Shown: positions 1 to 64,000 of the stretch, in pieces | Numbering within the stretch: the stretch's first letter is position 1 | How the letters are laid out: each line of letters begins with the position of its first letter | Assembly (NCBI RefSeq): GCF_003634585.1 | Contig: NZ_RBLG01000004.1 | Span: forward strand, 62,001-126,000 | Reading direction: 5' to 3' | Origin: Gillisia mitskevichiae | Lineage (GTDB): Bacteria; Bacteroidota; Bacteroidia; Flavobacteriales; Flavobacteriaceae | Length of the DNA: 64,000 bases | Position numbers and translations under genes: made by a program | Notes under the pieces: model-generated | Database searches by the model: none | Told to the model about the DNA's origin: nothing | What the model saw: the letters and a program-made list of their open reading frames with translations, nothing else

Positions 1-1243
1 ATTTTTCAGTTAAATCTTGAGTTGCACTAAAAGTAATAGTGTTTCTTTTGATCTCACTGTTAGGAAGATTTCCTTCTTGAAGTAAATTGTTAGCAGATAA
101 TCTGAATGATCCAGTATCTGAACCTCCATCTAAAGCCACAGAGTTTATTGCAGTATATCCAGTTTCCCAAATATCATTAGGAGTGTTTTTAGCTGCTACC
201 CATGGAGTTGCTTGTAAATAAGTATCCGTTAATGATGGGAAAATAGAGTTCCATTGGTAAATCATTCTGTTTGGATCGAATGCTGCTCCAAAAGAAGCAT
301 CTTCAGTAAAAGGAGTAGTCTCATCTAAGTTACCATCACCATCTACATCAAACAAGTTGAAATATCCGTCTTCAGACTCATAGTAAGCACCGTAACCAGC
401 ACCATATTGATCTTGATAAACTGGTAAAGTTTCGCTATCTATGTCAGAAATCATAAGAGAAGAGCTTACAGAAACCCCGATCCCTTTACCTTTATTTCCT
501 TTTTTAGTTTCAATAATAACCACACCATTTGCAGCTCTAGAACCGTATAAAGCAGTTGCCGCAGCACCTTTTAATACGTTAATAGACGCAATGTTGTTAG
601 GGTTGATATCTGCTGCGGCATTACCGTAGTCATATCCACCTCTACCAGCTTGCTGGTTAGAACCATTGGTGTTAGCATTACTAATAGGAGTTCCATCTAC
701 AATAAATAACGCTTGGTTATTTCCTGTAATAGAAGAACTACCTCTAATAACAACGTTAGAAGAACCTCCAATTGTTCCAGAAGTTTTAATGTTTAAACCT
801 GCTACTTTTCCTGAAAGTGAATTCATGAAGTTAGAGGTTGGAACATCAGAAACTGCAGAACCATCTACTTCTTGAGTAGCATAACCTAAAGATTTCTTCT
901 CCCTTTTAATACCTAAGGCAGTTACTACAACTTCATCCAGTTGCGCAGCGTCACCTTTCATTACAACACTTATCGTGTTAGAGGTTCCAACTGTTTGTTC
1001 AGTTTTAACAAGACCTATAAATGAAAACACCAAAACATCACCTTGAGAGGCTTGAATTGCATAGTTTCCATCAAAATCTGATTGGGTCCCGGTATTGGAT
1101 CCCTTTACTAATATGTTCACCCCTGGTATAGGCAAACCATCTTCGTCGGTAACGGTACCCGTTACGGACTGTTGTTGTGCAAACGTTATTTGCACAACGA
1201 ACGCTAGCAATAGCGTTAAAATACTACTAAATTTTGTTTTCAT
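1..1243 (-). CDS. SusC/RagA-type TonB-dependent receptor, N-terminal part
   Basis: Partial gene: 414 codons are visible and the 3' end lies outside the window. The start MKTKFSSILTLL begins a Sec signal peptide ending TFAQ, followed by a carboxypeptidase-regulatory-like domain (VTGTVTDEDGLPIPGVNILV, about residues 26-105) and then the TonB plug domain with DEVVVTALGIKREKKSLGY and YGSRAANGVVIIETKKG. This is the usual SusC order; such outer-membrane channels import glycans or peptides with a SusD lipoprotein lid using TonB energy. The SusD partner, if present, would be to the left. The plug resembles that of the SusC gene at 43369. Family call is firm; substrate is unknown. Confidence 0.95.
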   Translation of the reverse strand, partial: MKTKFSSILTLLLAFVVQITFAQQQSVTGTVTDEDGLPIPGVNILVKGSNTGTQSDFDGNYAIQASQGDVLVFSFIGLVKTEQTVGTSNTISVVMKGDAAQLDEVVVTALGIKREKKSLGYATQEVDGSAVSDVPTSNFMNSLSGKVAGLNIKTSGTIGGSSNVVIRGSSSITGNNQALFIVDGTPISNANTNGSNQQAGRGGYDYGNAAADINPNNIASINVLKGAAATALYGSRAANGVVIIETKKGNKGKGIGVSVSSSLMISDIDSETLPVYQDQYGAGYGAYYESEDGYFNLFDVDGDGNLDETTPFTEDASFGAAFDPNRMIYQWNSIFPSLTDTYLQATPWVAAKNTPNDIWETGYTAINSVALDGGSDTGSFRLSANNLLQEGNLPNSEIKRNTITFSATQDLTEK

Positions 1244-1271
1244 TGTTTAATTAATTTGAATTAGCCAACGC

Positions 1272-1303
1272 CAAAAATGATAAGAAAACGTTAAATCACC
1301 AAA
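1272..1303 (-). promoter_or_regulatory. Possible promoter of the left susC gene
   Basis: On the minus strand TTTG (1303-1300), a 20-base spacer, then CATTTTTG (1279-1272) matches the Bacteroidota promoter pattern TTTG/TAnnTTTG with one mismatch in the -7 box. It lies about 30 bases before the susC start. Pattern match only. Confidence 0.4.
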
Positions 1304-1716
1304 TGATTACTCATAAATTAATTTAAAACGGTAATTATAAATATTCTAGCTACTAGTAAATCCTTATTAAACAGGACTTTAAATTTCCGTATCAAGTATA
1401 ATAATATTTCAAAAAATTATAATTATTTAATAGATGATTGAAAATATTAACTAAATGGTATCATATTGGGTCAATAATGAGGTTGATCATCTAAATTTCT
1501 TCTTTTATATAGATATTATTACAATTTTTGGAAGTTTAAAAATCGCTCACAAAATTAGTGTGGGTGGTAAAATTTCTTTGTCTATTATATTACTTCAACT
1601 TTAAATATAATGGAGAAATGATTATCGTAATTAAAGCTATGTATTTTTTGGTTCTTACCTTTTTGATGAGAAAAACATTATTATCAGCATAATACTTGAA
1701 AATTAATCAATTAACA

Positions 1717-1747
1717 TTTGAATAATTCGATTTTATTTCTACCTTTG
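1717..1747 (+). promoter_or_regulatory. rpsL operon promoter (Bacteroidota type)
   Basis: TTTG at 1717-1720, a 19-base spacer and TACCTTTG at 1740-1747 fit the Bacteroidota housekeeping sigma consensus (TTTG ... TAnnTTTG) exactly at the -7 box. Transcription would start near 1752, about 53 bases before the rpsL ATG. It is the only clear promoter seen at the head of the 17-kb ribosomal cluster. Confidence 0.85.
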
Positions 1748-1751
1748 CAGA

Positions 1752-1766
1752 CCCTAAAAAATAGGG
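1752..1766 (+). promoter_or_regulatory. Hairpin at the 5' end of the rpsL mRNA
   Basis: CCCTA (1752-1756), loop AAAAA, TAGGG (1762-1766) form a perfect 5-bp stem exactly where the mRNA should begin. Such a 5' hairpin could stabilise the transcript or be part of an S12 or S7 feedback leader. The function is inference. Confidence 0.5.
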
Positions 1767-1804
1767 AAGGTAATTTTATAACAATAATAAGTGTAAAAGA
1801 AATT

Positions 1805-2179
1805 ATGCCAACAATTTCACAATTAGTACGAAAAGGAAGAGCCAAAATAACCAAGAAGAGTAAATCGGCTGCTTTAGATTCGTGCCCTCAAAGACGAGGT
1901 GTGTGTACGCGTGTTTACACAACTACTCCTAAGAAACCTAACTCTGCAATGCGTAAAGTTGCAAGGGTAAGGTTAACTAATGGAAAAGAAGTGAACGCAT
2001 ACATCCCTGGTGAAGGACACAATCTACAAGAGCACTCGATAGTATTGGTTAGAGGTGGAAGGGTAAAAGATTTGCCAGGAGTTAGATATCACATTGTTCG
2101 TGGTGCCTTAGATACCGCAGGTGTTGAAGGTAGAACGCAAAGAAGATCTAAGTACGGTGCAAAACGCCCTAAGAAGTAA
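1805..2179 (+). CDS. rpsL: 30S ribosomal protein S12
   Basis: 124 residues, normal for S12, a decoding-centre protein. The conserved loops [13 protein letters not shown] and [13 protein letters not shown] are both present with the wild-type lysines at the usual streptomycin-resistance positions. The start is the ATG of [12 protein letters not shown]. An in-frame TTG at 1718 would give a longer protein but lies inside the promoter, upstream of the expected transcription start. First gene of the cluster, 23 bases before rpsG. Confidence 0.98.
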
Positions 2180-2202
2180 TTAAAAACTTTTAATGTAAAG
2201 AC

Positions 2203-2679
2203 ATGAGAAAAAGACAGGCAAAAAAGAGGCCTCTTTTACCAGATCCAAAATTTAATGATCAGTTAGTAACTCGTTTTGTTAACATGATGATGTGGGATGG
2301 TAAAAAATCAGTTTCTTTCAAAGTATTCTATGACGCTATTGCGATTGTAGAAGAGAAAAAACAAGATGAAGAGAAGACAGGCCTTGAGGTTTGGAAAGAT
2401 GCTCTTTCTAATGTAATGCCACACGTAGAGGTAAGAAGTAGACGTGTTGGAGGTGCAACTTTTCAGATCCCTATGCAAATTAGACCAGATCGTAAAGTTT
2501 CAACTGCAATGAAATGGTTGATCTCTTACTCTAGAAAGCGTAATGAGAAATCTATGGCTCAGAGATTAGCTGCAGAAGTAATTGCTGCTGCTAAGGAAGA
2601 AGGTGCTGCTGTTAAGAAAAGAGTAGATACCCATAAGATGGCTGAAGCTAACAAAGCATTCTCTCACTTTAGATTCTAA
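2203..2679 (+). CDS. rpsG: 30S ribosomal protein S7
   Basis: 158 residues, typical length for S7, which nucleates assembly of the 30S head and contacts the E-site tRNA. It begins [17 protein letters not shown] and has the conserved [12 protein letters not shown]-type segment (here [15 protein letters not shown], about residues 79-93). It lies between rpsL and fusA in the classical str order, with a 4-base gap to fusA, so the three are very likely cotranscribed. Confidence 0.98.
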
Positions 2680-2683
2680 AAAA

Positions 2684-4792
2684 ATGGCACAAAGAGATTT
2701 AAAATTTACAAGAAATATTGGTATTGCTGCGCATATTGATGCTGGTAAAACCACAACTACAGAGCGTGTCCTGTTTTATACGGGTGTAAGTCACAAGATT
2801 GGAGAAGTTCATGATGGTGCTGCTACTATGGACTGGATGGAGCAGGAGCAAGAAAGAGGTATTACAATTACTTCTGCTGCTACTCACTGTAAGTGGATGT
2901 ATCGCGATCAAGAATTCACAGTAAATATCATTGATACCCCAGGTCACGTAGATTTTACCGTAGAGGTAGAGCGTTCTTTACGTGTATTGGATGGTATGGT
3001 TGCTTTGTTCAGTGCGGTTGATGGTGTTGAGCCTCAATCTGAAACTGTATGGAGACAAGCAGATAAGTATAAAGTTCCTCGTTTAGGATTCGTTAATAAA
3101 ATGGACCGTCAGGGATCAGACTTTTTCAAAGTGTGTGACCAAGTTAGAGAGATGCTAGGTGGAAACCCAGTGCCTTTGCAAATTCCAATTGGTGAAGAGA
3201 ACGATTTTAAAGGTGTTGTAGATTTAATATCTAAAACAGCTATCGTTTGGAATGAAGAGGATTTTGGAATGACTTACGAGACCATTGCTATTCCAGAGGA
3301 ATTAATGGAAGATGTTAATAAGTATAGAACTTTATTGGTTGAGGCGGTTGCTGACTACGATGAAGCTTTGATGGAGAAATTCTTCGAAGATGAAAATTCT
3401 ATTACTGAAGACGAAATTATCGCTGCATTAAGAGCTGCTACTATAGATATGTCTATCATACCTATGATGTGTGGATCTGCCTTTAAAAACAAAGGTGTAC
3501 AAATGATGTTAGATGCGGTAATGCGTTATTTACCATCTCCTGTAGATATTGATGCTATTATTGGAGTAAATCCAGATACAGACGAAGAAGAATCTCGTAA
3601 ACCTAACGTAGATTCACCATTTTCTGCTTTAGCTTTTAAAATTGCTACCGATCCTTTCGTAGGACGTTTAGCTTTCTTTAGAGTATACTCAGGTGCTTTA
3701 GATGCTGGTTCTTATGTGTTGAATAACCGTTCTGGTAAAAAAGAACGTATTTCACGTATCTACCAAATGCACGCTAACAAGCAAGAGCCTATAGACAGAA
3801 TTGAAGCTGGAGATATTGGTGCTGCTGTTGGTTTTAAAGATATTAAAACTGGAGATACTCTTACAGATGAGAAGAATCCTATTACTTTAGAATCTATGTC
3901 TTTCCCTGCACCAGTAATTGGTATTGCAGTGGAGCCTAAAACTAAGGCAGATGTGGATAAGATGGGTATGGCTTTGGCTAAGCTAGCTGAAGAAGATCCA
4001 ACTTTCCAGGTTAAGACAGATGAAGTTTCAGGACAAACAATTATCTCAGGAATGGGAGAATTGCACTTAGAGATTTTAGTAGATCGTTTGAAGAGAGAAT
4101 TCAAAGTAGAGGTTAATGAAGGTCAGCCTCAGGTTGAGTATAAGGAAACCATTACTAGAAGCGCAGATCATAGGGAAACTTATAAGAAGCAATCTGGTGG
4201 ACGTGGTAAATTTGGTGATATCGTATTTGAGATGTCTCCTGCAGATGAGGACTTTAAAGGTCCAGGTCTACAATTTATCGACTCTGTAAAAGGTGGACGT
4301 ATCCCTAAAGAATTTATTCCATCTGTGGAAAAAGGATTTAGAGAAGCTATGAAAACTGGTCCTTTAGCAGGATTTAAAATGGATACTCTTAAAGTAGAAT
4401 TAAAAGATGGATCTTTCCACCCTGTGGATTCCGATCAACTATCTTTTGAATTGGCTGCAAGAATGGGTTATAAGGTAGCTGCTAAGAAAGCTGGTGCTAA
4501 AATTCTTGAACCAATCATGAAGGTTGAAGTTGTAACTCCAGAAGAAAACATGGGAGATATTGTAGGGGATCTTAACAGAAGAAGAGGTCAGGTAAACGAT
4601 ATGTCAGACAGATCTGGTGCAAAGGTTATTAAAGCTGAAGTACCTCTTTCTGAAATGTTTGGTTACGTTACAACATTAAGAACATTATCATCTGGTAGAG
4701 CAACCTCTACAATGGAATTTGCTCATTATGCTGAAACTCCATCGAATATTTCGGAAGAAGTGATTAAGGCAGCTAAAGGTACAAACGATTAA
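2684..4792 (+). CDS. fusA: Translation elongation factor G
   Basis: 702 residues, full length. EF-G is the GTPase that drives translocation and, with RRF, ribosome recycling. GTP-binding motifs are intact: P-loop AHIDAGKTT (residues 16-24), DTPGH (84-88) and NKMD (138-141), followed by domains II-V. Starts 4 bases after rpsG and ends 10 bases before rpsJ, so the str and S10 clusters run together here. No tuf gene follows, unlike the Escherichia coli str operon. Confidence 0.98.
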
Positions 4793-4802
4793 TAATAGGG
4801 AT

Positions 4803-5108
4803 ATGAGTCAAAAAATCAGAATAAAACTTAAATCTTACGATCATAACTTAGTAGATAAGTCTGCAGAGAAGATTGTAAAGACCGTAAAAACTACGGGTGC
4901 TGTAGTAACGGGACCAATCCCATTACCAACACATAAAAAAATCTTTACCGTATTACGTTCTCCGCACGTTAATAAGAAAGCGCGTGAACAATTTCAATTA
5001 AGCTCTTACAAAAGATTGTTGGACATATATAGTTCTTCATCTAAAACTATTGATGCTTTAATGAAATTGGAATTGCCAAGTGGAGTTGAAGTAGAGATCA
5101 AAGTATAA
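4803..5108 (+). CDS. rpsJ: 30S ribosomal protein S10
   Basis: 101 residues, begins [18 protein letters not shown] and has the conserved loop [20 protein letters not shown]10 is a 30S head protein and, as NusE, also an antitermination factor. It is followed by an unusually long 161-base structured spacer before rplC, whereas the following S10-type genes are packed within about 20 bases of one another. Confidence 0.98.
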
Positions 5109-5116
5109 TTTGATTT

Positions 5117-5143
5117 TGAATTCAAATATAAATTGAATTCAAG
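5117..5143 (+). repeat. Duplicated palindrome TTGAATTCAA downstream of rpsJ
   Basis: The palindrome TTGAATTCAA occurs at 5117-5126 and again at 5134-5143. The copies can pair with each other as a 10-bp hairpin with a 7-base loop (ATATAAA). There is no T tract after it, so it is not a standard terminator. Confidence 0.6.
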
Positions 5144-5190
5144 TAAGAATTAACTAACATGTCCCGAGCGGTTGTCGAGGGAAAAACGGA

Positions 5191-5236
5191 AAAATACATT
5201 CAGGATTGGAAGTATTTTCAATCCTGAATATTTTTA
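5191..5236 (+). promoter_or_regulatory. Long hairpin before rplC: attenuator or leader candidate
   Basis: ATTCAGGATTG (5199-5209) pairs perfectly with CAATCCTGAAT (5220-5230) around a 10-base loop, and AAAAAT (5191-5196) can extend the stem by pairing with ATTTTT (5231-5236). The stem ends in a T-rich tail, which looks like an intrinsic terminator, yet it lies inside the ribosomal cluster 34 bases before the L3 gene. It could be an attenuator or the leader of an rplC-rplD transcript. Confidence 0.55.
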
Positions 5237-5269
5237 AATAAATAAATTTAATTTAATCAATAATTAATT

Positions 5270-5881
5270 ATGTCTGGGTTAATAGGAAAAAAAATAGGCA
5301 TGACTAGTATTTTTGACGAGAATGGAAAGAACATTCCTTGTACCGTTATTCAAGCTGGTCCATGTGTAATTACCCAAGTCAGAACCATGGAAATTGACGG
5401 GTATGAAGCTCTTCAATTAGGTTTCGATGACAAAAAGACCGCTAACAAAGCTGCCACTGGGCATGCTAAAAAAGCCGGTTCTGCAGCAATGCGTAAAGTC
5501 GTTGAATTCAAAGGTTTTGATGGGGATCACAAATTAGGTGATAGCATCACTGTAGAACATTTTACTGAAGGAGAGTTCGTGGACGTTTCAGGAACTAGTA
5601 AAGGTAAAGGTTTTCAAGGTGTAGTAAAGAGACACGGATTTGCCGGGGTAGGACAAGCTACTCACGGTCAACATAACCGTTTAAGAGCCCCTGGATCGAT
5701 TGGTGCTGCGTCATATCCTGCAAGAGTATTTAAGGGAATGCGTATGGCTGGCCGTATGGGTGGTGACACAGTAAAATTAGAAAACTTAAGAGTTTTAAAA
5801 GTAGTTGCAGATAAAAATCTACTTGTTGTTAAAGGATGTGTTCCTGGACACAATAACTCATATGTAATCATTCAGAAGTAA
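5270..5881 (+). CDS. rplC: 50S ribosomal protein L3
   Basis: 203 residues, normal for L3, an early-assembling 50S protein reaching toward the peptidyl transferase centre. Begins [19 protein letters not shown] and contains the conserved [17 protein letters not shown] and [18 protein letters not shown] segments. The start is the ATG after the structured spacer. Its TAA shares one base with the ATG of rplD, suggesting translational coupling. Confidence 0.98.
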
Positions 5882-6510
5882 TGGAAATAGCAGTTGTAGA
5901 TATTAAAGGAAAAGAAACAGGAAGAAAGGTTAACCTTTCAGATTCTGTTTTCGGAATAGAGCCTAACAATCATGCTGTATATCTTGATGTAAAACAATAC
6001 TTGGCTAACCAACGTCAAGGAACGCACAAATCTAAGGAGCGTGCGGAAATTACAGGAAGTACACGTAAGATTAAAAAACAAAAAGGTACTGGTACAGCTC
6101 GTGCTGGTAGTATAAAATCTGGTATTTTTAGAGGTGGTGGACGTATGTTCGGACCACGTCCAAGAAACTACGGTTTTAAATTGAACAAGAACTTAAAGAG
6201 ATTAGCAAGAAAATCTGCTCTTTCTATTAAGGCAAATGATAAAGCAATTATCATAGTAGAAGATTTCCAATTCGATACTCCAAAAACTAAAAACTTCATA
6301 GAGGTTTTAAGAGGCTTGGGTGTTGAGAATAAAAAATCTCTTATAGTGTTGGGTGACTCGAATAAAAATGTATATTTGTCGTCACGCAATTTAAAAGGCA
6401 CCGAAGTTGTAAGTAGTTCAGAGTTAAGTACTTACAAAATACTAAACGCAAATAACCTTGTGTTTGTTGAAGGGTCTTTAGAAGGAATTGAGTTGAATTT
6501 AAGTAAATAA
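5881..6510 (+). CDS. rplD: 50S ribosomal protein L4
   Basis: 209 residues, usual L4 length, a protein of the nascent peptide exit tunnel. It has the tunnel-loop region [20 protein letters not shown] and [13 protein letters not shown] (about residues 62-100). The ATG overlaps the rplC stop by one base. In Escherichia coli L4 represses its own operon through the mRNA leader; here the structured spacer just before rplC is a candidate target (inference). Confidence 0.98.
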
Positions 6511-6515
6511 ACGAT

Positions 6516-6806
6516 ATGAGTATCTTAATAAAACCTATTATTACAGAAAAAGCGACAGCAGATAGCGAGTTGAACAACCGTTATTCGTTCGTTGTTAATA
6601 ATAAGGCGAACAAGATTGAAATTAAAGGCGCTATTGAGTCTGCTTATGGAGTTTCAGTTACTAAAGTTCGCACAATTAATGTCCGTCCAGATCGTAAATC
6701 TCGTTTTACAAAAACGGGAGTGATCACTGGTAAAACAAGTGCTTTTAAGAAAGCATTAGTACAGGTGGCGGAAGGTGAAACTATTGATTTATACAGTAAT
6801 CTTTAA
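6516..6806 (+). CDS. rplW: 50S ribosomal protein L23
   Basis: 96 residues, normal length. Starts MSILIKPIITEKATADSE and has the L23 core around KIEIKGAIESAYGVSVTKVR. L23 lies at the tunnel exit and docks trigger factor and SRP. It follows rplD by 5 bases and precedes rplB by 9, in the standard S10 order. Confidence 0.97.
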   Translation: MSILIKPIITEKATADSELNNRYSFVVNNKANKIEIKGAIESAYGVSVTKVRTINVRPDRKSRFTKTGVITGKTSAFKKALVQVAEGETIDLYSNL

Positions 6807-6815
6807 GATTAAAGA

Positions 6816-7643
6816 ATGTCAGTTAGAAAATTAAAACCAATCACCCCTGGTCAGCGTTTTAGAGTAGTTAATGGTTTTGACGCCATTACTACTGATAAGC
6901 CGGAGAAGAGTTTAATAGCTCCGATTAAAAAGTCAGGTGGTAGAAACAGTCAAGGAAAAATGACCATGCGCTATAAAGGTGGTGGTCACAAAAGACGTTA
7001 CAGAATTATCGATTTTAAACGTGACAAGCATGGAGTTCCTGCTACAGTTGCGTCTATAGAATATGATCCTAACAGAACGGCTTTTATCGCTCTATTGAAT
7101 TATCAAGATGGTGAGAAAAGGTATATAGTTGCTCAAAACGGTCTTCAGGTAGATCAGAACATTGTTTCTGACGCTGAGGGTGCTGCTCCAGAAATTGGAA
7201 ACGCAATGCCGCTTTCTGCAGTACCATTAGGAACTATTATTTCTTGTATAGAATTACGTCCTGGACAAGGAGCTGTTATGGCTCGTAGTGCTGGAGCTTT
7301 TGCTCAATTAGTAGCGAAAGAAGGTAAATATGCAACTATCAAACTTCCTTCAGGAGAAATTAGAAGGGTGTTAGTTACTTGTATGTCTACTATCGGAGCT
7401 ATTTCGAACAGTGATCATCAATTAATTGTATCTGGTAAAGCAGGTAGAAGTAGATGGTTGGGTAGAAGACCAAGAACAAGACCAGTAGTGATGAATCCTG
7501 TGGATCACCCAATGGGTGGTGGTGAAGGAAAATCTTCTGGAGGTCACCCACGTTCTAGAAAAGGTATACCTGCTAAAGGTTATAGAACCCGATCTAAGAC
7601 GAAAGCGAGTAATAAGTATATTGTAGAACGTAGAAAGAAATAA
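6816..7643 (+). CDS. rplB: 50S ribosomal protein L2
   Basis: 275 residues, full length. L2 bridges the subunits and supports peptidyl transferase. The N-terminal [20 protein letters not shown] segment and the C-terminal [13 protein letters not shown] motif with its essential histidine are both present, followed by the basic tail ending VERRKK. Six bases separate it from rpsS. Confidence 0.98.
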
Positions 7644-7649
7644 TAAGAT

Positions 7650-7928
7650 ATGGCACGTTCATTAAAAAAAGGACCTTACGTTCACTATAAGTTAGAAAAG
7701 AAAGTTGCTACAAACGTAGAAGCTGGGAAAAAGACGGTAATCAAGACTTGGTCTAGAGCCTCTATGATAACTCCAGATTTCGTTGGGCAAACTATCGCTG
7801 TGCATAATGGGAAACAATTTGTTCCTGTTTATGTAACAGAGAATATGGTAGGACACAAATTAGGAGAATTTTCACCAACTAGATCTTTTAGAGGTCACGT
7901 AGGTGCGAAAAATAAAGGTAAAAGATAA
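7650..7928 (+). CDS. rpsS: 30S ribosomal protein S19
   Basis: 92 residues, begins [18 protein letters not shown] and has the typical [18 protein letters not shown] end region. S19 forms a heterodimer with S13 in the 30S head near the A-site finger. Standard position between rplB and rplV. Confidence 0.98.
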
Positions 7929-7936
7929 CTGAAGCT

Positions 7937-8344
7937 ATGGGAGTTCGTAAAAGAGAAAAAGCAGATCAGACAAAAGAAGCTAAAAAGCTAGTAGCTTTTG
8001 CAAAACTGAATAACTGCCCTACTTCGCCAAGAAAAATGCGATTAGTTGCAGATTTAGTTCGAGGTGAAAAAGTAGAAAGAGCGCTTCATGTGTTGAGATT
8101 TAGCTCTAAGGAAGCATCACGTAGATTGGAGAAATTACTTCTTTCTGCTATTGCTAACTGGCAAGCAAAAAATGAAGATGCTAACATTGAGGAGGCAGAT
8201 TTATTTGTAAAAGAGATACGCGTAGACGGTGGGAGTATGTTGAAGAGACTTCGTCCTGCACCACAAGGTCGCGCACATAGAATTAGAAAACGTTCCAACC
8301 ACGTTACAATTGTGATTGGTGACAATAAAAATACACAAAGCTAA
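7937..8344 (+). CDS. rplV: 50S ribosomal protein L22
   Basis: 135 residues, a little longer than the 110 of Escherichia coli because of an N-terminal basic extension ([17 protein letters not shown]) before the conserved [20 protein letters not shown] core. The beta-hairpin that lines the exit tunnel (about 95-120) contains [19 protein letters not shown]. The stop is 4 bases before rpsC. Confidence 0.97.
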
Positions 8345-8348
8345 GAGT

Positions 8349-9074
8349 ATGGGACAGAAAACAAATCCAATCGGGAATCGCCTTGGTATCATAAGAGGAT
8401 GGGAATCCAACTGGTACGGAGGAAATGACTACGGCGATAAATTAGCCGAAGACGATAAGATTAGAAAGTATATCCATGCTCGTTTATCCAAAGCGAGTGT
8501 ATCAAGAGTAATTATCGAGCGTACTCTTAAACTTGTAACCGTTACTATCACTACTGCTAGACCTGGTATCATTATTGGGAAAGGTGGACAAGAGGTAGAC
8601 AAGTTGAAAGAAGAGCTTAAGAAAATTACTGACAAAGAAGTTCAAATTAACATCTTTGAAATTAAGAGACCAGAATTAGATGCTCATTTAGTAGGTTCTA
8701 GTGTTGCTAGACAAATTGAGAATCGTATTTCTTACCGTCGTGCTATCAAAATGGCTATTGCAGCCGCTATGAGAATGAATGCTGAAGGTATTAAAATACA
8801 AATTTCAGGTCGTTTGAATGGGGCAGAGATGGCTCGTTCAGAACATTATAAAGATGGACGAATTCCTTTGTCGACTTTTAGAGCCGATATTGATTATGCT
8901 TTAGTTGAGGCACACACTACTTATGGTAGACTCGGTGTTAAAGTATGGATCATGAAAGGTGAGGTTTACGGAAAAAGAGAACTTTCCCCACTTGTTGGTA
9001 TGACTACCAAGAAGCCAGGAGGAAAATCCGGACCAGCACGAGGAGGTAACAACAAACCACGTCGTAGAAAGTAA
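8349..9074 (+). CDS. rpsC: 30S ribosomal protein S3
   Basis: 241 residues from [18 protein letters not shown], the conserved S3 N terminus. An in-frame ATG at 8316 lies within rplV and adds 11 residues not typical of S3, so I reject it. The KH domain GxxG loop is in [17 protein letters not shown]3 helps form the mRNA entry channel and has helicase activity with S4 and S5. Confidence 0.97.
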
Positions 9075-9092
9075 TTTTTTAAAGAAACAAAA

Positions 9093-9512
9093 ATGTTACA
9101 GCCTAAAAGAACAAAATATCGTAAGATGCAAAAGGGCCGTATGAAAGGAAACTCTCAAAGAGGGCATAGACTTTCAAACGGAACATTCGGGATCAAATCA
9201 TTGGACTCAAGTTTCCTTACTGCACGTCAAATAGAAGCAGCTCGTATCGCCGCTACCCGTTTTATGAAAAGAGAAGGTTCGTTATGGATTAAAATTTTTC
9301 CAGACAAGCCTATTACAAAGAAACCTCTTGAAGTACGTATGGGTAAAGGTAAAGGTGCTGTAGAATATTGGGCAGCAGTTGTAAAACCAGGAAGAATCTT
9401 ATTTGAAATAGGAGGAGTACCTTATGACGTTGCAAAAGAAGCATTGCGTCTTGCAGCACAGAAATTGCCTGTGAAAACTAAGTTTATTGTAGCTAGAGAT
9501 TATCAAGCTTAA
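9093..9512 (+). CDS. rplP: 50S ribosomal protein L16
   Basis: 139 residues, begins [19 protein letters not shown] and contains [20 protein letters not shown] and the [18 protein letters not shown] segment. L16 contacts the acceptor arm of A-site tRNA. It sits between rpsC and rpmC as in most bacteria. Confidence 0.98.
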
Positions 9513-9524
9513 TTAAGAGAAGTT

Positions 9525-9719
9525 ATGAAACAATCAGAAGTAAGAGAATCATCTGTAGTAGATTTGCAAGAAGAACTTAGTAAGTCCAGAAAAGCATATT
9601 CAGATTTAAAAATGGCTCACGCAGTTTCGCCATTGGAGAACCCAATACAACTAAGAGTTGTAAGAAAATCTATAGCGAGAATTGCTACAGAGTTAACTAA
9701 AAGAGAACAACAACAATAA
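9525..9719 (+). CDS. rpmC: 50S ribosomal protein L29
   Basis: 64 residues, starting MKQSEVRESSVVDLQEELSK, with the two-helix L29 hairpin and the conserved LRVVRKSIARIATEL-type segment. L29 borders the exit tunnel next to L23. Twelve bases after rplP and 18 before rpsQ. Confidence 0.96.
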   Translation: MKQSEVRESSVVDLQEELSKSRKAYSDLKMAHAVSPLENPIQLRVVRKSIARIATELTKREQQQ

Positions 9720-9737
9720 GTGTTATTCTGCTGAAAG

Positions 9738-9995
9738 ATGGAAAAAAGAAATTTAAGAAAAGAGCGTATAGGTGTAGTTACCAGTAACAAAATGCAGAAA
9801 TCCATTGTGGTTGCTGAAGTTAAAAAGGTAAAACATCCCATGTATGGTAAATTCGTTTTAAAAACGAAAAAATACGTGGCTCACGACGAAACAAATGACT
9901 GCAACATTGGAGATACAGTAAAAATAATGGAGACTCGTCCATTGAGTAAATCTAAATGTTGGAGATTAATAGAAATTATAGAAAGAGCTAAGTAA
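9738..9995 (+). CDS. rpsQ: 30S ribosomal protein S17
   Basis: 85 residues with the OB-fold S17 signature: [38 protein letters not shown] and [18 protein letters not shown]. Binds 16S rRNA early in assembly. One base separates its stop from the rplN start. Confidence 0.97.
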
Positions 9996-9996
9996 A

Positions 9997-10365
9997 ATGG
10001 TACAACAAGAGTCTAGATTAAGAGTAGCAGATAATACCGGGGCAAAAGAAGTTTTGACCATAAGAGTATTAGGAGGTACAAAAAGAAGATACGCTTCTGT
10101 TGGAGACAAAATAGTTGTCAGCGTTAAAGAAGCTACACCTAATGGAAACATTAAGAAGGGTGCAGTTTCAACGGCAGTTGTTGTTCGTACCAAGAAAGAA
10201 GTGCGTAGGCCAGATGGATCATATATCCGTTTTGATGATAACGCATGTGTTCTTCTAAACCCAACTGGCGAAATGCGCGGTACTCGTGTATTTGGTCCAG
10301 TAGCACGTGAACTTCGTGATAAACAATTCATGAAGATTGTATCATTAGCACCAGAGGTGCTTTAA
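9997..10365 (+). CDS. rplN: 50S ribosomal protein L14
   Basis: 122 residues, exactly the common L14 length. Begins [19 protein letters not shown] and carries the L14 motif [20 protein letters not shown] and [14 protein letters not shown]14 forms inter-subunit bridges with 16S helix 14. Starts one base after rpsQ, so coupled. Confidence 0.98.
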
Positions 10366-10377
10366 TACATTGAAATA

Positions 10378-10689
10378 ATGACAAAGCTGAAAATAAAATC
10401 TGGAGATACAGTAAGACTTATTGCCGGAGACCATAAAGGTCAAGAAGGAAAAGTTAAGACAATTCTTCGTGATAAAAATAAAGCAATTGTGGAAGGTGTA
10501 AATATGGTCTCAAAACATGAGAAGCCAAGTGCATCTAACCCACAAGGAGGTATAGTTAAGAAGGAAGCACCTATCCATTTATCTAACTTGTCTTTAATCG
10601 ACAAAAAGGGAGATTCTACCCGTGTTGGTTACAGAATGGAAGATGGAAAGAAAGTTAGATTTTCCAAAAAATCAAATGAAGTAATTTAG
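10378..10689 (+). CDS. rplX: 50S ribosomal protein L24
   Basis: 103 residues with the KOW motif [20 protein letters not shown] (about residues 5-24) and the following [20 protein letters not shown] stretch typical of L24, an initiator of 50S assembly. It is followed after 2 bases by rplE. Confidence 0.97.
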
Positions 10690-10691
10690 TT

Positions 10692-11243
10692 ATGGCATAC
10701 GTACCAAGACTTAAACAAGAGTATAAAGACAGAGTAATGTCTGCTCTTACAGAAGAATTCAGTTACTCAAACATCATGCAAGTTCCAAAACTAGAAAAGA
10801 TAGTTTTGAGCCGTGGAGTTGGAGCAGCTGTAGCAGATAAGAAACTTATTGACCATGCAGTAGATGAATTAACTATGATCACTGGTCAAAAAGCGGTATC
10901 AACCATTTCTAAAAAGGATGTTGCTTCTTTTAAATTACGTAAGGGAATGCCAATTGGGGCAAAAGTTACTTTACGTGGAGAAAGAATGTATGAATTTCTA
11001 GATCGTTTTATCACTTCTTCCCTTCCTAGGGTTCGTGATTTTAACGGAATCAAAGCTACTGGTTTTGATGGAAGAGGAAATTACAACTTAGGTATTACTG
11101 AGCAAATCATCTTTCCGGAGATCGATATAGATAAAGTGAATAAAATTTCAGGAATGGATATCACTTTCGTAACTTCCGCACCAACAGATAAGGAAGCAAA
11201 ATCATTGCTAACGGAACTAGGTTTACCTTTTAAAAAGAATTAA
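10692..11243 (+). CDS. rplE: 50S ribosomal protein L5
   Basis: 183 residues, typical. Begins [19 protein letters not shown] and has the conserved [18 protein letters not shown] and [19 protein letters not shown] segments. L5 belongs to the 5S RNP and contacts P-site tRNA. It is 3 bases before rpsN. Confidence 0.98.
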
Positions 11244-11246
11244 GAT

Positions 11247-11516
11247 ATGGCTAAAGAATCAATGAAAGCCCGTGAGGTGAAGAGACAAGCAGTTGTGAAG
11301 AAATATGCTGATAAACGCAAAGCTTTGAAAGAAGCTGGTGATTTTGAAGGATTACAAAAACTTCCTAAGAATGCCTCTCCAGTTCGTTTACACAATCGTT
11401 GTAAATTAACAGGAAGACCTAAAGGATACATGAGACAATTTGGTCTTTCTCGAGTTATGTTTAGAGAAATGGCTAACCAAGGATTAATTCCAGGAGTAAG
11501 AAAAGCTAGTTGGTAA
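11247..11516 (+). CDS. rpsN: 30S ribosomal protein S14, zinc-free form
   Basis: 89 residues, the long S14 type. It lacks the CxxC...CxxC zinc ribbon of the short form (only one cysteine is visible, in [15 protein letters not shown]), so it is the zinc-independent version. The end [18 protein letters not shown] is canonical. A 71-base spacer with a hairpin follows before rpsH, whereas rplE is only 3 bases upstream. Confidence 0.97.
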
Positions 11517-11543
11517 TATTATAAATTGATGAAAGGTTCAACC

Positions 11544-11575
11544 CGATAGTTTTCGTGGTATGAAAACCGTTATCG
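11544..11575 (+). promoter_or_regulatory. Bulged hairpin immediately before rpsH, possible S8 site
   Basis: In the rpsN-rpsH spacer, CGATA (11544-11548) pairs with TATCG (11571-11575) and GTTTTC (11549-11554) pairs with GAAAAC (11562-11567). This gives an 11-bp stem with a 3-base bulge (CGT, 11568-11570) and a 7-base loop. No T tract follows, so it is not a terminator. S8 is a known translational repressor of the spc operon in enterobacteria, so an S8 binding site is a reasonable guess. Confidence 0.5.
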
Positions 11576-11587
11576 TAAATTGAAAAA

Positions 11588-11986
11588 ATGACTACAGATC
11601 CAGTTGCAGATTATTTAACAAGAATTAGAAATGCAGTAGCAGCTAACCACAGAGTGGTTGAGATTCCTGCTTCTAATCTTAAAAAGGAGATCACTAAAAT
11701 ATTATTCGATCAAGGATATATTCTTAGTTACAAGTTTGAAGATACAACCGCTCAAGGTTCTATCAAGATAGCTCTTAAGTACGACAAGCTTACTAAAGAC
11801 CCGGTAATTAAGAACATTCAACGAATAAGTAAACCCGGTTTACGTAAATACGCTGGAGCTAATGAATTGCCACGTATCTTAAACGGTCTTGGTATTGCTA
11901 TCGTTTCTACTTCTCACGGAGTAATGACAGGTAGACAAGCCCAAGCTGAAAAAGTTGGTGGTGAAGTTTTATGCTACGTTTACTAA
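11588..11986 (+). CDS. rpsH: 30S ribosomal protein S8
   Basis: 132 residues, normal. Begins MTTDPVADYLTRIRNAVAA and ends with the typical STSHGVMTGRQAQAEKVGGE region. S8 binds helix 21 of 16S rRNA and in enterobacteria also represses the spc operon mRNA. Here a bulged hairpin lies in its own leader. Confidence 0.98.
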   Translation: MTTDPVADYLTRIRNAVAANHRVVEIPASNLKKEITKILFDQGYILSYKFEDTTAQGSIKIALKYDKLTKDPVIKNIQRISKPGLRKYAGANELPRILNGLGIAIVSTSHGVMTGRQAQAEKVGGEVLCYVY

Positions 11987-12004
11987 TACTTAAAGACTTA
12001 AGAA

Positions 12005-12547
12005 ATGTCAAGAATAGGTAAAAACCCAATCACTATCCCAGAAGGCGTTACAGTTAGCCTGAATGATAAGATTGTGACGGTAAAAGGAAAATTGGGAGAA
12101 TTAACTCAAGAAATTAAAGACATCGATGTGAAAATTGAAGATGATTTGATTACTTTTGAGCGCTCTTCAGATAAGAAGGACCAAAAAGCAAAGCACGGGT
12201 TATACCGTTCTTTGGTAAATAATATGATTGAAGGAGTATCTAAAGGTTTCACTAAGGAATTGGAATTGGTAGGAGTAGGTTATCGTGCTTCCAACCAAGG
12301 ACAAAAATTAGAGCTTGCTGTAGGATTCTCTCATAATATTGTTTTTGAACTAGCACCAGAGGTGAAGGTAGAGACTGTTTCAGATAAAGGGAAAAACCCA
12401 ATCGTGAAATTGTCTTCTCATGATAAACAATTGGTTGGTCAAATAGCAGCTAAAATTCGTTCCTTCCGTGCTCCAGAGCCGTATAAAGGAAAAGGAATTA
12501 AGTTTGTAGGAGAACAATTAAGAAGAAAAGCTGGTAAATCAGCTTAA
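12005..12547 (+). CDS. rplF: 50S ribosomal protein L6
   Basis: 180 residues, usual size. Starts MSRIGKNPITIPEGVTVSL and carries the C-terminal motif PEPYKGKGIKFVGEQLRRK. L6 stabilises the sarcin-ricin loop and L7/L12 stalk base. Followed after 12 bases by rplR. Confidence 0.98.
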   Translation: MSRIGKNPITIPEGVTVSLNDKIVTVKGKLGELTQEIKDIDVKIEDDLITFERSSDKKDQKAKHGLYRSLVNNMIEGVSKGFTKELELVGVGYRASNQGQKLELAVGFSHNIVFELAPEVKVETVSDKGKNPIVKLSSHDKQLVGQIAAKIRSFRAPEPYKGKGIKFVGEQLRRKAGKSA

Positions 12548-12559
12548 TAAAGTGTAGAT

Positions 12560-12916
12560 ATGGCATTTTCAAAACAAGCAAGAAGAACAAAGATTAAGAA
12601 GAGGATCCGTAAAGATATTACGGGAACCCAAAGTCGCCCAAGATTGGCTGTATTTAGAAGCAATAAAGAAATTTATGCTCAAATAGTAGACGATGTTCAA
12701 GGTAAAACTTTGGTTGCCGCTTCTTCTAGAGATAAAGACGTAAGTGCATCTGATAGTAATAAATTAGATAAAGCTGCCTTAGTTGGTAAAGCTATTGCAG
12801 AAAAAGCGTTAAAGGCCGGAATAGATTCGATCTCTTTTGATAGAGGTGGTTATTTATATCACGGAAGAGTTAAATCATTGGCAGATGGTGCTCGTGAAGG
12901 AGGACTAAAATTCTAA
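12560..12916 (+). CDS. rplR: 50S ribosomal protein L18
   Basis: 118 residues, begins [20 protein letters not shown], with the 5S-rRNA-binding core [20 protein letters not shown] and the end [20 protein letters not shown]. Forms the 5S RNP with L5 and L25. Six bases before rpsE. Confidence 0.98.
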
Positions 12917-12922
12917 TAAGAT

Positions 12923-13447
12923 ATGTATCAAGATTATAAAAATGTAGAACTTGTAAAACCAGCAGGTCTTGAATTAAAAGATCGTTTGGTTGGTGTGCAA
13001 CGTGTTACAAAGGTTACAAAAGGTGGTAGAGCATTTGGTTTTTCTGCTATTGTAGTTGTAGGTGATGAGAATGGAGTAGTAGGTCAAGGTTTAGGAAAAT
13101 CGAAAGACGTTGCTAGTGCAATCGCAAAATCTATAGAGGATGCCAAAAAGAATTTGGTAAGAATTCCTATTTATAAAGGATCTATTCCTCATGAGCAAAA
13201 AGGTAAATATGGTGGAGCAAGGGTTTTATTGATCCCTGCTGCAACTGGTACCGGAGTAATAGCTGGTGGTGCAATTCGTGCCGTATTGGAGGCTGTTGGT
13301 GTACATGATGTACTTTCAAAAAACCAAGGATCTTCAAACCCGCATAACGTTGTAAAAGCAACTTTTGATGCCCTATTGCAATTGCGTAGTGCTCAAACCG
13401 TAGCTAAACAACGTGGTATTACATTAGACAAAGTTTTTAAAGGATAA
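12923..13447 (+). CDS. rpsE: 30S ribosomal protein S5
   Basis: 174 residues. The double-stranded-RNA-binding domain is seen in [19 protein letters not shown], and the C-terminal domain in [21 protein letters not shown]5 supports decoding fidelity and borders the mRNA entry. Standard position between rplR and rpmD. Confidence 0.98.
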
Positions 13448-13459
13448 TACAAGGACAAG

Positions 13460-13642
13460 ATGGCAAAGATATATGTAAAGCAGGTTAAAAGTGCAATTAA
13501 ACGTACTGCAAACCAGAAACGTACTTTAGAAGCACTTGGTTTAAGAAGACTTAACCAAGTTGTAGAGCACGAGAACACACCAAACATCCTTGGTATGGTA
13601 AATAAAGTTCAACACTTAGTTTCTGTAGCGGAAACAAAATAA
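13460..13642 (+). CDS. rpmD: 50S ribosomal protein L30
   Basis: 60 residues, complete L30: MAKIYVKQVKSAIKRTANQK, then TLEALGLRRLNQVVEHENTP and GMVNKVQHLVSV. A small protein of the 50S back side, encoded between rpsE and rplO as usual. Confidence 0.97.
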   Translation: MAKIYVKQVKSAIKRTANQKRTLEALGLRRLNQVVEHENTPNILGMVNKVQHLVSVAETK

Positions 13643-13651
13643 TAAACTCAC

Positions 13652-14104
13652 ATGGATTTAAGTAACTTAAGACCCGCAAAAGGTTCAGTTCAAAATAACA
13701 GTAAACGTGTAGGTAGAGGAGAAGGATCTGGAAAAGGAGGAACGGCTACCCGTGGACATAAGGGTGCCAAATCTCGTTCTGGTTATTCTAGAAAGATAGG
13801 TTTTGAAGGTGGGCAAATGCCACTTCAACGAAGAGTGCCTAAATTTGGTTTTACCAATATTAACCGTAAAGATTATCAAGGTGTTAACCTTGATACGCTT
13901 CAGGGACTTGTAGACAACGGTAGAATTAAAGATACCGTAGATATGCAAGTTTTGGTTGAAAACGGACTGGCTCGTAAAAACGAATTAGTAAAGATATTAG
14001 GTAGAGGGGAATTAAAAGCAACATTGAAAATATCTGTTCATAAATTTACTGCCTCAGCTAAGGAAGCTATCGAAGCTGCCGGAGGAGAAGTAGTTACTTT
14101 ATAA
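13652..14104 (+). CDS. rplO: 50S ribosomal protein L15
   Basis: 150 residues, typical L15. Begins MDLSNLRPAKGSVQNNSKRV, with the glycine/arginine-rich GRGEGSGKGGTATRGHKGAK segment and FEGGQMPLQRRVPKFGF. L15 organises 23S rRNA near the peptidyl transferase centre. It lies 11 bases before secY. Confidence 0.98.
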   Translation: MDLSNLRPAKGSVQNNSKRVGRGEGSGKGGTATRGHKGAKSRSGYSRKIGFEGGQMPLQRRVPKFGFTNINRKDYQGVNLDTLQGLVDNGRIKDTVDMQVLVENGLARKNELVKILGRGELKATLKISVHKFTASAKEAIEAAGGEVVTL

Positions 14105-14115
14105 TAGATATACAT

Positions 14116-15453
14116 ATGAAATTTATCAATACTATAAAGAATATCTGGAAAATCGAGGAACTAAAAAATAGAATTTTAGTGACCCTTGGTCTGTTATTGG
14201 TATACCGTTTTGGTGCGCAGGTTGTACTTCCTGGAATAGATGCTTCACAGTTATCTAATTTAGCTAGTCAAACTGAAAGTGGACTCTTGGGTCTACTTAA
14301 TGCGTTTACAGGTGGTGCTTTTTCTAACGCTTCCGTTTTTGCATTAGGAATCATGCCCTATATTTCTGCTTCCATTGTGGTGCAGTTAATGGGTATTGCT
14401 GTTCCTTATTTACAAAAGCTTCAGAAAGAAGGAGAGAGTGGAAGAAGAAGGATTAACCAGATAACAAGATGGTTAACTATAGCTATTACCTTGGTTCAAG
14501 GACCTGGTTATATCTATAACTTGTTTGCTACCCTACCTCAAAGTGCCTTTTTATTAGGTAACACTGTAACTTTTGTTGCATCCTCAGTAATAATTCTTAC
14601 TACTGGGACTATATTTGCAATGTGGTTGGGTGAAAAAATTACCGATAAAGGAATAGGGAATGGTATTTCCTTATTAATTATGGTTGGTATTATAGCAACA
14701 TTACCACAGGCTTTTATTCAGGAATTTGCTTCCAGAGTATTTGAGTCTAATGGTGGTTTAGTTATGATCCTTATAGAATTGGTAATTTGGTTTGCTATAA
14801 TCATGGCGTCTATCATGTTAGTGATGGCAGTAAGACAAATAGCAGTGCAATATGCGCGAAGAACGGCATCTGGAGGTTATGAGAAGAATGTATTTGGATC
14901 AAGACAGTATATTCCTCTTAAATTAAACGCTTCTGGAGTAATGCCTATTATCTTTGCTCAAGCAATTATGTTTATACCGGCTGCGGTAGCGGGACTTTCT
15001 GATGGAGAGACCTCGCAAGGTGTTGCAGCTGCGTTCAGTGATATATTTGGTTTTTGGTATAACTTAGTATTTGCCTTGTTAATTATAGTATTTACATACT
15101 TCTATACGGCAATTACAGTACCTACCAATAAAATGGCAGATGATCTTAAGAGAAGCGGTGGATTTATTCCTGGAATTCGTCCAGGTGGAGACACTGCAGA
15201 GTACTTAGATAGAATCATGTCTCAGATAACCCTTCCGGGTTCAATTTTCCTCGCTCTTATAGCAGTGTTCCCTGCTATAGTGTATCAACTGTTGGGTGTA
15301 CAACAGGGATGGGCATTGTTCTTTGGAGGTACCTCATTGTTAATTATGGTGGGGGTTGCGATTGATACTATGCAGCAAGTGAATTCTTATTTGTTGAATA
15401 GACATTATGATGGTTTGATGAAAACCGGAAAAAATAGAAAAGCAGTAGCGTAA
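14116..15453 (+). CDS. secY: Protein translocase subunit SecY
   Basis: 445 residues with the ten hydrophobic segments of SecY, the pore of the Sec translocon in the inner membrane. Conserved features include the loop [20 protein letters not shown] (about residues 98-117) and [20 protein letters not shown] in the long cytoplasmic loop, which contacts SecA and the ribosome. It sits between rplO and infA; the adk and map genes often found here in other phyla are absent. Confidence 0.98.
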
Positions 15454-15455
15454 CT

Positions 15456-15671
15456 ATGGCAAAGCAATCAGCAATAGAACAAGACGGAACAATTATAGAA
15501 GCATTATCAAATGCTATGTTTCGTGTGGAACTTGAGAACGGACACGTGGTGACCGCTCATATTTCGGGAAAGATGCGTATGCATTATATTAAATTATTAC
15601 CCGGAGATAAAGTGAAATTAGAAATGAGTCCTTACGATTTATCTAAGGCTCGAATAACTTACAGATACTAA
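15456..15671 (+). CDS. infA: Translation initiation factor IF-1
   Basis: 71 residues, one OB fold, with [20 protein letters not shown] and [20 protein letters not shown], the standard IF-1 signature. Binds the 30S A site during initiation. Two bases after secY and 5 before rpmJ. Confidence 0.98.
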
Positions 15672-15676
15672 TTAAG

Positions 15677-15793
15677 ATGAAAGTAAGAGCATCAGTTAAA
15701 AAAAGAAGTGCCGACTGCAAGATTGTACGCAGAAAAGGTAGACTTTACGTGATTAACAAAAAGAATCCAAAATTTAAACAAAGACAAGGTTAA
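15677..15793 (+). CDS. rpmJ: 50S ribosomal protein L36, zinc-free form
   Basis: A 38-codon gene starting at ATG 15677 and ending at TAA 15791-15793. It begins [20 protein letters not shown] and ends NPKFKQRQG, the invariant L36 frame. Of the four zinc ligands (three Cys, one His) in the C+ form, only the second Cys remains; the others are Ser, Asn and Phe. This is therefore the C- form that does not need zinc. It lies exactly between infA and rpsM, the usual place. Confidence 0.96.
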
Positions 15794-15796
15794 GTT

Positions 15797-16171
15797 ATGG
15801 CTAGAATTGCAGGTGTTGATATACCAAAACAAAAACGCGGAGTTATAGCATTGACCTATATCTTCGGAATTGGCAAAAGTAGGGCTGAAAGAATCCTGAA
15901 AGATGCTAACGTAGACGAGAGTATTAAAGTTTCAGATTGGGACGATGACCAGATTGGGAAAATTCGTGAAGCTGTTGGAACTTTTAAAATTGAAGGTGAA
16001 TTACGTTCAGAAGTACAAATGAGTATCAAACGTCTTATGGATATAGGATGTTACCGTGGTGTGCGTCATAGATCTGGTCTTCCATTAAGAGGACAAAGAA
16101 CTAAGAACAATTCAAGAACCAGAAAAGGTAGAAGAAAAACAGTTGCTAATAAGAAGAAAGCAACTAAATAA
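15797..16171 (+). CDS. rpsM: 30S ribosomal protein S13
   Basis: 124 residues. Begins [20 protein letters not shown], contains [11 protein letters not shown] and the C-terminal basic [20 protein letters not shown] tail that reaches P-site tRNA. Three bases after rpmJ, opening the alpha-type segment rpsM-rpsK-rpsD-rpoA-rplQ. Confidence 0.98.
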
Positions 16172-16179
16172 TAAGTAAG

Positions 16180-16572
16180 ATGGCAAAAACTCAAAAAACT
16201 GCTCAAAAGAAACGTAAAGTAATCGTTGAGTCTAATGGAGAAGCGCATATTACTGCTTCTTTTAATAACATCATTATTTCTTTAACAAATAAAAAGGGAG
16301 ATCTTATCTCTTGGTCATCTGCCGGTAAAATGGGCTTTAGAGGATCTAAGAAAAATACTCCTTACGCTGCTCAATTAGCTGCAGAAGATGCTTCGAAAGT
16401 TGCACATGAAGCTGGTTTAAGAAAAGTGAAAGTATATGTTAAAGGACCAGGAAATGGTAGAGAATCTGCTATGCGTTCTATACACAATGCAGGAATTGAA
16501 GTAACCGAAATTATCGATGTTACTCCTTTGCCACACAATGGATGTAGACCTCCTAAAAGACGTAGAGTTTAA
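16180..16572 (+). CDS. rpsK: 30S ribosomal protein S11
   Basis: 130 residues with [20 protein letters not shown] and the C-terminal [17 protein letters not shown], both diagnostic for S11, a platform protein near the E site. A 91-base structured spacer separates it from rpsD. Confidence 0.98.
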
Positions 16573-16591
16573 TTAATTATTAAGTATAAAC

Positions 16592-16646
16592 GAGAAGGCA
16601 ATAAGATTATCGAAGGACAGTGACCTTAATTCATAATCGCATTCTC
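16592..16646 (+). promoter_or_regulatory. Nested stem structure before rpsD: S4 leader candidate
   Basis: Three nested helices lie in the 91-base rpsK-rpsD spacer: GAGAA (16592-16596) with TTCTC (16642-16646), GATTAT (16605-16610) with ATAATC (16633-16638), and AAGG (16613-16616) with CCTT (16624-16627) closing loop ACAGTGA. The helices are separated by unpaired bases, as in a protein-binding RNA, and no T run follows. S4 is the feedback regulator of the alpha operon in several bacteria, so this is a likely S4 site (inference). Confidence 0.6.
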
Positions 16647-16663
16647 ACAAAAAACAATTTTCA

Positions 16664-17269
16664 ATGGCAAGATATACTGGTCCAAAGACTAAAATAGCGC
16701 GTAAATTTGGCGAGGCTATATTCGGAGATGATAAGTCTTTCGAAAAAAGAAATTACCCTCCGGGACAACATGGTAACAACCGTAGAAGAGGTAAAAAATC
16801 TGAATATGCAATCCAGTTAATGGAGAAGCAAAAAGCAAAGTACACTTATGGTGTATTAGAGCGTCAGTTCAGAAACATGTTTGATAAAGCAACCAGATCA
16901 ACCGGTATTACTGGAGAGGTTCTTTTACAATTATGTGAATCTAGATTAGATAATGTAGTTTACAGAATGGGTGTTTCTCCTTCTAGGAGTGGTGCGAGAC
17001 AATTAGTTTCTCACAGACATATTACTGTAAATGGAGATGTACTAAACGTACCATCTTACCAAGTGAAGCCAGGAGATGTAATTGCGGTAAGAGAGAAATC
17101 TAAATCTTTAGAAGCGATCACAAATTCGCTAGCAAATTCAAGTGCCACTTATGAGTGGATGACCTGGAATAATGAGACTAAGCAAGGAACTTTTGTTTCT
17201 GTTCCTGCAAGAGTACAGATTCCAGAAAATATAAATGAACAATTCATAGTCGAATTATATTCGAAATAA
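16664..17269 (+). CDS. rpsD: 30S ribosomal protein S4
   Basis: 201 residues. Begins [20 protein letters not shown] and has the S4 RNA-binding domain in [10 protein letters not shown] and [21 protein letters not shown] primary 16S binder and translation fidelity protein. The first zinc-type cysteine cluster of some S4 proteins is absent, so it is a C- form. The structured leader before it suggests autoregulation. Confidence 0.98.
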
Positions 17270-17289
17270 TAATTCACAGAAGTCGTAAT

Positions 17290-18282
17290 ATGGCAATACT
17301 AAATTTTCAGAAGCCCGATAAAGTTATAATGATTGATTCCACCGAATTCGAAGGGAAGTTTGAGTTTCGCCCTTTAGAACCAGGATATGGATTAACTGTT
17401 GGTAACGCTTTAAGGAGAGTACTGTTATCATCTTTAGAAGGATTTGCAATAACTTCAGTTCGCATTGAAGGAGTTGATCATGAATTCTCTACTATCCCTG
17501 GGGTAGTAGAAGATGTTACAGAAATTATATTAAACCTAAAACAAGTAAGGTTTAAAAGGCAAATTGATGAAATAGACAATGAAGCCGTTACAATTTCTGT
17601 TTCTGGACAAGAGCAACTTACAGCTGGTCATTTCCAAAAATTTATCTCAGGTTTCCAGATCCTAAATCCAGATTTAGTGATTTGTAACTTAGATAAAAAA
17701 GTGAGTTTCAATATGGAACTTTCAGTGGAAAAAGGTCGTGGGTACGTTCCTGCAGAGGAAAACAAAAAAGCAAATGCACCATTAGGTACTATTTTCGTTG
17801 ATTCGGTTTACACACCAATCAAAAACGTAAAATATAGTGTTGAAAACTTCCGTGTAGAGCAAAAGACTGATTATGAAAAATTGGTTTTTGAAATTATCTC
17901 GGACGGTTCTATTCATCCTAAGGATGCATTAACAGAAGCTGCAAAAACTTTGATTCACCATTTCATGTTGTTCTCTGATGAGCGTATTACGCTTGAGGCA
18001 GATGAGATAGCACAAACTGAAACTTATGATGAAGAATCCCTTCACATGAGACAGTTGCTAAAAACCAAATTGGTAGATATGGATCTTTCTGTTAGAGCTC
18101 TTAACTGTTTAAAAGCTGCTGAAGTTGATACCTTGGGTGATTTAGTATCTTACAACAAAAACGACTTGATGAAGTTCCGTAATTTCGGGAAAAAATCTTT
18201 GACCGAGCTTGAAGAGCTTGTGAACAATAAAGGTTTAAACTTTGGAATGGATCTTTCAAAATATAAATTGGATAAAGACTAG
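17290..18282 (+). CDS. rpoA: RNA polymerase subunit alpha
   Basis: 330 residues. The N-terminal dimerisation domain shows [20 protein letters not shown] and [18 protein letters not shown]; the C-terminal domain (about 255-325) contains [20 protein letters not shown] and [18 protein letters not shown], the part that binds UP elements and activators. Twenty bases after rpsD and 42 before rplQ. Confidence 0.98.
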
Positions 18283-18324
18283 TACGATCCTTTATTGGAA
18301 ATCTTAGTCTAAAAGAGAATAGTA

Positions 18325-18828
18325 ATGAGACACGGAAAAAAAATAAATCATTTAGGAAGAAAAACGGCACACCGTAAGTCTATGTTGGCTAACATGGCGT
18401 GTTCCCTAATTGAGCATAAAAGAATAAACACCACTGTTGCTAAAGCAAAAGCTTTAAAGCAGTTTGTTGAGCCTTTGATCACAAAATCTAAGGAAGACAC
18501 AACTCACAATAGAAGATTGGTTTTTGCTAAACTTCGTCAGAAAGATTTCGTAGCAGAATTATTTCGAGATGTTGCTCCTAAGATAGGTGACCGTCCAGGT
18601 GGTTACACAAGAATTATCAAATTAGGTAATAGACTTGGTGATAACGCGGATATGGCAATGATAGAATTAGTTGATTACAACGAAATCTACAACCTAACTA
18701 AGCCGGAGAAGAAGAAATCTACTCGTAGAGGTAAAAAGAAAGCTACAGAAGGAGATGCAGAAGTGAAAGCTGAAGCAAAAACATCTGAAAAGAAAGCTGA
18801 CAAAAAAGACGATAAAAAAGAAGAATAA
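18325..18828 (+). CDS. rplQ: 50S ribosomal protein L17 with C-terminal charged extension
   Basis: 167 residues. The first 125 or so form the L17 core ([20 protein letters not shown], then [20 protein letters not shown]). The last 40 are a low-complexity Lys/Glu/Ala tail absent from the 127-residue Escherichia coli protein. Such tails are common in Bacteroidota L17 and probably disordered. Last gene of the ribosomal cluster, closed by a strong terminator. Confidence 0.97.
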
Positions 18829-18855
18829 CAATGATTCTTTTCTAATCAAAATTTT

Positions 18856-18893
18856 AAAAAGGGATAAGCCATTATGGTTTATCCCTTTTTTTT
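18856..18893 (+). terminator. Intrinsic terminator after rplQ
   Basis: Arms 18856-18870 and 18876-18890 pair over 15 bp with a single G-T wobble, around the loop ATTAT, followed by a run of T. It marks the end of the ribosomal protein cluster. Confidence 0.9.
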
Positions 18894-18917
18894 AAGCATA
18901 AAAGTGGAAATTATATT

Positions 18918-18945
18918 TTTGGTTGTTACCATTTAATTAATTTTG
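18918..18945 (+). promoter_or_regulatory. carA promoter
   Basis: TTTG at 18918-18921, a 16-base spacer, and TAATTTTG at 18938-18945, an exact TAnnTTTG -7 box. It lies between the rplQ terminator and the carA ATG, so carA has its own transcript. Confidence 0.75.
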
Positions 18946-18985
18946 CCACACGAAGTTAAAACTAAATAGTACCTGCAATATTATT

Positions 18986-20098
18986 ATGAAATATCAAACA
19001 AGAAAAAAAGCGATCATACTTTTAGCAGACGGCACCATCTTTCATGGTAAATCAGTAGGAGATAAAGATGGAAGTGCTGTTGGAGAGGTGTGTTTTAATA
19101 CTGGAATGACTGGGTATCAGGAGATATTTACAGATCCTTCCTATTTTGGCCAGCTAATGGTTACTACCAATGCACATATCGGTAATTATGGTGTAAAGGA
19201 AGAGGAAAATGAATCTGATAGGGCTAAGATCTCAGGATTGATATGTAAAAACTTTAGCTATAATTATTCGCGGCCAGCTGCAGATGGATCTTTGTCCAGC
19301 TTTTTAGATAAGAGTGACCTTTTTGCAATTTCTGATGTGGATACCAGAGCTTTGGTGGCTTATATCCGCGAAAATGGAGCGATGAATGCAATTATTTCTA
19401 CAGATGTAGATAATATAGATGCTCTTAAGGAGCAATTGAAAGCTGTTCCAGATATGAATGGTTTGGAGTTAGCTTCTAAGGTATCTACTAAAGAACCTTA
19501 TTTCTTCGGAAATGAAAAAGCAACATATAGAATTGCCGCTTTAGATATAGGAATCAAAAAGAACATTCTAAGATGCCTTTCAGAAAGAGATGCATATATA
19601 AAAGTGTTTCCTTATAATGCCACGTATGAAGATCTTAGTTCGTGGAATCCTGATGGGTATTTTCTTTCTAATGGACCAGGGGATCCACAGCCACTAACAG
19701 GTGCAATTAATTTAACTAAAAAAATTCTAGAGAGGGATCATCCATTATTTGGGATCTGTCTGGGGCATCAAGTAATAGCGATTGCAAATGGAATTTCTAC
19801 TTACAAAATGCACCATGGACATAGAGGGATTAATCATCCTGTGCTTAATTTGAAAACCGGGAAAGGAGAGATCACCTCTCAAAATCACGGTTTTTCGGTA
19901 GATAGAGAAGAAACTGAAGCCCATCCAAATGTGAAAATCACGCACGTTTGTATTAATGATAATACGATTGGTGGAATGGAGATTACGAATAAGAATTGTT
20001 TTTCAGTTCAATATCATCCGGAAGCTAGTCCTGGCCCTCATGATGCGAGTTATTTATTCGATGAGTTTATCGAAAGAATAAAAGATTCAAAAAAATAA
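18986..20098 (+). CDS. carA: Carbamoyl-phosphate synthase small subunit
   Basis: 370 residues. The N-terminal CarA domain (about 1-150) has GEVCFNTGMTGYQEIFTDPS. The class I glutamine amidotransferase domain has the nucleophile elbow GICLGH with Cys258 and the His344/Glu346 pair in QYHPEAS. It hydrolyses glutamine and passes ammonia to CarB for carbamoyl phosphate, feeding arginine and pyrimidine synthesis. carB is not nearby in the window. It has its own promoter and terminator, so it is a single-gene unit. Confidence 0.97.
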   Translation: MKYQTRKKAIILLADGTIFHGKSVGDKDGSAVGEVCFNTGMTGYQEIFTDPSYFGQLMVTTNAHIGNYGVKEEENESDRAKISGLICKNFSYNYSRPAADGSLSSFLDKSDLFAISDVDTRALVAYIRENGAMNAIISTDVDNIDALKEQLKAVPDMNGLELASKVSTKEPYFFGNEKATYRIAALDIGIKKNILRCLSERDAYIKVFPYNATYEDLSSWNPDGYFLSNGPGDPQPLTGAINLTKKILERDHPLFGICLGHQVIAIANGISTYKMHHGHRGINHPVLNLKTGKGEITSQNHGFSVDREETEAHPNVKITHVCINDNTIGGMEITNKNCFSVQYHPEASPGPHDASYLFDEFIERIKDSKK

Positions 20099-20119
20099 GA
20101 AATTATTTATATTTTACTT

Positions 20120-20155
20120 AAAGCCATGAAATAAATTCAATTTCATGGCTTTTTT
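20120..20155 (+). terminator. Intrinsic terminator after carA
   Basis: AAAGCCATGAAAT (20120-20132) pairs perfectly with ATTTCATGGCTTT (20140-20152), followed by T residues; the loop is 7 bases. Confidence 0.88.
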
Positions 20156-20213
20156 GATTCAATATTTTGAAGATTATTTAATATATTCGTCTATCAATTT
20201 CTAAAATATATAG

Positions 20214-21437
20214 ATGCATAAAATTATTTTTACCTGTTTAAGCCTGCTTTTATCCTCCATAGCATTTTCTCAAATTCAGTATGAAGAAGGATATTATATT
20301 GATAACTCTGGTAATAAGATTAGCGGTTTTATCGAGAATAATGATTGGAACGACAATCCTGTAAGTTTCAATTTTAAAGCTGCTATGGATTCTGAAATAC
20401 AAGTGAAAACGTTCGATGGTGTTTTGGAATTTGGGCTGGAAAATATACGCTTTACAAAATTTAAAGTGCAAATAGATCTTTCCCGGGATCGTGTAAGAGA
20501 ACTTACATCTCAACGTGCACCGCTATTCACGCAAAAAGTTGTGTTTCTTAAATATATCCAAGATGGTAAGGCTGATTTATTTATATATCAAGATAACAGT
20601 GTACTTCGTTATTTCTATAGACTGGATGAAGACTCCCCAAAACAGTTGGTTTACAAAAAATTTTTACAGGGAGGAAAAATAGCTGTTAATAATCATTATC
20701 AGCAACAGTTATTTAATGATCTCAACTGTGAAAATAATACAAGTTCTAACATTAGCAATGTTTCTTATAATCGTATAGATCTGGAAAGATATTTCACTAA
20801 ATATAATAACTGTAAAAATTGGTCCACTTCTTACTATGATAATAACTCTAGTGGGAAGTTTAACCTAAAGGTACTATTAGGAGCAGATTTTACTGGAATG
20901 GAGATCGATAATGGGCTGAATGCGGGAGGAGAATCATTTAACAATGAATTTTTTATTCGTGCTGGTGCAGAACTGGAGTATATTATGCCCTTTAATAGGA
21001 ATAAGTGGTCTGTATTTATTCAGCCGGTATATAGAAGTTTTAAAGCTGAAAGAAATCTCACTAAAAGCTATAATGCAGATTTTTCTATAAGTAACCAATC
21101 TATAGAATTAGCTTTAGGGTTAAGGCATTATCTTTTCTTGAATACGTCTACAAAATTATTTATTAATGTTCTGGTGAGCTCGGATCTTCCTCTTAAAACC
21201 GAAGTTTCTTTTATGAATACTAATATGGTTGAAGATCCTTTCTTAGACGAATTTAAGTCTGGTGCCAGTTTCGGAATTGGGGTTGGTATGCAAATTTATA
21301 ATAGGCTAGCTATGGAGTTGCGTTATAATTCATCTAGAGAATTAAATGGCTCTAAATTTGTTGACAAAACCTATGCTTTAAATTTTGAGTCTAGCTATAA
21401 TACAGCTTCGGTCATTCTTACTTATAGTTTATTATAA
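20214..21437 (+). CDS. Secreted or outer-membrane protein with predicted beta-barrel end
   Basis: 407 residues, starting with a Sec signal peptide (MHKIIFTCLSLLLSSIAFSQ). Residues about 20-190 form a region I do not recognise, beginning YEEGYYIDNSGNKISGFIEN, reminiscent of a repeated Bacteroidota protein type with unknown role. Residues about 215-407 alternate polar and hydrophobic residues with many aromatic ends, as in 8- to 10-strand outer-membrane barrels. It lies alone between carA and eno, with no clear promoter. No function can be assigned. Confidence 0.75.
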   Translation: MHKIIFTCLSLLLSSIAFSQIQYEEGYYIDNSGNKISGFIENNDWNDNPVSFNFKAAMDSEIQVKTFDGVLEFGLENIRFTKFKVQIDLSRDRVRELTSQRAPLFTQKVVFLKYIQDGKADLFIYQDNSVLRYFYRLDEDSPKQLVYKKFLQGGKIAVNNHYQQQLFNDLNCENNTSSNISNVSYNRIDLERYFTKYNNCKNWSTSYYDNNSSGKFNLKVLLGADFTGMEIDNGLNAGGESFNNEFFIRAGAELEYIMPFNRNKWSVFIQPVYRSFKAERNLTKSYNADFSISNQSIELALGLRHYLFLNTSTKLFINVLVSSDLPLKTEVSFMNTNMVEDPFLDEFKSGASFGIGVGMQIYNRLAMELRYNSSRELNGSKFVDKTYALNFESSYNTASVILTYSLL

Positions 21438-21564
21438 TATTTTCACTAACTATTTATAAGCTTTACACGATAAACCCCGAAAACGTTATCGCAGATAATT
21501 GTCTTAATTCACGGAAATAGGAGAAAAATATTTCTTGTATTTGTATATTGCATATAATAAATAA

Positions 21565-22863
<1,299 letters not shown>

Positions 22864-22884
22864 TTTGTTTAAATAATAATTAAT

Positions 22885-22917
22885 AAAAACCCTTTCTATT
22901 ATGGAAAGGGTTTTTTT
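22885..22917 (+). terminator. Intrinsic terminator after eno
   Basis: AAAAACCCTTTC (22885-22896) pairs with GAAAGGGTTTTT (22904-22915), loop of 7 bases, ending in a T run. Confidence 0.88.
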
Positions 22918-23051
22918 ATTACTCATTTTTCTTAAAAAGCTGCCAAAGTTCTAGTTTTAATGAGAAATTCTCTTTGCATTAGGCATTCTTTTATACGCTT
23001 ATTTTGTATTTTAGCAGTCCAAAAAAATAATAAGAAAAAGTTTTAAAATAT

Positions 23052-24335
23052 ATGTCAAAAGTAGCCACGTTAGAGATAGATGGAAAGAAATACGAATTCC
23101 CAGTAATAGTAGGAACAGAAAATGAAGTAGCCATAGATATCAAGAATCTTAGAGGAGATTCTGGGGTGATCACTTTAGATCCAGGATTTAAGAATACAGG
23201 GAGTTGCGAAAGTGCAATCACTTTTCTAGATGGAGAAAAAGGGATCTTAAGATACAGAGGCTATTCTATTGAAGAATTAGCAGAAAAAGCTGACTTTTTG
23301 GAGGTAGTGTTTTTATTGATTTTTGGAGAATTACCAAATAAAGATGAGTTAAGTAAATTCAAGGATGATATCAAGGCTCAAAGTGAAGTGAACCTTGACA
23401 TGAAAAAGGTGATCAAAGGTTTCCCTTCTACTGCGCATCCAATGGGAATGCTTTCATCTTTAACTAGTGCTCTTATCGCTTTCAATCCAAAATCTGTAAA
23501 TGTAGATTCTGAAGAAGATATGTATAAGGCGATCGTTAAGATCTTAGCTAAATTTCCAACACTTGCTGCATGGACTTTAAGAAGAAGAAACGATCAACCA
23601 TTAGAGAACAGAGATAATAACCTAGGTTATGTTGAGAGCTTCTTAAAAATGATGTTCCAGAAACCAGGTGAGGAATATAAGCTTAATGAAAAATTGGTTG
23701 CAGCTTTAGACAGGTTATTGATCTTGCATGCAGATCATGAGCAAAACTGTTCTACTTCTACAGTAAGAATCGTTGGTTCTTCTCAAGCAGGATTATTTGC
23801 ATCAATTTCAGCAGGAGTTTCTGCTTTATGGGGTCCACTTCATGGAGGAGCTAACCAAGCGGTTATTGAAATGTTAGAAGAGATTAAAGCTGATGGTGGA
23901 GACACTTCAAAATTTATAGCGAAAGCAAAAGATAAAGAAGACCCTTTTAGACTAATGGGCTTTGGTCACAGAGTTTATAAGAACTTCGATCCAAGAGCAA
24001 AAATCATTAAAAAGGCAGCAGATGAAGTATTGGCAGAACTAGGAGTTGAAGATCCTATTCTAGATATTGCTAAAAGTCTTGAAAAAGCAGCTTTAGAAGA
24101 TGAATATTTTGTAGAGCGTAAATTATATCCTAACGTAGATTTTTATTCAGGAATTATCTACCGTGCAATGGGAATTCCAACAGAAATGTTTACAGTAATG
24201 TTTGCTGTAGGAAGATTACCAGGATGGATCGCTCAATGGAGAGAAATGAGATTAGGAAAAGAACCAATTGGAAGACCACGTCAAGTTTATATTGGTGAAG
24301 GTTTAAGAGGTTTCAAAGAAATTGATAACAGATAA
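23052..24335 (+). CDS. gltA: Citrate synthase
   Basis: 427 residues, type II size. Condenses acetyl-CoA with oxaloacetate to start the TCA cycle. It has the N-terminal strand domain of type II enzymes (about 1-50), the HADHEQNCSTSTVRIVGSSQ region with catalytic histidine, and the signature GFGHRVYKNFDPRA around residue 305. The end (RPRQVYIGEGLRGF) is also typical. It follows eno, as often seen in this family, but the terminator between them suggests separate transcription. Confidence 0.97.
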   Translation: MSKVATLEIDGKKYEFPVIVGTENEVAIDIKNLRGDSGVITLDPGFKNTGSCESAITFLDGEKGILRYRGYSIEELAEKADFLEVVFLLIFGELPNKDELSKFKDDIKAQSEVNLDMKKVIKGFPSTAHPMGMLSSLTSALIAFNPKSVNVDSEEDMYKAIVKILAKFPTLAAWTLRRRNDQPLENRDNNLGYVESFLKMMFQKPGEEYKLNEKLVAALDRLLILHADHEQNCSTSTVRIVGSSQAGLFASISAGVSALWGPLHGGANQAVIEMLEEIKADGGDTSKFIAKAKDKEDPFRLMGFGHRVYKNFDPRAKIIKKAADEVLAELGVEDPILDIAKSLEKAALEDEYFVERKLYPNVDFYSGIIYRAMGIPTEMFTVMFAVGRLPGWIAQWREMRLGKEPIGRPRQVYIGEGLRGFKEIDNR

Positions 24336-24356
24336 TATTTTGAAATTCATAATTTT

Positions 24357-24388
24357 AAAAAGCTTCATTTAACAATGAAGCTTTTTTT
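24357..24388 (+). terminator. Intrinsic terminator after gltA
   Basis: AAAAAGCTTCATT (24357-24369) pairs perfectly over 13 bp with AATGAAGCTTTTT (24374-24386), loop TAAC, then T residues. It abuts the -7 box of the next gene. Confidence 0.9.
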
Positions 24389-24395
24389 ATATTTG
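24388..24395 (+). promoter_or_regulatory. -7 box for the deiminase operon
   Basis: TATATTTG matches TAnnTTTG exactly and lies 16 bases before the ATG at 24412. It begins in the last T of the gltA terminator tail; no good -33 box is visible because that position is taken by the hairpin. Confidence 0.7.
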
Positions 24396-24411
24396 CACAA
24401 AACTATCCAAA

Positions 24412-25326
24412 ATGCTAAAACTGAATATTAAGAGTGAAACTTCCCCTTTAAAAGCGGTAGTATTAGGCACCGCAACAAGTAACGGAGGAACACCCGAATA
24501 TAAAGATGCATACGATCCAAAGTCTGCCGAGCATATTAAAGCTGGTACATATCCACTAGAAGAAGATATGGTAAAGGAGATGGATGCGGTAGCTGCTGTT
24601 TTTGAAAAATATGATGTTAAGGTATTTAGACCAAAGATCATTAAGAACTATAATCAGATCTTTACCAGGGATATCGCTTTTGTAATTGACGACAAATTTG
24701 TAAAAGCAAATATTTTACCAGATAGAGATGAGGAGATCGAGGCTATTAACCATGTGTTAAGTCAAATAGATCCAGATAAGATCTTGACTATGCCGGAATC
24801 TGCGCATATTGAAGGTGGAGATGTGATGCCCTATAAGGATTACATATTAGTGGGAACTTATAAGGGTGAAGATTATAAAGACTTTATAACTGCAAGAACT
24901 AATATGAAAGGAGTGAATGCCCTTCAAGAACTTTTCCCGAATAGAAAAGTAGTTTCCTTCAGTTTAAAAAAATCTAATACAGTTGCAAGGGATAATGCTT
25001 TGCACTTAGATTGTTGTTTCCAGCCTGTTGGAAAGGATAAGGCAATTATTTATAAAGGAGGATTCTTGATTGAAGAAGAATACAATTGGTTAGTCGATCT
25101 TTTTGGCAAAGACAATATTTTCGAGATCACTCGTGATGAAATGTATAACATGAACTCTAATATTTTCTCAATTTCTGAAGAGGTTGTGATCTCTGAAAAG
25201 AATTTTACCAGATTAAACACATGGTTAAGAGAACAGGGAATTACGGTAGAAGAAGTTCCCTATGCAGAAATATCCAAACAGGAAGGACTCTTAAGATGTT
25301 CAACATTACCATTAATTAGAGAATAA
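24412..25326 (+). CDS. Arginine deiminase/DDAH superfamily hydrolase
   Basis: 304 residues with the guanidino-group modifying fold. Visible catalytic elements are FTRD (84-87), HIEGGD with Glu134 and Asp137, His198 in ALHLDCC, and nucleophile Cys296 in LLRCSTLP. In the family these act on arginine (deiminase), methylated arginine (DDAH) or agmatine. The size is that of a single-domain DDAH-like enzyme, not the 410-residue ArcA. It lies 7 bases before a CtlX-like gene, so it most likely makes citrulline from arginine or methylarginine (inference). Cytosolic; no signal peptide. Confidence 0.85.
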   Translation: MLKLNIKSETSPLKAVVLGTATSNGGTPEYKDAYDPKSAEHIKAGTYPLEEDMVKEMDAVAAVFEKYDVKVFRPKIIKNYNQIFTRDIAFVIDDKFVKANILPDRDEEIEAINHVLSQIDPDKILTMPESAHIEGGDVMPYKDYILVGTYKGEDYKDFITARTNMKGVNALQELFPNRKVVSFSLKKSNTVARDNALHLDCCFQPVGKDKAIIYKGGFLIEEEYNWLVDLFGKDNIFEITRDEMYNMNSNIFSISEEVVISEKNFTRLNTWLREQGITVEEVPYAEISKQEGLLRCSTLPLIRE

Positions 25327-25333
25327 GAAAACC

Positions 25334-26266
25334 ATGGAGCAAATAACAAATACCGTTTTAATGGTTCGTCCGGTAAATTTCAGGATGAACGAAGAGACTG
25401 CGGTTAATAACTATTTTCAGGAAGAACTTCAGTTAAAGAATGAAGAGATCAATAATAAAGCTCAGCAGGAATTTGACACTTTTGTAGACAAATTGAAAGC
25501 TGTTGGTGTGAATGTTGTTGTGGTAGAAGATAAAAAGGAACTGGATACTCCAGACTCTATTTTTCCAAATAACTGGGTTTCTTTTCATCAAGACGGGAAA
25601 GTTGCAGTATATCCAATGTTTGCTGAAAACAGAAGACGAGAACGCAGGATGGAATTTTTTGAAGTTTTAGAAGCTCAAGGTTTTAAAATTTCAGATGTTG
25701 TAGACTATACTGAAGCTGAAGATGAAAAAGTTTATTTAGAAGGCACTGGAGTTTTAATATTAGATAGAATAAACAGAAAAGCATATTGCGCACTTTCTGT
25801 ACGTGCAGATGAAGAACTATTGATAGAGTTCTGCGAAGATTTCGAGTATTCACCAGTTATATTCAGCGCTTTTCAGGATGTAGATGGTAAAAGATTGCCA
25901 ATATATCATACCAATGTTATGATGTGTGTTGCTGAGGAGTTTGCCGTAATCTGCGCAGATGCCATAGATGATACCAAAGAGCGCAAGAGTGTTTTGAAAC
26001 ATTTAAAGCAAGATGGGAAAGAAATTATTACCATTACAGAAGTTCAAATGCATCAGTTTGCAGGAAATATGTTGCAAGTAAAAGGAGGTGAAAATAAAAC
26101 TTATTTGGTGATGAGCGCTACTGCACATAAAAGTCTAACAGCTCATCAAATTAGAACCATAGAAAAATATTGTGAGATATTAAGTTCAGATCTAAATACT
26201 ATAGAAACCTGTGGAGGTGGAAGCGCTCGTTGTATGATGGCGGAAGTATTTTTGCCGAAAGCTTAA
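25334..26266 (+). CDS. ctlX: CtlX-like citrulline hydrolase
   Basis: 310 residues of the same superfamily but a different branch. It has DSIFPNNWVSFH (74-85), EGTG (136-139), His192 in IYHTNVMMC and nucleophile Cys300 in GGGSARCMMAEVF. FPNNW plus the final GGGSARCM motif point to the citrulline-using CtlX group, which yields ornithine, ammonia and CO2. Cotranscribed with the upstream deiminase (7-base gap). Substrate is inferred from motif resemblance only. Confidence 0.75.
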   Translation: MEQITNTVLMVRPVNFRMNEETAVNNYFQEELQLKNEEINNKAQQEFDTFVDKLKAVGVNVVVVEDKKELDTPDSIFPNNWVSFHQDGKVAVYPMFAENRRRERRMEFFEVLEAQGFKISDVVDYTEAEDEKVYLEGTGVLILDRINRKAYCALSVRADEELLIEFCEDFEYSPVIFSAFQDVDGKRLPIYHTNVMMCVAEEFAVICADAIDDTKERKSVLKHLKQDGKEIITITEVQMHQFAGNMLQVKGGENKTYLVMSATAHKSLTAHQIRTIEKYCEILSSDLNTIETCGGGSARCMMAEVFLPKA

Positions 26267-26280
26267 ATTCAATTTGTATA

Positions 26281-26327
26281 AAAAAAAGCAACATAAAGAT
26301 CCAATAGATCTTCATGTTGCTTTTTTT
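26281..26327. terminator. Bidirectional terminator between ctlX and the BCCT gene
   Basis: Arms 26281-26301 and 26307-26327 pair over 21 positions with one A-C mismatch, around the loop CAATA, with A and T runs on both outer sides. It serves both converging genes and its right arm overlaps the stop codon of the minus-strand BCCT gene. Confidence 0.88.
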
Positions 26328-27816
26328 ATGTCTTTTTAAAAAGAGTATGTGTTAATAAGATCATTACAATTACTGTGAAGAATGCAAATGGGAGTGAGCC
26401 TATAATAAGGAATTTCTGCATTGCTATTAATACATTAGTATCTGGTTTAATATTCCCTAATACTATAATTGCTTCTGAAAAAATAAGGATGATGATAGCC
26501 CAGATCAATCTGTATCTTCTTTTTGGATTTTCGCTTCCTTTAGAAGTAAACATGCTAAGTACGTATATAGCAGAATCTACCGACGTTACTAAAAAGCTAA
26601 TTAGCAATATTACTGTCAGGATATTCGTGAATATGGCTAATGGGTAATTAGAAAAGAAGACAAATAGAGAGGTAAATACATTCCCAAATTCATCTTGATA
26701 AATACCCCATTGTTCTATTAAGTTGAAAGCAGAGGTTCCAAATACACTAAACCATAGGAAAGTTCCTAAAGATGGAATTAATAGTACTCCCAATATAATT
26801 TCTCGGATTGTTCTGCCTTTAGAAATTCTCGCAATGAATATTCCGGTAAATGGTGCCCAAGCTAGCCAAAAAGCCCAATAATAATAGGTCCAATCTGTTA
26901 AAAATTCTTTTCCTGGATCGTAATTTCCAAGAGCTAAACTTAGAGGTACAAAGTCTTTAATGTAATGGTAGGTTCCTGTTAGGAAGTTATCTAGAATTAA
27001 CAAAATATCCCCTTGAATAAATACAAAGAGCAGTAAAATAATTGTAAGATAAATGTTCCAATTAGATAATCTCTTTATCCCTTTATCTATTCCCACCCAA
27101 GCCGATAAAAATGCTATGGAACAAATTAAAAACACAAGGAATAAAGTAAGTGATAGATTACCAGCTTCGTGCTTTAATAAGTGACCAATCCCGCCTTCTA
27201 TTTGAGTTGTTCCTAAACCAATAGCCGCAACCAATCCAGCTACTGTAGTTAGAATTGTCAAAAGATCTATCCCAGAAGGAAGAAATTTAATTCGTTTAAA
27301 ATAATGTAAACTAGTACCTAATCTAATATTCCTGTCTTTCACAAATAAGGAATGACCAACAAGAATTGCGAACATGGCATAAAATGCCCATGCTGTGAAA
27401 CCCCATTGATAAAAAGTATATTCTAAAGCAATTATTTCATTGGATTGACCGGTTTTAATAGGAGAGTTAAGAAGCATATAAACTGGCTCCTGCACCCCTC
27501 TTAATAAAATTCCAGCTCCCATTCCCGCACTATACAACATCGCGATCCAGGACCATCTATTAAATTCGGGAGGAGAATTGCCTAACCGTAGTTTACCAGC
27601 TTTAGTAAAGGCCAATCCTAATAAGAAAACTACGCTCAATAACCCAAGCCATAGATAAAAAGTGCCAAACAAGTCTCTAACCCATAAACTTCCATATTCT
27701 ATTAGTATATAAAATGTTTCTGTAAACAGGAAAATATAAACGGCAACAAAAAGTAAGATAAAAGTAGAGACACTTAGAAGTACATTTTTTTTAAAAAAGG
27801 ATGAAAGTGATTTCAA
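26326..27816 (-). CDS. BCCT family betaine/choline/carnitine-type transporter
   Basis: 496 residues with about 12 membrane spans. The BCCT signature is present: WTYYYWAFWLAWAPFTGIFI followed by ARISKGRTIRE, and an earlier FYQWGFTAWAFYA. These inner-membrane carriers import trimethylammonium compounds such as glycine betaine, usually with Na+. The C terminus is short, so it lacks the long osmosensing tail of BetP. It lies 20 bases after the SDR gene and is probably cotranscribed with it. The exact substrate cannot be told. Confidence 0.93.
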   Translation of the reverse strand: MKSLSSFFKKNVLLSVSTFILLFVAVYIFLFTETFYILIEYGSLWVRDLFGTFYLWLGLLSVVFLLGLAFTKAGKLRLGNSPPEFNRWSWIAMLYSAGMGAGILLRGVQEPVYMLLNSPIKTGQSNEIIALEYTFYQWGFTAWAFYAMFAILVGHSLFVKDRNIRLGTSLHYFKRIKFLPSGIDLLTILTTVAGLVAAIGLGTTQIEGGIGHLLKHEAGNLSLTLFLVFLICSIAFLSAWVGIDKGIKRLSNWNIYLTIILLLFVFIQGDILLILDNFLTGTYHYIKDFVPLSLALGNYDPGKEFLTDWTYYYWAFWLAWAPFTGIFIARISKGRTIREIILGVLLIPSLGTFLWFSVFGTSAFNLIEQWGIYQDEFGNVFTSLFVFFSNYPLAIFTNILTVILLISFLVTSVDSAIYVLSMFTSKGSENPKRRYRLIWAIIILIFSEAIIVLGNIKPDTNVLIAMQKFLIIGSLPFAFFTVIVMILLTHTLFKKT

Positions 27817-27836
27817 TAGTTGTCTTTAAATATCAA

Positions 27837-29261
27837 TTAACCCTTGGCTATTTTATTCAGCATTCCTTCAAAGATAAAATAATGAAATGGTAACATAGTA
27901 TACCAGTACAGTCTTCCCCATAAACCACGGGGTCTAAAGGTGGCGGTTTGTCGCAGAATATTATCTTCATCAATCTCGAACTCCAACCAAGCTTCTCCTG
28001 GCACCTTCATTTCAGCAAATAACAGCAATCTTCTTTGCTCCTTATCCGCAAGTAAAACCCGCCAAAAATCTAAGGAATCTCCTGAAGCTATTTCAGAAGA
28101 GTGAGTTCTCCCACGTCTTAAGCCAACACCTCCAAAAAGCTTATCGAAATATCCTCTAAATTTCCATAACCAATTGCCATAATACCAACCAGTGGTACCA
28201 CCGATGGCCCAAATACGTTCTAATACTTCATCGGGGTTTTCTACATTTATAGATTGAGCATCTTTTAAACAACCAAAAGTTGGGACTTGTATGTATTTAT
28301 TGAGATCTTTTCTAAACCTACCACTACTCATAGAATCTTTCCAGCTGGAGATGACCTGATTTTGCTCTATTTTATAAAATGCTAACTCTATAGCTTCCTT
28401 ATAGGAAATAGGCTCTATGTTTAAAAGTTCCTGTAGTCTTTTATCATTCGTTATCACTTCTACCTTCATACTATCTACAAGATTTTGTGCTAGTTTGTAA
28501 GAGGTGGAGGTTACAAAATAAAGCCAATAAGATGAAATTTTTGGTGACAGGAATGGGACGTCTATGATATAAAGATTAAGACCTCGTATCTGTGCATATT
28601 GCTGCATCATTTGTTTGTAAGAAATAATGTCTGGCCCACCAATATCAAAGGATTCATTATATGCTTTTTCTAAACCTATCACTCCGGTTAAAAATTGCAG
28701 CACATCTCTTACTGCAATAGGTTGGCATTTTGTTTTTACCCAACTAGGTGTGATCATTAAGGGTAGTTTCTCACAGAGATCCCGAATAATTTCAAAAGAA
28801 GAACTACCGGAGCCTACTATTATTGCAGCTCTTAATACAGTTACATTGAATTTTCCTTTGTAAAGAATTTCTTCAACTTTCTTTCTGGATTTTAAATGTT
28901 TGGAAAGTTCTTCAGTATTTATAATTCCACTAAGGTAGATCACCTGTTTTACACTTGTGCCAGCCATGATCTCATTAAAGGTCGAAGCTGCTTGTGCTTC
29001 CTGACTATCAAAATCTGTGGTGGAAGCAGACATAGAATGGATTAAATAATAGGCAATATCTATGTTTTTAATTTCTTCTGGAATTTTGGCAGGTTGAAGA
29101 AAGTCTATTTCTACTACTTCAATTTTATCTAAAAGCTCTTTGTTTTGAGAGAATCTATTTTTATCTCTAACAGCACAAATCACTTCGTGGCCGAGCTCTA
29201 ATAATTGCGGTAATAATCTAAGCCCTATATATCCATTAGCGCCAGTAAGTAAGATCCTCAT
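27837..29261 (-). CDS. SDR-family NAD(P)-binding protein with DUF2867 domain
   Basis: 474 residues. The N-terminal Rossmann domain has TGANGYIG (residues about 7-14) as in atypical SDRs that bind NAD(P). The C-terminal third, with IGGTTGWYYGNWLWKFRG and RGRTHSSEIASGDSLDFWRV, is the DUF2867 domain. Reaction unknown; related proteins are annotated as epimerase-like. First gene of a two-gene unit with the BCCT transporter. Confidence 0.9.
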   Translation of the reverse strand: MRILLTGANGYIGLRLLPQLLELGHEVICAVRDKNRFSQNKELLDKIEVVEIDFLQPAKIPEEIKNIDIAYYLIHSMSASTTDFDSQEAQAASTFNEIMAGTSVKQVIYLSGIINTEELSKHLKSRKKVEEILYKGKFNVTVLRAAIIVGSGSSSFEIIRDLCEKLPLMITPSWVKTKCQPIAVRDVLQFLTGVIGLEKAYNESFDIGGPDIISYKQMMQQYAQIRGLNLYIIDVPFLSPKISSYWLYFVTSTSYKLAQNLVDSMKVEVITNDKRLQELLNIEPISYKEAIELAFYKIEQNQVISSWKDSMSSGRFRKDLNKYIQVPTFGCLKDAQSINVENPDEVLERIWAIGGTTGWYYGNWLWKFRGYFDKLFGGVGLRRGRTHSSEIASGDSLDFWRVLLADKEQRRLLLFAEMKVPGEAWLEFEIDEDNILRQTATFRPRGLWGRLYWYTMLPFHYFIFEGMLNKIAKG

Positions 29262-29332
29262 TTCAATATTTAATTAGGTTATAATTTAGGAAATAATTGT
29301 TTACTTTCGGTTTAAACAAATATTAATATAAA

Positions 29333-29536
29333 ATGAATAACACCCTTAAAATTGTTCTATTGATTGTTGGAGTTGTTTTAGTTGGTTACGGTTTATATAC
29401 TCTTATAACCCCAGAAGTTGCTTTTGAAGCTGGTCCAATAAAAGTGCAGGCGCAAGGAGATCATACTCAGTCTTATGCAATGATTGGTTTGGGGATTTTG
29501 TCCTTAATAGGTGGAGTCGCTTTTAATAAGAGATAA
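29333..29536 (+). CDS. Small two-span membrane protein
   Basis: 67 residues. A first hydrophobic segment IVLLIVGVVLVGYGLYTLI (about 7-25) and a second AMIGLGILSLIGGVAF (about 49-64) flank a short polar loop. No recognised motif. TACTTTCG 30 bases upstream is one mismatch from the -7 box. Its stop is only 4 bases from that of the converging marC-family gene. Real gene likely by its composition, function unknown. Confidence 0.7.
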   Translation: MNNTLKIVLLIVGVVLVGYGLYTLITPEVAFEAGPIKVQAQGDHTQSYAMIGLGILSLIGGVAFNKR

Positions 29537-29540
29537 TAAT

Positions 29541-30170
29541 TTAATTGAATATTTGGCTTAGGACATTTATTGCTGAAGAACTTATATATTCTATTCCTAT
29601 TGCGATCACAATAAATCCAATGATCCTTGAAATGGCATTAATTCCTGAAGCGCCTAAAATTCTCACGATATAATGTGCGCTTTTTAAGACAGCAAAAGTT
29701 GCTAGACAAACTGCCAGAATTGCTGCTACAGTGACAATTCTTTCCTTAAAAAATTGATATTCCTCGTGCATTCCAATTAATAAAGAGATGGTCCCTGGTC
29801 CTGCAAGCATAGGAATTGCGAGGGGAGTTAATGAAACACCTTCTCTTTGATAAGCATCATCTTTAACCCTTTTGTCCATTCCTTTGTGTTTAGAAAAGGA
29901 ACCTGTTAAAAGCGCGAATCCAGAACTTACGATTATAAGTCCGCCGGCAATTCTCAAAGAATCGATACTTATTCCAAAGAATTGAAGAATATATTTCCCT
30001 GTAAAAAAGGAAATTATAAGGATTACCAGAATATTTATTGCGGTAAGAAGGGAGGTTTTAGAGCGTTCGGCAGGAGAATCTTCTTGAGTTAATCCTACAA
30101 AGATAGGCACAGTTCCCAACGGGTTCATAACAGAGAATAAAGCAGCAAAAACATAAATAAATAATTCCAT
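29541..30170 (-). CDS. MarC family integral membrane protein
   Basis: 209 residues with six predicted membrane spans. MNPLGTVPIFVGLT at the N terminus and PLAIPMLAGPGTISLLIG in the middle are the MarC/UPF0056 half-repeat motifs. The function of the family is unsettled; the old link to multiple antibiotic resistance was not upheld. It converges with the small plus-strand gene. Confidence 0.92.
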   Translation of the reverse strand: MELFIYVFAALFSVMNPLGTVPIFVGLTQEDSPAERSKTSLLTAINILVILIISFFTGKYILQFFGISIDSLRIAGGLIIVSSGFALLTGSFSKHKGMDKRVKDDAYQREGVSLTPLAIPMLAGPGTISLLIGMHEEYQFFKERIVTVAAILAVCLATFAVLKSAHYIVRILGASGINAISRIIGFIVIAIGIEYISSSAINVLSQIFN

Positions 30171-30275
30171 TTGTTTTTAAGCAAAATTGCTTCAAAGCTT
30201 AAAGTACTGCGTTATGCTTAAATAATGCTTGCATTAAATTAAGGGGTGAAATCCTGCGGAATTGTAACTTAAATA

Positions 30276-30719
30276 TTATCTAATATCTTCTAAATGTGGG
30301 AGGGCATTATCTGTCTTGTAGCCTAATATCTTCAGCATAAATTTATGGATTGCGGGACTGTCTGCTTTTATCTTGATAAAATATTGGTCCTTGTAAACAG
30401 AATATTCTTCAGACTTTCCTTTGTACAGATTGAGCTTGTAATAAGGAATTATTAATGCATAAGTTTCTAATAAGGACCTAAACATAACAATGATGCCGTT
30501 AGGTCTTAATTCTATATTGCAAATATTCGTATTAGAATCTAGTATCAATAAATTGTGAATCTCTATACTGGTAGAAGTGATGTGTAATTTAGGAGAGCCA
30601 GAACCATTTAATTTTATACGCTCAAGAAGTGTAAATGGTGCACCAACTTCTTTGTTGATCCTTTCTTTGATCTCTGGTCTATTGTAGCTTATATTCAGTA
30701 GCATATTTAGCTTTTTCAT
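30276..30719 (-). CDS. Conserved hypothetical protein
   Basis: 147 residues from ATG 30719 (MKKLNMLLNISYNRPEIKER). A GTG at 30737 would add six residues but is less likely. Soluble, no signal peptide, no motif that I recognise; the pattern of beta segments and charge (HITSTSIEIHNLLILDSNTN, IKADSPAIHKFMLKILG) suggests an alpha/beta fold. It is divergent from argS with about 100 bases between starts. Similar short proteins seem to occur in flavobacteria but I cannot name a family. Confidence 0.7.
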   Translation of the reverse strand: MKKLNMLLNISYNRPEIKERINKEVGAPFTLLERIKLNGSGSPKLHITSTSIEIHNLLILDSNTNICNIELRPNGIIVMFRSLLETYALIIPYYKLNLYKGKSEEYSVYKDQYFIKIKADSPAIHKFMLKILGYKTDNALPHLEDIR

Positions 30720-30769
30720 AAAGATAGGGATTTGCACTTAAAGCACTAGAGCTTGCAGCTATTTTCTAT

Positions 30770-30777
30770 TATCTTTG
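30770..30777 (+). promoter_or_regulatory. -7 box of the argS promoter
   Basis: TATCTTTG fits TAnnTTTG exactly and stands 42 bases before the argS ATG at 30820. It also shows that the upstream TTG at 30775, which would lengthen the protein, cannot be the start. Confidence 0.75.
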
Positions 30778-30819
30778 CCGCTTGTATTTAGCATAAAAAA
30801 GACCATAAATAGTTCCATA

Positions 30820-32601
30820 ATGAATATTCAGAATAAAATTGAGCAAAAAGTTAAGGAGGCAGTTTTGCATCTACATCAAGTAGATCTTACACAAGTAGAA
30901 TTTCAACCAACTCGTAAAGATTTTGAGGGAGATATTACATTGGTAACTTTTCCTATGCTGCGCCAAATTAAGACTAATCCAGTGCAGCTTGGGAATGCTA
31001 TTGGAGAATATCTAGTTGAAAATGTCGAGGAAATAGTGAGTTTTAATGTGGTTCAAGGTTTTTTGAATATTGTGCTTAGTAACCAATTTTATTTAAGCTC
31101 TTTTGAAGCTATAGCAAATGATCCACATTTCGGAAAGCTTAGTGTTGCAAAGGATTCGGATACTGTGATGGTAGAATATTCTTCTCCTAACACAAATAAG
31201 CCTTTGCATTTAGGCCATGTAAGAAATAATTTATTAGGATTCTCTGTTGCTGAAATTTTAAAAGCAAGCGGGAAACAAGTTTATAAAACTCAGATCATTA
31301 ACGATCGTGGAATACATATTTGTAAGTCCATGCTTGCTTGGGAACGTTGGGGAAATGGAGAAACACCAGAGTCTACTGGGCTTAAAGGCGATAAATTGGT
31401 GGGAAACTACTACGTAAAATTCGATCAAGAATATAAAAAGGAAGTCGCAGATCTAATTGCTGAAGGTAAAACTGAAGAGGAAGCTAAAGCAGAAGCTCCC
31501 GTATTAATTGCAGCTCAAGAAATGCTTATAAAGTGGGAAGCTGGAGATGAAGAGGTGAAAGCGCTTTGGGAGAAAATGAATCAGTGGGTATATGATGGTT
31601 TCGAAAAAACCTACGACACCTTAGGAGTGGATTTCGATAAGAATTACTATGAAAGCAATACTTATCTTTTAGGTAAAGATGTTGTTGCAGAGGGCTTGGA
31701 AAAAGGAGTTTTCTTTAGAAAGGATGATGGGAGTGTTTGGATAGATCTTACAGCAGATGGTCTAGATGAAAAGATAGTTTTAAGAAGTGATGGGACAGCG
31801 GTGTATATGACCCAAGATATTGGAACTGCTATACAAAGAGTAAAAGATTTTGATATAGATGGAATGGTTTACACTGTTGGGAACGAACAGGATTATCATT
31901 TTAAAGTATTGTTTTTAATCTTAAGTAAATTAGGATACGACTGGGCAAATAACCTATTTCACTTAAGTTATGGAATGGTGGACCTTCCTTCAGGAAAAAT
32001 GAAGAGTAGAGAGGGAACAGTTGTAGATGCAGATGATCTAATATCTCAAATGACTCAAACTGCAAAAGATATTTCAGAAGAATTAGGAAAGCTAGGAGAA
32101 TATTCTTCAGAAGAAAAAGAGGAACTTTATAAAATGATCGGACTAGGCGCTTTGAAATATTATATTTTGAAGGTGGATCCTAGAAAACGAATTTTATTTA
32201 ATCCAGAAGAATCTGTAGATTTTCAAGGAAATACGGGGCCATTTATTCAGTATACTTATGCAAGAATTCAGTCTATCTTGAGAAAAGCAGATCTGGGCAA
32301 AAATAAATTTGAATTGCCAAATGGATACGAATTGCATGAAAAGGAAAAAGAGTTGATCAAACAATTGCAATCTTATCCAGACACTATACAATTAGCCGCA
32401 GAAAATCATAGTCCAGCTTTAATAGCAAACTACACATACGATCTGGTTAAAGAATTCAATTCATTTTATCAGAATGTGACTATTTTAGGAACTTCAGATG
32501 AGGTAGAAAAGAATTTTAGAGTTTATTTATCTAAATCGGTAGGAGATATTATAAAATCGGCATTTGGTTTACTTGGAATTCAGGTGCCAGAAAGAATGTA
32601 G
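30820..32601 (+). CDS. argS: Arginyl-tRNA synthetase
   Basis: 593 residues from ATG 30820 (MNIQNKIEQKVKEAVLHLHQ). Class I synthetase that charges tRNA-Arg. The HIGH motif is HLGH in NTNKPLHLGHVRNNLLG; the class I KMSKS region is GKMKSREGTVVDADDL, as is usual for ArgRS. The N-terminal Arg-tRNA-synthetase additional domain and the C-terminal anticodon-binding helices (DALR) are present. Start is chosen downstream of the promoter box. Confidence 0.97.
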   Translation: MNIQNKIEQKVKEAVLHLHQVDLTQVEFQPTRKDFEGDITLVTFPMLRQIKTNPVQLGNAIGEYLVENVEEIVSFNVVQGFLNIVLSNQFYLSSFEAIANDPHFGKLSVAKDSDTVMVEYSSPNTNKPLHLGHVRNNLLGFSVAEILKASGKQVYKTQIINDRGIHICKSMLAWERWGNGETPESTGLKGDKLVGNYYVKFDQEYKKEVADLIAEGKTEEEAKAEAPVLIAAQEMLIKWEAGDEEVKALWEKMNQWVYDGFEKTYDTLGVDFDKNYYESNTYLLGKDVVAEGLEKGVFFRKDDGSVWIDLTADGLDEKIVLRSDGTAVYMTQDIGTAIQRVKDFDIDGMVYTVGNEQDYHFKVLFLILSKLGYDWANNLFHLSYGMVDLPSGKMKSREGTVVDADDLISQMTQTAKDISEELGKLGEYSSEEKEELYKMIGLGALKYYILKVDPRKRILFNPEESVDFQGNTGPFIQYTYARIQSILRKADLGKNKFELPNGYELHEKEKELIKQLQSYPDTIQLAAENHSPALIANYTYDLVKEFNSFYQNVTILGTSDEVEKNFRVYLSKSVGDIIKSAFGLLGIQVPERM

Positions 32602-32609
32602 ACATCAAT

Positions 32610-32642
32610 TAGCAGTAAACAATAAACAATAAACAATTAGCA
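32610..32642 (+). repeat. Short AACAATA direct repeats
   Basis: A stretch after argS repeats AACAATA three times in tandem with a TTAGCA flank on either side (TTAGCAGT ... TTAGCAAC). It looks like a small degenerate repeat in the argS-ffh gap. No function is evident. Confidence 0.5.
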
Positions 32643-32733
32643 ACTTTGAAAGTGGAAGTTTAGGGAAAATTAATAGTGCCTTTAGGTAAAATATTGTTTC
32701 CAAATAAAACTTTTCACTTCAGCATCAAATCAT

Positions 32734-32741
32734 TAAATTTG
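32734..32741 (+). promoter_or_regulatory. -7 box of the ffh promoter
   Basis: TAAATTTG matches TAnnTTTG exactly, 44 bases before the ffh ATG at 32786. No good -33 box is visible. Confidence 0.7.
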
Positions 32742-32785
32742 CAATCCGCTGATAAGCGCAAGATTAATAAATTACAGGAAGAATT

Positions 32786-34114
32786 ATGTTTGATAATTTA
32801 AGCGATAAGTTAGATAATGCCTTACACATCCTAAAAGGACATGGGCAGATTACAGAAGTAAACGTTGCCGAGACTTTAAAGGAAGTGCGTAGAGCCTTGG
32901 TGGAAGCCGATGTTAACTATAAGATAGCGAAAGAATTTACAAGCACTGTAAAAGAAAAAGCTTTAGGACAAGATGTATTAACTGCATTGAAGCCAGGGCA
33001 ACTTATGGTGAAATTGGTTAAGGATGAACTTACCCAGTTAATGGGGGGAGAAGTAGAAGAGGTAGATCTTTCTGGAAATCCTTCAGTAATTTTAATGTCT
33101 GGTTTGCAGGGAAGTGGTAAAACAACTTTTTCTGGAAAACTTGCTAATTTCTTAAAAACAAAAAAGAATAAGAATCCACTATTAGTGGCTTGTGATATTT
33201 ACCGTCCTGCGGCGATCAATCAGTTACAAATTGTAGGAGAGCAAATAGGAGTTGAGGTTTTTAGTGATGTGGGAAATCAAGATCCAGTTGCTATTTCTCA
33301 GGCGGCTATTGCACATGCTAAGCAAAACGGATTTAATGTTGTTATTATAGATACCGCTGGTCGTCTTGCTGTAGATGAGGCGATGATGACAGAAATCGCA
33401 AATATTCATGCTGCTGTTAAACCACAGGAAACCTTATTTGTGGTAGATTCCATGACAGGTCAGGATGCTGTAAATACTGCAAAAGCCTTTAATGATCGTT
33501 TGAATTTTGATGGGGTTATTCTTACAAAATTAGATGGTGATACACGCGGTGGTGCAGCAATTTCAATTAAATCTGTAGTAAACAAACCTATCAAATTTAT
33601 TGGTACCGGGGAGAAGATGGATGCGATAGATGTATTCTATCCTTCTCGTATGGCCGATAGAATTTTGGGAATGGGAGATGTTGTTTCCTTGGTGGAAAGA
33701 GCTCAAGAGCAATATGATGAGGAAGAGGCTAGAAAACTTCAGAAAAAGATAGCTAAGAATCAATTTGGATTCGATGACTTTTTAAAACAATTGCACCAGA
33801 TCAAGAAAATGGGTTCTATGAAGGACTTAATGGGAATGATCCCGGGAGCTGGAAAAATGTTAAAAGATATAGATATAGATGATGATGCTTTTAAACATGT
33901 AGAAGCAATAATATATTCTATGACCCCTGCGGAAAGAAGTACTCCAACTATTATTAATTCGGTTAGAAAGAAAAGAATAGCAGGAGGGTCTGGGACTTCA
34001 GTTCAGCAAGTAAACCAATTATTGAAGCAATTCAACCAAATGGGTAAAATGATGAAGATGATGCAAGGTGGCGGAGGTCAAAAAATGATGCAGATGATGA
34101 AGGGGATGAAATAA
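32786..34114 (+). CDS. ffh: Signal recognition particle protein Ffh
   Basis: 442 residues. N domain at the start, then the SRP GTPase G domain with P-loop GLQGSGKTTFSGK, DTAGRL and TKLDGDTRGGAA, then the methionine-rich M domain (about 320-442, ending MMQGGGGQKMMQMMKGMK) that binds signal sequences and 4.5S RNA. It delivers nascent membrane proteins to the SecYEG translocon. A single-gene unit, with folD following after 57 bases. Confidence 0.98.
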   Translation: MFDNLSDKLDNALHILKGHGQITEVNVAETLKEVRRALVEADVNYKIAKEFTSTVKEKALGQDVLTALKPGQLMVKLVKDELTQLMGGEVEEVDLSGNPSVILMSGLQGSGKTTFSGKLANFLKTKKNKNPLLVACDIYRPAAINQLQIVGEQIGVEVFSDVGNQDPVAISQAAIAHAKQNGFNVVIIDTAGRLAVDEAMMTEIANIHAAVKPQETLFVVDSMTGQDAVNTAKAFNDRLNFDGVILTKLDGDTRGGAAISIKSVVNKPIKFIGTGEKMDAIDVFYPSRMADRILGMGDVVSLVERAQEQYDEEEARKLQKKIAKNQFGFDDFLKQLHQIKKMGSMKDLMGMIPGAGKMLKDIDIDDDAFKHVEAIIYSMTPAERSTPTIINSVRKKRIAGGSGTSVQQVNQLLKQFNQMGKMMKMMQGGGGQKMMQMMKGMK

Positions 34115-34171
34115 ATCCCATAATTCTAAATATTATATATAAATAATACTCACTGATACAACATTTTAAAA

Positions 34172-35056
34172 ATGACTATTCTCGACGGTAAAAAAGTAAG
34201 CAATGAAATAAAAGATGAAATTGCTGCAGAAGTTCAGCAAATGAAGGATCGGGGAGAAAAAGTTCCACATTTGGCTGCAATTATTGTAGGAAATGATGGT
34301 GCGAGTTTAACCTATGTGAATAGTAAAGTAAAAGCTTGTGAGCGCGTAGGTTTTGAATCTACATTAGTGAAGTTATCAAGTACTATTAGCGAAACTGAAC
34401 TTTTAAAAAAAATTAAAGAGTTGAATGAAGATCCAGCTATTGATGGATTTATCGTTCAATTACCACTTCCAGATCAAATAGATACTCAAAAGGTATTACT
34501 TACGGTTAACCCAGATAAAGATGTAGATGGTTTTCATCCTACCAACTTTGGGAAAATGGCCTTAGATATGAGTAGCTTTATTCCGGCCACACCGTTCGGG
34601 ATTTTAGAGTTATTGGAGCGTTACAAGGTAGAGACTAAGGGGAAACATACCGTGGTTATTGGACGTAGCCATATTGTGGGAAGACCTATGAGTATTTTAA
34701 TGGGAAGAAAAGGCTTTCCGGGTAATTCTACGGTTACTGTAACACATAGCTATACTAAGAATATCACCCAGATAACTTCTCAGGCAGATATTATTATTAC
34801 GGCACTAGGAAATCCAGGGTTCTTGAAAGCAGAAATGGTAAAAGATGATGTAGTGATTATAGATGTGGGAATTACTAGAGTTCCAGATGAAGATGCTCCT
34901 AGAGGATACAGAATTACGGGGGATGTAGATTTTGATAATGTAAGTAAAAAGGCATCTTTTATAACTCCGGTTCCGGGAGGAGTTGGTCCAATGACTATTG
35001 CGATGTTGCTTAAGAACACATTATTGGCAAGAGAAAATCATAGAATTAGTTCATAG
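34172..35056 (+). CDS. folD: FolD bifunctional methylenetetrahydrofolate dehydrogenase/cyclohydrolase
   Basis: 294 residues. The catalytic Lys is in YVNSKVKACERVGFE; the NADP-binding region includes VIGRSHIVGRPMSILMGRKG, and the C-terminal signature is PVPGGVGPMTIAMLL. It interconverts 5,10-methylene-, methenyl- and formyl-tetrahydrofolate. Cytosolic. It ends at a shared bidirectional terminator. Confidence 0.97.
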   Translation: MTILDGKKVSNEIKDEIAAEVQQMKDRGEKVPHLAAIIVGNDGASLTYVNSKVKACERVGFESTLVKLSSTISETELLKKIKELNEDPAIDGFIVQLPLPDQIDTQKVLLTVNPDKDVDGFHPTNFGKMALDMSSFIPATPFGILELLERYKVETKGKHTVVIGRSHIVGRPMSILMGRKGFPGNSTVTVTHSYTKNITQITSQADIIITALGNPGFLKAEMVKDDVVIIDVGITRVPDEDAPRGYRITGDVDFDNVSKKASFITPVPGGVGPMTIAMLLKNTLLARENHRISS

Positions 35057-35069
35057 TATATATAGAAAT

Positions 35070-35108
35070 AAAAAAAAGGCTGTCTTTAGTAAGGCAGCCT
35101 TTTTTTTT
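35070..35108. terminator. Bidirectional terminator between folD and the DUF1232 gene
   Basis: AAAAAAAAGGCTGTCTT (35070-35086) pairs with AAGGCAGCCTTTTTTTT (35091-35107) around loop TAGT, with one T-G wobble; A and T runs on both sides suit both converging genes. Confidence 0.88.
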
Positions 35109-35121
35109 AGAATTTCTTGAA

Positions 35122-35529
35122 TTATTCTTGAGATTCTAATTTCCAATCTAAATAATTGTGAAGGTCTGTTTCAATAAAACGAAGACCAAAACTTAATACG
35201 GCTAGATCATCTATATATCCAAGTCCGGGAATGAAATCTGGAATAATATCTAGCGGATTTAAGACATATAGAAATCCAAAAGCAATAGACGCAATGGTAA
35301 ACCAAGGCACATTGGTGTAGATTCCTTTTCTATAGTCTTTAAGCATTCCGAACATGACTTTTCCCAATTCAGTATATTTCTCTAACATATTGGTGCTAGC
35401 GATCTTTTTAGAAATATCCTCCTCTTTTTCCATAACCACTTCTACATCATCTTCTTTGATCTTAGTGATCTCGTCGTTCATGTATTCTTCTTCTATTTCT
35501 TCTATTTTTTTGCTAAATATATTTTTCAT
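35122..35529 (-). CDS. YkvA/DUF1232 family small membrane protein
   Basis: 135 residues. An acidic, Lys/Glu-rich N terminus is followed by the DUF1232 core PLDIIPDFIPGLGYIDDLAV (about 92-111) next to one hydrophobic stretch (WFTIASIAFGFLYVLN). Function of the family is unknown. It lies 8 bases after the AI-2E transporter gene in a four-gene minus-strand unit. Confidence 0.9.
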   Translation of the reverse strand: MKNIFSKKIEEIEEEYMNDEITKIKEDDVEVVMEKEEDISKKIASTNMLEKYTELGKVMFGMLKDYRKGIYTNVPWFTIASIAFGFLYVLNPLDIIPDFIPGLGYIDDLAVLSFGLRFIETDLHNYLDWKLESQE

Positions 35530-35537
35530 AATTAATT

Positions 35538-36557
35538 TTATAAATTGTCGTTAGTATTACCGTATTCGGTTTTGTATATTTTTAGTATTAGTAAAAACAA
35601 GGATATTAATAAAGGTCCAAAAATCAGGCCTATAAATCCAAAGAGTGGAACTCCTACAACCACTCCAAATAATGTGATTAATGGATGGACACTGGATAAT
35701 TTTTCTAGTATATATAATCTCACCAAATTATCTGTAGATCCCACAACTACGATCCCATAGATTAAAATAGCAATGGCTTGCCATTCCATTCCCTGAGAAA
35801 ATAGTAATATGGTTACAGGGATAATTCCAATTGCCGTACCTATAAAGGGAATCATAGATCCTACTGCTGTTATCACAAACCAGAAAAACGGATCTGGAAC
35901 CCCAAATATTAAAAATCCAATCAATGCTATTACCCCTTGAATAAGGGCTACAAGTGGTATTCCTAATGCGTTAGATCTTACAGAAAGATCACTTTCCTTT
36001 CCTATAAGATGAATATTATTTGAAGCTAGAGGAATATATGATTCTAATATGTTATTCATTTTTTCTCTACTAATTAACATATAATAGAGCATAAAATACA
36101 AAATCCCTATAGCTATAAAAGCGTTAAAAGTACCGCCTGCAAAACTTTGAAGATTGGTAGAAACCCAGGTTGTTATAGAATCACTATCTATATTATTACT
36201 TATGTTATAACCAATATATTCTTCAGCTTTAGTTATCTGCTCCTTAAAGGCGATTACTACTTTTTCTGAATTTGCCACAGCTTTCCCAATCTTAGCAGTA
36301 AGCATAATAACAATAAGTGCAATTGGTATTAGTATCCCAATAAAGGAACCAATCATTAATAAAGCTGCCGCATAAGATTTTTTCCAGCCACGTTCTACTA
36401 ATTTCTTCATCCACTTACGCATGAGAACATAAAGAGTAACTGCACCAAGCACCCCAGATAAATAAGGTAGAATTTCCTTAAAAATTAAAATCCCCAAGAA
36501 TACAATAAGTATAAGAACGAAAACTTGTCTTACTAACGAGGGATTTAAGTTTTTCAT
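35538..36557 (-). CDS. AI-2E transporter family (PerM-like) membrane protein
   Basis: 339 residues with about 8 hydrophobic segments in the AI-2E exporter/PerM pattern: N-terminal paired helices, long central loop, then ILYFMLYYMLISREKMN and FVITAVGSMIPFIGTAIGII. The family moves varied small molecules; the name reflects one member and does not prove a quorum-sensing role. It is 9 bases downstream of the VOC gene. Confidence 0.92.
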   Translation of the reverse strand: MKNLNPSLVRQVFVLILIVFLGILIFKEILPYLSGVLGAVTLYVLMRKWMKKLVERGWKKSYAAALLMIGSFIGILIPIALIVIMLTAKIGKAVANSEKVVIAFKEQITKAEEYIGYNISNNIDSDSITTWVSTNLQSFAGGTFNAFIAIGILYFMLYYMLISREKMNNILESYIPLASNNIHLIGKESDLSVRSNALGIPLVALIQGVIALIGFLIFGVPDPFFWFVITAVGSMIPFIGTAIGIIPVTILLFSQGMEWQAIAILIYGIVVVGSTDNLVRLYILEKLSSVHPLITLFGVVVGVPLFGFIGLIFGPLLISLFLLILKIYKTEYGNTNDNL

Positions 36558-36566
36558 AAATAATTT

Positions 36567-36992
36567 TTATTTAGCAAAAAGCTGATCTATATTTTTAAAA
36601 GCTTTGAATTCCAATGCGTTTCCAGAGGGATCCTTAAAGAACATAGTGGCTTGTTCTCCTGTTTTCCCTTCAAATCGAATGTAAGGCTCAATAACAAAAT
36701 GAATATTATTGTTTTTCAATTTTTCAGAAAAATCCTTAAATACGTCCCATTCAAGAACGACTCCAAAATGTGGAATCGGCACATCTTTTCCATCCACTGG
36801 ATTTCCTTTTCCTATCGGTTTAGGTTGCGGTTCTTGTACGTGTAGCACTAATTGGTGTCCAAAGAAATTGAAATCTACCCAATGTTCACTGCTTCTACCT
36901 TCTTCACAGCCTAAAATTTCCCTATAAAAAACTCGGTTTTCTTCTAGATTCGTAACTGGAATTGCTAAATGAAAAGGTTGAATTTTATCCAT
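36567..36992 (-). CDS. VOC (glyoxalase-fold) family protein
   Basis: 141 residues, two beta-alpha-beta-beta-beta modules. Likely metal ligands are His8 in QPFHLAIPV, the His in PHFGVVLEW and the Glu of NALEFKAFKN near the end; the segment FFKDPSGNALEFKAF is typical. The family includes dioxygenases, fosfomycin-type thiol transferases and glyoxalases; which it is cannot be decided. Part of the unit starting at 37241. Confidence 0.88.
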   Translation of the reverse strand: MDKIQPFHLAIPVTNLEENRVFYREILGCEEGRSSEHWVDFNFFGHQLVLHVQEPQPKPIGKGNPVDGKDVPIPHFGVVLEWDVFKDFSEKLKNNNIHFVIEPYIRFEGKTGEQATMFFKDPSGNALEFKAFKNIDQLFAK

Positions 36993-36995
36993 AGT

Positions 36996-37241
36996 TTAAT
37001 TATTTCTCAATGCGTTAATTAATTCAGCTTTGCTCATTTTAGATCTCCCTTCAATTCCAACTTTCTTGGCCTGAGTATAAAGATCGGATTTTGTGCGACC
37101 TTCATAATCCCCAGCTTTTCCGCCCTTTACTCCAGCATCAGGAGTGTTCGCTATCCTTGCGGATTTCTCCTTACTATATCCTTTATCTAATAAGGCTTCA
37201 TATTGAGCCTCATTTTTAATTCGACTGTTTGAAGTTCCCAT
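36996..37241 (-). CDS. Small SAP/Rho-N-like protein
   Basis: 81 residues, highly polar and basic. The C-terminal half TKSDLYTQAKKVGIEGRSKM followed by SKAELINALRN resembles the Rho N-terminal/SAP helix-extended-loop-helix that binds nucleic acid. The N-terminal part with MGTSNSRIKNEAQYEALLDK is a stretch found in small flavobacterial and proteobacterial stress proteins. Likely DNA- or RNA-associated. Three bases before the VOC gene; first in its transcription unit. Confidence 0.8.
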   Translation of the reverse strand: MGTSNSRIKNEAQYEALLDKGYSKEKSARIANTPDAGVKGGKAGDYEGRTKSDLYTQAKKVGIEGRSKMSKAELINALRNN

Positions 37242-37303
37242 TTTTTAATCTAAAAATAGAAAGTTCTATTTAAACAATCAGTCTCAATTCCGCTAATAAT
37301 GTG

Positions 37304-38155
37304 TTAAGATTTATTTCTGCGAGATTTTGATTTTCCAGAAAAAGTTGGAGTCTCCTTAGGTTTTGAGTCTTTAGAATTAAATTTCTCTGCCTTTTCCTCG
37401 TCGTATTTTGGATTCCTTTTCTTAGGTTCTGGTGCTTTATATGTCTTGATAGAATTAGTTACCATTTCATTAATGGTGCTTAATTCTTCTTCAGTAATAT
37501 CTCTCCACTCTCCAACTGGAATATCAAGTAAAACATTCATTATCCTAACACGTTTAAGGCTTGTAACTTCATAGTCTAATGCTTCACACATTCTTCTAAT
37601 CTGTCTATTTAAACCTTGGGTAAGTACAATTCTAAAATCATAGTTCCCTAAACGTTCTACCTCACATTTCTTGGTAACTGTATCTAAAATAGAAATTCCC
37701 ATTCCCATTCTATCTATAAAGGTAGAGGAGATGGGTTTGTTTACTGTAACAACATATTCTTTTTCATGATTATTACTGGCGCGTAATATTTTATTCACAA
37801 TATCCCCATCATTCGTTAAAAAGATAAGTCCCTCACTGGCCTTATCAAGTCTACCTATTGGGAAAATACGTTTAGGGTAATTTATATAATCTATAATATT
37901 GTCTTTCTCCACACCAGAGTCTGTAGTACAAACAATACCTACCGGTTTATTAAAAGCAATGTAAACTGGTTTTTCATTGAGATTGGCGACCGTCTTTCCG
38001 TTAACACGAACAATATCCCCAGGAGCGACCTTAGTTCCCATTTCAGGAACCTCGCCGTTTACTGTAACTCTTCCTTGATCTATTAGTTTATCGGCCTCTC
38101 TGCGGGAACAATACCCGGCTTCACTTAAATATTTGTTGATTCGGGTGAGTTGCAT
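37304..38155 (-). CDS. rluF: Pseudouridine synthase, RluF/RsuA family
   Basis: 283 residues. An S4-type RNA-binding domain (1-60, [20 protein letters not shown]) leads into the catalytic domain with [10 protein letters not shown], where Asp104 is the nucleophile, and ends in a Lys-rich tail. In the family RluF modifies U2604 of 23S rRNA; RluB and RsuA are close, so the target base is uncertain, but the short linker and NDGD sequence favour RluF. It has its own promoter with an unusual flanking inverted repeat. Confidence 0.85.
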
Positions 38156-38167
38156 ATTAAAAATGGA

Positions 38168-38238
38168 TTAGGGTAGCAAAGATAAAGATTCAGCAATTAT
38201 TAACTTGCTCAATTCAATATTAATCTGTGCTACCCTAA
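38168..38238 (-). repeat. 11-bp inverted repeat around the rluF promoter
   Basis: TTAGGGTAGCA (38168-38178) and TGCTACCCTAA (38228-38238) are perfect 11-base inverted copies 49 bases apart. The proximal arm covers the expected rluF transcription start (the -7 box is at 38184-38177); the other lies upstream. Suggestive of an operator with looping or of a long-loop RNA stem in readthrough transcripts. Confidence 0.6.
38177..38184 (-). promoter_or_regulatory. -7 box of rluF
   Basis: On the minus strand TATCTTTG (38184-38177) fits TAnnTTTG exactly, 22 bases upstream of the rluF ATG at 38155. No convincing -33 box. Confidence 0.7.
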
Positions 38239-38244
38239 AATTAT

Positions 38245-38454
38245 TTATTCAGCTTTTTTGTTATCTACAGCAACTTCATCAGTGTCTTTTCTGTACTTCA
38301 ACATTGAGATACCCGCAATAAAGAAAACAAAGCCTAATATTGCCAGAGCCCATGGACTCATCATTAAAGCTAGACTTCCGAAAATCCCCAAAACTCCCAT
38401 TACAAGAGAAATGGCGCCTCCAATTAACATGATTACTGCTATAATCTTGATCAT
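38245..38454 (-). CDS. Small two-span membrane protein
   Basis: 69 residues with two hydrophobic segments (IIAVIMLIGGAISLVMGVLG and MMSPWALAILGFVFFIAGIS), then a charged tail ending DEVAVDNKKAE. No family recognised. A weak TACCTTTA box (38485-38478, one mismatch) lies 24 bases upstream on the same strand. Gene is likely real because it is well spaced between rluF and the next gene. Confidence 0.7.
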   Translation of the reverse strand: MIKIIAVIMLIGGAISLVMGVLGIFGSLALMMSPWALAILGFVFFIAGISMLKYRKDTDEVAVDNKKAE

Positions 38455-38599
38455 AATATTAAATATTGGTTAAGAAGTAAAGGTAATTAAAGAATTGAAA
38501 AACGATGAATTATTAACATATCCTAAAGATATTAAGCATAAAATGTCACAAATTTATCTTTAAAATAAGGTGGTTAATCTTAATTATTAATTTACCATT

Positions 38600-39148
38600 T
38601 TACCAACTCACCATTAAATATTTTATTTTAGCATCGTCTGGAATTTGCGATGCAGAAATTCTGGAATCTGTGTCATATCGAAGGCTAGATGGAAGATCTT
38701 TTTTGTCTATCGTGAGATATAAATTTAATTCGTCTATAAAAACTACAGCAGAATTCAAGGTATTCTCAATTCTTGAGATCTGGTAGTTTTTAACAACATC
38801 CCCAAAAGTGCTTGCGTTGTTAAGTCCTTTTGCGGTTTGAAACCTCGGGTCCATGATCTGGATGTAACCCACTGTACTGGTAGAATCAAATTGCTGAATT
38901 GGTTCTAATATTAGCAATGCTTTGCCGTCTTTGTCGAATATTTCTATTTCACTGGTAGAATTAAAAAATTGACTTCCAGAGTTTTTTCTTACGATGGAGT
39001 CTTCACTGAAAACAGAATCTAATTGATTGATTTTTATTTCTTTGGTAAGTGAACCTACGCGTGTAGTATCTATTAGAAATGGATCGGAGTCCCGACCGCA
39101 TGAAATTAAACTAATGGTAATACATGCTAATAAACTTAATCTTCTCAT
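38600..39148 (-). CDS. Lipoprotein of unknown function
   Basis: 182 residues. Lipobox LISC after a short signal (MRRLSLLACITISLISC), so it should be lipidated at Cys17. The mature part, rich in Asp/Ser with an alternating beta pattern (STVGYIQIMDPRFQTAKG), has no motif I recognise. It lies 15 bases after the HerA-like ATPase gene and is probably translated from the same mRNA. Confidence 0.8.
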   Translation of the reverse strand: MRRLSLLACITISLISCGRDSDPFLIDTTRVGSLTKEIKINQLDSVFSEDSIVRKNSGSQFFNSTSEIEIFDKDGKALLILEPIQQFDSTSTVGYIQIMDPRFQTAKGLNNASTFGDVVKNYQISRIENTLNSAVVFIDELNLYLTIDKKDLPSSLRYDTDSRISASQIPDDAKIKYLMVSW

Positions 39149-39163
39149 ATCTTTTTTTGACTT

Positions 39164-40690
39164 CTATTTGAATGCCTTGTTCAAAATACTCATAACTCCT
39201 CTAATAAAAGTTGCGCTGGTTAAAACTTTAATTACCGCGCTTTGAGTTTTATTAGAACTTTTTGAGGTTCTTGAACTAGTTCGAGAAATTTTTTCTCGTT
39301 CTTCTTTTGCCTTCTCTTTTGCTTCTTCTTGATCTGCGCTAGCGATCTTTTTATTCAATAATTCATAGGCACTTTCCCTATCTATCTCTTTGTTATACTT
39401 AGAGACCAACTTAGAAGAGCCAATTAAATTCTTTAATTCTTCTGAGGTTAAAACATCCATCCTACTCATTGGAGCTCTCATCATTGTAGCGGCTAAAGGA
39501 GAAGGTCTCCCTTTTTCGTCTAATGAAGAAATTAATGCTTCTCCAATACCTAACGAGGTTAATACTTCCTTGGTATCGTAATATTCAGATATTGGATAAT
39601 TTTCTGCAGTTAATTTGATCGCTTTTCTATCGTTCGCTGTAAATGCGCGCAGGGAATGTTGAATTTTTAAACCTAACTGACTTAATATTTCTTTTGGTAC
39701 ATCTGTTGGGTTTTGGGTTACAAAATAGATGCCAACTCCTTTAGATCGGATCAATTTTATAATACTTTCTATTTGGTCCAGTAAAGCATCCGAAGCTTCT
39801 TTGAAAATTAAATGTGCTTCATCTATAAAAAGGATCAATTCTGGCCTGTCGCTATCCCCTTTTTCTGGTAATGTCGAATAAATTTCTGCCAGTAAACTCA
39901 ACATAAAGGTTGAGAATAATTTCGGTTTATCCTGAATGTCATCTAAACGAATAATATTGATCATTCCACGACCATCTATATTAGTTCTCATTAGATCTTC
40001 AACCTCAAAAGAAGGTTCTCCAAAAAACAGATCGGCATCCTGTTGTTCTAAAGCAACGATCTTTCTTAGAATAGAGCCAGTAGAAGATTTAGACATTCTA
40101 CCATAATCTTTTTCAAATTCCTCCTTGCCATCATCTGTTGCATAATGGATGATCTTTTTAAGATCCTTTAAATCTAGTAGCGGTAAATGATTGTCGTCAC
40201 AATATTTAAAAACGATTGCTAAAATCCCAGTTTGAGTATCTGTGAGATCTAAGATTCTAGATAAGAGAATTGGGCCAAATTCACTAACGGTTGCCTTTAA
40301 TCTTACTCCAGGTTGTTCAGAAAGGCTTAATATTTCTACAGGTGAAGCTTGAGGTGTGAATTCAAAATTTAATAGTTGGTGCCGTGAATCGATTTTTTCA
40401 TGTCCTGGGGATGGCATCGCAATACCACTAAGATCTCCCTTAATATCCATCATTAAAACAGGAATTCCTTTTTCTGAAAGATTTTCTGCAATAATTTGTA
40501 ATGTTTTTGTTTTCCCAGTACCTGTTGCTCCGGCAATTAATCCATGCCGATTCATGGTTTTTAGAGGGATCTTAATTTGCGCTTCTGGAATAGTTTTACC
40601 GTCCAACATGGCAGCACCCATATATATAAATTCTCCTTTTGGAGCATAACCTTGCTGAATGTGCTCTATAAATTTGTTGGGATCTTTCAT
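39164..40690 (-). CDS. HerA-like/DUF853 (YjgR family) ATPase
   Basis: 508 residues. Walker A GATGTGKT (54-61), Walker B LILFIDEAH in the middle, and an arginine-rich segment near RAFTANDRKAIKLTAENYP. The fold is that of the HerA/FtsK ATPase family; DUF853 proteins are widespread and their partner and substrate are not known. An unusually Lys/Glu/Ser-rich coiled C-terminal tail (about 440-490) precedes a hydrophobic end. It is first in a unit with a lipoprotein gene. Confidence 0.93.
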   Translation of the reverse strand: MKDPNKFIEHIQQGYAPKGEFIYMGAAMLDGKTIPEAQIKIPLKTMNRHGLIAGATGTGKTKTLQIIAENLSEKGIPVLMMDIKGDLSGIAMPSPGHEKIDSRHQLLNFEFTPQASPVEILSLSEQPGVRLKATVSEFGPILLSRILDLTDTQTGILAIVFKYCDDNHLPLLDLKDLKKIIHYATDDGKEEFEKDYGRMSKSSTGSILRKIVALEQQDADLFFGEPSFEVEDLMRTNIDGRGMINIIRLDDIQDKPKLFSTFMLSLLAEIYSTLPEKGDSDRPELILFIDEAHLIFKEASDALLDQIESIIKLIRSKGVGIYFVTQNPTDVPKEILSQLGLKIQHSLRAFTANDRKAIKLTAENYPISEYYDTKEVLTSLGIGEALISSLDEKGRPSPLAATMMRAPMSRMDVLTSEELKNLIGSSKLVSKYNKEIDRESAYELLNKKIASADQEEAKEKAKEEREKISRTSSRTSKSSNKTQSAVIKVLTSATFIRGVMSILNKAFK

Positions 40691-40751
40691 TCTTATAAAT
40701 TATTTTGAATTTAAACACTAACTGTTTAAATAAATTGCGAGTATTTATTTA

Positions 40752-41813
40752 TTATAAAACGGCAGGTGATAACATACTAATAGTTCCTTTATCTGCATCT
40801 ATGGATGCATTTATTCCATTTGGGATCGTAGAATTATCATCTACATGACCAAACATTGCTCCAGAATATGCTGGAATTTCCAAAGGTTTAATATAATGGT
40901 CTATCACTTCCTCTAAAGTTAAAGAACCATATCCACTACCTCCAGGATCACAATCTGTACATTTTCCAAATACAAATCCTGAGATCTTATCTAAAACTCC
41001 GGCTAATTTAAGTTGAGACATCATTCTGTCTATAGCATAGATCTTTTCTCCAACTTCTTCTAGATATAAGATCGTGTTTTCCCAGTTTGGTAAATAATCC
41101 GACCCCATAATTCCGGTGAGCACAGATAGATTTCCCCCGAGTAAAATTCCTTCGGCTTTTCCTGGGGTAATTGTTCTAATTCGGTTTTTAACTTGCACTA
41201 AATTATCTCCAATTTGGACAGTGTTTTCAAAAGTAAAGGTGTTTTTATTAAATAGGATTTCTTTAAAAATGTTATAGCTGAAATTGTTCCAAGTAGAAAT
41301 TCCCATTGGCCCATGAAAGGTTACTAATCCGGTTTTAGAATAGATAGCCATATGCAGAGCAGTGATATCGCTGTACCCGATAAATATTTTTGGGTTCTTC
41401 TTTATAACATCATAATCAATCAAGTCTAAGATTCTTGCAGCACCAGATCCTCCTCTTAATGCGATTATGGCATCCACCTCGGGATCTTTAAACATGTTAT
41501 TTAAATCTTCAGCTCGTTCCTCATCTGTTCCAGCTAAATGACCGTAATGAGAATTAATGTGTTTCCCTAGTTTTACTTTTAAACCCATCGCTTGAAAAGT
41601 TTCAACTGCTATTTCATAGGGTTCCGACTCAAATTTATTAGATGCTGGACTTATTATCCCGATGGTGTCTCCTTCAGCAAGATGTTTAGGAAGTAAAAAT
41701 GAGTTATCTTTTAATTCAGTAGCAAAAGAAGATTGAAAAGGAGTGATAAAAGTTGATAATGATAAGGCGATACTTCCCGTTCCTATATTCCGTAAAAAAT
41801 TTCTTCTTTGCAT
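40752..41813 (-). CDS. LD-carboxypeptidase, peptidase family S66
   Basis: 353 residues. The N terminus MQRRNFLRNIGTGSIALSLS is a twin-arginine signal (RRNFLR). The Ser nucleophile is Ser148 in IGYSDITALH, and the Glu and His of the triad sit in LYLEEVGEKIYAIDRMM and MFGHVDDN. The S66 family removes the terminal D-Ala from murein tetrapeptides in peptidoglycan recycling; most are cytosolic, so Tat export is a point of note. Alone in its neighbourhood between the ATPase and DacB-like genes. Confidence 0.9.
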   Translation of the reverse strand: MQRRNFLRNIGTGSIALSLSTFITPFQSSFATELKDNSFLLPKHLAEGDTIGIISPASNKFESEPYEIAVETFQAMGLKVKLGKHINSHYGHLAGTDEERAEDLNNMFKDPEVDAIIALRGGSGAARILDLIDYDVIKKNPKIFIGYSDITALHMAIYSKTGLVTFHGPMGISTWNNFSYNIFKEILFNKNTFTFENTVQIGDNLVQVKNRIRTITPGKAEGILLGGNLSVLTGIMGSDYLPNWENTILYLEEVGEKIYAIDRMMSQLKLAGVLDKISGFVFGKCTDCDPGGSGYGSLTLEEVIDHYIKPLEIPAYSGAMFGHVDDNSTIPNGINASIDADKGTISMLSPAVL

Positions 41814-41893
41814 TTCTGTGTAGATTTGTAGAGTTTATTATTGCCTCTAATTTAAATGAATTAATTTTTATTTGTCTGCTCCGGTCTAAAATC

Positions 41894-43222
41894 TTAATAA
41901 TTTAGATAGATGTTCCGTAAAATTCGTTGCATTTCTGTCTTAATAATAGATGAGCTAACCGTATAGTTGTTGTTCATAAAGCTAAAGAGTAATATTCTTC
42001 CGCTCTTTGTCTTAATATAACCGCTTAAATTATGGTTGTTGCTTAGAGTTCCTGTTTTTGCAAAAATGTAAGGCTCCTCAGCTTTATACCAATTTTTTAA
42101 AGTTCCATTTTGTCCACCTGTGGGGAGGAAGTCAAAAAGTTTTTCCTGCGGAATTTCTTCCATAATTTTCTTTAATAGAACCACCATGCTTCTAGGAGTT
42201 ACCAAATTATAACGCGAAAGTCCGGAACCATCCACCCAAATTAGCTCATCTGGAAGATCATTTAAATACTTAGATTTCATAAATTTTATAGCATTTTTAG
42301 TGCTCAAACTATCAGACACATTATTTCCTACCATTATTAAAAGTTGCTCTGCAATAAAATTATCGCTGTTTCTTAGCATTGTCTTATAAAGGCTATCTGC
42401 GGGAAGGCTGTAAAATATTTTAGATGAGGTGGTGATTTTCCATTTTTCATCAATAAGCTTAACTGGCTTGTTTAGAGTATCAGCAAGTAATTTGGTAAAT
42501 AGTTCTTCAGAATATTTAAATGGAACTATTCGAGAAGATCCTTCTTTAAGTTTAGAATTGTTATATCTAAATATATTCTTATCTAAATCTCTTTCTATGT
42601 CAAGATCATTTTTACTTGCTATTAGACTATCCTCAAATTGTTGGATATTAGTAGATGGTTTGTCCTGTCCTATTTCCGAATTAAATTCTACATAATTCCC
42701 ATAAATCGGAAATGCTGCTCGCTCTACAGAGTAATAATAATTATAATCATCCCAAGACCATCCTGGACCAAAAGATTCCTCGTTAAATACGGGACGTTGG
42801 TAGTATAGATTTTCTTCACGGTTTTTTAAAAATTCATAAACTTTAGATCTATACGCATCTGCATATAAAAAAGATGGATCTCCGGTTCCTTTAAATATTA
42901 AGGAATCATTTTGAATAACGTAGCTAAGAGCCGGTAATGAATCTCCTAAAACTTTTAAGCCTGCGTAAAATGTTAGCAATTTTACATTAGAGGCAGGTGT
43001 AAAGTATTTTTGAGAATTATACTCATTAAGCATTTCATTATTCACAGGATCCATTAAGGCAAAACCTGAAAAGCTCTGATTGAAAACAGCAGAATTGCTG
43101 AAGTCACGTCCTAGATTTTTGTTGAATTTTTTTGTAGAAGAGCAAGCCGCAAGAGTGGAAATAAAAGCAACTAATATAAGCGGCTTAATAAATCCATTTA
43201 AAATTGATCCTGAGTTTTTCAA
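41894..43222 (-). CDS. D-alanyl-D-alanine carboxypeptidase lipoprotein, PBP4/DacB (S13) family
   Basis: 442 residues. Signal and lipobox LAAC (Cys27), so it is a lipoprotein. The S13 catalytic triad motifs are SxxK in SNVK (78-81), SxN in SDNF (mid protein) and KTG in FAKTGTLS (late). It removes the terminal D-Ala from, or cleaves, peptidoglycan cross-links. The start is TTG at 43222: no ATG lies in frame before the signal sequence and the next Met is 57 codons in. It is cell-wall related like the neighbouring LD-carboxypeptidase. Confidence 0.9.
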   Translation of the reverse strand: MKNSGSILNGFIKPLILVAFISTLAACSSTKKFNKNLGRDFSNSAVFNQSFSGFALMDPVNNEMLNEYNSQKYFTPASNVKLLTFYAGLKVLGDSLPALSYVIQNDSLIFKGTGDPSFLYADAYRSKVYEFLKNREENLYYQRPVFNEESFGPGWSWDDYNYYYSVERAAFPIYGNYVEFNSEIGQDKPSTNIQQFEDSLIASKNDLDIERDLDKNIFRYNNSKLKEGSSRIVPFKYSEELFTKLLADTLNKPVKLIDEKWKITTSSKIFYSLPADSLYKTMLRNSDNFIAEQLLIMVGNNVSDSLSTKNAIKFMKSKYLNDLPDELIWVDGSGLSRYNLVTPRSMVVLLKKIMEEIPQEKLFDFLPTGGQNGTLKNWYKAEEPYIFAKTGTLSNNHNLSGYIKTKSGRILLFSFMNNNYTVSSSIIKTEMQRILRNIYLNY

Positions 43223-43368
43223 AATTTAGTTTTTTAAAAGAGAGACGTAAGTTATGATAATTATAAAAAAAATTAATTAACTGGATGATTATTACAAATA
43301 ATATTATGATAGTCTGAGGTAATTAATTATCTTCATTTATAATTCACATAATTTTAACACGGTAAAAT

Positions 43369-46300
43369 ATGAAAAACAAAATTACACTTTTGGCTTTTAT
43401 GGTCATTTTTCAGTTTACTAATTTGTTTGCTCAGGAAAAGACTGTCACGGGTAAGGTTACCGAAATTAATGACGGGATGACTCTTCCGGGAGTTAACGTG
43501 ATTGTAAAGGGGACGAATCAGGGAACCGTTACCGATATGGATGGATTTTATTCCATTAATGTAGATGAAAATCAAATTTTGGTATTTTCTTCATTAGGTT
43601 TTGAAACAAAAGAAATGAAGGTTGGATCACAAACCACCATTAACATTGGAATGGTTGCCAATCTAGAAGGTTTAGATGAGGTTGTTATTACAGCTCTTGG
43701 AATATCCAGGGATAAAAAATCCCTAGGTTATGCTACTCAAGAAGTAGCGGGGGAAGATCTTAATCTTACTAACGAGCAAAATGTAATAGGCTCGTTATCT
43801 GGTAGAGTTGCAGGGGTTCAGGTTACTGGTGCTTCTGGGGCTAGTATGGGTGGTACTCAGAAAATAAAAATAAGAGGTGTGAATTCTATTGGTGGGGGAG
43901 ATCAACCACTTATCGTGGTAGATGGTACTCCAATCTCTAATGCTAATTTTGCAGGTAGTGATGAATCTGATTATGGGAATTTAGGACAAGATATAAATCC
44001 TACAGATATTGAATCTGTAAACGTACTTAAAGGTCCAGCAGCATCTGCCTTATATGGGATTAGAGGGCAATATGGAGTGATTATGATCACAACTAAAAAA
44101 GGTTCAAAGGGAGTAAAGGATGTACAGGTTCAAGTTAATTCATCTTTTACTGTTGAAAGAGCTGGAAATTTTATGCCTGTTCAAAATATGTATGGGGGAG
44201 GTTCTAGCCAGCAGTTTAGAACTTTGGCAAATGGAGACCCTTATGTAGATCTAAGCGTTGATGAAAGTTGGGGTCCAAAAATGGATGGTACGCCGGTAAG
44301 ACAAGTTTTTAGTTTTTATCCTCAAGATGATGAATATCAACAATTAACTCCTTTTGTAGCGCACCCGGATAATATAAAAGATTATTATGAAACTGGATAT
44401 AACTTTAATAAAGGGATTACAGTTTCTGGAGGGAACGAGAATACTACTTATAGACTTAGTTTTAATGATACAAGAATTGAAGGTGTAGAACCAAATACTT
44501 ATTTAGATAGAAACAATCTTGGTTTGAATGCCAGTTTAGATCTGTCTAAAAAACTTACAGTTTCTACTAATATTAATTATGCAAGGAATGATGCGCAGCG
44601 ACCTAAGCAAGGATCGGAATATGGAACAGGGTATTTTACCCAATGGTTCCAAAGAAATATTGATATGAATAGATTGAAGGATTATGAATATGAAGATGGA
44701 ACCTATTTACATTGGAACTTAAGAAGACCAGATTCTAATACAGGTGAGATAGACAATTTAAGTCCACTTTATTGGGATAACCCTTATTTTGATGCTTATG
44801 AGAATACTAATAAAGATAGCAGAGACCGATTTTTTGGGAATGTAGGACTCTCCTATAAAGTATTGCCAGAATTAGAATTAAGCGCAGCCGTTAGAGGTGA
44901 TATCTATACTCAGAATATCGAGACAAGAACCGCTTTTGGAGGAAAAAGAACTCCAGATTTTACAATTGGTAAATACGAGAATAAAGAAATGAATTATGAA
45001 TTCCTTGCACTTTATAATAAGAAATGGGATGACCTTTCTATAAATGGAACGCTTGGTGGAAACATTTTTAATAGAAGATATTCTTCCCTTTATCAAGGAA
45101 CTGTGGGTGGACTTTCATCGCCAGGATTTTATAATATAGATGCCTCTATAGATAGGCCAAATGTTTCTAATTATTTACTAAGAAAGCAAATTAGAAGTAT
45201 GTTTGGAATGCTTTCCTTAGGTTATAAAGACACTTATTTTGTGGATGCATCAATACGAAATGATGTTTCTTCAGCTCTGCCAGAAGATAATAACTCTTAT
45301 TGGTATCCTTCAATTTCAGGAAGTATGGTGTTTAGTGAGTTGGTAGATTGGGATACTTTATCCTTCGGAAAATTAAGAGCTAGTTATGCTCAGGCAGGAT
45401 CAGATTTAGATGCATATCAAACCAGCTTACCATTTGGGGTAGGAACTGTATATAATGGTACAAATACTTTATTCGTACCAGATAACCTTAATAATCCTAA
45501 CATCAAACCATCATTTGCACATTCTTACGAAGCTGGTATCGATTTAAGATTCTTCAAAAGCAGATTAGGTATAGATTTCACGTATTATGTTCAGAAGAAC
45601 AAAAACCAAATTATAAGTTTAGATGTATCTGGAGCTAGTGGTTATAGTTCTAGTACGATCAATGCGGGACTTATTCAGAATAAAGGTTATGAGATTGCTG
45701 TTACCGCTAAGCCTATAGTAATGGATAATTTTAAATGGGATGTAAATTTTAATATCAATAGAAATAAAAGTGAAGTTGTAGAGCTTGCTCCAGGGATAGA
45801 TGTGTATACATATGGATCTACAACCTATTCCAGTGTTAATAGTTATTTGAATTCTTATGTGGGTGAAGCCTTCGGAAGTTTAGTAGGACAAGCCTATCAA
45901 AGAGATGAAGCTACCGGAAAGATCCTTTTAGGTTCAGATAATATGCCACTGTATACAGATGCTACCCATAACTTCGGAAGTGTTCTTCCAGATTTTAATG
46001 GAGGTTTACAAAACACTTTCAGTATAGGGAATTTCAATATTGCCGCCATGATAGATTTTCAAGGAGGAGGACAGTTTTTTAGTAGATCTAAAATGTTAGC
46101 TGTTAGAACTGGGCAAGATCCTTTAACGGTAGCAACTAACGATAATGGTATGAATGTAAGAGATCCTTTAGAAGATGGAGGAGGAGTAAAAGTTACTGGT
46201 GTTTCTGCTGAAACAGGAGAAGACGTAACGGCTTATGTCGATGCTAGATCTTATTACCGAAATGTTCTGGGTAGAAGGATTTACGAAGAATGGCTCTATG

Positions 46301-46551
46301 ACGCTTCCTATATAAAATTGAGTGAAGTTCGTTTGGGTTATACATTTGGAGAAAAAATAATGCAGAAACTTCCTTTCAAAAGTGTAGCGGTTGCATTAAT
46401 AGCGAGAAACCCTGCCATGATTTGGCAAGAAGCTCCAGAGGGAATAGATCCTTCGGCTATTTCTACAGGAAGCCAATCTATAAGTTGGTATGAATCTGGA
46501 CAATTAGTTTCTGTAAGATCTTATGGTTTGAATCTAAATATCACATTTTAA
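43369..46551 (+). CDS. SusC/RagA family TonB-linked outer-membrane receptor
   Basis: 1060 residues, usual SusC length. Signal peptide ending LFAQ, then the carboxypeptidase-regulatory domain (VTGKVTEINDGMTLPGVNVI), the plug with DEVVITALGISRDKKSLGYA and SALYGIRGQYGVIMITTKKG, and a C-terminal barrel ending YGLNLNITF. Works with the SusD lipoprotein encoded 11 bases downstream, in the outer membrane, for TonB-driven uptake of a glycan or other polymer. No glycosidase or regulator adjoins the pair, so the substrate is unknown. Confidence 0.97.
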   Translation: MKNKITLLAFMVIFQFTNLFAQEKTVTGKVTEINDGMTLPGVNVIVKGTNQGTVTDMDGFYSINVDENQILVFSSLGFETKEMKVGSQTTINIGMVANLEGLDEVVITALGISRDKKSLGYATQEVAGEDLNLTNEQNVIGSLSGRVAGVQVTGASGASMGGTQKIKIRGVNSIGGGDQPLIVVDGTPISNANFAGSDESDYGNLGQDINPTDIESVNVLKGPAASALYGIRGQYGVIMITTKKGSKGVKDVQVQVNSSFTVERAGNFMPVQNMYGGGSSQQFRTLANGDPYVDLSVDESWGPKMDGTPVRQVFSFYPQDDEYQQLTPFVAHPDNIKDYYETGYNFNKGITVSGGNENTTYRLSFNDTRIEGVEPNTYLDRNNLGLNASLDLSKKLTVSTNINYARNDAQRPKQGSEYGTGYFTQWFQRNIDMNRLKDYEYEDGTYLHWNLRRPDSNTGEIDNLSPLYWDNPYFDAYENTNKDSRDRFFGNVGLSYKVLPELELSAAVRGDIYTQNIETRTAFGGKRTPDFTIGKYENKEMNYEFLALYNKKWDDLSINGTLGGNIFNRRYSSLYQGTVGGLSSPGFYNIDASIDRPNVSNYLLRKQIRSMFGMLSLGYKDTYFVDASIRNDVSSALPEDNNSYWYPSISGSMVFSELVDWDTLSFGKLRASYAQAGSDLDAYQTSLPFGVGTVYNGTNTLFVPDNLNNPNIKPSFAHSYEAGIDLRFFKSRLGIDFTYYVQKNKNQIISLDVSGASGYSSSTINAGLIQNKGYEIAVTAKPIVMDNFKWDVNFNINRNKSEVVELAPGIDVYTYGSTTYSSVNSYLNSYVGEAFGSLVGQAYQRDEATGKILLGSDNMPLYTDATHNFGSVLPDFNGGLQNTFSIGNFNIAAMIDFQGGGQFFSRSKMLAVRTGQDPLTVATNDNGMNVRDPLEDGGGVKVTGVSAETGEDVTAYVDARSYYRNVLGRRIYEEWLYDASYIKLSEVRLGYTFGEKIMQKLPFKSVAVALIARNPAMIWQEAPEGIDPSAISTGSQSISWYESGQLVSVRSYGLNLNITF

Positions 46552-46562
46552 ATAGTACAATT

Positions 46563-47951
46563 ATGAAACAGACTTATATAATAGTATTGTTGTTTAGCTT
46601 TATAATAGGAGGTTGCAGCAATTTTGATGACGATATAAATACCAATCCCAATTTACCAAGTCAGGCTTCGGGGACCCAGCTTATTGCTAATGCATCCTTA
46701 TACCTGCCAGGTTTAGCTTCTTCTCCAAAAGGAGAATTTATGGCCCAATACCTAGCAGAAACTCAATATGTTGGCGCATCCTTATATCCTGAAGAAAGCA
46801 CTAGTTTTTATGGCTTATATCAAGGGCCTTTAGCAAATCTTCAGGCGGTTATAGATTCAGATGGATTAAGTGCCTCTCAAGGACCAGTTCCAAATCAAAT
46901 TGCAGTAGCAAAAATCTTAAGAGCATATTTTTATTGGAACATCACCGATAGATGGGGGGATGTACCTTATTCTGAAGCTTTAAAAGGAGCAGAGAATTTT
47001 ACACCTGCCTACGATACTCAGGAATTTATTTATAATGATCTTTTCCAGGAGTTGAAAGATGCAAATGCTATGATGGTTGCTGGAAGTATTTCTGATGATA
47101 TTATCTATGGTGGCGACATGAGTAAGTGGAAAAAATTAGGGAATACCATTAGACTTCTTATGGCATTGAGATTATCTGAAGTTGATTCCTCTGTAGCTAT
47201 GCAGGAATTTAATGATGCATTGGCGGCAGGAGTATTTACTTCTAATAGTGATAATTTGGTGTTCAGACATTTAGCCGATGCTAATAGTCAGAACTATTGG
47301 TATGGGCAAGTAGTGGATCAAAACCGTGAATGGTGGGCAATTACTGAAACGCTTGTGGAAGAAATGAAGCCTGTAAATGATCCTAGATTACCCGTTTATG
47401 CAGATCCTGCAAGAGCTAATGGGGAATATGTTGGGTTGAAATTTGGGGAAGAAGAAAATATTGGAACTGAAGAATTCTCCCTTTTAGGATCGGATATTAT
47501 TGCTCAAGATGCTCCAGTATATTTAATTACCTATGCACAGGTTTTATTTGCAATGGCAGAGGCTGCAGAACGAAATTGGATCTCCGAAGATGTAGAACCG
47601 CTATATAATATGGCTATAGAGCAGTCTATTGTTCAATGGACAGGAAGTTCGGATGGGGTTCAGGAATTTCTTAATAATCCAGAAATTGCTTTTGATGAAA
47701 ACAGAGCGATGGAGCAAATAGGAAATCAGCGTTGGGTACATTTATATATGTTTGGATATGAAGCTTGGTCAGAATGGAGAAGAACAGGTTATCCTAATGA
47801 TTTGGTTTCGCCAAATGGGGCAGATGTTCCTAATAGACTTTCGTATCCAGATAATGAAGCTTTTAATAATCAAGTAAATTATGAAGCAGCAGTGCAAAGG
47901 CAATTTAATGGTCAAGAAAGTATTTACGGAAAAGTATGGTGGGATTTGTAA
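46563..47951 (+). CDS. SusD/RagB-type outer-membrane lipoprotein
   Basis: 462 residues. Lipobox GGC at Cys17 (MKQTYIIVLLFSFIIGGC). The body has the SusD-like alpha-helical TPR pattern with AKILRAYFYWNITDRWGDVP and the end GNQRWVHLYMFGYEAWSEWR. It resembles the SusD_2 subgroup (RagB/SusD-like 2) rather than the starch SusD. It forms the lid on the SusC barrel encoded just upstream and is cotranscribed, ending in a terminator. Confidence 0.95.
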   Translation: MKQTYIIVLLFSFIIGGCSNFDDDINTNPNLPSQASGTQLIANASLYLPGLASSPKGEFMAQYLAETQYVGASLYPEESTSFYGLYQGPLANLQAVIDSDGLSASQGPVPNQIAVAKILRAYFYWNITDRWGDVPYSEALKGAENFTPAYDTQEFIYNDLFQELKDANAMMVAGSISDDIIYGGDMSKWKKLGNTIRLLMALRLSEVDSSVAMQEFNDALAAGVFTSNSDNLVFRHLADANSQNYWYGQVVDQNREWWAITETLVEEMKPVNDPRLPVYADPARANGEYVGLKFGEEENIGTEEFSLLGSDIIAQDAPVYLITYAQVLFAMAEAAERNWISEDVEPLYNMAIEQSIVQWTGSSDGVQEFLNNPEIAFDENRAMEQIGNQRWVHLYMFGYEAWSEWRRTGYPNDLVSPNGADVPNRLSYPDNEAFNNQVNYEAAVQRQFNGQESIYGKVWWDL

Positions 47952-47971
47952 TCCATACTGTGCACTATTAT

Positions 47972-48003
47972 AAAAAAAGGGCCGGTATTAACCGGCTTTT
48001 TTT
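47972..48003 (+). terminator. Intrinsic terminator after susD
   Basis: GCCGGT (47981-47986) pairs with ACCGGC (47991-47996) around loop ATTA, extended by wobble and A-T pairs, ending in a T run. Confidence 0.85.
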
Positions 48004-48097
48004 ATACCGTAAATTTACTTTCTTGCCTCCATATCAAATATTTATATCTCCTTAGATAATCCGTTTAGAAACGAAGTATTAAAAGTACAAGATTGCT

Positions 48098-48105
48098 TAT
48101 CTTTG
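48098..48105 (+). promoter_or_regulatory. -7 box of queE
   Basis: TATCTTTG fits TAnnTTTG exactly. The ATG at 48112 is only 6 bases downstream, so the transcript would be leaderless or nearly so; otherwise the start is a later Met. Confidence 0.7.
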
Positions 48106-48111
48106 CAGGCT

Positions 48112-48744
48112 ATGATTACAGAAGATACAAAAGTGTTGGTGGATAAGGGAATTATGCTTCCGTTAATGGAGGAATTTTATACCATACAGGGAGAAGGATT
48201 TTATAAAGGTACTGCTGCTTATTTCATTAGAATAGGTGGGTGCGATGTTGGCTGTCATTGGTGTGACGTTAAGGAAAGTTGGGATGCTACGATGCATCCT
48301 CCAACTCATATTGGGAAAATTGTGGAAAACGCAGTTTCCTATAGTGATACTATTGTGATCACCGGAGGAGAGCCTTTAACCTGGGATATGACAATTCTTA
48401 CAGAGACTTTAAAAACTCAGGGTTGCAAGGTTCATATAGAAACCTCTGGGGCATATAAGTTAACTGGGGTTTGGGATTGGATATGTTTATCTCCGAAAAA
48501 GATGAAATTACCTACCGAAGAAATTTGTGCAGTAGCTAATGAATTAAAGGTGATCGTGTATAATGCTCATGACCTTATTTTTGCTGAAGAGCAAGCTGCG
48601 CGTGTAAATGAAAACTGCATTCTTTATCTTCAGCCAGAATGGAGTAAAAGAGATAAAGTAGTGCCGATGATTGTAGATTATGTAATGAAAAATCCTAAAT
48701 GGAAAGTTTCATTGCAAACGCATAAATATTTAAACATTCCTTAA
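48112..48744 (+). CDS. queE: 7-carboxy-7-deazaguanine synthase QueE
   Basis: 210 residues from ATG 48112. Radical-SAM enzyme of the queuosine precursor pathway. Its cysteine motif is the QueE-type DVGCHWCDVK, and EEFYTIQGEGFYKGTAAYFI is diagnostic. Alternative starts ATG 48154 or 48166 are possible because the -7 promoter box ends at 48105. No other queuosine gene adjoins it. Its stop is beside a strong bidirectional terminator. Confidence 0.93.
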   Translation: MITEDTKVLVDKGIMLPLMEEFYTIQGEGFYKGTAAYFIRIGGCDVGCHWCDVKESWDATMHPPTHIGKIVENAVSYSDTIVITGGEPLTWDMTILTETLKTQGCKVHIETSGAYKLTGVWDWICLSPKKMKLPTEEICAVANELKVIVYNAHDLIFAEEQAARVNENCILYLQPEWSKRDKVVPMIVDYVMKNPKWKVSLQTHKYLNIP

Positions 48745-48745
48745 T

Positions 48746-48784
48746 AAAAAAGGTTTCAATTTTTTAAAATTGAAACCTTTTTAG
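48746..48784. terminator. Bidirectional terminator between queE and the DUF2911 gene
   Basis: AAAAAAGGTTTCAATTTT (48746-48763) pairs without mismatch with AAAATTGAAACCTTTTT (48766-48782), a 17-bp stem with a 2-base spacer, A and T runs on both outer sides. Confidence 0.9.
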
Positions 48785-48806
48785 TTTTAGTATGTTATCT
48801 AAATTC

Positions 48807-49370
48807 TTATTGAACCGCTTTAAAAGGAACTTCAACATATTTGTCATCCCATCCCATTAAAAGATCGGCTCCATCTGTTTTAGTTACAAATGCTATAGAA
48901 AAAGATTCAATTGTTGCAGGGGCATTACGCACAGGAACTTTAATTCTAACTATGTCTTCTTGGTCACTATATTCATAAGCTCCCCAAGTATTTGTTCTAT
49001 TGTTTAATATTACAGTCCATTCTTTTTCACTTGGTATCGTGTAAATAGTGTAAGTACCAGCTTTTACAACTACATCAGCTACTTTCATATCTTTATATAA
49101 AGTAAGCTCTGTAGCTTCGTTTGCTCCAGTTCTCCATACTTCGTTAAAAGGAACTAAAGTCCCAAAAATCGTTCTATCTCTTTTTTGAGGTCTACTATAG
49201 ATAACTCTCGCTATAACTTCTTCGTCTTGATTTTTATAAATTACCAAATCCATAGGGCTTGCATCTACTTTAGCAAAATTTAAAGCCTCTTTGGTTTTTT
49301 CTTGAGCATTTACAGGATTGCTTTGAAGTGTAAAGATTGCTATCGCCGCTAATAAGAAAATTCTTTTCAT
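48807..49370 (-). CDS. DUF2911 family secreted protein
   Basis: 187 residues with a signal peptide ending VNAQ. The DUF2911 core is visible as FGTLVPFNEVWRTGANEATE and AGTYTIYTIPSEKEWTVILN (about 70-120), predicted beta-rich. The family is common in Bacteroidota; function unknown, location periplasm or cell surface. The nearest upstream box is TACCTTTA (49405-49398 on this strand), one mismatch from consensus. Confidence 0.9.
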   Translation of the reverse strand: MKRIFLLAAIAIFTLQSNPVNAQEKTKEALNFAKVDASPMDLVIYKNQDEEVIARVIYSRPQKRDRTIFGTLVPFNEVWRTGANEATELTLYKDMKVADVVVKAGTYTIYTIPSEKEWTVILNNRTNTWGAYEYSDQEDIVRIKVPVRNAPATIESFSIAFVTKTDGADLLMGWDDKYVEVPFKAVQ

Positions 49371-49620
49371 AGTTTTTAATATTAATTTAATAAGTAATAA
49401 AGGTACTATATCAATGAGCTTAGGGGTGTTAATGAAGTCTTATATTTTTTTAAAAGCCCATTGTTATAATTTGATAGATATTGACATGTATTACAGAATA
49501 TTTGGTTTCAAAAAAATACTTATTATTTATTTTTGATTTTTATATGTAAGCAATTATGTGTTATAGGTTTTTAATTGGAAACTAATACCTCAAATTTGTT
49601 TAGAATTAAAACTTAAAATT

Positions 49621-51231
49621 ATGTGTGGTATATTAGCTGTAATAGGAAAGAAGGAAGATCAAGAATTAGTTTCTAAGCTTTCTAAAAGAATGAGTCATCG
49701 TGGACCAGATGAAAGTGACGTACATGTTACTGAGTCTGGTGCAATATTATGTCATGAAAGATTATCTATCATGGATGTAACAACTGGAAAGCAACCAATA
49801 CAGGGAACTTCTTCAGCATGGATGATACATAACGGCGAAATATATAACTACAAAGCACTTAAGGAAAATGAACTAAAAGATCATACGTTTCGTAGTACAG
49901 GAGACTCAGAAGTGATCGTGCATTTATATGAAAAATATGGATATGGTTTTCTGAACAAATTAGACGGGGATTTCGCTTTCGTTGTAGTAGATGGAAAAGA
50001 CTTTATTGCCGCAAGAGACCCAATAGGAGTAAAGCCACTTTATTACGGTAAAGATGCTGAAGGCGCACTTTGGTTTGCAAGTGAAATGAAAGTATTGGCA
50101 GATCAATGTGTAGAATTTCAAGCTTTTCCTCCAGGATATTACTATACTCCAACTACAGGATTTGTACAATATTACAAACCAGAATGGTATTCCTTAGAAG
50201 AATGTCAAGAAGAAGCTGACTTGAAAAGATTAAGAGATTCATTAATTGCAGCAACTAAAAAACGTTTAATGTCTGATGTTCCATTAGGAGTATTGTTAAG
50301 CGGAGGCTTAGATTCTTCTTTAACTTCTTCTATAGCTGCAAGGTTACTTAAAGAAAAGGGCAAAAAATTACATTCTTTCTCTATAGGTTTAAATGAAGAT
50401 GCGCCAGATTTGATCGCTGCTCGAAAAGTAGCCGAATTTCTTGGAACAGATCATCATGAAATTCATTTTACTGTTGAAGAAGGAATAGGGATCATTAAAA
50501 AGTTGATCTGGCATTTAGAGACTTACGATGTAACTTCTATACGTGCTAGTACTCCTATGTATTTCCTTTCAAAAGCAATTACAGAAAAAGGTATTAAAGT
50601 AGTGCTTTCAGGAGAAGGGGCAGACGAAATTTTTGGAGGATATTTATATTTTAAAAATGCACCTTCAGCAGAAGAGTTTCAGAAAGAAACAATTAGCAGA
50701 GTTAAAAGATTGTCTACAGCAGATTGTTTAAGAGCAGATAAGTCTACAATGGCTCATGGATTAGAAGCCAGGGTTCCATTTTTAGACAAGTCGTTTCTGC
50801 AAACTGCTATGGAAATTGCACCAGTACATAAAATGCCAAAAACTCATGGCGGAGTGGAGAAGTATATTCTAAGAAAAGCTTTTGATACTCCAGAGCAAGC
50901 CTTTCTTCCAGATGAAGTATTATGGAGACAAAAAGAGCAGTTTAGTGATGGGGTTGGGTATAGCTGGATAGATAGCTTGATCGCTTTCACAAAATCTCAA
51001 GTAAGCGACTTGGAAATGGAAATGGCAGCGTCCAAATATCCAGTGAACACGCCTACAACTAAAGAGGCTTATTATTATAGAGAGATCTTTCATGAATATT
51101 TTTCTCAGGAATCTGCTGCGAAATCAGTAAAAAAATGGATTCCGAAATGGCAGGATGATAAAGATCCAAGTGGAAGAGCAAGTACTACGCACATTGCACA
51201 GACTAGTTTTGTGGAGGTTGCAAAAAGCTAA
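49621..51231 (+). CDS. asnB: Asparagine synthetase B (glutamine-hydrolysing)
   Basis: 536 residues. The class II glutaminase domain starts with the Cys nucleophile directly after Met (MCGILAVIGKK; Cys2). The synthetase domain has the ATP PP-loop LLSGGLDSS (225-233). It makes asparagine from aspartate, ATP and glutamine. The early start requires Met removal to expose Cys2. Single-gene unit; I see no promoter box with confidence. Confidence 0.97.
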   Translation: MCGILAVIGKKEDQELVSKLSKRMSHRGPDESDVHVTESGAILCHERLSIMDVTTGKQPIQGTSSAWMIHNGEIYNYKALKENELKDHTFRSTGDSEVIVHLYEKYGYGFLNKLDGDFAFVVVDGKDFIAARDPIGVKPLYYGKDAEGALWFASEMKVLADQCVEFQAFPPGYYYTPTTGFVQYYKPEWYSLEECQEEADLKRLRDSLIAATKKRLMSDVPLGVLLSGGLDSSLTSSIAARLLKEKGKKLHSFSIGLNEDAPDLIAARKVAEFLGTDHHEIHFTVEEGIGIIKKLIWHLETYDVTSIRASTPMYFLSKAITEKGIKVVLSGEGADEIFGGYLYFKNAPSAEEFQKETISRVKRLSTADCLRADKSTMAHGLEARVPFLDKSFLQTAMEIAPVHKMPKTHGGVEKYILRKAFDTPEQAFLPDEVLWRQKEQFSDGVGYSWIDSLIAFTKSQVSDLEMEMAASKYPVNTPTTKEAYYYREIFHEYFSQESAAKSVKKWIPKWQDDKDPSGRASTTHIAQTSFVEVAKS

Positions 51232-51329
51232 TGTTTATTTCACGCTTAAATAGGGAGTTTTTCACATAAATTGTTAATAACTTAAAGGTATTGAGGTGCG
51301 CTTCAAGCTAATAGGAGCAAGGGTTTTGT

Positions 51330-51337
51330 TATATTTG
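51330..51337 (+). promoter_or_regulatory. -7 box of gyrB
   Basis: TATATTTG fits TAnnTTTG exactly, 37 bases before the gyrB ATG at 51375. A -33 box is not obvious. Confidence 0.75.
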
Positions 51338-51374
51338 TCTGTTGCATAAAAAACAAATTTTAACAGAATCATAA

Positions 51375-53315
<1,941 letters not shown>

Positions 53316-53321
53316 ATTTAT

Positions 53322-53355
53322 TAAAGCCCACTTATTATAGTGGGCTTTATTTTTG
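53322..53355 (+). terminator. Intrinsic terminator after gyrB
   Basis: AAAGCCCACT (53323-53332) pairs with AGTGGGCTTT (53339-53348), loop TATTAT, then T residues. Confidence 0.87.
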
Positions 53356-53436
53356 TTACTTATTAGTTAAAATTTATTTTCTGAATTTTAACATACTCTA
53401 TTTTGTTATTTTTACGTTAATTATAAAACCTATACT

Positions 53437-54408
53437 GTGAGAAACCTCCTTAAATCTACATTTATCCTTAGCCTATTTTTTATATCTAATAATTCTTTCG
53501 CTCAAAATGATGTGGACGGATTAATAGAAGATATGTTATTAATCGCAGAAAATTTTGCAGCACCTGGTGCGGAGGGAGCGACTTTACAATCTAGTGCGGG
53601 TTGGTTTTCTTCGGCATCTACCTTAGAGAAATGGCAAGTAGAAATTTCGGTTCATGGAAATGCTTTGTTTGTTCCGAGTTCTAAGAAAAATAAATTAATT
53701 AACGATAACCAATTTAATAAACTATCCATAAGTGGAGCAAGTAATGCCTTGTTACCAACGGTGTATGGAGGCAATACAGATGCTGTTTATGAAGGCACCA
53801 TTTTCGGTCAGGATTTCGATTTTGATGCAATTGATGGTTTAGATAAAGGTGTAGTCTTACATGCGTTTCCACAAGTAACGGTTGGACTGCCTTATAAGAC
53901 AGAGATCGCTGTTAGATATTTACCTAAAGTTTTTATTAATGATGTTGGAATAAGTACTTATGGTGTAGGATTGAAGCATAATTTTTCTCAATATTTATAC
54001 AAAAGATTGAGAGCAGAGGATTTTCAATTTGCCTTAATAGCTAATTACAGTAATTTTAAAGCAGATTATAAATTTATCCCAATAGACATTCAAATTGCAA
54101 ATCTAAATAGGATTGATGTAGATGCAAATATGTACAATGTGCAATTAATTGGATCTAAACTTTATGATAATTTTGAAGTAATGGGCGGATTTGGCTACAC
54201 TAATTCCAATTTCGACTATGCTTTTGGTGGGACTGGAGCTTCATTGCCAGCTTTAAATGATCAACTAGGGGCATTAGGAAATAGCGATGGGAAATTTAAA
54301 GGTAATATTGGGTTTAACTATTACTTTAATAAATTTAAATTCAGCACAGTTCTTTCTGCGAGTGGATTGTTCAATGCGAACGTTGGGCTTCATTACCGCT
54401 TGAATTAG
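53437..54408 (+). CDS. DUF6588-like outer-membrane protein
   Basis: 323 residues, started with GTG 53437: no ATG in frame precedes it and the signal peptide MRNLLKSTFILSLFFI ending SFAQ requires that start. The rest alternates short strands (FPQVTVGLPYKTEIAVRYLP, YGVGLKHNFSQYLYKRL) and ends LFNANVGLHYRLN, so it is probably a beta-barrel. It resembles the DUF6588 group from memory; the role is not known. Confidence 0.75.
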   Translation: MRNLLKSTFILSLFFISNNSFAQNDVDGLIEDMLLIAENFAAPGAEGATLQSSAGWFSSASTLEKWQVEISVHGNALFVPSSKKNKLINDNQFNKLSISGASNALLPTVYGGNTDAVYEGTIFGQDFDFDAIDGLDKGVVLHAFPQVTVGLPYKTEIAVRYLPKVFINDVGISTYGVGLKHNFSQYLYKRLRAEDFQFALIANYSNFKADYKFIPIDIQIANLNRIDVDANMYNVQLIGSKLYDNFEVMGGFGYTNSNFDYAFGGTGASLPALNDQLGALGNSDGKFKGNIGFNYYFNKFKFSTVLSASGLFNANVGLHYRLN

Positions 54409-54500
54409 AAGCAAATACATTTAACCATTCCTTATTACTTAACTAATACATAATTTGTATTTTCGTAAAAAATCAATAATTAATATTTAAATCATATAAA

Positions 54501-55427
54501 ATGAAAGTTACTATCGTTGGAGCAGGTGCTGTTGGAGCAAGTTGTGCTGAGTATATTGCAATAAAGAACTTTGCTTCAGAAATTGTTTTAGTAGATATTA
54601 AAGAGGGTGTTGCTGAAGGAAAAGCAATGGATCTAATGCAAACTGCAACCCTTAACGGATTCGATTCTAAGATTGTAGGTTCTACTAACGATTATTCTAA
54701 AACTGCTGGTAGTGATGTTGTAGTTATTACAAGTGGGATTCCTAGAAAACCAGGAATGACAAGAGAAGAATTAATTGGTATCAATGCTGGAATTGTAAAA
54801 GAAGTTTCAGGAAATCTAATTAAGCATTCTCCAGACACTGTAATTATTGTGGTGAGTAACCCAATGGATACAATGACTTATTTAGTACATAAAACTACTG
54901 GCCTTCCAAAAAGTAAAATTATTGGAATGGGTGGAGCTTTAGATAGCGCACGTTTTAAGTTTAGGCTAAGTGAAGCTTTAGAATGCCCTCCGTCTGATGT
55001 TGATGGAATGGTGATAGGTGGACATAGTGACACTGGAATGGTGCCGTTAACAAGATTGGCTACAAGAAATAGTATTCCTGTATCGGCTTTTCTTTCTGAA
55101 GATAGACTGAATCAAGTTTCTGAAGATACTAAAGTAGGTGGTGCAACATTAACTAAATTGTTAGGTACTAGTGCATGGTACGCGCCAGGTGCTGCTGTTT
55201 CTGCAATGGTTCAAGCTATAGCATGCGACCAGAAAAAAATGTTCCCATGTTCTGCATTATTAGAAGGGGAATATGGTTTAAGTGATCTTTGTATTGGAGT
55301 TCCTGCAATTTTAGGGAAAGATGGATTAGAAAAGATCGTGGAAATAGAATTGACAGATGCTGAAAAAGCGAAAATCAAAGAAAGTGCTGAAGGCGTAAAG
55401 AAAACGAATGATTTATTGTCATTTTAA
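54501..55427 (+). CDS. mdh: Malate dehydrogenase
   Basis: 308 residues, lactate-dehydrogenase-like MDH type. NAD-binding VGAGAVGASCAEY with GxGxxG at residues 7-12, acidic D34-region DIKEGVAEGKAMD, VVSNPMDTMTYL and the active His in IGGHSDTGMVPL. Oxidises malate to oxaloacetate in the TCA cycle. Its terminator lies beside the secDF promoter. Confidence 0.97.
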   Translation: MKVTIVGAGAVGASCAEYIAIKNFASEIVLVDIKEGVAEGKAMDLMQTATLNGFDSKIVGSTNDYSKTAGSDVVVITSGIPRKPGMTREELIGINAGIVKEVSGNLIKHSPDTVIIVVSNPMDTMTYLVHKTTGLPKSKIIGMGGALDSARFKFRLSEALECPPSDVDGMVIGGHSDTGMVPLTRLATRNSIPVSAFLSEDRLNQVSEDTKVGGATLTKLLGTSAWYAPGAAVSAMVQAIACDQKKMFPCSALLEGEYGLSDLCIGVPAILGKDGLEKIVEIELTDAEKAKIKESAEGVKKTNDLLSF

Positions 55428-55465
55428 GCATTATTTCTAATATAATTCGGTGAAAACTGAATTTC

Positions 55466-55497
55466 AAAAAAGACCACTTTTAAAGTGGTCTTTTTTA
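55466..55497 (+). terminator. Intrinsic terminator after mdh
   Basis: AAAAAAGACCACTTT (55466-55480) and AAAGTGGTCTTTTTT (55482-55496) form a long stem (loop from the central bases) with A and T runs. Confidence 0.87.
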
Positions 55498-55531
55498 TTG
55501 TTAAAAAGTTAAATTTTTCAAAAAAAAATAA

Positions 55532-55562
55532 TTGGCATTTGAATAATGAAATCCTATATTTG
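55532..55562 (+). promoter_or_regulatory. secDF promoter
   Basis: TTG at 55532-55534, a 20-base spacer, and an exact TATATTTG at 55555-55562, followed by the ATG at 55599. Confidence 0.75.
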
Positions 55563-55598
55563 TCCGTTTTAAAAATTGATATTAAATAATAAAGAATA

Positions 55599-58583
55599 AT
55601 GCAGAATAAAGGACTGATCAAGATTTTTGCGGTTTTATTTGGTCTGGTATGTATTTACCAGCTATCATTTACATTTATTGCCAGCGGAGTAGAGGGTGAT
55701 GCAGAGGCGTTTGCTAAGCAAAAAATAGGAACTAACGTAGAGGGATATTCTGTACTGCGAGATGTTGAGGAAAATAGATATTTAGATTCTATTGGTGATA
55801 ATGAGATTATTGCTGGAATTACTTACAACACAGCAAAAGATAAAGAGCTTAATAAAGGACTCGATCTTAAAGGAGGAATAAATGTAATTCTTCAAATTTC
55901 TGTAAAAGATATCTTAAAGGGATTGGCTAATGATAGTACTGATCCTACATTTAATAAAGCTTTAGCTGAAGCAGACGCTGCACAAAAAGACAGTCAAGAA
56001 AGCTATTTAGATCTTTTCTTTGAGGCATTCGAGAAAAATGAAGGAGCAAAATTAGCTTCTCCAGATATATTTGCCAATAAGACACTTAGCGATCAGGTGA
56101 ACTTCGAAATGACCAATGATGTTGTTAAACCTATTATTAGACAAAAGGTAGACGAATCTATTACATCAGCTTTCGAGGTATTGCGTAAGCGTATAGATAA
56201 GTTTGGAGTTGCACAACCAAATATCCAACGTTTAGGGAATTCTGGAAGAATCTTGGTAGAACTTCCTGGGGCGAAAGATATTAATCGTGTTCAAAAATTA
56301 CTTCAAAGTACTGCCCAATTAGAATTCTGGTATGTACATAAAAATACAGATTTCGGGAATTTCTTGATCAATGCAAATAATACTCTTGCACAAATGGTTA
56401 AGAAAGAAGATAAATCTGCAGAGAAAAAAGATACATTATCTGGTTCTGAAGAAGATGAAGAGATAGAGGCATTATTAGCAAGTACAGAAGATTCTTCTGA
56501 AGTTCAAACAGCAAACAATCCTTTATTAGACCTTATGGTTTCTCCAGGTTTTCAGGGGAGTCCAATTTTAGCATCTTTTGCTTCTAAGGATACTGCACAG
56601 GTTAGAGAATATTTAAATAAATCTCAAGTAAGATCACTTTTACCAGTAGATCTTCGCTTTGCAGAATTTGTATGGGGAGTATCTAAAAACAATGTTTCAG
56701 ATCTTTATGCATTAAAAGGAGATCGTGAAATGACTCCTGCATTAACTGGAGATGTTATTACAGATGCTACACAAACTTACGATCAGGTAGGTAGAGTAGC
56801 AGTATCTATGCAAATGGATGGAAAAGGTGCTAAGATCTGGGAAGAAATGACTGGAAAGGCATATACTGAAAAAAGCAATATTGCTATTGTTTTAGATAAT
56901 GTGGTGTATTCTGCACCGGGAGTTTCTACAGGCCCAATTAGTGGAGGTAGAAGTGAGATCACAGGAGACTTTGATATCACAGAAGGGCAAGATTTAGCGA
57001 ACGTACTTAGAGCTGGTAAATTACCTGCTTCAGCAGATATTATACAAAGTGAGATCGTAGGTCCATCCTTAGGACAGGAAGCTATAGATAGTGGTGTTAA
57101 TTCATTTCTAATCGCTTTATCTATCGTATTAATTTGGATGGTTTTCTATTATGGTAAAGCTGGTCTTTTTGCTGATGTTGCTCTTGTAGTGAACATCATC
57201 TTTATCTTCGGAATTTTAGCCGGTCTTGGAGCTGTGCTTACTTTACCTGGAATTGCAGGTATCGTATTAACGATAGGTATGTCGGTAGATGCGAACGTTC
57301 TTATATTTGAACGTATAAAAGAGGAACTGGCAAAAGGGAAGTCTCAAAAAGATGCTATTAAAGATGGATTTAACAATGCACTTTCTTCTATTTTGGATGC
57401 CAACATTACTACTGGTCTTACCGGTTTAATTTTATTGATCTTAGGAACAGGACCAATTAAAGGATTTGCTACTACTTTATTAATAGGTATTGCAACTTCT
57501 TTATTTACTGCAATTTTTATTACAAGATTATTTATTGATGGATATGGTAAAAATGGAAAGTCACTAGCATTTAGTACTTCTATTACTAAGAATCTATTCG
57601 CAAATATGAATTTTGACTTCTTAAGCAAAAGAAAAATCGCTTATACTATCTCAGGAATTTTTATTCTTGTAAGTGTTGGATCTTTCTTTATGAACGGGTT
57701 GAATCAAGGTGTAGATTTTATTGGAGGTAGAACTTATACTGTAAGATTTGCAGATGATGTAAATGCTTCAGAAGTGGAAAAAGATCTTATCGCTACTTTT
57801 GAAAGTGCAGAAGCAAAAACTTATGGTCCAAATAATCAATTAAAGATTACCACTAAATATAAAGTGGAAGATGAAGGGGAGGCGGTAGATGCAGAAGTTC
57901 AAAGAATGATGTTCGATGCTTTACAGCCGCATTTACCTGCAGATATGACTTACGATGACTTTACGGTTGGTTCTAACGAACGAGAAATCGGAATTATGGA
58001 ATCTATGAAAGTAGGTCCTACTATCGCCGATGATATTAAAAATGATTCCTTCTGGGCAGTTTTAGGATCGCTAATTGTGGTATTCCTTTATATCTTATTG
58101 AGATTTAGAAAATGGCAATATAGTTTAGGTGCTGTAGCTGCAGTATTTCATGATGTTTTAATAGTGTTAGGTATCTTCTCTTTAGCATATAACATTATGC
58201 CATTTAGTATGGAGATTAACCAAGCATTCATAGCCGCAATATTAACGGTTATTGGATACTCCCTGAATGATACAGTAGTTGTGTTTGATAGGATTAGAGA
58301 ATATGCGAATGAGCATACTACATGGCCAAGGAATAAAATTATAAATAGTGCTTTAAACAGTACATTGGGTAGAACATTAAATACTTCATTAACTACTATA
58401 TTAGTATTGTTAGCGATCTTTATTTTTGGAGGGGAAAGCCTTAGAGGATTTATGTTCGCAATGATAGTTGGAGTTATTGTTGGTACATACTCATCTTTAT
58501 TCATCGCAACTCCTGTGATGTATGATAGTGCTAATAAAAAGGCAATTAGAGATAGCAAAAAGAATGAAGAAGTTGTTGCTTAA
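55599..58583 (+). CDS. secDF: Fused protein translocase subunits SecD and SecF
   Basis: 994 residues, fusing SecD (N-terminal half, ending about residue 650) and SecF (from about 665). SecD conserved parts include NKGLDLKGGINVILQ, GISVDANVLIFERIKEEL-type GMSVDANVLIFERIKEEL and the SecF part GYSLNDTVVVFDRIREY with NTSLTTILVLLAIFIFGG. Uses proton force to complete export after SecYEG. The fused form is usual in Bacteroidota. Large charged loops (about 270-320) hold the periplasmic P1 domain. Confidence 0.96.
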   Translation: MQNKGLIKIFAVLFGLVCIYQLSFTFIASGVEGDAEAFAKQKIGTNVEGYSVLRDVEENRYLDSIGDNEIIAGITYNTAKDKELNKGLDLKGGINVILQISVKDILKGLANDSTDPTFNKALAEADAAQKDSQESYLDLFFEAFEKNEGAKLASPDIFANKTLSDQVNFEMTNDVVKPIIRQKVDESITSAFEVLRKRIDKFGVAQPNIQRLGNSGRILVELPGAKDINRVQKLLQSTAQLEFWYVHKNTDFGNFLINANNTLAQMVKKEDKSAEKKDTLSGSEEDEEIEALLASTEDSSEVQTANNPLLDLMVSPGFQGSPILASFASKDTAQVREYLNKSQVRSLLPVDLRFAEFVWGVSKNNVSDLYALKGDREMTPALTGDVITDATQTYDQVGRVAVSMQMDGKGAKIWEEMTGKAYTEKSNIAIVLDNVVYSAPGVSTGPISGGRSEITGDFDITEGQDLANVLRAGKLPASADIIQSEIVGPSLGQEAIDSGVNSFLIALSIVLIWMVFYYGKAGLFADVALVVNIIFIFGILAGLGAVLTLPGIAGIVLTIGMSVDANVLIFERIKEELAKGKSQKDAIKDGFNNALSSILDANITTGLTGLILLILGTGPIKGFATTLLIGIATSLFTAIFITRLFIDGYGKNGKSLAFSTSITKNLFANMNFDFLSKRKIAYTISGIFILVSVGSFFMNGLNQGVDFIGGRTYTVRFADDVNASEVEKDLIATFESAEAKTYGPNNQLKITTKYKVEDEGEAVDAEVQRMMFDALQPHLPADMTYDDFTVGSNEREIGIMESMKVGPTIADDIKNDSFWAVLGSLIVVFLYILLRFRKWQYSLGAVAAVFHDVLIVLGIFSLAYNIMPFSMEINQAFIAAILTVIGYSLNDTVVVFDRIREYANEHTTWPRNKIINSALNSTLGRTLNTSLTTILVLLAIFIFGGESLRGFMFAMIVGVIVGTYSSLFIATPVMYDSANKKAIRDSKKNEEVVA

Positions 58584-58608
58584 TTAGCAATTATTTTAAT
58601 ACAATAAT

Positions 58609-58641
58609 AAAAAAGCTGCTCAGTAATGAGCAGCTTTTTTT
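58609..58641 (+). terminator. Intrinsic terminator after secDF
   Basis: AAAAAAGCTGCTCA (58609-58622) pairs perfectly with TGAGCAGCTTTTTT (58627-58640), loop GTAA. Confidence 0.9.
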
Positions 58642-59188
58642 GTTTTCGAGATTTCTAATACTGAACAGAATATACGTTAATGGAAAACCTGAGATAATAA
58701 AATTATCTCGCGAAGTTATTCACGTATGATGGATGCTTAAACGAATTCAGTATTACGAAAGTTAAATCAGTATCGTCATCCTGTTGAAGGCTCTCGTGAT
58801 CGTTTAAAGAATTAATTAGATAAATATATAGATGCTGAAATAAATTCAGCATGACGTAAGTTAATTCCAGTATCGTCACCCTGAACTTGTTTCAGGGTCT
58901 GTTATTTGTGGCAACTTAGAATATACGTCAATGGAAAACTTGAGATAATAAAATTATCTCGCGAAGTTATTCACGTATGATGGATGCTTAAACGAATTCA
59001 GCATGACGAAAGTTAAATCAGTATCGTAACCTGTTTGTTGAGGGCTCTCGTGATCTTTTAAAGAATTAACTAGATAAATATATAGATGCTAAAATAATTT
59101 CAGTATAACGAAAGTTAAGACCACTATCGTCACTCTGAACTTGTTTCAAGGTCTAAATAAGCAGTATGAAATAGAGAACTAAATAAAA
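58641..59188. repeat. Intergenic two-copy tandem repeat with palindromes
   Basis: Two direct copies of about 251 bases: AGAATATACG begins at 58667 and again at 58918 and the units stay alignable to about 59152. Each holds the hairpin GAGATAAT-AAA-ATTATCTC (58691-58709; 58942-58960) and, in copy 1, ATGCTGAA/TTCAGCAT (58832-58852) and ACCCTGAA/TTCAGGGT (58878-58898), which are decayed in copy 2. No ORF is present. It lies between the converging ends of secDF and the DUF192 gene. Confidence 0.85.
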
Positions 59189-59674
59189 TTAGTTTCTTAG
59201 GAATAACATTTTATCTCCTTCAGCAAGTTCCCATTCTTTTACCTTGCCTGCATTTACTTCTAATATGTATTGTGCCGGCACCTTAGAAGGTAATGAGGTT
59301 TCATCTAAGGGTTTTGCATTCTCTTGAAAGCTCACCACACTACTATCTTTGTTGAAGAAAATAAGATCCAATGGGATGTAGGTGTTTTTCATGTAAAAAC
59401 TATGCAGCGTTTCTGTAGAATACACGAATAGCATACCTTGATTGGCTTTCATAGATTTTCTGTACATCAAACCAGTTTGTTGCTCGTAAGAAGTTTCAGC
59501 AAGCTCTATATCCAGTTTCTGTATAGTGTCCTCTGCTTTTAAAAGATATAATTCTCCTTCTTTTGTAAACTGAATTTCATCAGTTTCAATGGAAGTGTTT
59601 TTATCATTATCGGCACAAGAGAAAATGATCCCAAGACTAAATCCAGTTAATATGAACCTTTTTATTTTTTTCAT
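59189..59674 (-). CDS. DUF192 family lipoprotein
   Basis: 161 residues from ATG 59674. A longer ORF starting at 59743 overlaps lgt and lacks a signal, so I reject it. Signal with lipobox FSC (MKKIKRFILTGFSLGIIFSC, then ADND) and the DUF192 core TGLMYRKSMKANQGMLFVYS plus FYMKNTYIPLDLIFFNKDSS. Small secreted domain of unknown function. The ATG overlaps the lgt stop (ATGA, 4 bases), so translation is coupled; notably lgt itself lipidates such proteins. Confidence 0.9.
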   Translation of the reverse strand: MKKIKRFILTGFSLGIIFSCADNDKNTSIETDEIQFTKEGELYLLKAEDTIQKLDIELAETSYEQQTGLMYRKSMKANQGMLFVYSTETLHSFYMKNTYIPLDLIFFNKDSSVVSFQENAKPLDETSLPSKVPAQYILEVNAGKVKEWELAEGDKMLFLRN

Positions 59675-60492
59675 GCAGCTACTCTTTTTGAAGGTCGTAG
59701 CATAAAATATAAACCAGCTAAAATAAAGGGAATACTTAGCCATTGACCGGTATTAATAAGCCAGATAGCTCTCTCTTCTACTTGAGGTTCCTTCAAGAAT
59801 TCTACAAAGAATCGCACAGTCCAAAGCAAGACTAAAAATAAGCCAAATAGAAATCCTATTTTTTGCTTTTTATCTGTTTTCCAATAAACAAACCATAGAA
59901 GTAAAAAGATCAATAAATAACAGAAAGACTCATATAACTGAGCTGGATGTCTTGGAAAGCTCTCTCCCAGATTTTTAAAGATCACACCATAATCACTATT
60001 AGTAGGTTTTCCAATGATTTCAGAATTCATAAAATTACCAATTCTAATGAAAATAGCTCCACTTGCAACTGGAATTACCACTCTATCCAAGATCCAAAGA
60101 ATAGGTTTGTCTAAAATGTTCTTTCTATAAAGGTACATCGCTACGATGATTCCAATAGCTGCACCATGACTTGCTAATCCGCGAAACCCAGTAAATTCAA
60201 ATTCTGGCTCAAAACGAACCGGTAGAAAGATTTCTAATAAGTGATGTTGGAAATACTCCCAGTCATAAAATATAACATGCCCCAATCTAGCTCCTATTAA
60301 GGTTGCTAATACTGTATATATAAAAAGCGGATCTAATTTTTCTATTGAAACACCTTCTTTAGTATAGATACTCTTCATGATATACCATCCTAAGCCAAAT
60401 GCTATAAGAAACATCAAACTGTAGTAGTGAAGCGTAAAAAATCCTAAATCTAATCCTTCAGAAGGACTCCAGGTTATAGCATTAAAAAGCAT
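59671..60492 (-). CDS. lgt: Prolipoprotein diacylglyceryl transferase
   Basis: 273 residues with seven membrane spans. Lgt signature RIGNFMNSEIIGKPT and conserved GARLGHVIFYDW and PRHPAQLYES are present. It transfers diacylglycerol to the lipobox cysteine of prolipoproteins at the inner membrane. Its own promoter candidate lies upstream; it overlaps the DUF192 lipoprotein gene. Confidence 0.97.
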   Translation of the reverse strand: MLFNAITWSPSEGLDLGFFTLHYYSLMFLIAFGLGWYIMKSIYTKEGVSIEKLDPLFIYTVLATLIGARLGHVIFYDWEYFQHHLLEIFLPVRFEPEFEFTGFRGLASHGAAIGIIVAMYLYRKNILDKPILWILDRVVIPVASGAIFIRIGNFMNSEIIGKPTNSDYGVIFKNLGESFPRHPAQLYESFCYLLIFLLLWFVYWKTDKKQKIGFLFGLFLVLLWTVRFFVEFLKEPQVEERAIWLINTGQWLSIPFILAGLYFMLRPSKRVAA

Positions 60493-60516
60493 GTATTATT
60501 TTTTTAAATTGTTGGG

Positions 60517-60545
60517 TAAAGATACATATTTGGATGGTTTGGCAA
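60517..60545 (-). promoter_or_regulatory. Possible lgt promoter
   Basis: On the minus strand TTG (60545-60543), an 18-base spacer and TATCTTTA (60524-60517), one mismatch from TAnnTTTG. It lies 25 bases before the lgt ATG, in the 80-base yidD-lgt gap. Confidence 0.5.
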
Positions 60546-60572
60546 TAAAGCTTTAACTAAATAGCAAATGGA

Positions 60573-60797
60573 TCAAGGAACTGGATCATAACCGCAACCT
60601 CCCCAAGGATTACAACTCGCAATTCGCTTTAGGCTCATCCAACCTCCTTTAAATACGCCATATTTTTGAAGGGCAACCAATGTATACTGAGAGCATGTTG
60701 GAGTATATCTGCAGGTTGCGGGAGTTAATGGCGAGATGACTCTCTGATAAAATTTTACCAAAAGAATAAAGGGATATGCCAAGCTTTTTTTTAGCAC
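60573..60797 (-). CDS. yidD: YidD membrane protein insertion factor
   Basis: 74 residues: one N-terminal amphipathic segment, then the family core [19 protein letters not shown] and [12 protein letters not shown] with its conserved cysteines. YidD helps YidC-dependent insertion. It starts 10 bases after cysS. Confidence 0.95.
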
Positions 60798-60807
60798 AGA
60801 CTATGTT

Positions 60808-62295
60808 TTAATCTTCGAGGGTGAAAACTGTTCCTTCTTTCCCGTCTTTCAATTGGATTCCTAGAGCAAGTAATTGATCTCTTATTTGATCGCTAGTAGC
60901 AAAATCTTTATTGTTTCTAGCTTCAGCTCTTAATTTAATAAGTAATTCAACTGTTCCAGAAAGTTTTTCAGAATTATCCTGATTAGCCACTGTGGTGTCT
61001 AATAATCCAAGTACATCAAAAATAAAATCGTGCATTGTTGTATGTAAAAGCTCTTTATCTTCAGCAGTGATTTTCTCATTGCCTTCTTTTACTCCTACAA
61101 TGAATTTTACGGCTTCAAAGAGTGTTGCTATTAAGATTGGACTATTAAAGTCATCGTTCATAGCATCATAACAACGCTGTTTCCACTCTTTTACAGAAAA
61201 GGTAGAGGATTCAGAAACTGGTAGTAGTGAGCTATTTCTATATGCGTCCATCAATCTATTAAATCCTTTTTCACTCGCTAATAGTGCAGTGTTAGAAAAA
61301 TCAAGAATACTTCTGTAATTAGCCTGAAGCATAAAAAATCTTGCTACAGAAGGACTAAAACCTTTGCTTAAATTATCATTTTCTCCAGAGAAAATTTCAT
61401 TAGGAAGGATATTGTTGCCAGTGCTTTTTGCCATTTTTTGCCCGTTAAGGGTTAGCATATTTGCATGCATCCAGTAATTAACAGGGTTTTTACCTGTAGA
61501 GGCTTCTCCTTGCGCAATCTCACATTCGTGATGTGGGAACTTTAAATCCATTCCGCCGCCATGAATATCAAACTGCTCTCCCAAATATTTGGTGCTCATT
61601 ACGGTGCATTCTAGGTGCCATCCAGGAAAACCATCACTCCATGGAGAAGGCCAACGCATAATGTGTTGCGGTTCTGCCTTTTTCCAAAGCGCAAAATCCT
61701 GCGGATTTTTTTTATCACTCTGTGCAGCAAGTTCACGGGTGTTTGCGATCATATCTTCAATAGATCTCCCGCTAAGTTTTCCGTAGTCGTGATCTTTATT
61801 GAATTTTAGAACATCAAAGTAAACAGATCCATTTACTTCATAAGCAAAACCTTTATCAATAATAGTTTTAATGGTTTCTATCTGCTCTACAATATGTCCC
61901 GTAGCAGTAGGTTCTATACTTGGAGGTAAATTATTAAATTTCTGTAAGGTATTATGAAAATCTACAGTATATCGTTGCACGACTTCCATAGGTTCAATTT
62001 GCTCTAACCTGGCTTTTTTCGCAATTCTATCTTCACCACTGTCGGCATCATTTTCTAAATGCCCAGCATCTGTGATATTTCGAACATATCGGATCTTGTA
62101 ACCTAAATGTTTAAAATATCTAAAAATAAGATCGAAAGAAATAAATGTGCGGCAGTTTCCTAAATGAACATTGCTATAAACGGTAGGTCCACATACATAC
62201 ATGCCTATGTGGCCTTCATTTATTGGTTTAAAAATTTCCTTTTCTCTAGAGATCGAGTTGTAAAGTTTTAAGCTTTGTTCTTTATAAAGAGCCAT
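60808..62295 (-). CDS. cysS: Cysteinyl-tRNA synthetase
   Basis: 495 residues, class I. HIGH motif is HLGN in [16 protein letters not shown], and KMSKS is [10 protein letters not shown]. Zinc ligands are in [19 protein letters not shown] and [10 protein letters not shown]. Charges tRNA-Cys. It lies 37 bases after folE, 10 bases before yidD. Confidence 0.97.
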
Positions 62296-62332
62296 AAATT
62301 ATTGCTTACTAAGGTTTGAATTATGAATATAC

Positions 62333-63010
62333 TTAAAAGGATGTTTCTAGCTTAATGTAATCTAGAAATTCTCTTCTAACAGAAGTTTCTTTAAAAGCTC
62401 CGCCAAATTCACTTGTAACCGTGCTGCTTTCAATATCACGAATTCCTCTACTGTTAACACAAAGGTGCTTAGCATCTATAACACATGCAACATCTTGAGT
62501 TCCTAATGCATTTTGTAATTCCTGTACTATTTGCATGGTCAATCGCTCTTGGACTTGTGGCCTTTTTGCGAAATAGTCTACAATTCTATTCATTTTAGAA
62601 AGACCAATTACACTTCCTTTAGAAATATATGCAACATGAGCTCTTCCAACTATAGGTAATAAATGGTGTTCACAAGTTGAGTAAATAGTTATATTTTTCT
62701 CTACTAGCATCTCACCGTACTTGTATTTATTTTCGAATGTTGAAGCCTTGGGCTTTCTTTTAGGATCTAAACCGCCAAAAATTTCATTTACAAACATTTT
62801 TGCAACTCGCTGTGGAGTTCCTTTTATACTGTCATCTGTAAGATCCATTCCTAAAGTCTGCAAAATACTTTTTACATCTTCATTGATCCTTGCAATTTTC
62901 TCTTCATTGCTAAGATCAAAAGCGTCATCTCTAAGTGGATTATTTGCACTTGTAGAAACGTGAGCATCGCCCATTTCATCTATTTTATTTTCCATATGGT
63001 CTATCTTCAT
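62333..63010 (-). CDS. folE: GTP cyclohydrolase I
   Basis: 225 residues. Makes dihydroneopterin triphosphate, first step of folate and also the queuosine/tetrahydropterin branch. Zinc and active-site signatures: STCEHHLLPIVGRAHVAYIS, SKMNRIVDYFAKRPQVQERL and KHLCVNSRGI. Its N-terminal 30 residues are a family-variable extension; an internal ATG at 62995 is possible. It leads the folE-cysS-yidD group. Confidence 0.96.
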   Translation of the reverse strand: MKIDHMENKIDEMGDAHVSTSANNPLRDDAFDLSNEEKIARINEDVKSILQTLGMDLTDDSIKGTPQRVAKMFVNEIFGGLDPKRKPKASTFENKYKYGEMLVEKNITIYSTCEHHLLPIVGRAHVAYISKGSVIGLSKMNRIVDYFAKRPQVQERLTMQIVQELQNALGTQDVACVIDAKHLCVNSRGIRDIESSTVTSEFGGAFKETSVRREFLDYIKLETSF

Positions 63011-63053
63011 AGCACTTTTTTCAATACTAGTCGTAATCTATCTATTAGGCTTG

Positions 63054-63061
63054 CAAAGATA
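63054..63061 (-). promoter_or_regulatory. -7 box of folE
   Basis: On the minus strand TATCTTTG (63061-63054), an exact TAnnTTTG, 43 bases before the folE ATG at 63010. Confidence 0.72.
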
Positions 63062-63156
63062 CATATTTTATGACTCTTTAAGCTAAAGATTCTAAAAAGC
63101 CAAGGGATGCAATTGGGGTAAAATGTGTAATTTGCAATTCTTTGGTAATCTGATAT

Positions 63157-64000
63157 ATGAAGTCCCTATTATTCCTTACTATGTTTCTAGTGATCTCTCT
63201 TGGGGGAACCTGTCAGATTTATGCACAAGGAGATCGTTGTTCGAGTATTCAGCCGTTTTGTGCTGGAACTACACAATATGTTTTTCCTAATTCCAATGCT
63301 TTCAGTGGAGATTTAGCAGTAGCCGAAAGTGGGCCAGACTATAGATGTTTGGAATTTCAGCCTTATCCTGCTTGGTTTTTTTTGAAGATTAAAGATCCAG
63401 GAGATCTAAATTTTAGTATTAGTCAGACCGTAAACTCTAATGGTTCTGGTGGAACTTTAGATGTAGATTTTATTGCTTGGGGGCCCTTTAAGGAAGGCGA
63501 TGATCTTTGTAGTAACAATGCTTTATCTGTATCTCGAATTGTAGATTGTAGCTATTCTCCATCTGCTACAGAGAATTTTGTAATTAATAATGCTGCTGAA
63601 GGTCAAGTTTATGTGGTTTTAATCACTAATTATTCAGAACAACCGGGTTTTATTAGATTGGAGCAGACCAATCAAAATCAATCGAATTCTGGCGCTACAG
63701 ATTGTTCTATTGTGAATATTCTAGGGGATGATCTTTCGCTGTGCAATAGCGATCCTGTTAAGTTAACAGCGAAAAATGTAGATGCCTCTAGATACGAGTA
63801 TTATGTTTTTAATGATGGGATTAATGATTTTGAATTATTATCAGACCAGGTGAGTCCAGATTTTACGGTTTCTACAACAGGAAGGTATAAAGTGATTGCG
63901 ATTAATGATAATACAGGATTAAGATTTGATGATGAAATTTTAGTAGAGTATTTTGAAAAACCAATTGCAATTGAGCCGAATGATCTTTTAGGATGTAGTA
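63157..64000 (+). CDS. Secreted, probably surface adhesin-like protein, N-terminal part
   Basis: Partial: 281 codons are visible, with the 3' end beyond the window. Signal peptide MKSLLFLTMFLVISLGGTCQ ends near IYAQ. The next part CSSIQPFCAGTTQYVFPNSN and YPAWFFLKIKDPGDLNFSIS (about 25-90) resembles the N-terminal domain of large gliding-type or T9SS cargo proteins in flavobacteria, followed by Ig-like repeats (LSLCNSDPVKLTAKN). Probably long, perhaps with a C-terminal T9SS sorting domain, which is out of view. Confidence 0.8.
   Translation, partial: MKSLLFLTMFLVISLGGTCQIYAQGDRCSSIQPFCAGTTQYVFPNSNAFSGDLAVAESGPDYRCLEFQPYPAWFFLKIKDPGDLNFSISQTVNSNGSGGTLDVDFIAWGPFKEGDDLCSNNALSVSRIVDCSYSPSATENFVINNAAEGQVYVVLITNYSEQPGFIRLEQTNQNQSNSGATDCSIVNILGDDLSLCNSDPVKLTAKNVDASRYEYYVFNDGINDFELLSDQVSPDFTVSTTGRYKVIAINDNTGLRFDDEILVEYFEKPIAIEPNDLLGCS

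Follow-up and report, generated by a model that had tools for sequence, protein, structure and literature searches.

An RF03141 leader RNA before rpsD in Gillisia mitskevichiae and candidate S4 leaders at the same position in other Bacteroidota

The S4 site of Escherichia coli lies before rpsM. According to the relevant passages of PMC10931766, regulation by ribosomal protein S4 has been demonstrated in other bacteria; in the alpha operon of E. coli, translational feedback by S4 involves a pseudoknot and entrapment of the 30S subunit, whereas in Bacillus subtilis rpsD lies apart from the alpha operon and is directly preceded by an S4 leader, with a conserved GUAA that is described as imitating rRNA (PMC7247131). 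Bacteroidota ribosomes rarely use Shine-Dalgarno pairing, which raises the question of how the ribosomal proteins of this phylum repress their own synthesis. Ribosomes of Bacteroidia are reported not to recognise Shine-Dalgarno sequences, with the exception of rpsU (passages in PMC9976891 and PMC10931766).

The closest described system is the S4-Flavobacteria leader, Rfam family RF03141, which originates from Eckert and Weinberg 2020 (PMC7247131). Table 1 of that paper gives S4, Flavobacteria, rpsD, rpoA and rplQ as the regulated genes, the rating Y and 'Prior' as the basis for the ligand; that is, S4 was assigned because it is the ligand of other leaders. In the sections of the paper that treat it, the motif is said not to resemble rRNA or the other S4 leaders in any meaningful way, and no experiment or S4-binding data on an RF03141 leader were found in the open-licence literature. 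RF03139 (S4-Bacteroidia) is likewise a hairpin leader before rpsD in a related lineage and, by the same sections, has no meaningful similarity to RF03141 beyond the hairpin.

A listed leader with an additional outer helix

The window, by which we mean the whole stretch of 64,000 nucleotides of Gillisia mitskevichiae DNA analysed here, covers part of a long ribosomal-protein operon, and the leader described below is internal to that operon. A spacer of 91 nt (16573-16663) separates rpsK (16180-16572) from an ORF on the forward strand (16664..17269) that we take to be rpsD, from the protein that it encodes and from its place in the published RF03141 context; its product S4 is the presumed ligand, and rpsD would be the first regulated gene. 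Downstream, on the same strand and in the same operon, follow what are presumably rpoA, encoding RNA polymerase alpha (17290..18282; named from the protein and the operon order), and rplQ, encoding ribosomal protein L17 (18325..18828). The adjoining gaps rpsM-rpsK, rpsD-rpoA and rpoA-rplQ measure 8, 20 and 42 nt, against 91 nt for the spacer, so that the initial annotation, which spoke of a tightly packed operon, was broadly right. Another gap of the same operon, 161 nt long (5109-5269) and followed at 5270 by an ORF that is presumably rplC, had no Rfam match at the gathering threshold.

A cmscan search of the whole window with Rfam 15 at gathering thresholds returned a single match, the RF03141 S4-Flavobacteria ribosomal protein leader at 16605-16638 (46.3 bits against a gathering cut-off of 35.2; E 3.3e-6 over the 64-kb window). 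Comparison with the Rfam ribosomal protein leaders thus names a family, above its cut-off. The proposal in the initial annotation of an S4 leader before rpsD, and not before rpsM as in E. coli, agrees with this match and with the genes rpsD, rpoA and rplQ given in PMC7247131, where S4 is the ligand by analogy. Since a leader before rpsD-rpoA-rplQ was already proposed in that paper, the position is the published one and not a novelty. The window element and RF03141 share 33 of 33 model positions, the core structure, the place directly before rpsD, the downstream genes rpsD-rpoA-rplQ and the lineage. The model, of 33 positions, stops at helix P2, and the outer helix P1 and the 5' loop of the window element fall outside it (PMC7247131 was compared by its text). 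The same search gave no match to RF03139 in the window and none of the E. coli alpha-operon kind or of the B. subtilis type; GUAA is absent from 16592-16646, folding was nested-only, and the possible long-range helix P0 considered below is nested as well. Unlike the E. coli site, the window element lies between rpsK and rpsD, although S4 feedback on translation and the gene cluster would be the same.

The MFE fold of the spacer (-11.2 kcal/mol) is a hairpin of three nested helices at 16592-16646 on the forward strand, just as had been described for this gap. The outer helix P1 joins a 5' arm GAGAA-G-GC (16592..16599) to a 3' arm GC-A-UUCUC (16639..16646), with 16592-16596 paired to 16642-16646 and 16598-16599 to 16639-16640 around the mismatch G16597.A16641. 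An asymmetric internal loop AAUAA (16600..16604) leads on the 5' side from P1 to P2 and thus to the RF03141 core (16605..16638), which consists of P2 (16605-16610/16633-16638), the bulged C16611, the pair G16612-C16632, P3 (16613-16616/16624-16627) with its loop 16617-16623, and the 3' loop AAUU (16628-16631). The internal loops mentioned earlier are therefore present, AAUAA on the 5' side and AAUU on the 3' side, and the P2/P3 hairpin of the family is kept. A 17-nt A-rich stretch (16647..16663) connects the end of the leader to the start of rpsD. The element belongs to a listed family, and its outer helix extends beyond the listed model. We also observed that the invariant AAGGA of P3 (16613-16617 in the window) complements UCCUU at the 3' end of 16S rRNA; within P3 it pairs with CCUU.

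The energy of this fold alone is barely unusual and unconvincing. The folding z-score is -1.79 over the spacer, -2.07 over a 61-nt stretch and -1.55 over a 55-nt stretch; out of 200 shuffles, 12, 5 and 15, respectively, fold equally well. With the start of rpsD added (118 nt, 16573-16690), the z-score is -0.49. Values of just -0.5 to -2.1 could speak for a chance fold in an A+T-rich spacer, but this reading is already refuted by the covariation and the invariant core found across genera (see below), and we give it next to no weight. The status of the element as more than chance thus derives from comparative evidence, namely the Rfam match and the covariation of P1 and P2, and not from energy.

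The lack of a T tail reported earlier holds as well: no U tract follows the hairpin, and a search for intrinsic terminators, defined as a G+C-rich stem followed by a U tract, found 0 terminator-like sites in 16400-16800. This argues against a terminator or attenuator and, together with the kept bulges and loops and the near-fixed spacing to the AUG, which such roles do not need, also against an RNA-processing or mRNA-stability hairpin setting rpsD-rpoA-rplQ apart from the upstream genes. Functions of this kind would suit a place inside a long operon where expression may need to change, and some relatives do carry a hairpin plus T run upstream of the leader; nevertheless, we consider them very unlikely here.

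Conservation and divergent forms in the RF03141 leader

Matches to RF03141 were found in 157 of 199 genomes of the family, 150 of them above the cut-off, and in 0 of 14 controls. From the matching genomes, 130 loci of 129 genomes were taken besides the window, 30 by search and 100 added favouring lower scores. In all, spacers of the window and of 160 further loci, from 159 genomes of this family, were compared, and the core is present in 155 of these 161; one genome (G001) is represented twice, as L027 and L160, and is counted double in the spacer, core and box, distance, P0 and codon counts. Two Salegentibacter loci (L275, L277) carry the same leader.

Covariation was assessed by re-dealing, whereby 3' parts are given to the leaders of other species. 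The 134 canonical loci yielded 128 distinct leaders, the window among them; 21 loci of a bulge-less form were left out. The core is near invariant in the 128 leaders, with the closing G-C pair in 128, the bulged C in 126, AAUU in 127 and the A after AAGG in 128. For P2, 743 of 768 cells are paired, where re-dealing gives a mean of 657 (sd 4.2) and a maximum of 670. A P1 of at least 5 contiguous pairs is present in 118 of the 128 leaders; here the re-dealt mean is 41 and the maximum 55. The P1-P2 5' loop measures 4-8 nt across those 118, and 76 different best P1 helices, short ones counted, occur among the 128. Ten leaders fail the contiguous P1 rule, including the window, whose 5+2-pair P1 is broken by G.A. 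In a congener (G111, L061), the P1 arms are quite different and, by eye, pair around a C.A mismatch.

An alignment of 86 rows (from 87 sources, L050 having given no match), built with our own model R2 and hence fitted to the structure, had a covariation score of 0.405. Shuffling gave 0.173, with none of 500 shuffles reaching the score, and shifting by one to three columns gave no more than 0.163; two-sided changes occurred in 13 of 17 pairs (shuffled mean 11.0, 17 of 500 as high). The seed alignment A1 has 54 rows, comprising the window and 53 of 55 selected loci, the mis-parsed L037 and L039 being left out. RNAalifold applied to the 86 rows predicts P2 and P3, and P1 is absent because its register shifts by about one base between species; 72% of the P1 cells pair on this alignment. 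The claim for P1 thus rests on the re-dealing test and the 86-row pair counts. P3 hardly varies, so that covariation neither supports nor opposes its pairing. Compensatory changes had been called for in all three helices: they are found in P1 and P2, in both the 128 leaders and the 86 rows, and near-invariant P3 goes without support either way; in the window element, likewise, P2 belongs to a covarying helix and P3 is paired. The folded RNA before rpsD is a real, strongly conserved element.

The 21 bulge-less loci (L032-L051, L053) have neither the bulged C nor the G-C pair, and P2 continues straight into the loop in the form CUA-RAGGA...CCUU-AAUU-UAG. All 21 come from genomes without an RF03141 match. 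There are 42 such genomes, of which 34 gave rpsD and 30 had their spacers read; 23 spacers (L031-L053) hold a missed leader, one (L060) a degenerate leader, and six no leader. A cmscan rescan at E up to 0.5 covered L001 and nine loci of non-matching genomes: six that have a leader, L054 and L055, which lack one, and the worn L060. It matched only L001, the positive control, and L038, at 30.0 bits and thus below the cut-off. Part of the 42 'absences' among 199 genomes is therefore made up of divergent leaders. The six spacers without a leader (L054-L059) are 14-48 nt long and belong to genomes recorded at 1.3-2.2 Mb, some of them incomplete, which argues that S4 leader control is dispensable.

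Beyond the family, RF03141 matched 22 of 148 genomes of the order, one of them (G200) outside family f1, and 31 of 395 genomes of the class (14 in f1, 10 in f35, 6 in f48 and 1 in f20). In 26 of the 26 loci newly read in the class search, the leader lies between rpsK and rpsD. One f35 spacer (L210) differs little from the spacer of Fluviicola chungangensis (L248), a species that NCBI places in the Flavobacteriales, Crocinitomicaceae, and this part of the spread thus agrees with the published 'Flavobacteria'. A further 45 rpsD loci, drawn from the class and the order, include three (L167, L169, L191) with the canonical core and one (L172) of the Sphingobacteriaceae type described below. Within 80 named rpsD loci, which are the best 80 of 577 and an uneven sample, 30 have the canonical core and 2 are variants by pattern. 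One locus (L260), titled Euryarchaeota archaeon and taken from a metagenome bin, has a Bacteroidota-like rpsD, 71% identical to the query; the bin is probably mislabelled.

Spacing to the start codon, the presumed ligand and a possible long-range helix

Across the 145 loci in which P1 has at least 5 pairs (a set that includes L039 and L040, both mis-parsed), P1 ends a median of 14 nt before the AUG (5-95%, 12-18 nt), and the rpsK stop lies 34-137 nt (5-95%) from the core. A near-fixed distance to the AUG and a variable distance to rpsK suggest that selection acts relative to the start codon; the near-fixed AUG distance, the lack of a terminator and the A-rich stretch together suggest that the step under control is translation initiation. 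Low structure and adenines at -3, -6, -12 and -13 promote initiation in F. johnsoniae (sections of PMC6847099). A short leader at a near-fixed distance before an A-rich start is a simple, testable case of such control.

Many of the longer spacers carry a promoter-like box. TAnn(n)TTTG occurs upstream of the core in 37 of 51 spacers of at least 125 nt against 1 of 110 shorter ones, a contrast that is suggestive and not a test, since longer spacers hold more chance matches. The box changes 14 times on a tree of 154 loci; in F. psychrophilum, TAnnTTTG has been mapped as the -7 box (PMC9723704, in part). T runs of at least 5 precede the core in 39 of the 51 long and 20 of the 110 shorter spacers; by eye, a hairpin stands before the T run in many long spacers, and hairpin plus T run is followed by TAnnTTTG in, for example, L063, L064, L068 and L154. 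This arrangement suggests that many genera have come to transcribe rpsD-rpoA-rplQ separately. With the box upstream, the leader would be a true 5' UTR.

Taken together, the element is probably an RF03141 cis-acting leader through which S4, the presumed ligand by analogy, limits its own synthesis, and S4 probably blocks translation initiation at rpsD. S4 in excess over free 16S rRNA would bind the invariant core (bulged C, AAGGA, AAUU), and bound S4 would lock P1-P3 together. The S4-RNA complex, ending about 14-17 nt before the AUG, would then keep the 30S subunit off the A-rich initiation region, and translation would fall for rpsD and perhaps for rpoA and rplQ. The leader may, at a guess, also form a weak helix with codons 4-5 of rpsD, trapping the start codon. 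The other structures found before rpsD in related lineages (see below) are as expected if rpsD is the controlled gene.

Likeness to the S4 site of rRNA was considered and rejected: none is reported in the sections on this motif in PMC7247131, and shared words are at chance level, the longest one in common with the 16S rRNA of the same genome being 9 nt, a length reached by 69 of 300 shuffled leaders. This lack of rRNA likeness, and the fact that S4 was assigned by precedent alone (PMC7247131, same sections), would also fit a translational leader of the same kind with another ligand, such as S11, L17, RpoA or another factor. Yet every leader locus read adjoins rpsD upstream (27 of the 157 matching genomes and one class-search match lie outside those read), and where the promoter-like box intervenes between rpsK and the leader (37 of the 51 long spacers), the leader keeps its place next to rpsD. 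As S4 is, moreover, the proven regulator in other bacteria (PMC10931766, in part), we regard a different ligand as improbable.

The trapping of the start codon is a finer version of S4 feedback and not exclusive of it: S4 would stabilise a helix, P0, between AGUAUA (16583-16588) and UAUACU of rpsD codons 4-5 (16673-16678), both on the forward strand, enclosing the leader and the AUG, so that initiation would be prevented by entrapment and not by simple occlusion. Many loci have AAGUAUHAAC just 5' of P1, in which AGUAU can pair with AUACU, and the helix is present in the MFE fold of 16573-16690. Among the 69 loci that have AGUAUHA, UAU is found at codon 4 in 69 (background 0.58), ACU at codon 5 in 67 (background 0.45) and GGU at codon 6 in 69; in 68 loci with neither AGUAUHA nor AAUAUHA, the corresponding counts are 45, 8 and 25. 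Codon constraint in the former group is not confined to the putative helix, however. Codons 2-6 read GCA AGA UAU ACU GGU in 69, 69, 69, 67 and 69 of the loci, and codon 7 stands at 0.77, but codons 8 and 10 are likewise high, at 0.96 and 0.94, and codons 2-3 are near fixed either way (GCA in 65 and AGA in 67 of the 68 loci without the element). Furthermore, 13 of 18 loci with AAUAUHA, which belong to neither comparison group and in which the helix is broken, still keep ACU. Pairing shows no excess over re-dealt partners (z +0.6, +0.24 and +1.06; 5.40 vs 5.37), and the 118-nt fold that contains the helix has a z-score of -0.49. Tree-based pairs agree in 5 cases, oppose in 0 and are without difference in 7; with supported branches only, 5 pairs remain (median p 0.25), so that the association is not significant on the tree. 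A 2x2 table with a broader element pattern is very skewed (81/15 vs 7/52) but ignores descent, and, the re-dealt and tree tests being null, P0 is not established by it. The P0 helix with codons 4-5 is thus suggested but unproven, and we treat a start-codon trap as a possible but rather doubtful refinement of the S4 feedback proposed above.

Other structures between rpsK and rpsD

In 28 of the 80 named loci (the best 80 of 577), the same rpsK-rpsD spacer holds a different structure, for example at 545-592 of L245. The holders are Sphingobacterium, Pedobacter, Mucilaginibacter, Pelobium, Paradesertivirga and a Sphingobacteriales bin. The putative outer helix P1, UUUAAAG/CUUUAAA, is near invariant; above it, CUAAGAUUC and UGAUA form an asymmetric loop, and the hairpin on top varies freely with compensation. 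The structure ends 9-12 nt before the AUG in 27 of the 28 loci, those measured. In the seed alignment (A3, 28 rows; L172 left out), 95.3% of cells pair, two-sided changes occur in 7 of 15 pairs (6 of 500 shuffles as high) and the covariation score is 0.299 vs 0.143 shuffled; a set of 32 rows, most of them the seeds, gives 96.0% and 0.317 vs 0.129. RNAalifold on the Sphingobacteriaceae set pairs the second AAG with CUU, where we have drawn the first.

A model of this structure (R1) matched 32 of 32 loci of the Sphingobacteriaceae type and 0 of 10 others, the window included, in a panel of 42. In the class it matched 15 of 395 genomes; 14 are in f55 (L313-L326), and 14 of these 14 matches are flanked by rpsK and rpsD. 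The one match outside f55 (G594, L327) lacks an adjacent rpsD and was regarded as a chance hit. Rfam 15 had no match to the structure in 15 loci at E up to 1 and none in three loci at 0.1, and no leader reports for Sphingobacteria or Pedobacter were found in the open-licence literature. The structure is a further candidate S4 leader: like the window element, it occupies the same spacer and has an asymmetric loop under an apical hairpin just before the AUG, but its conserved loop is CUAAGAUUC / UGAUA and the two have no common core.

We lean towards the view that at least three unrelated S4 leaders occupy one spot in Bacteroidota: RF03141, here enlarged by P1 and joined by a bulge-less subclass; RF03139; and the Sphingobacteriaceae structure, which Rfam 15 does not list, with its CUAAGAUUC / UGAUA loop under a covarying hairpin. 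In part of the Flavobacteriaceae, the leader may in addition be paired to codons 4-5 as a start-codon trap. If several unrelated RNAs do bind one protein at the same place, they constitute a natural experiment on regulatory RNA replacement, in which the protein stays nearly the same while the RNAs replace each other. In the parts of PMC7247131 compared and in open-licence papers, we did not meet the P1 outer helix, the divergent core subclass, the promoter-like box or the Sphingobacteriaceae structure; relative to the open-licence papers, the last of these and the translational spacing argument are additions.

RF03139 itself was found in the spacer region of two loci, from Parabacteroides and a Tannerellaceae bin (L306 and L310). 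In both, the RF03139 region, at about 520-560, contains CGCGGCUGC, which is, by eye, the complement of the 16S rRNA 530-loop GCAGCCGCG, the 16S rRNA compared being that of the window genome.
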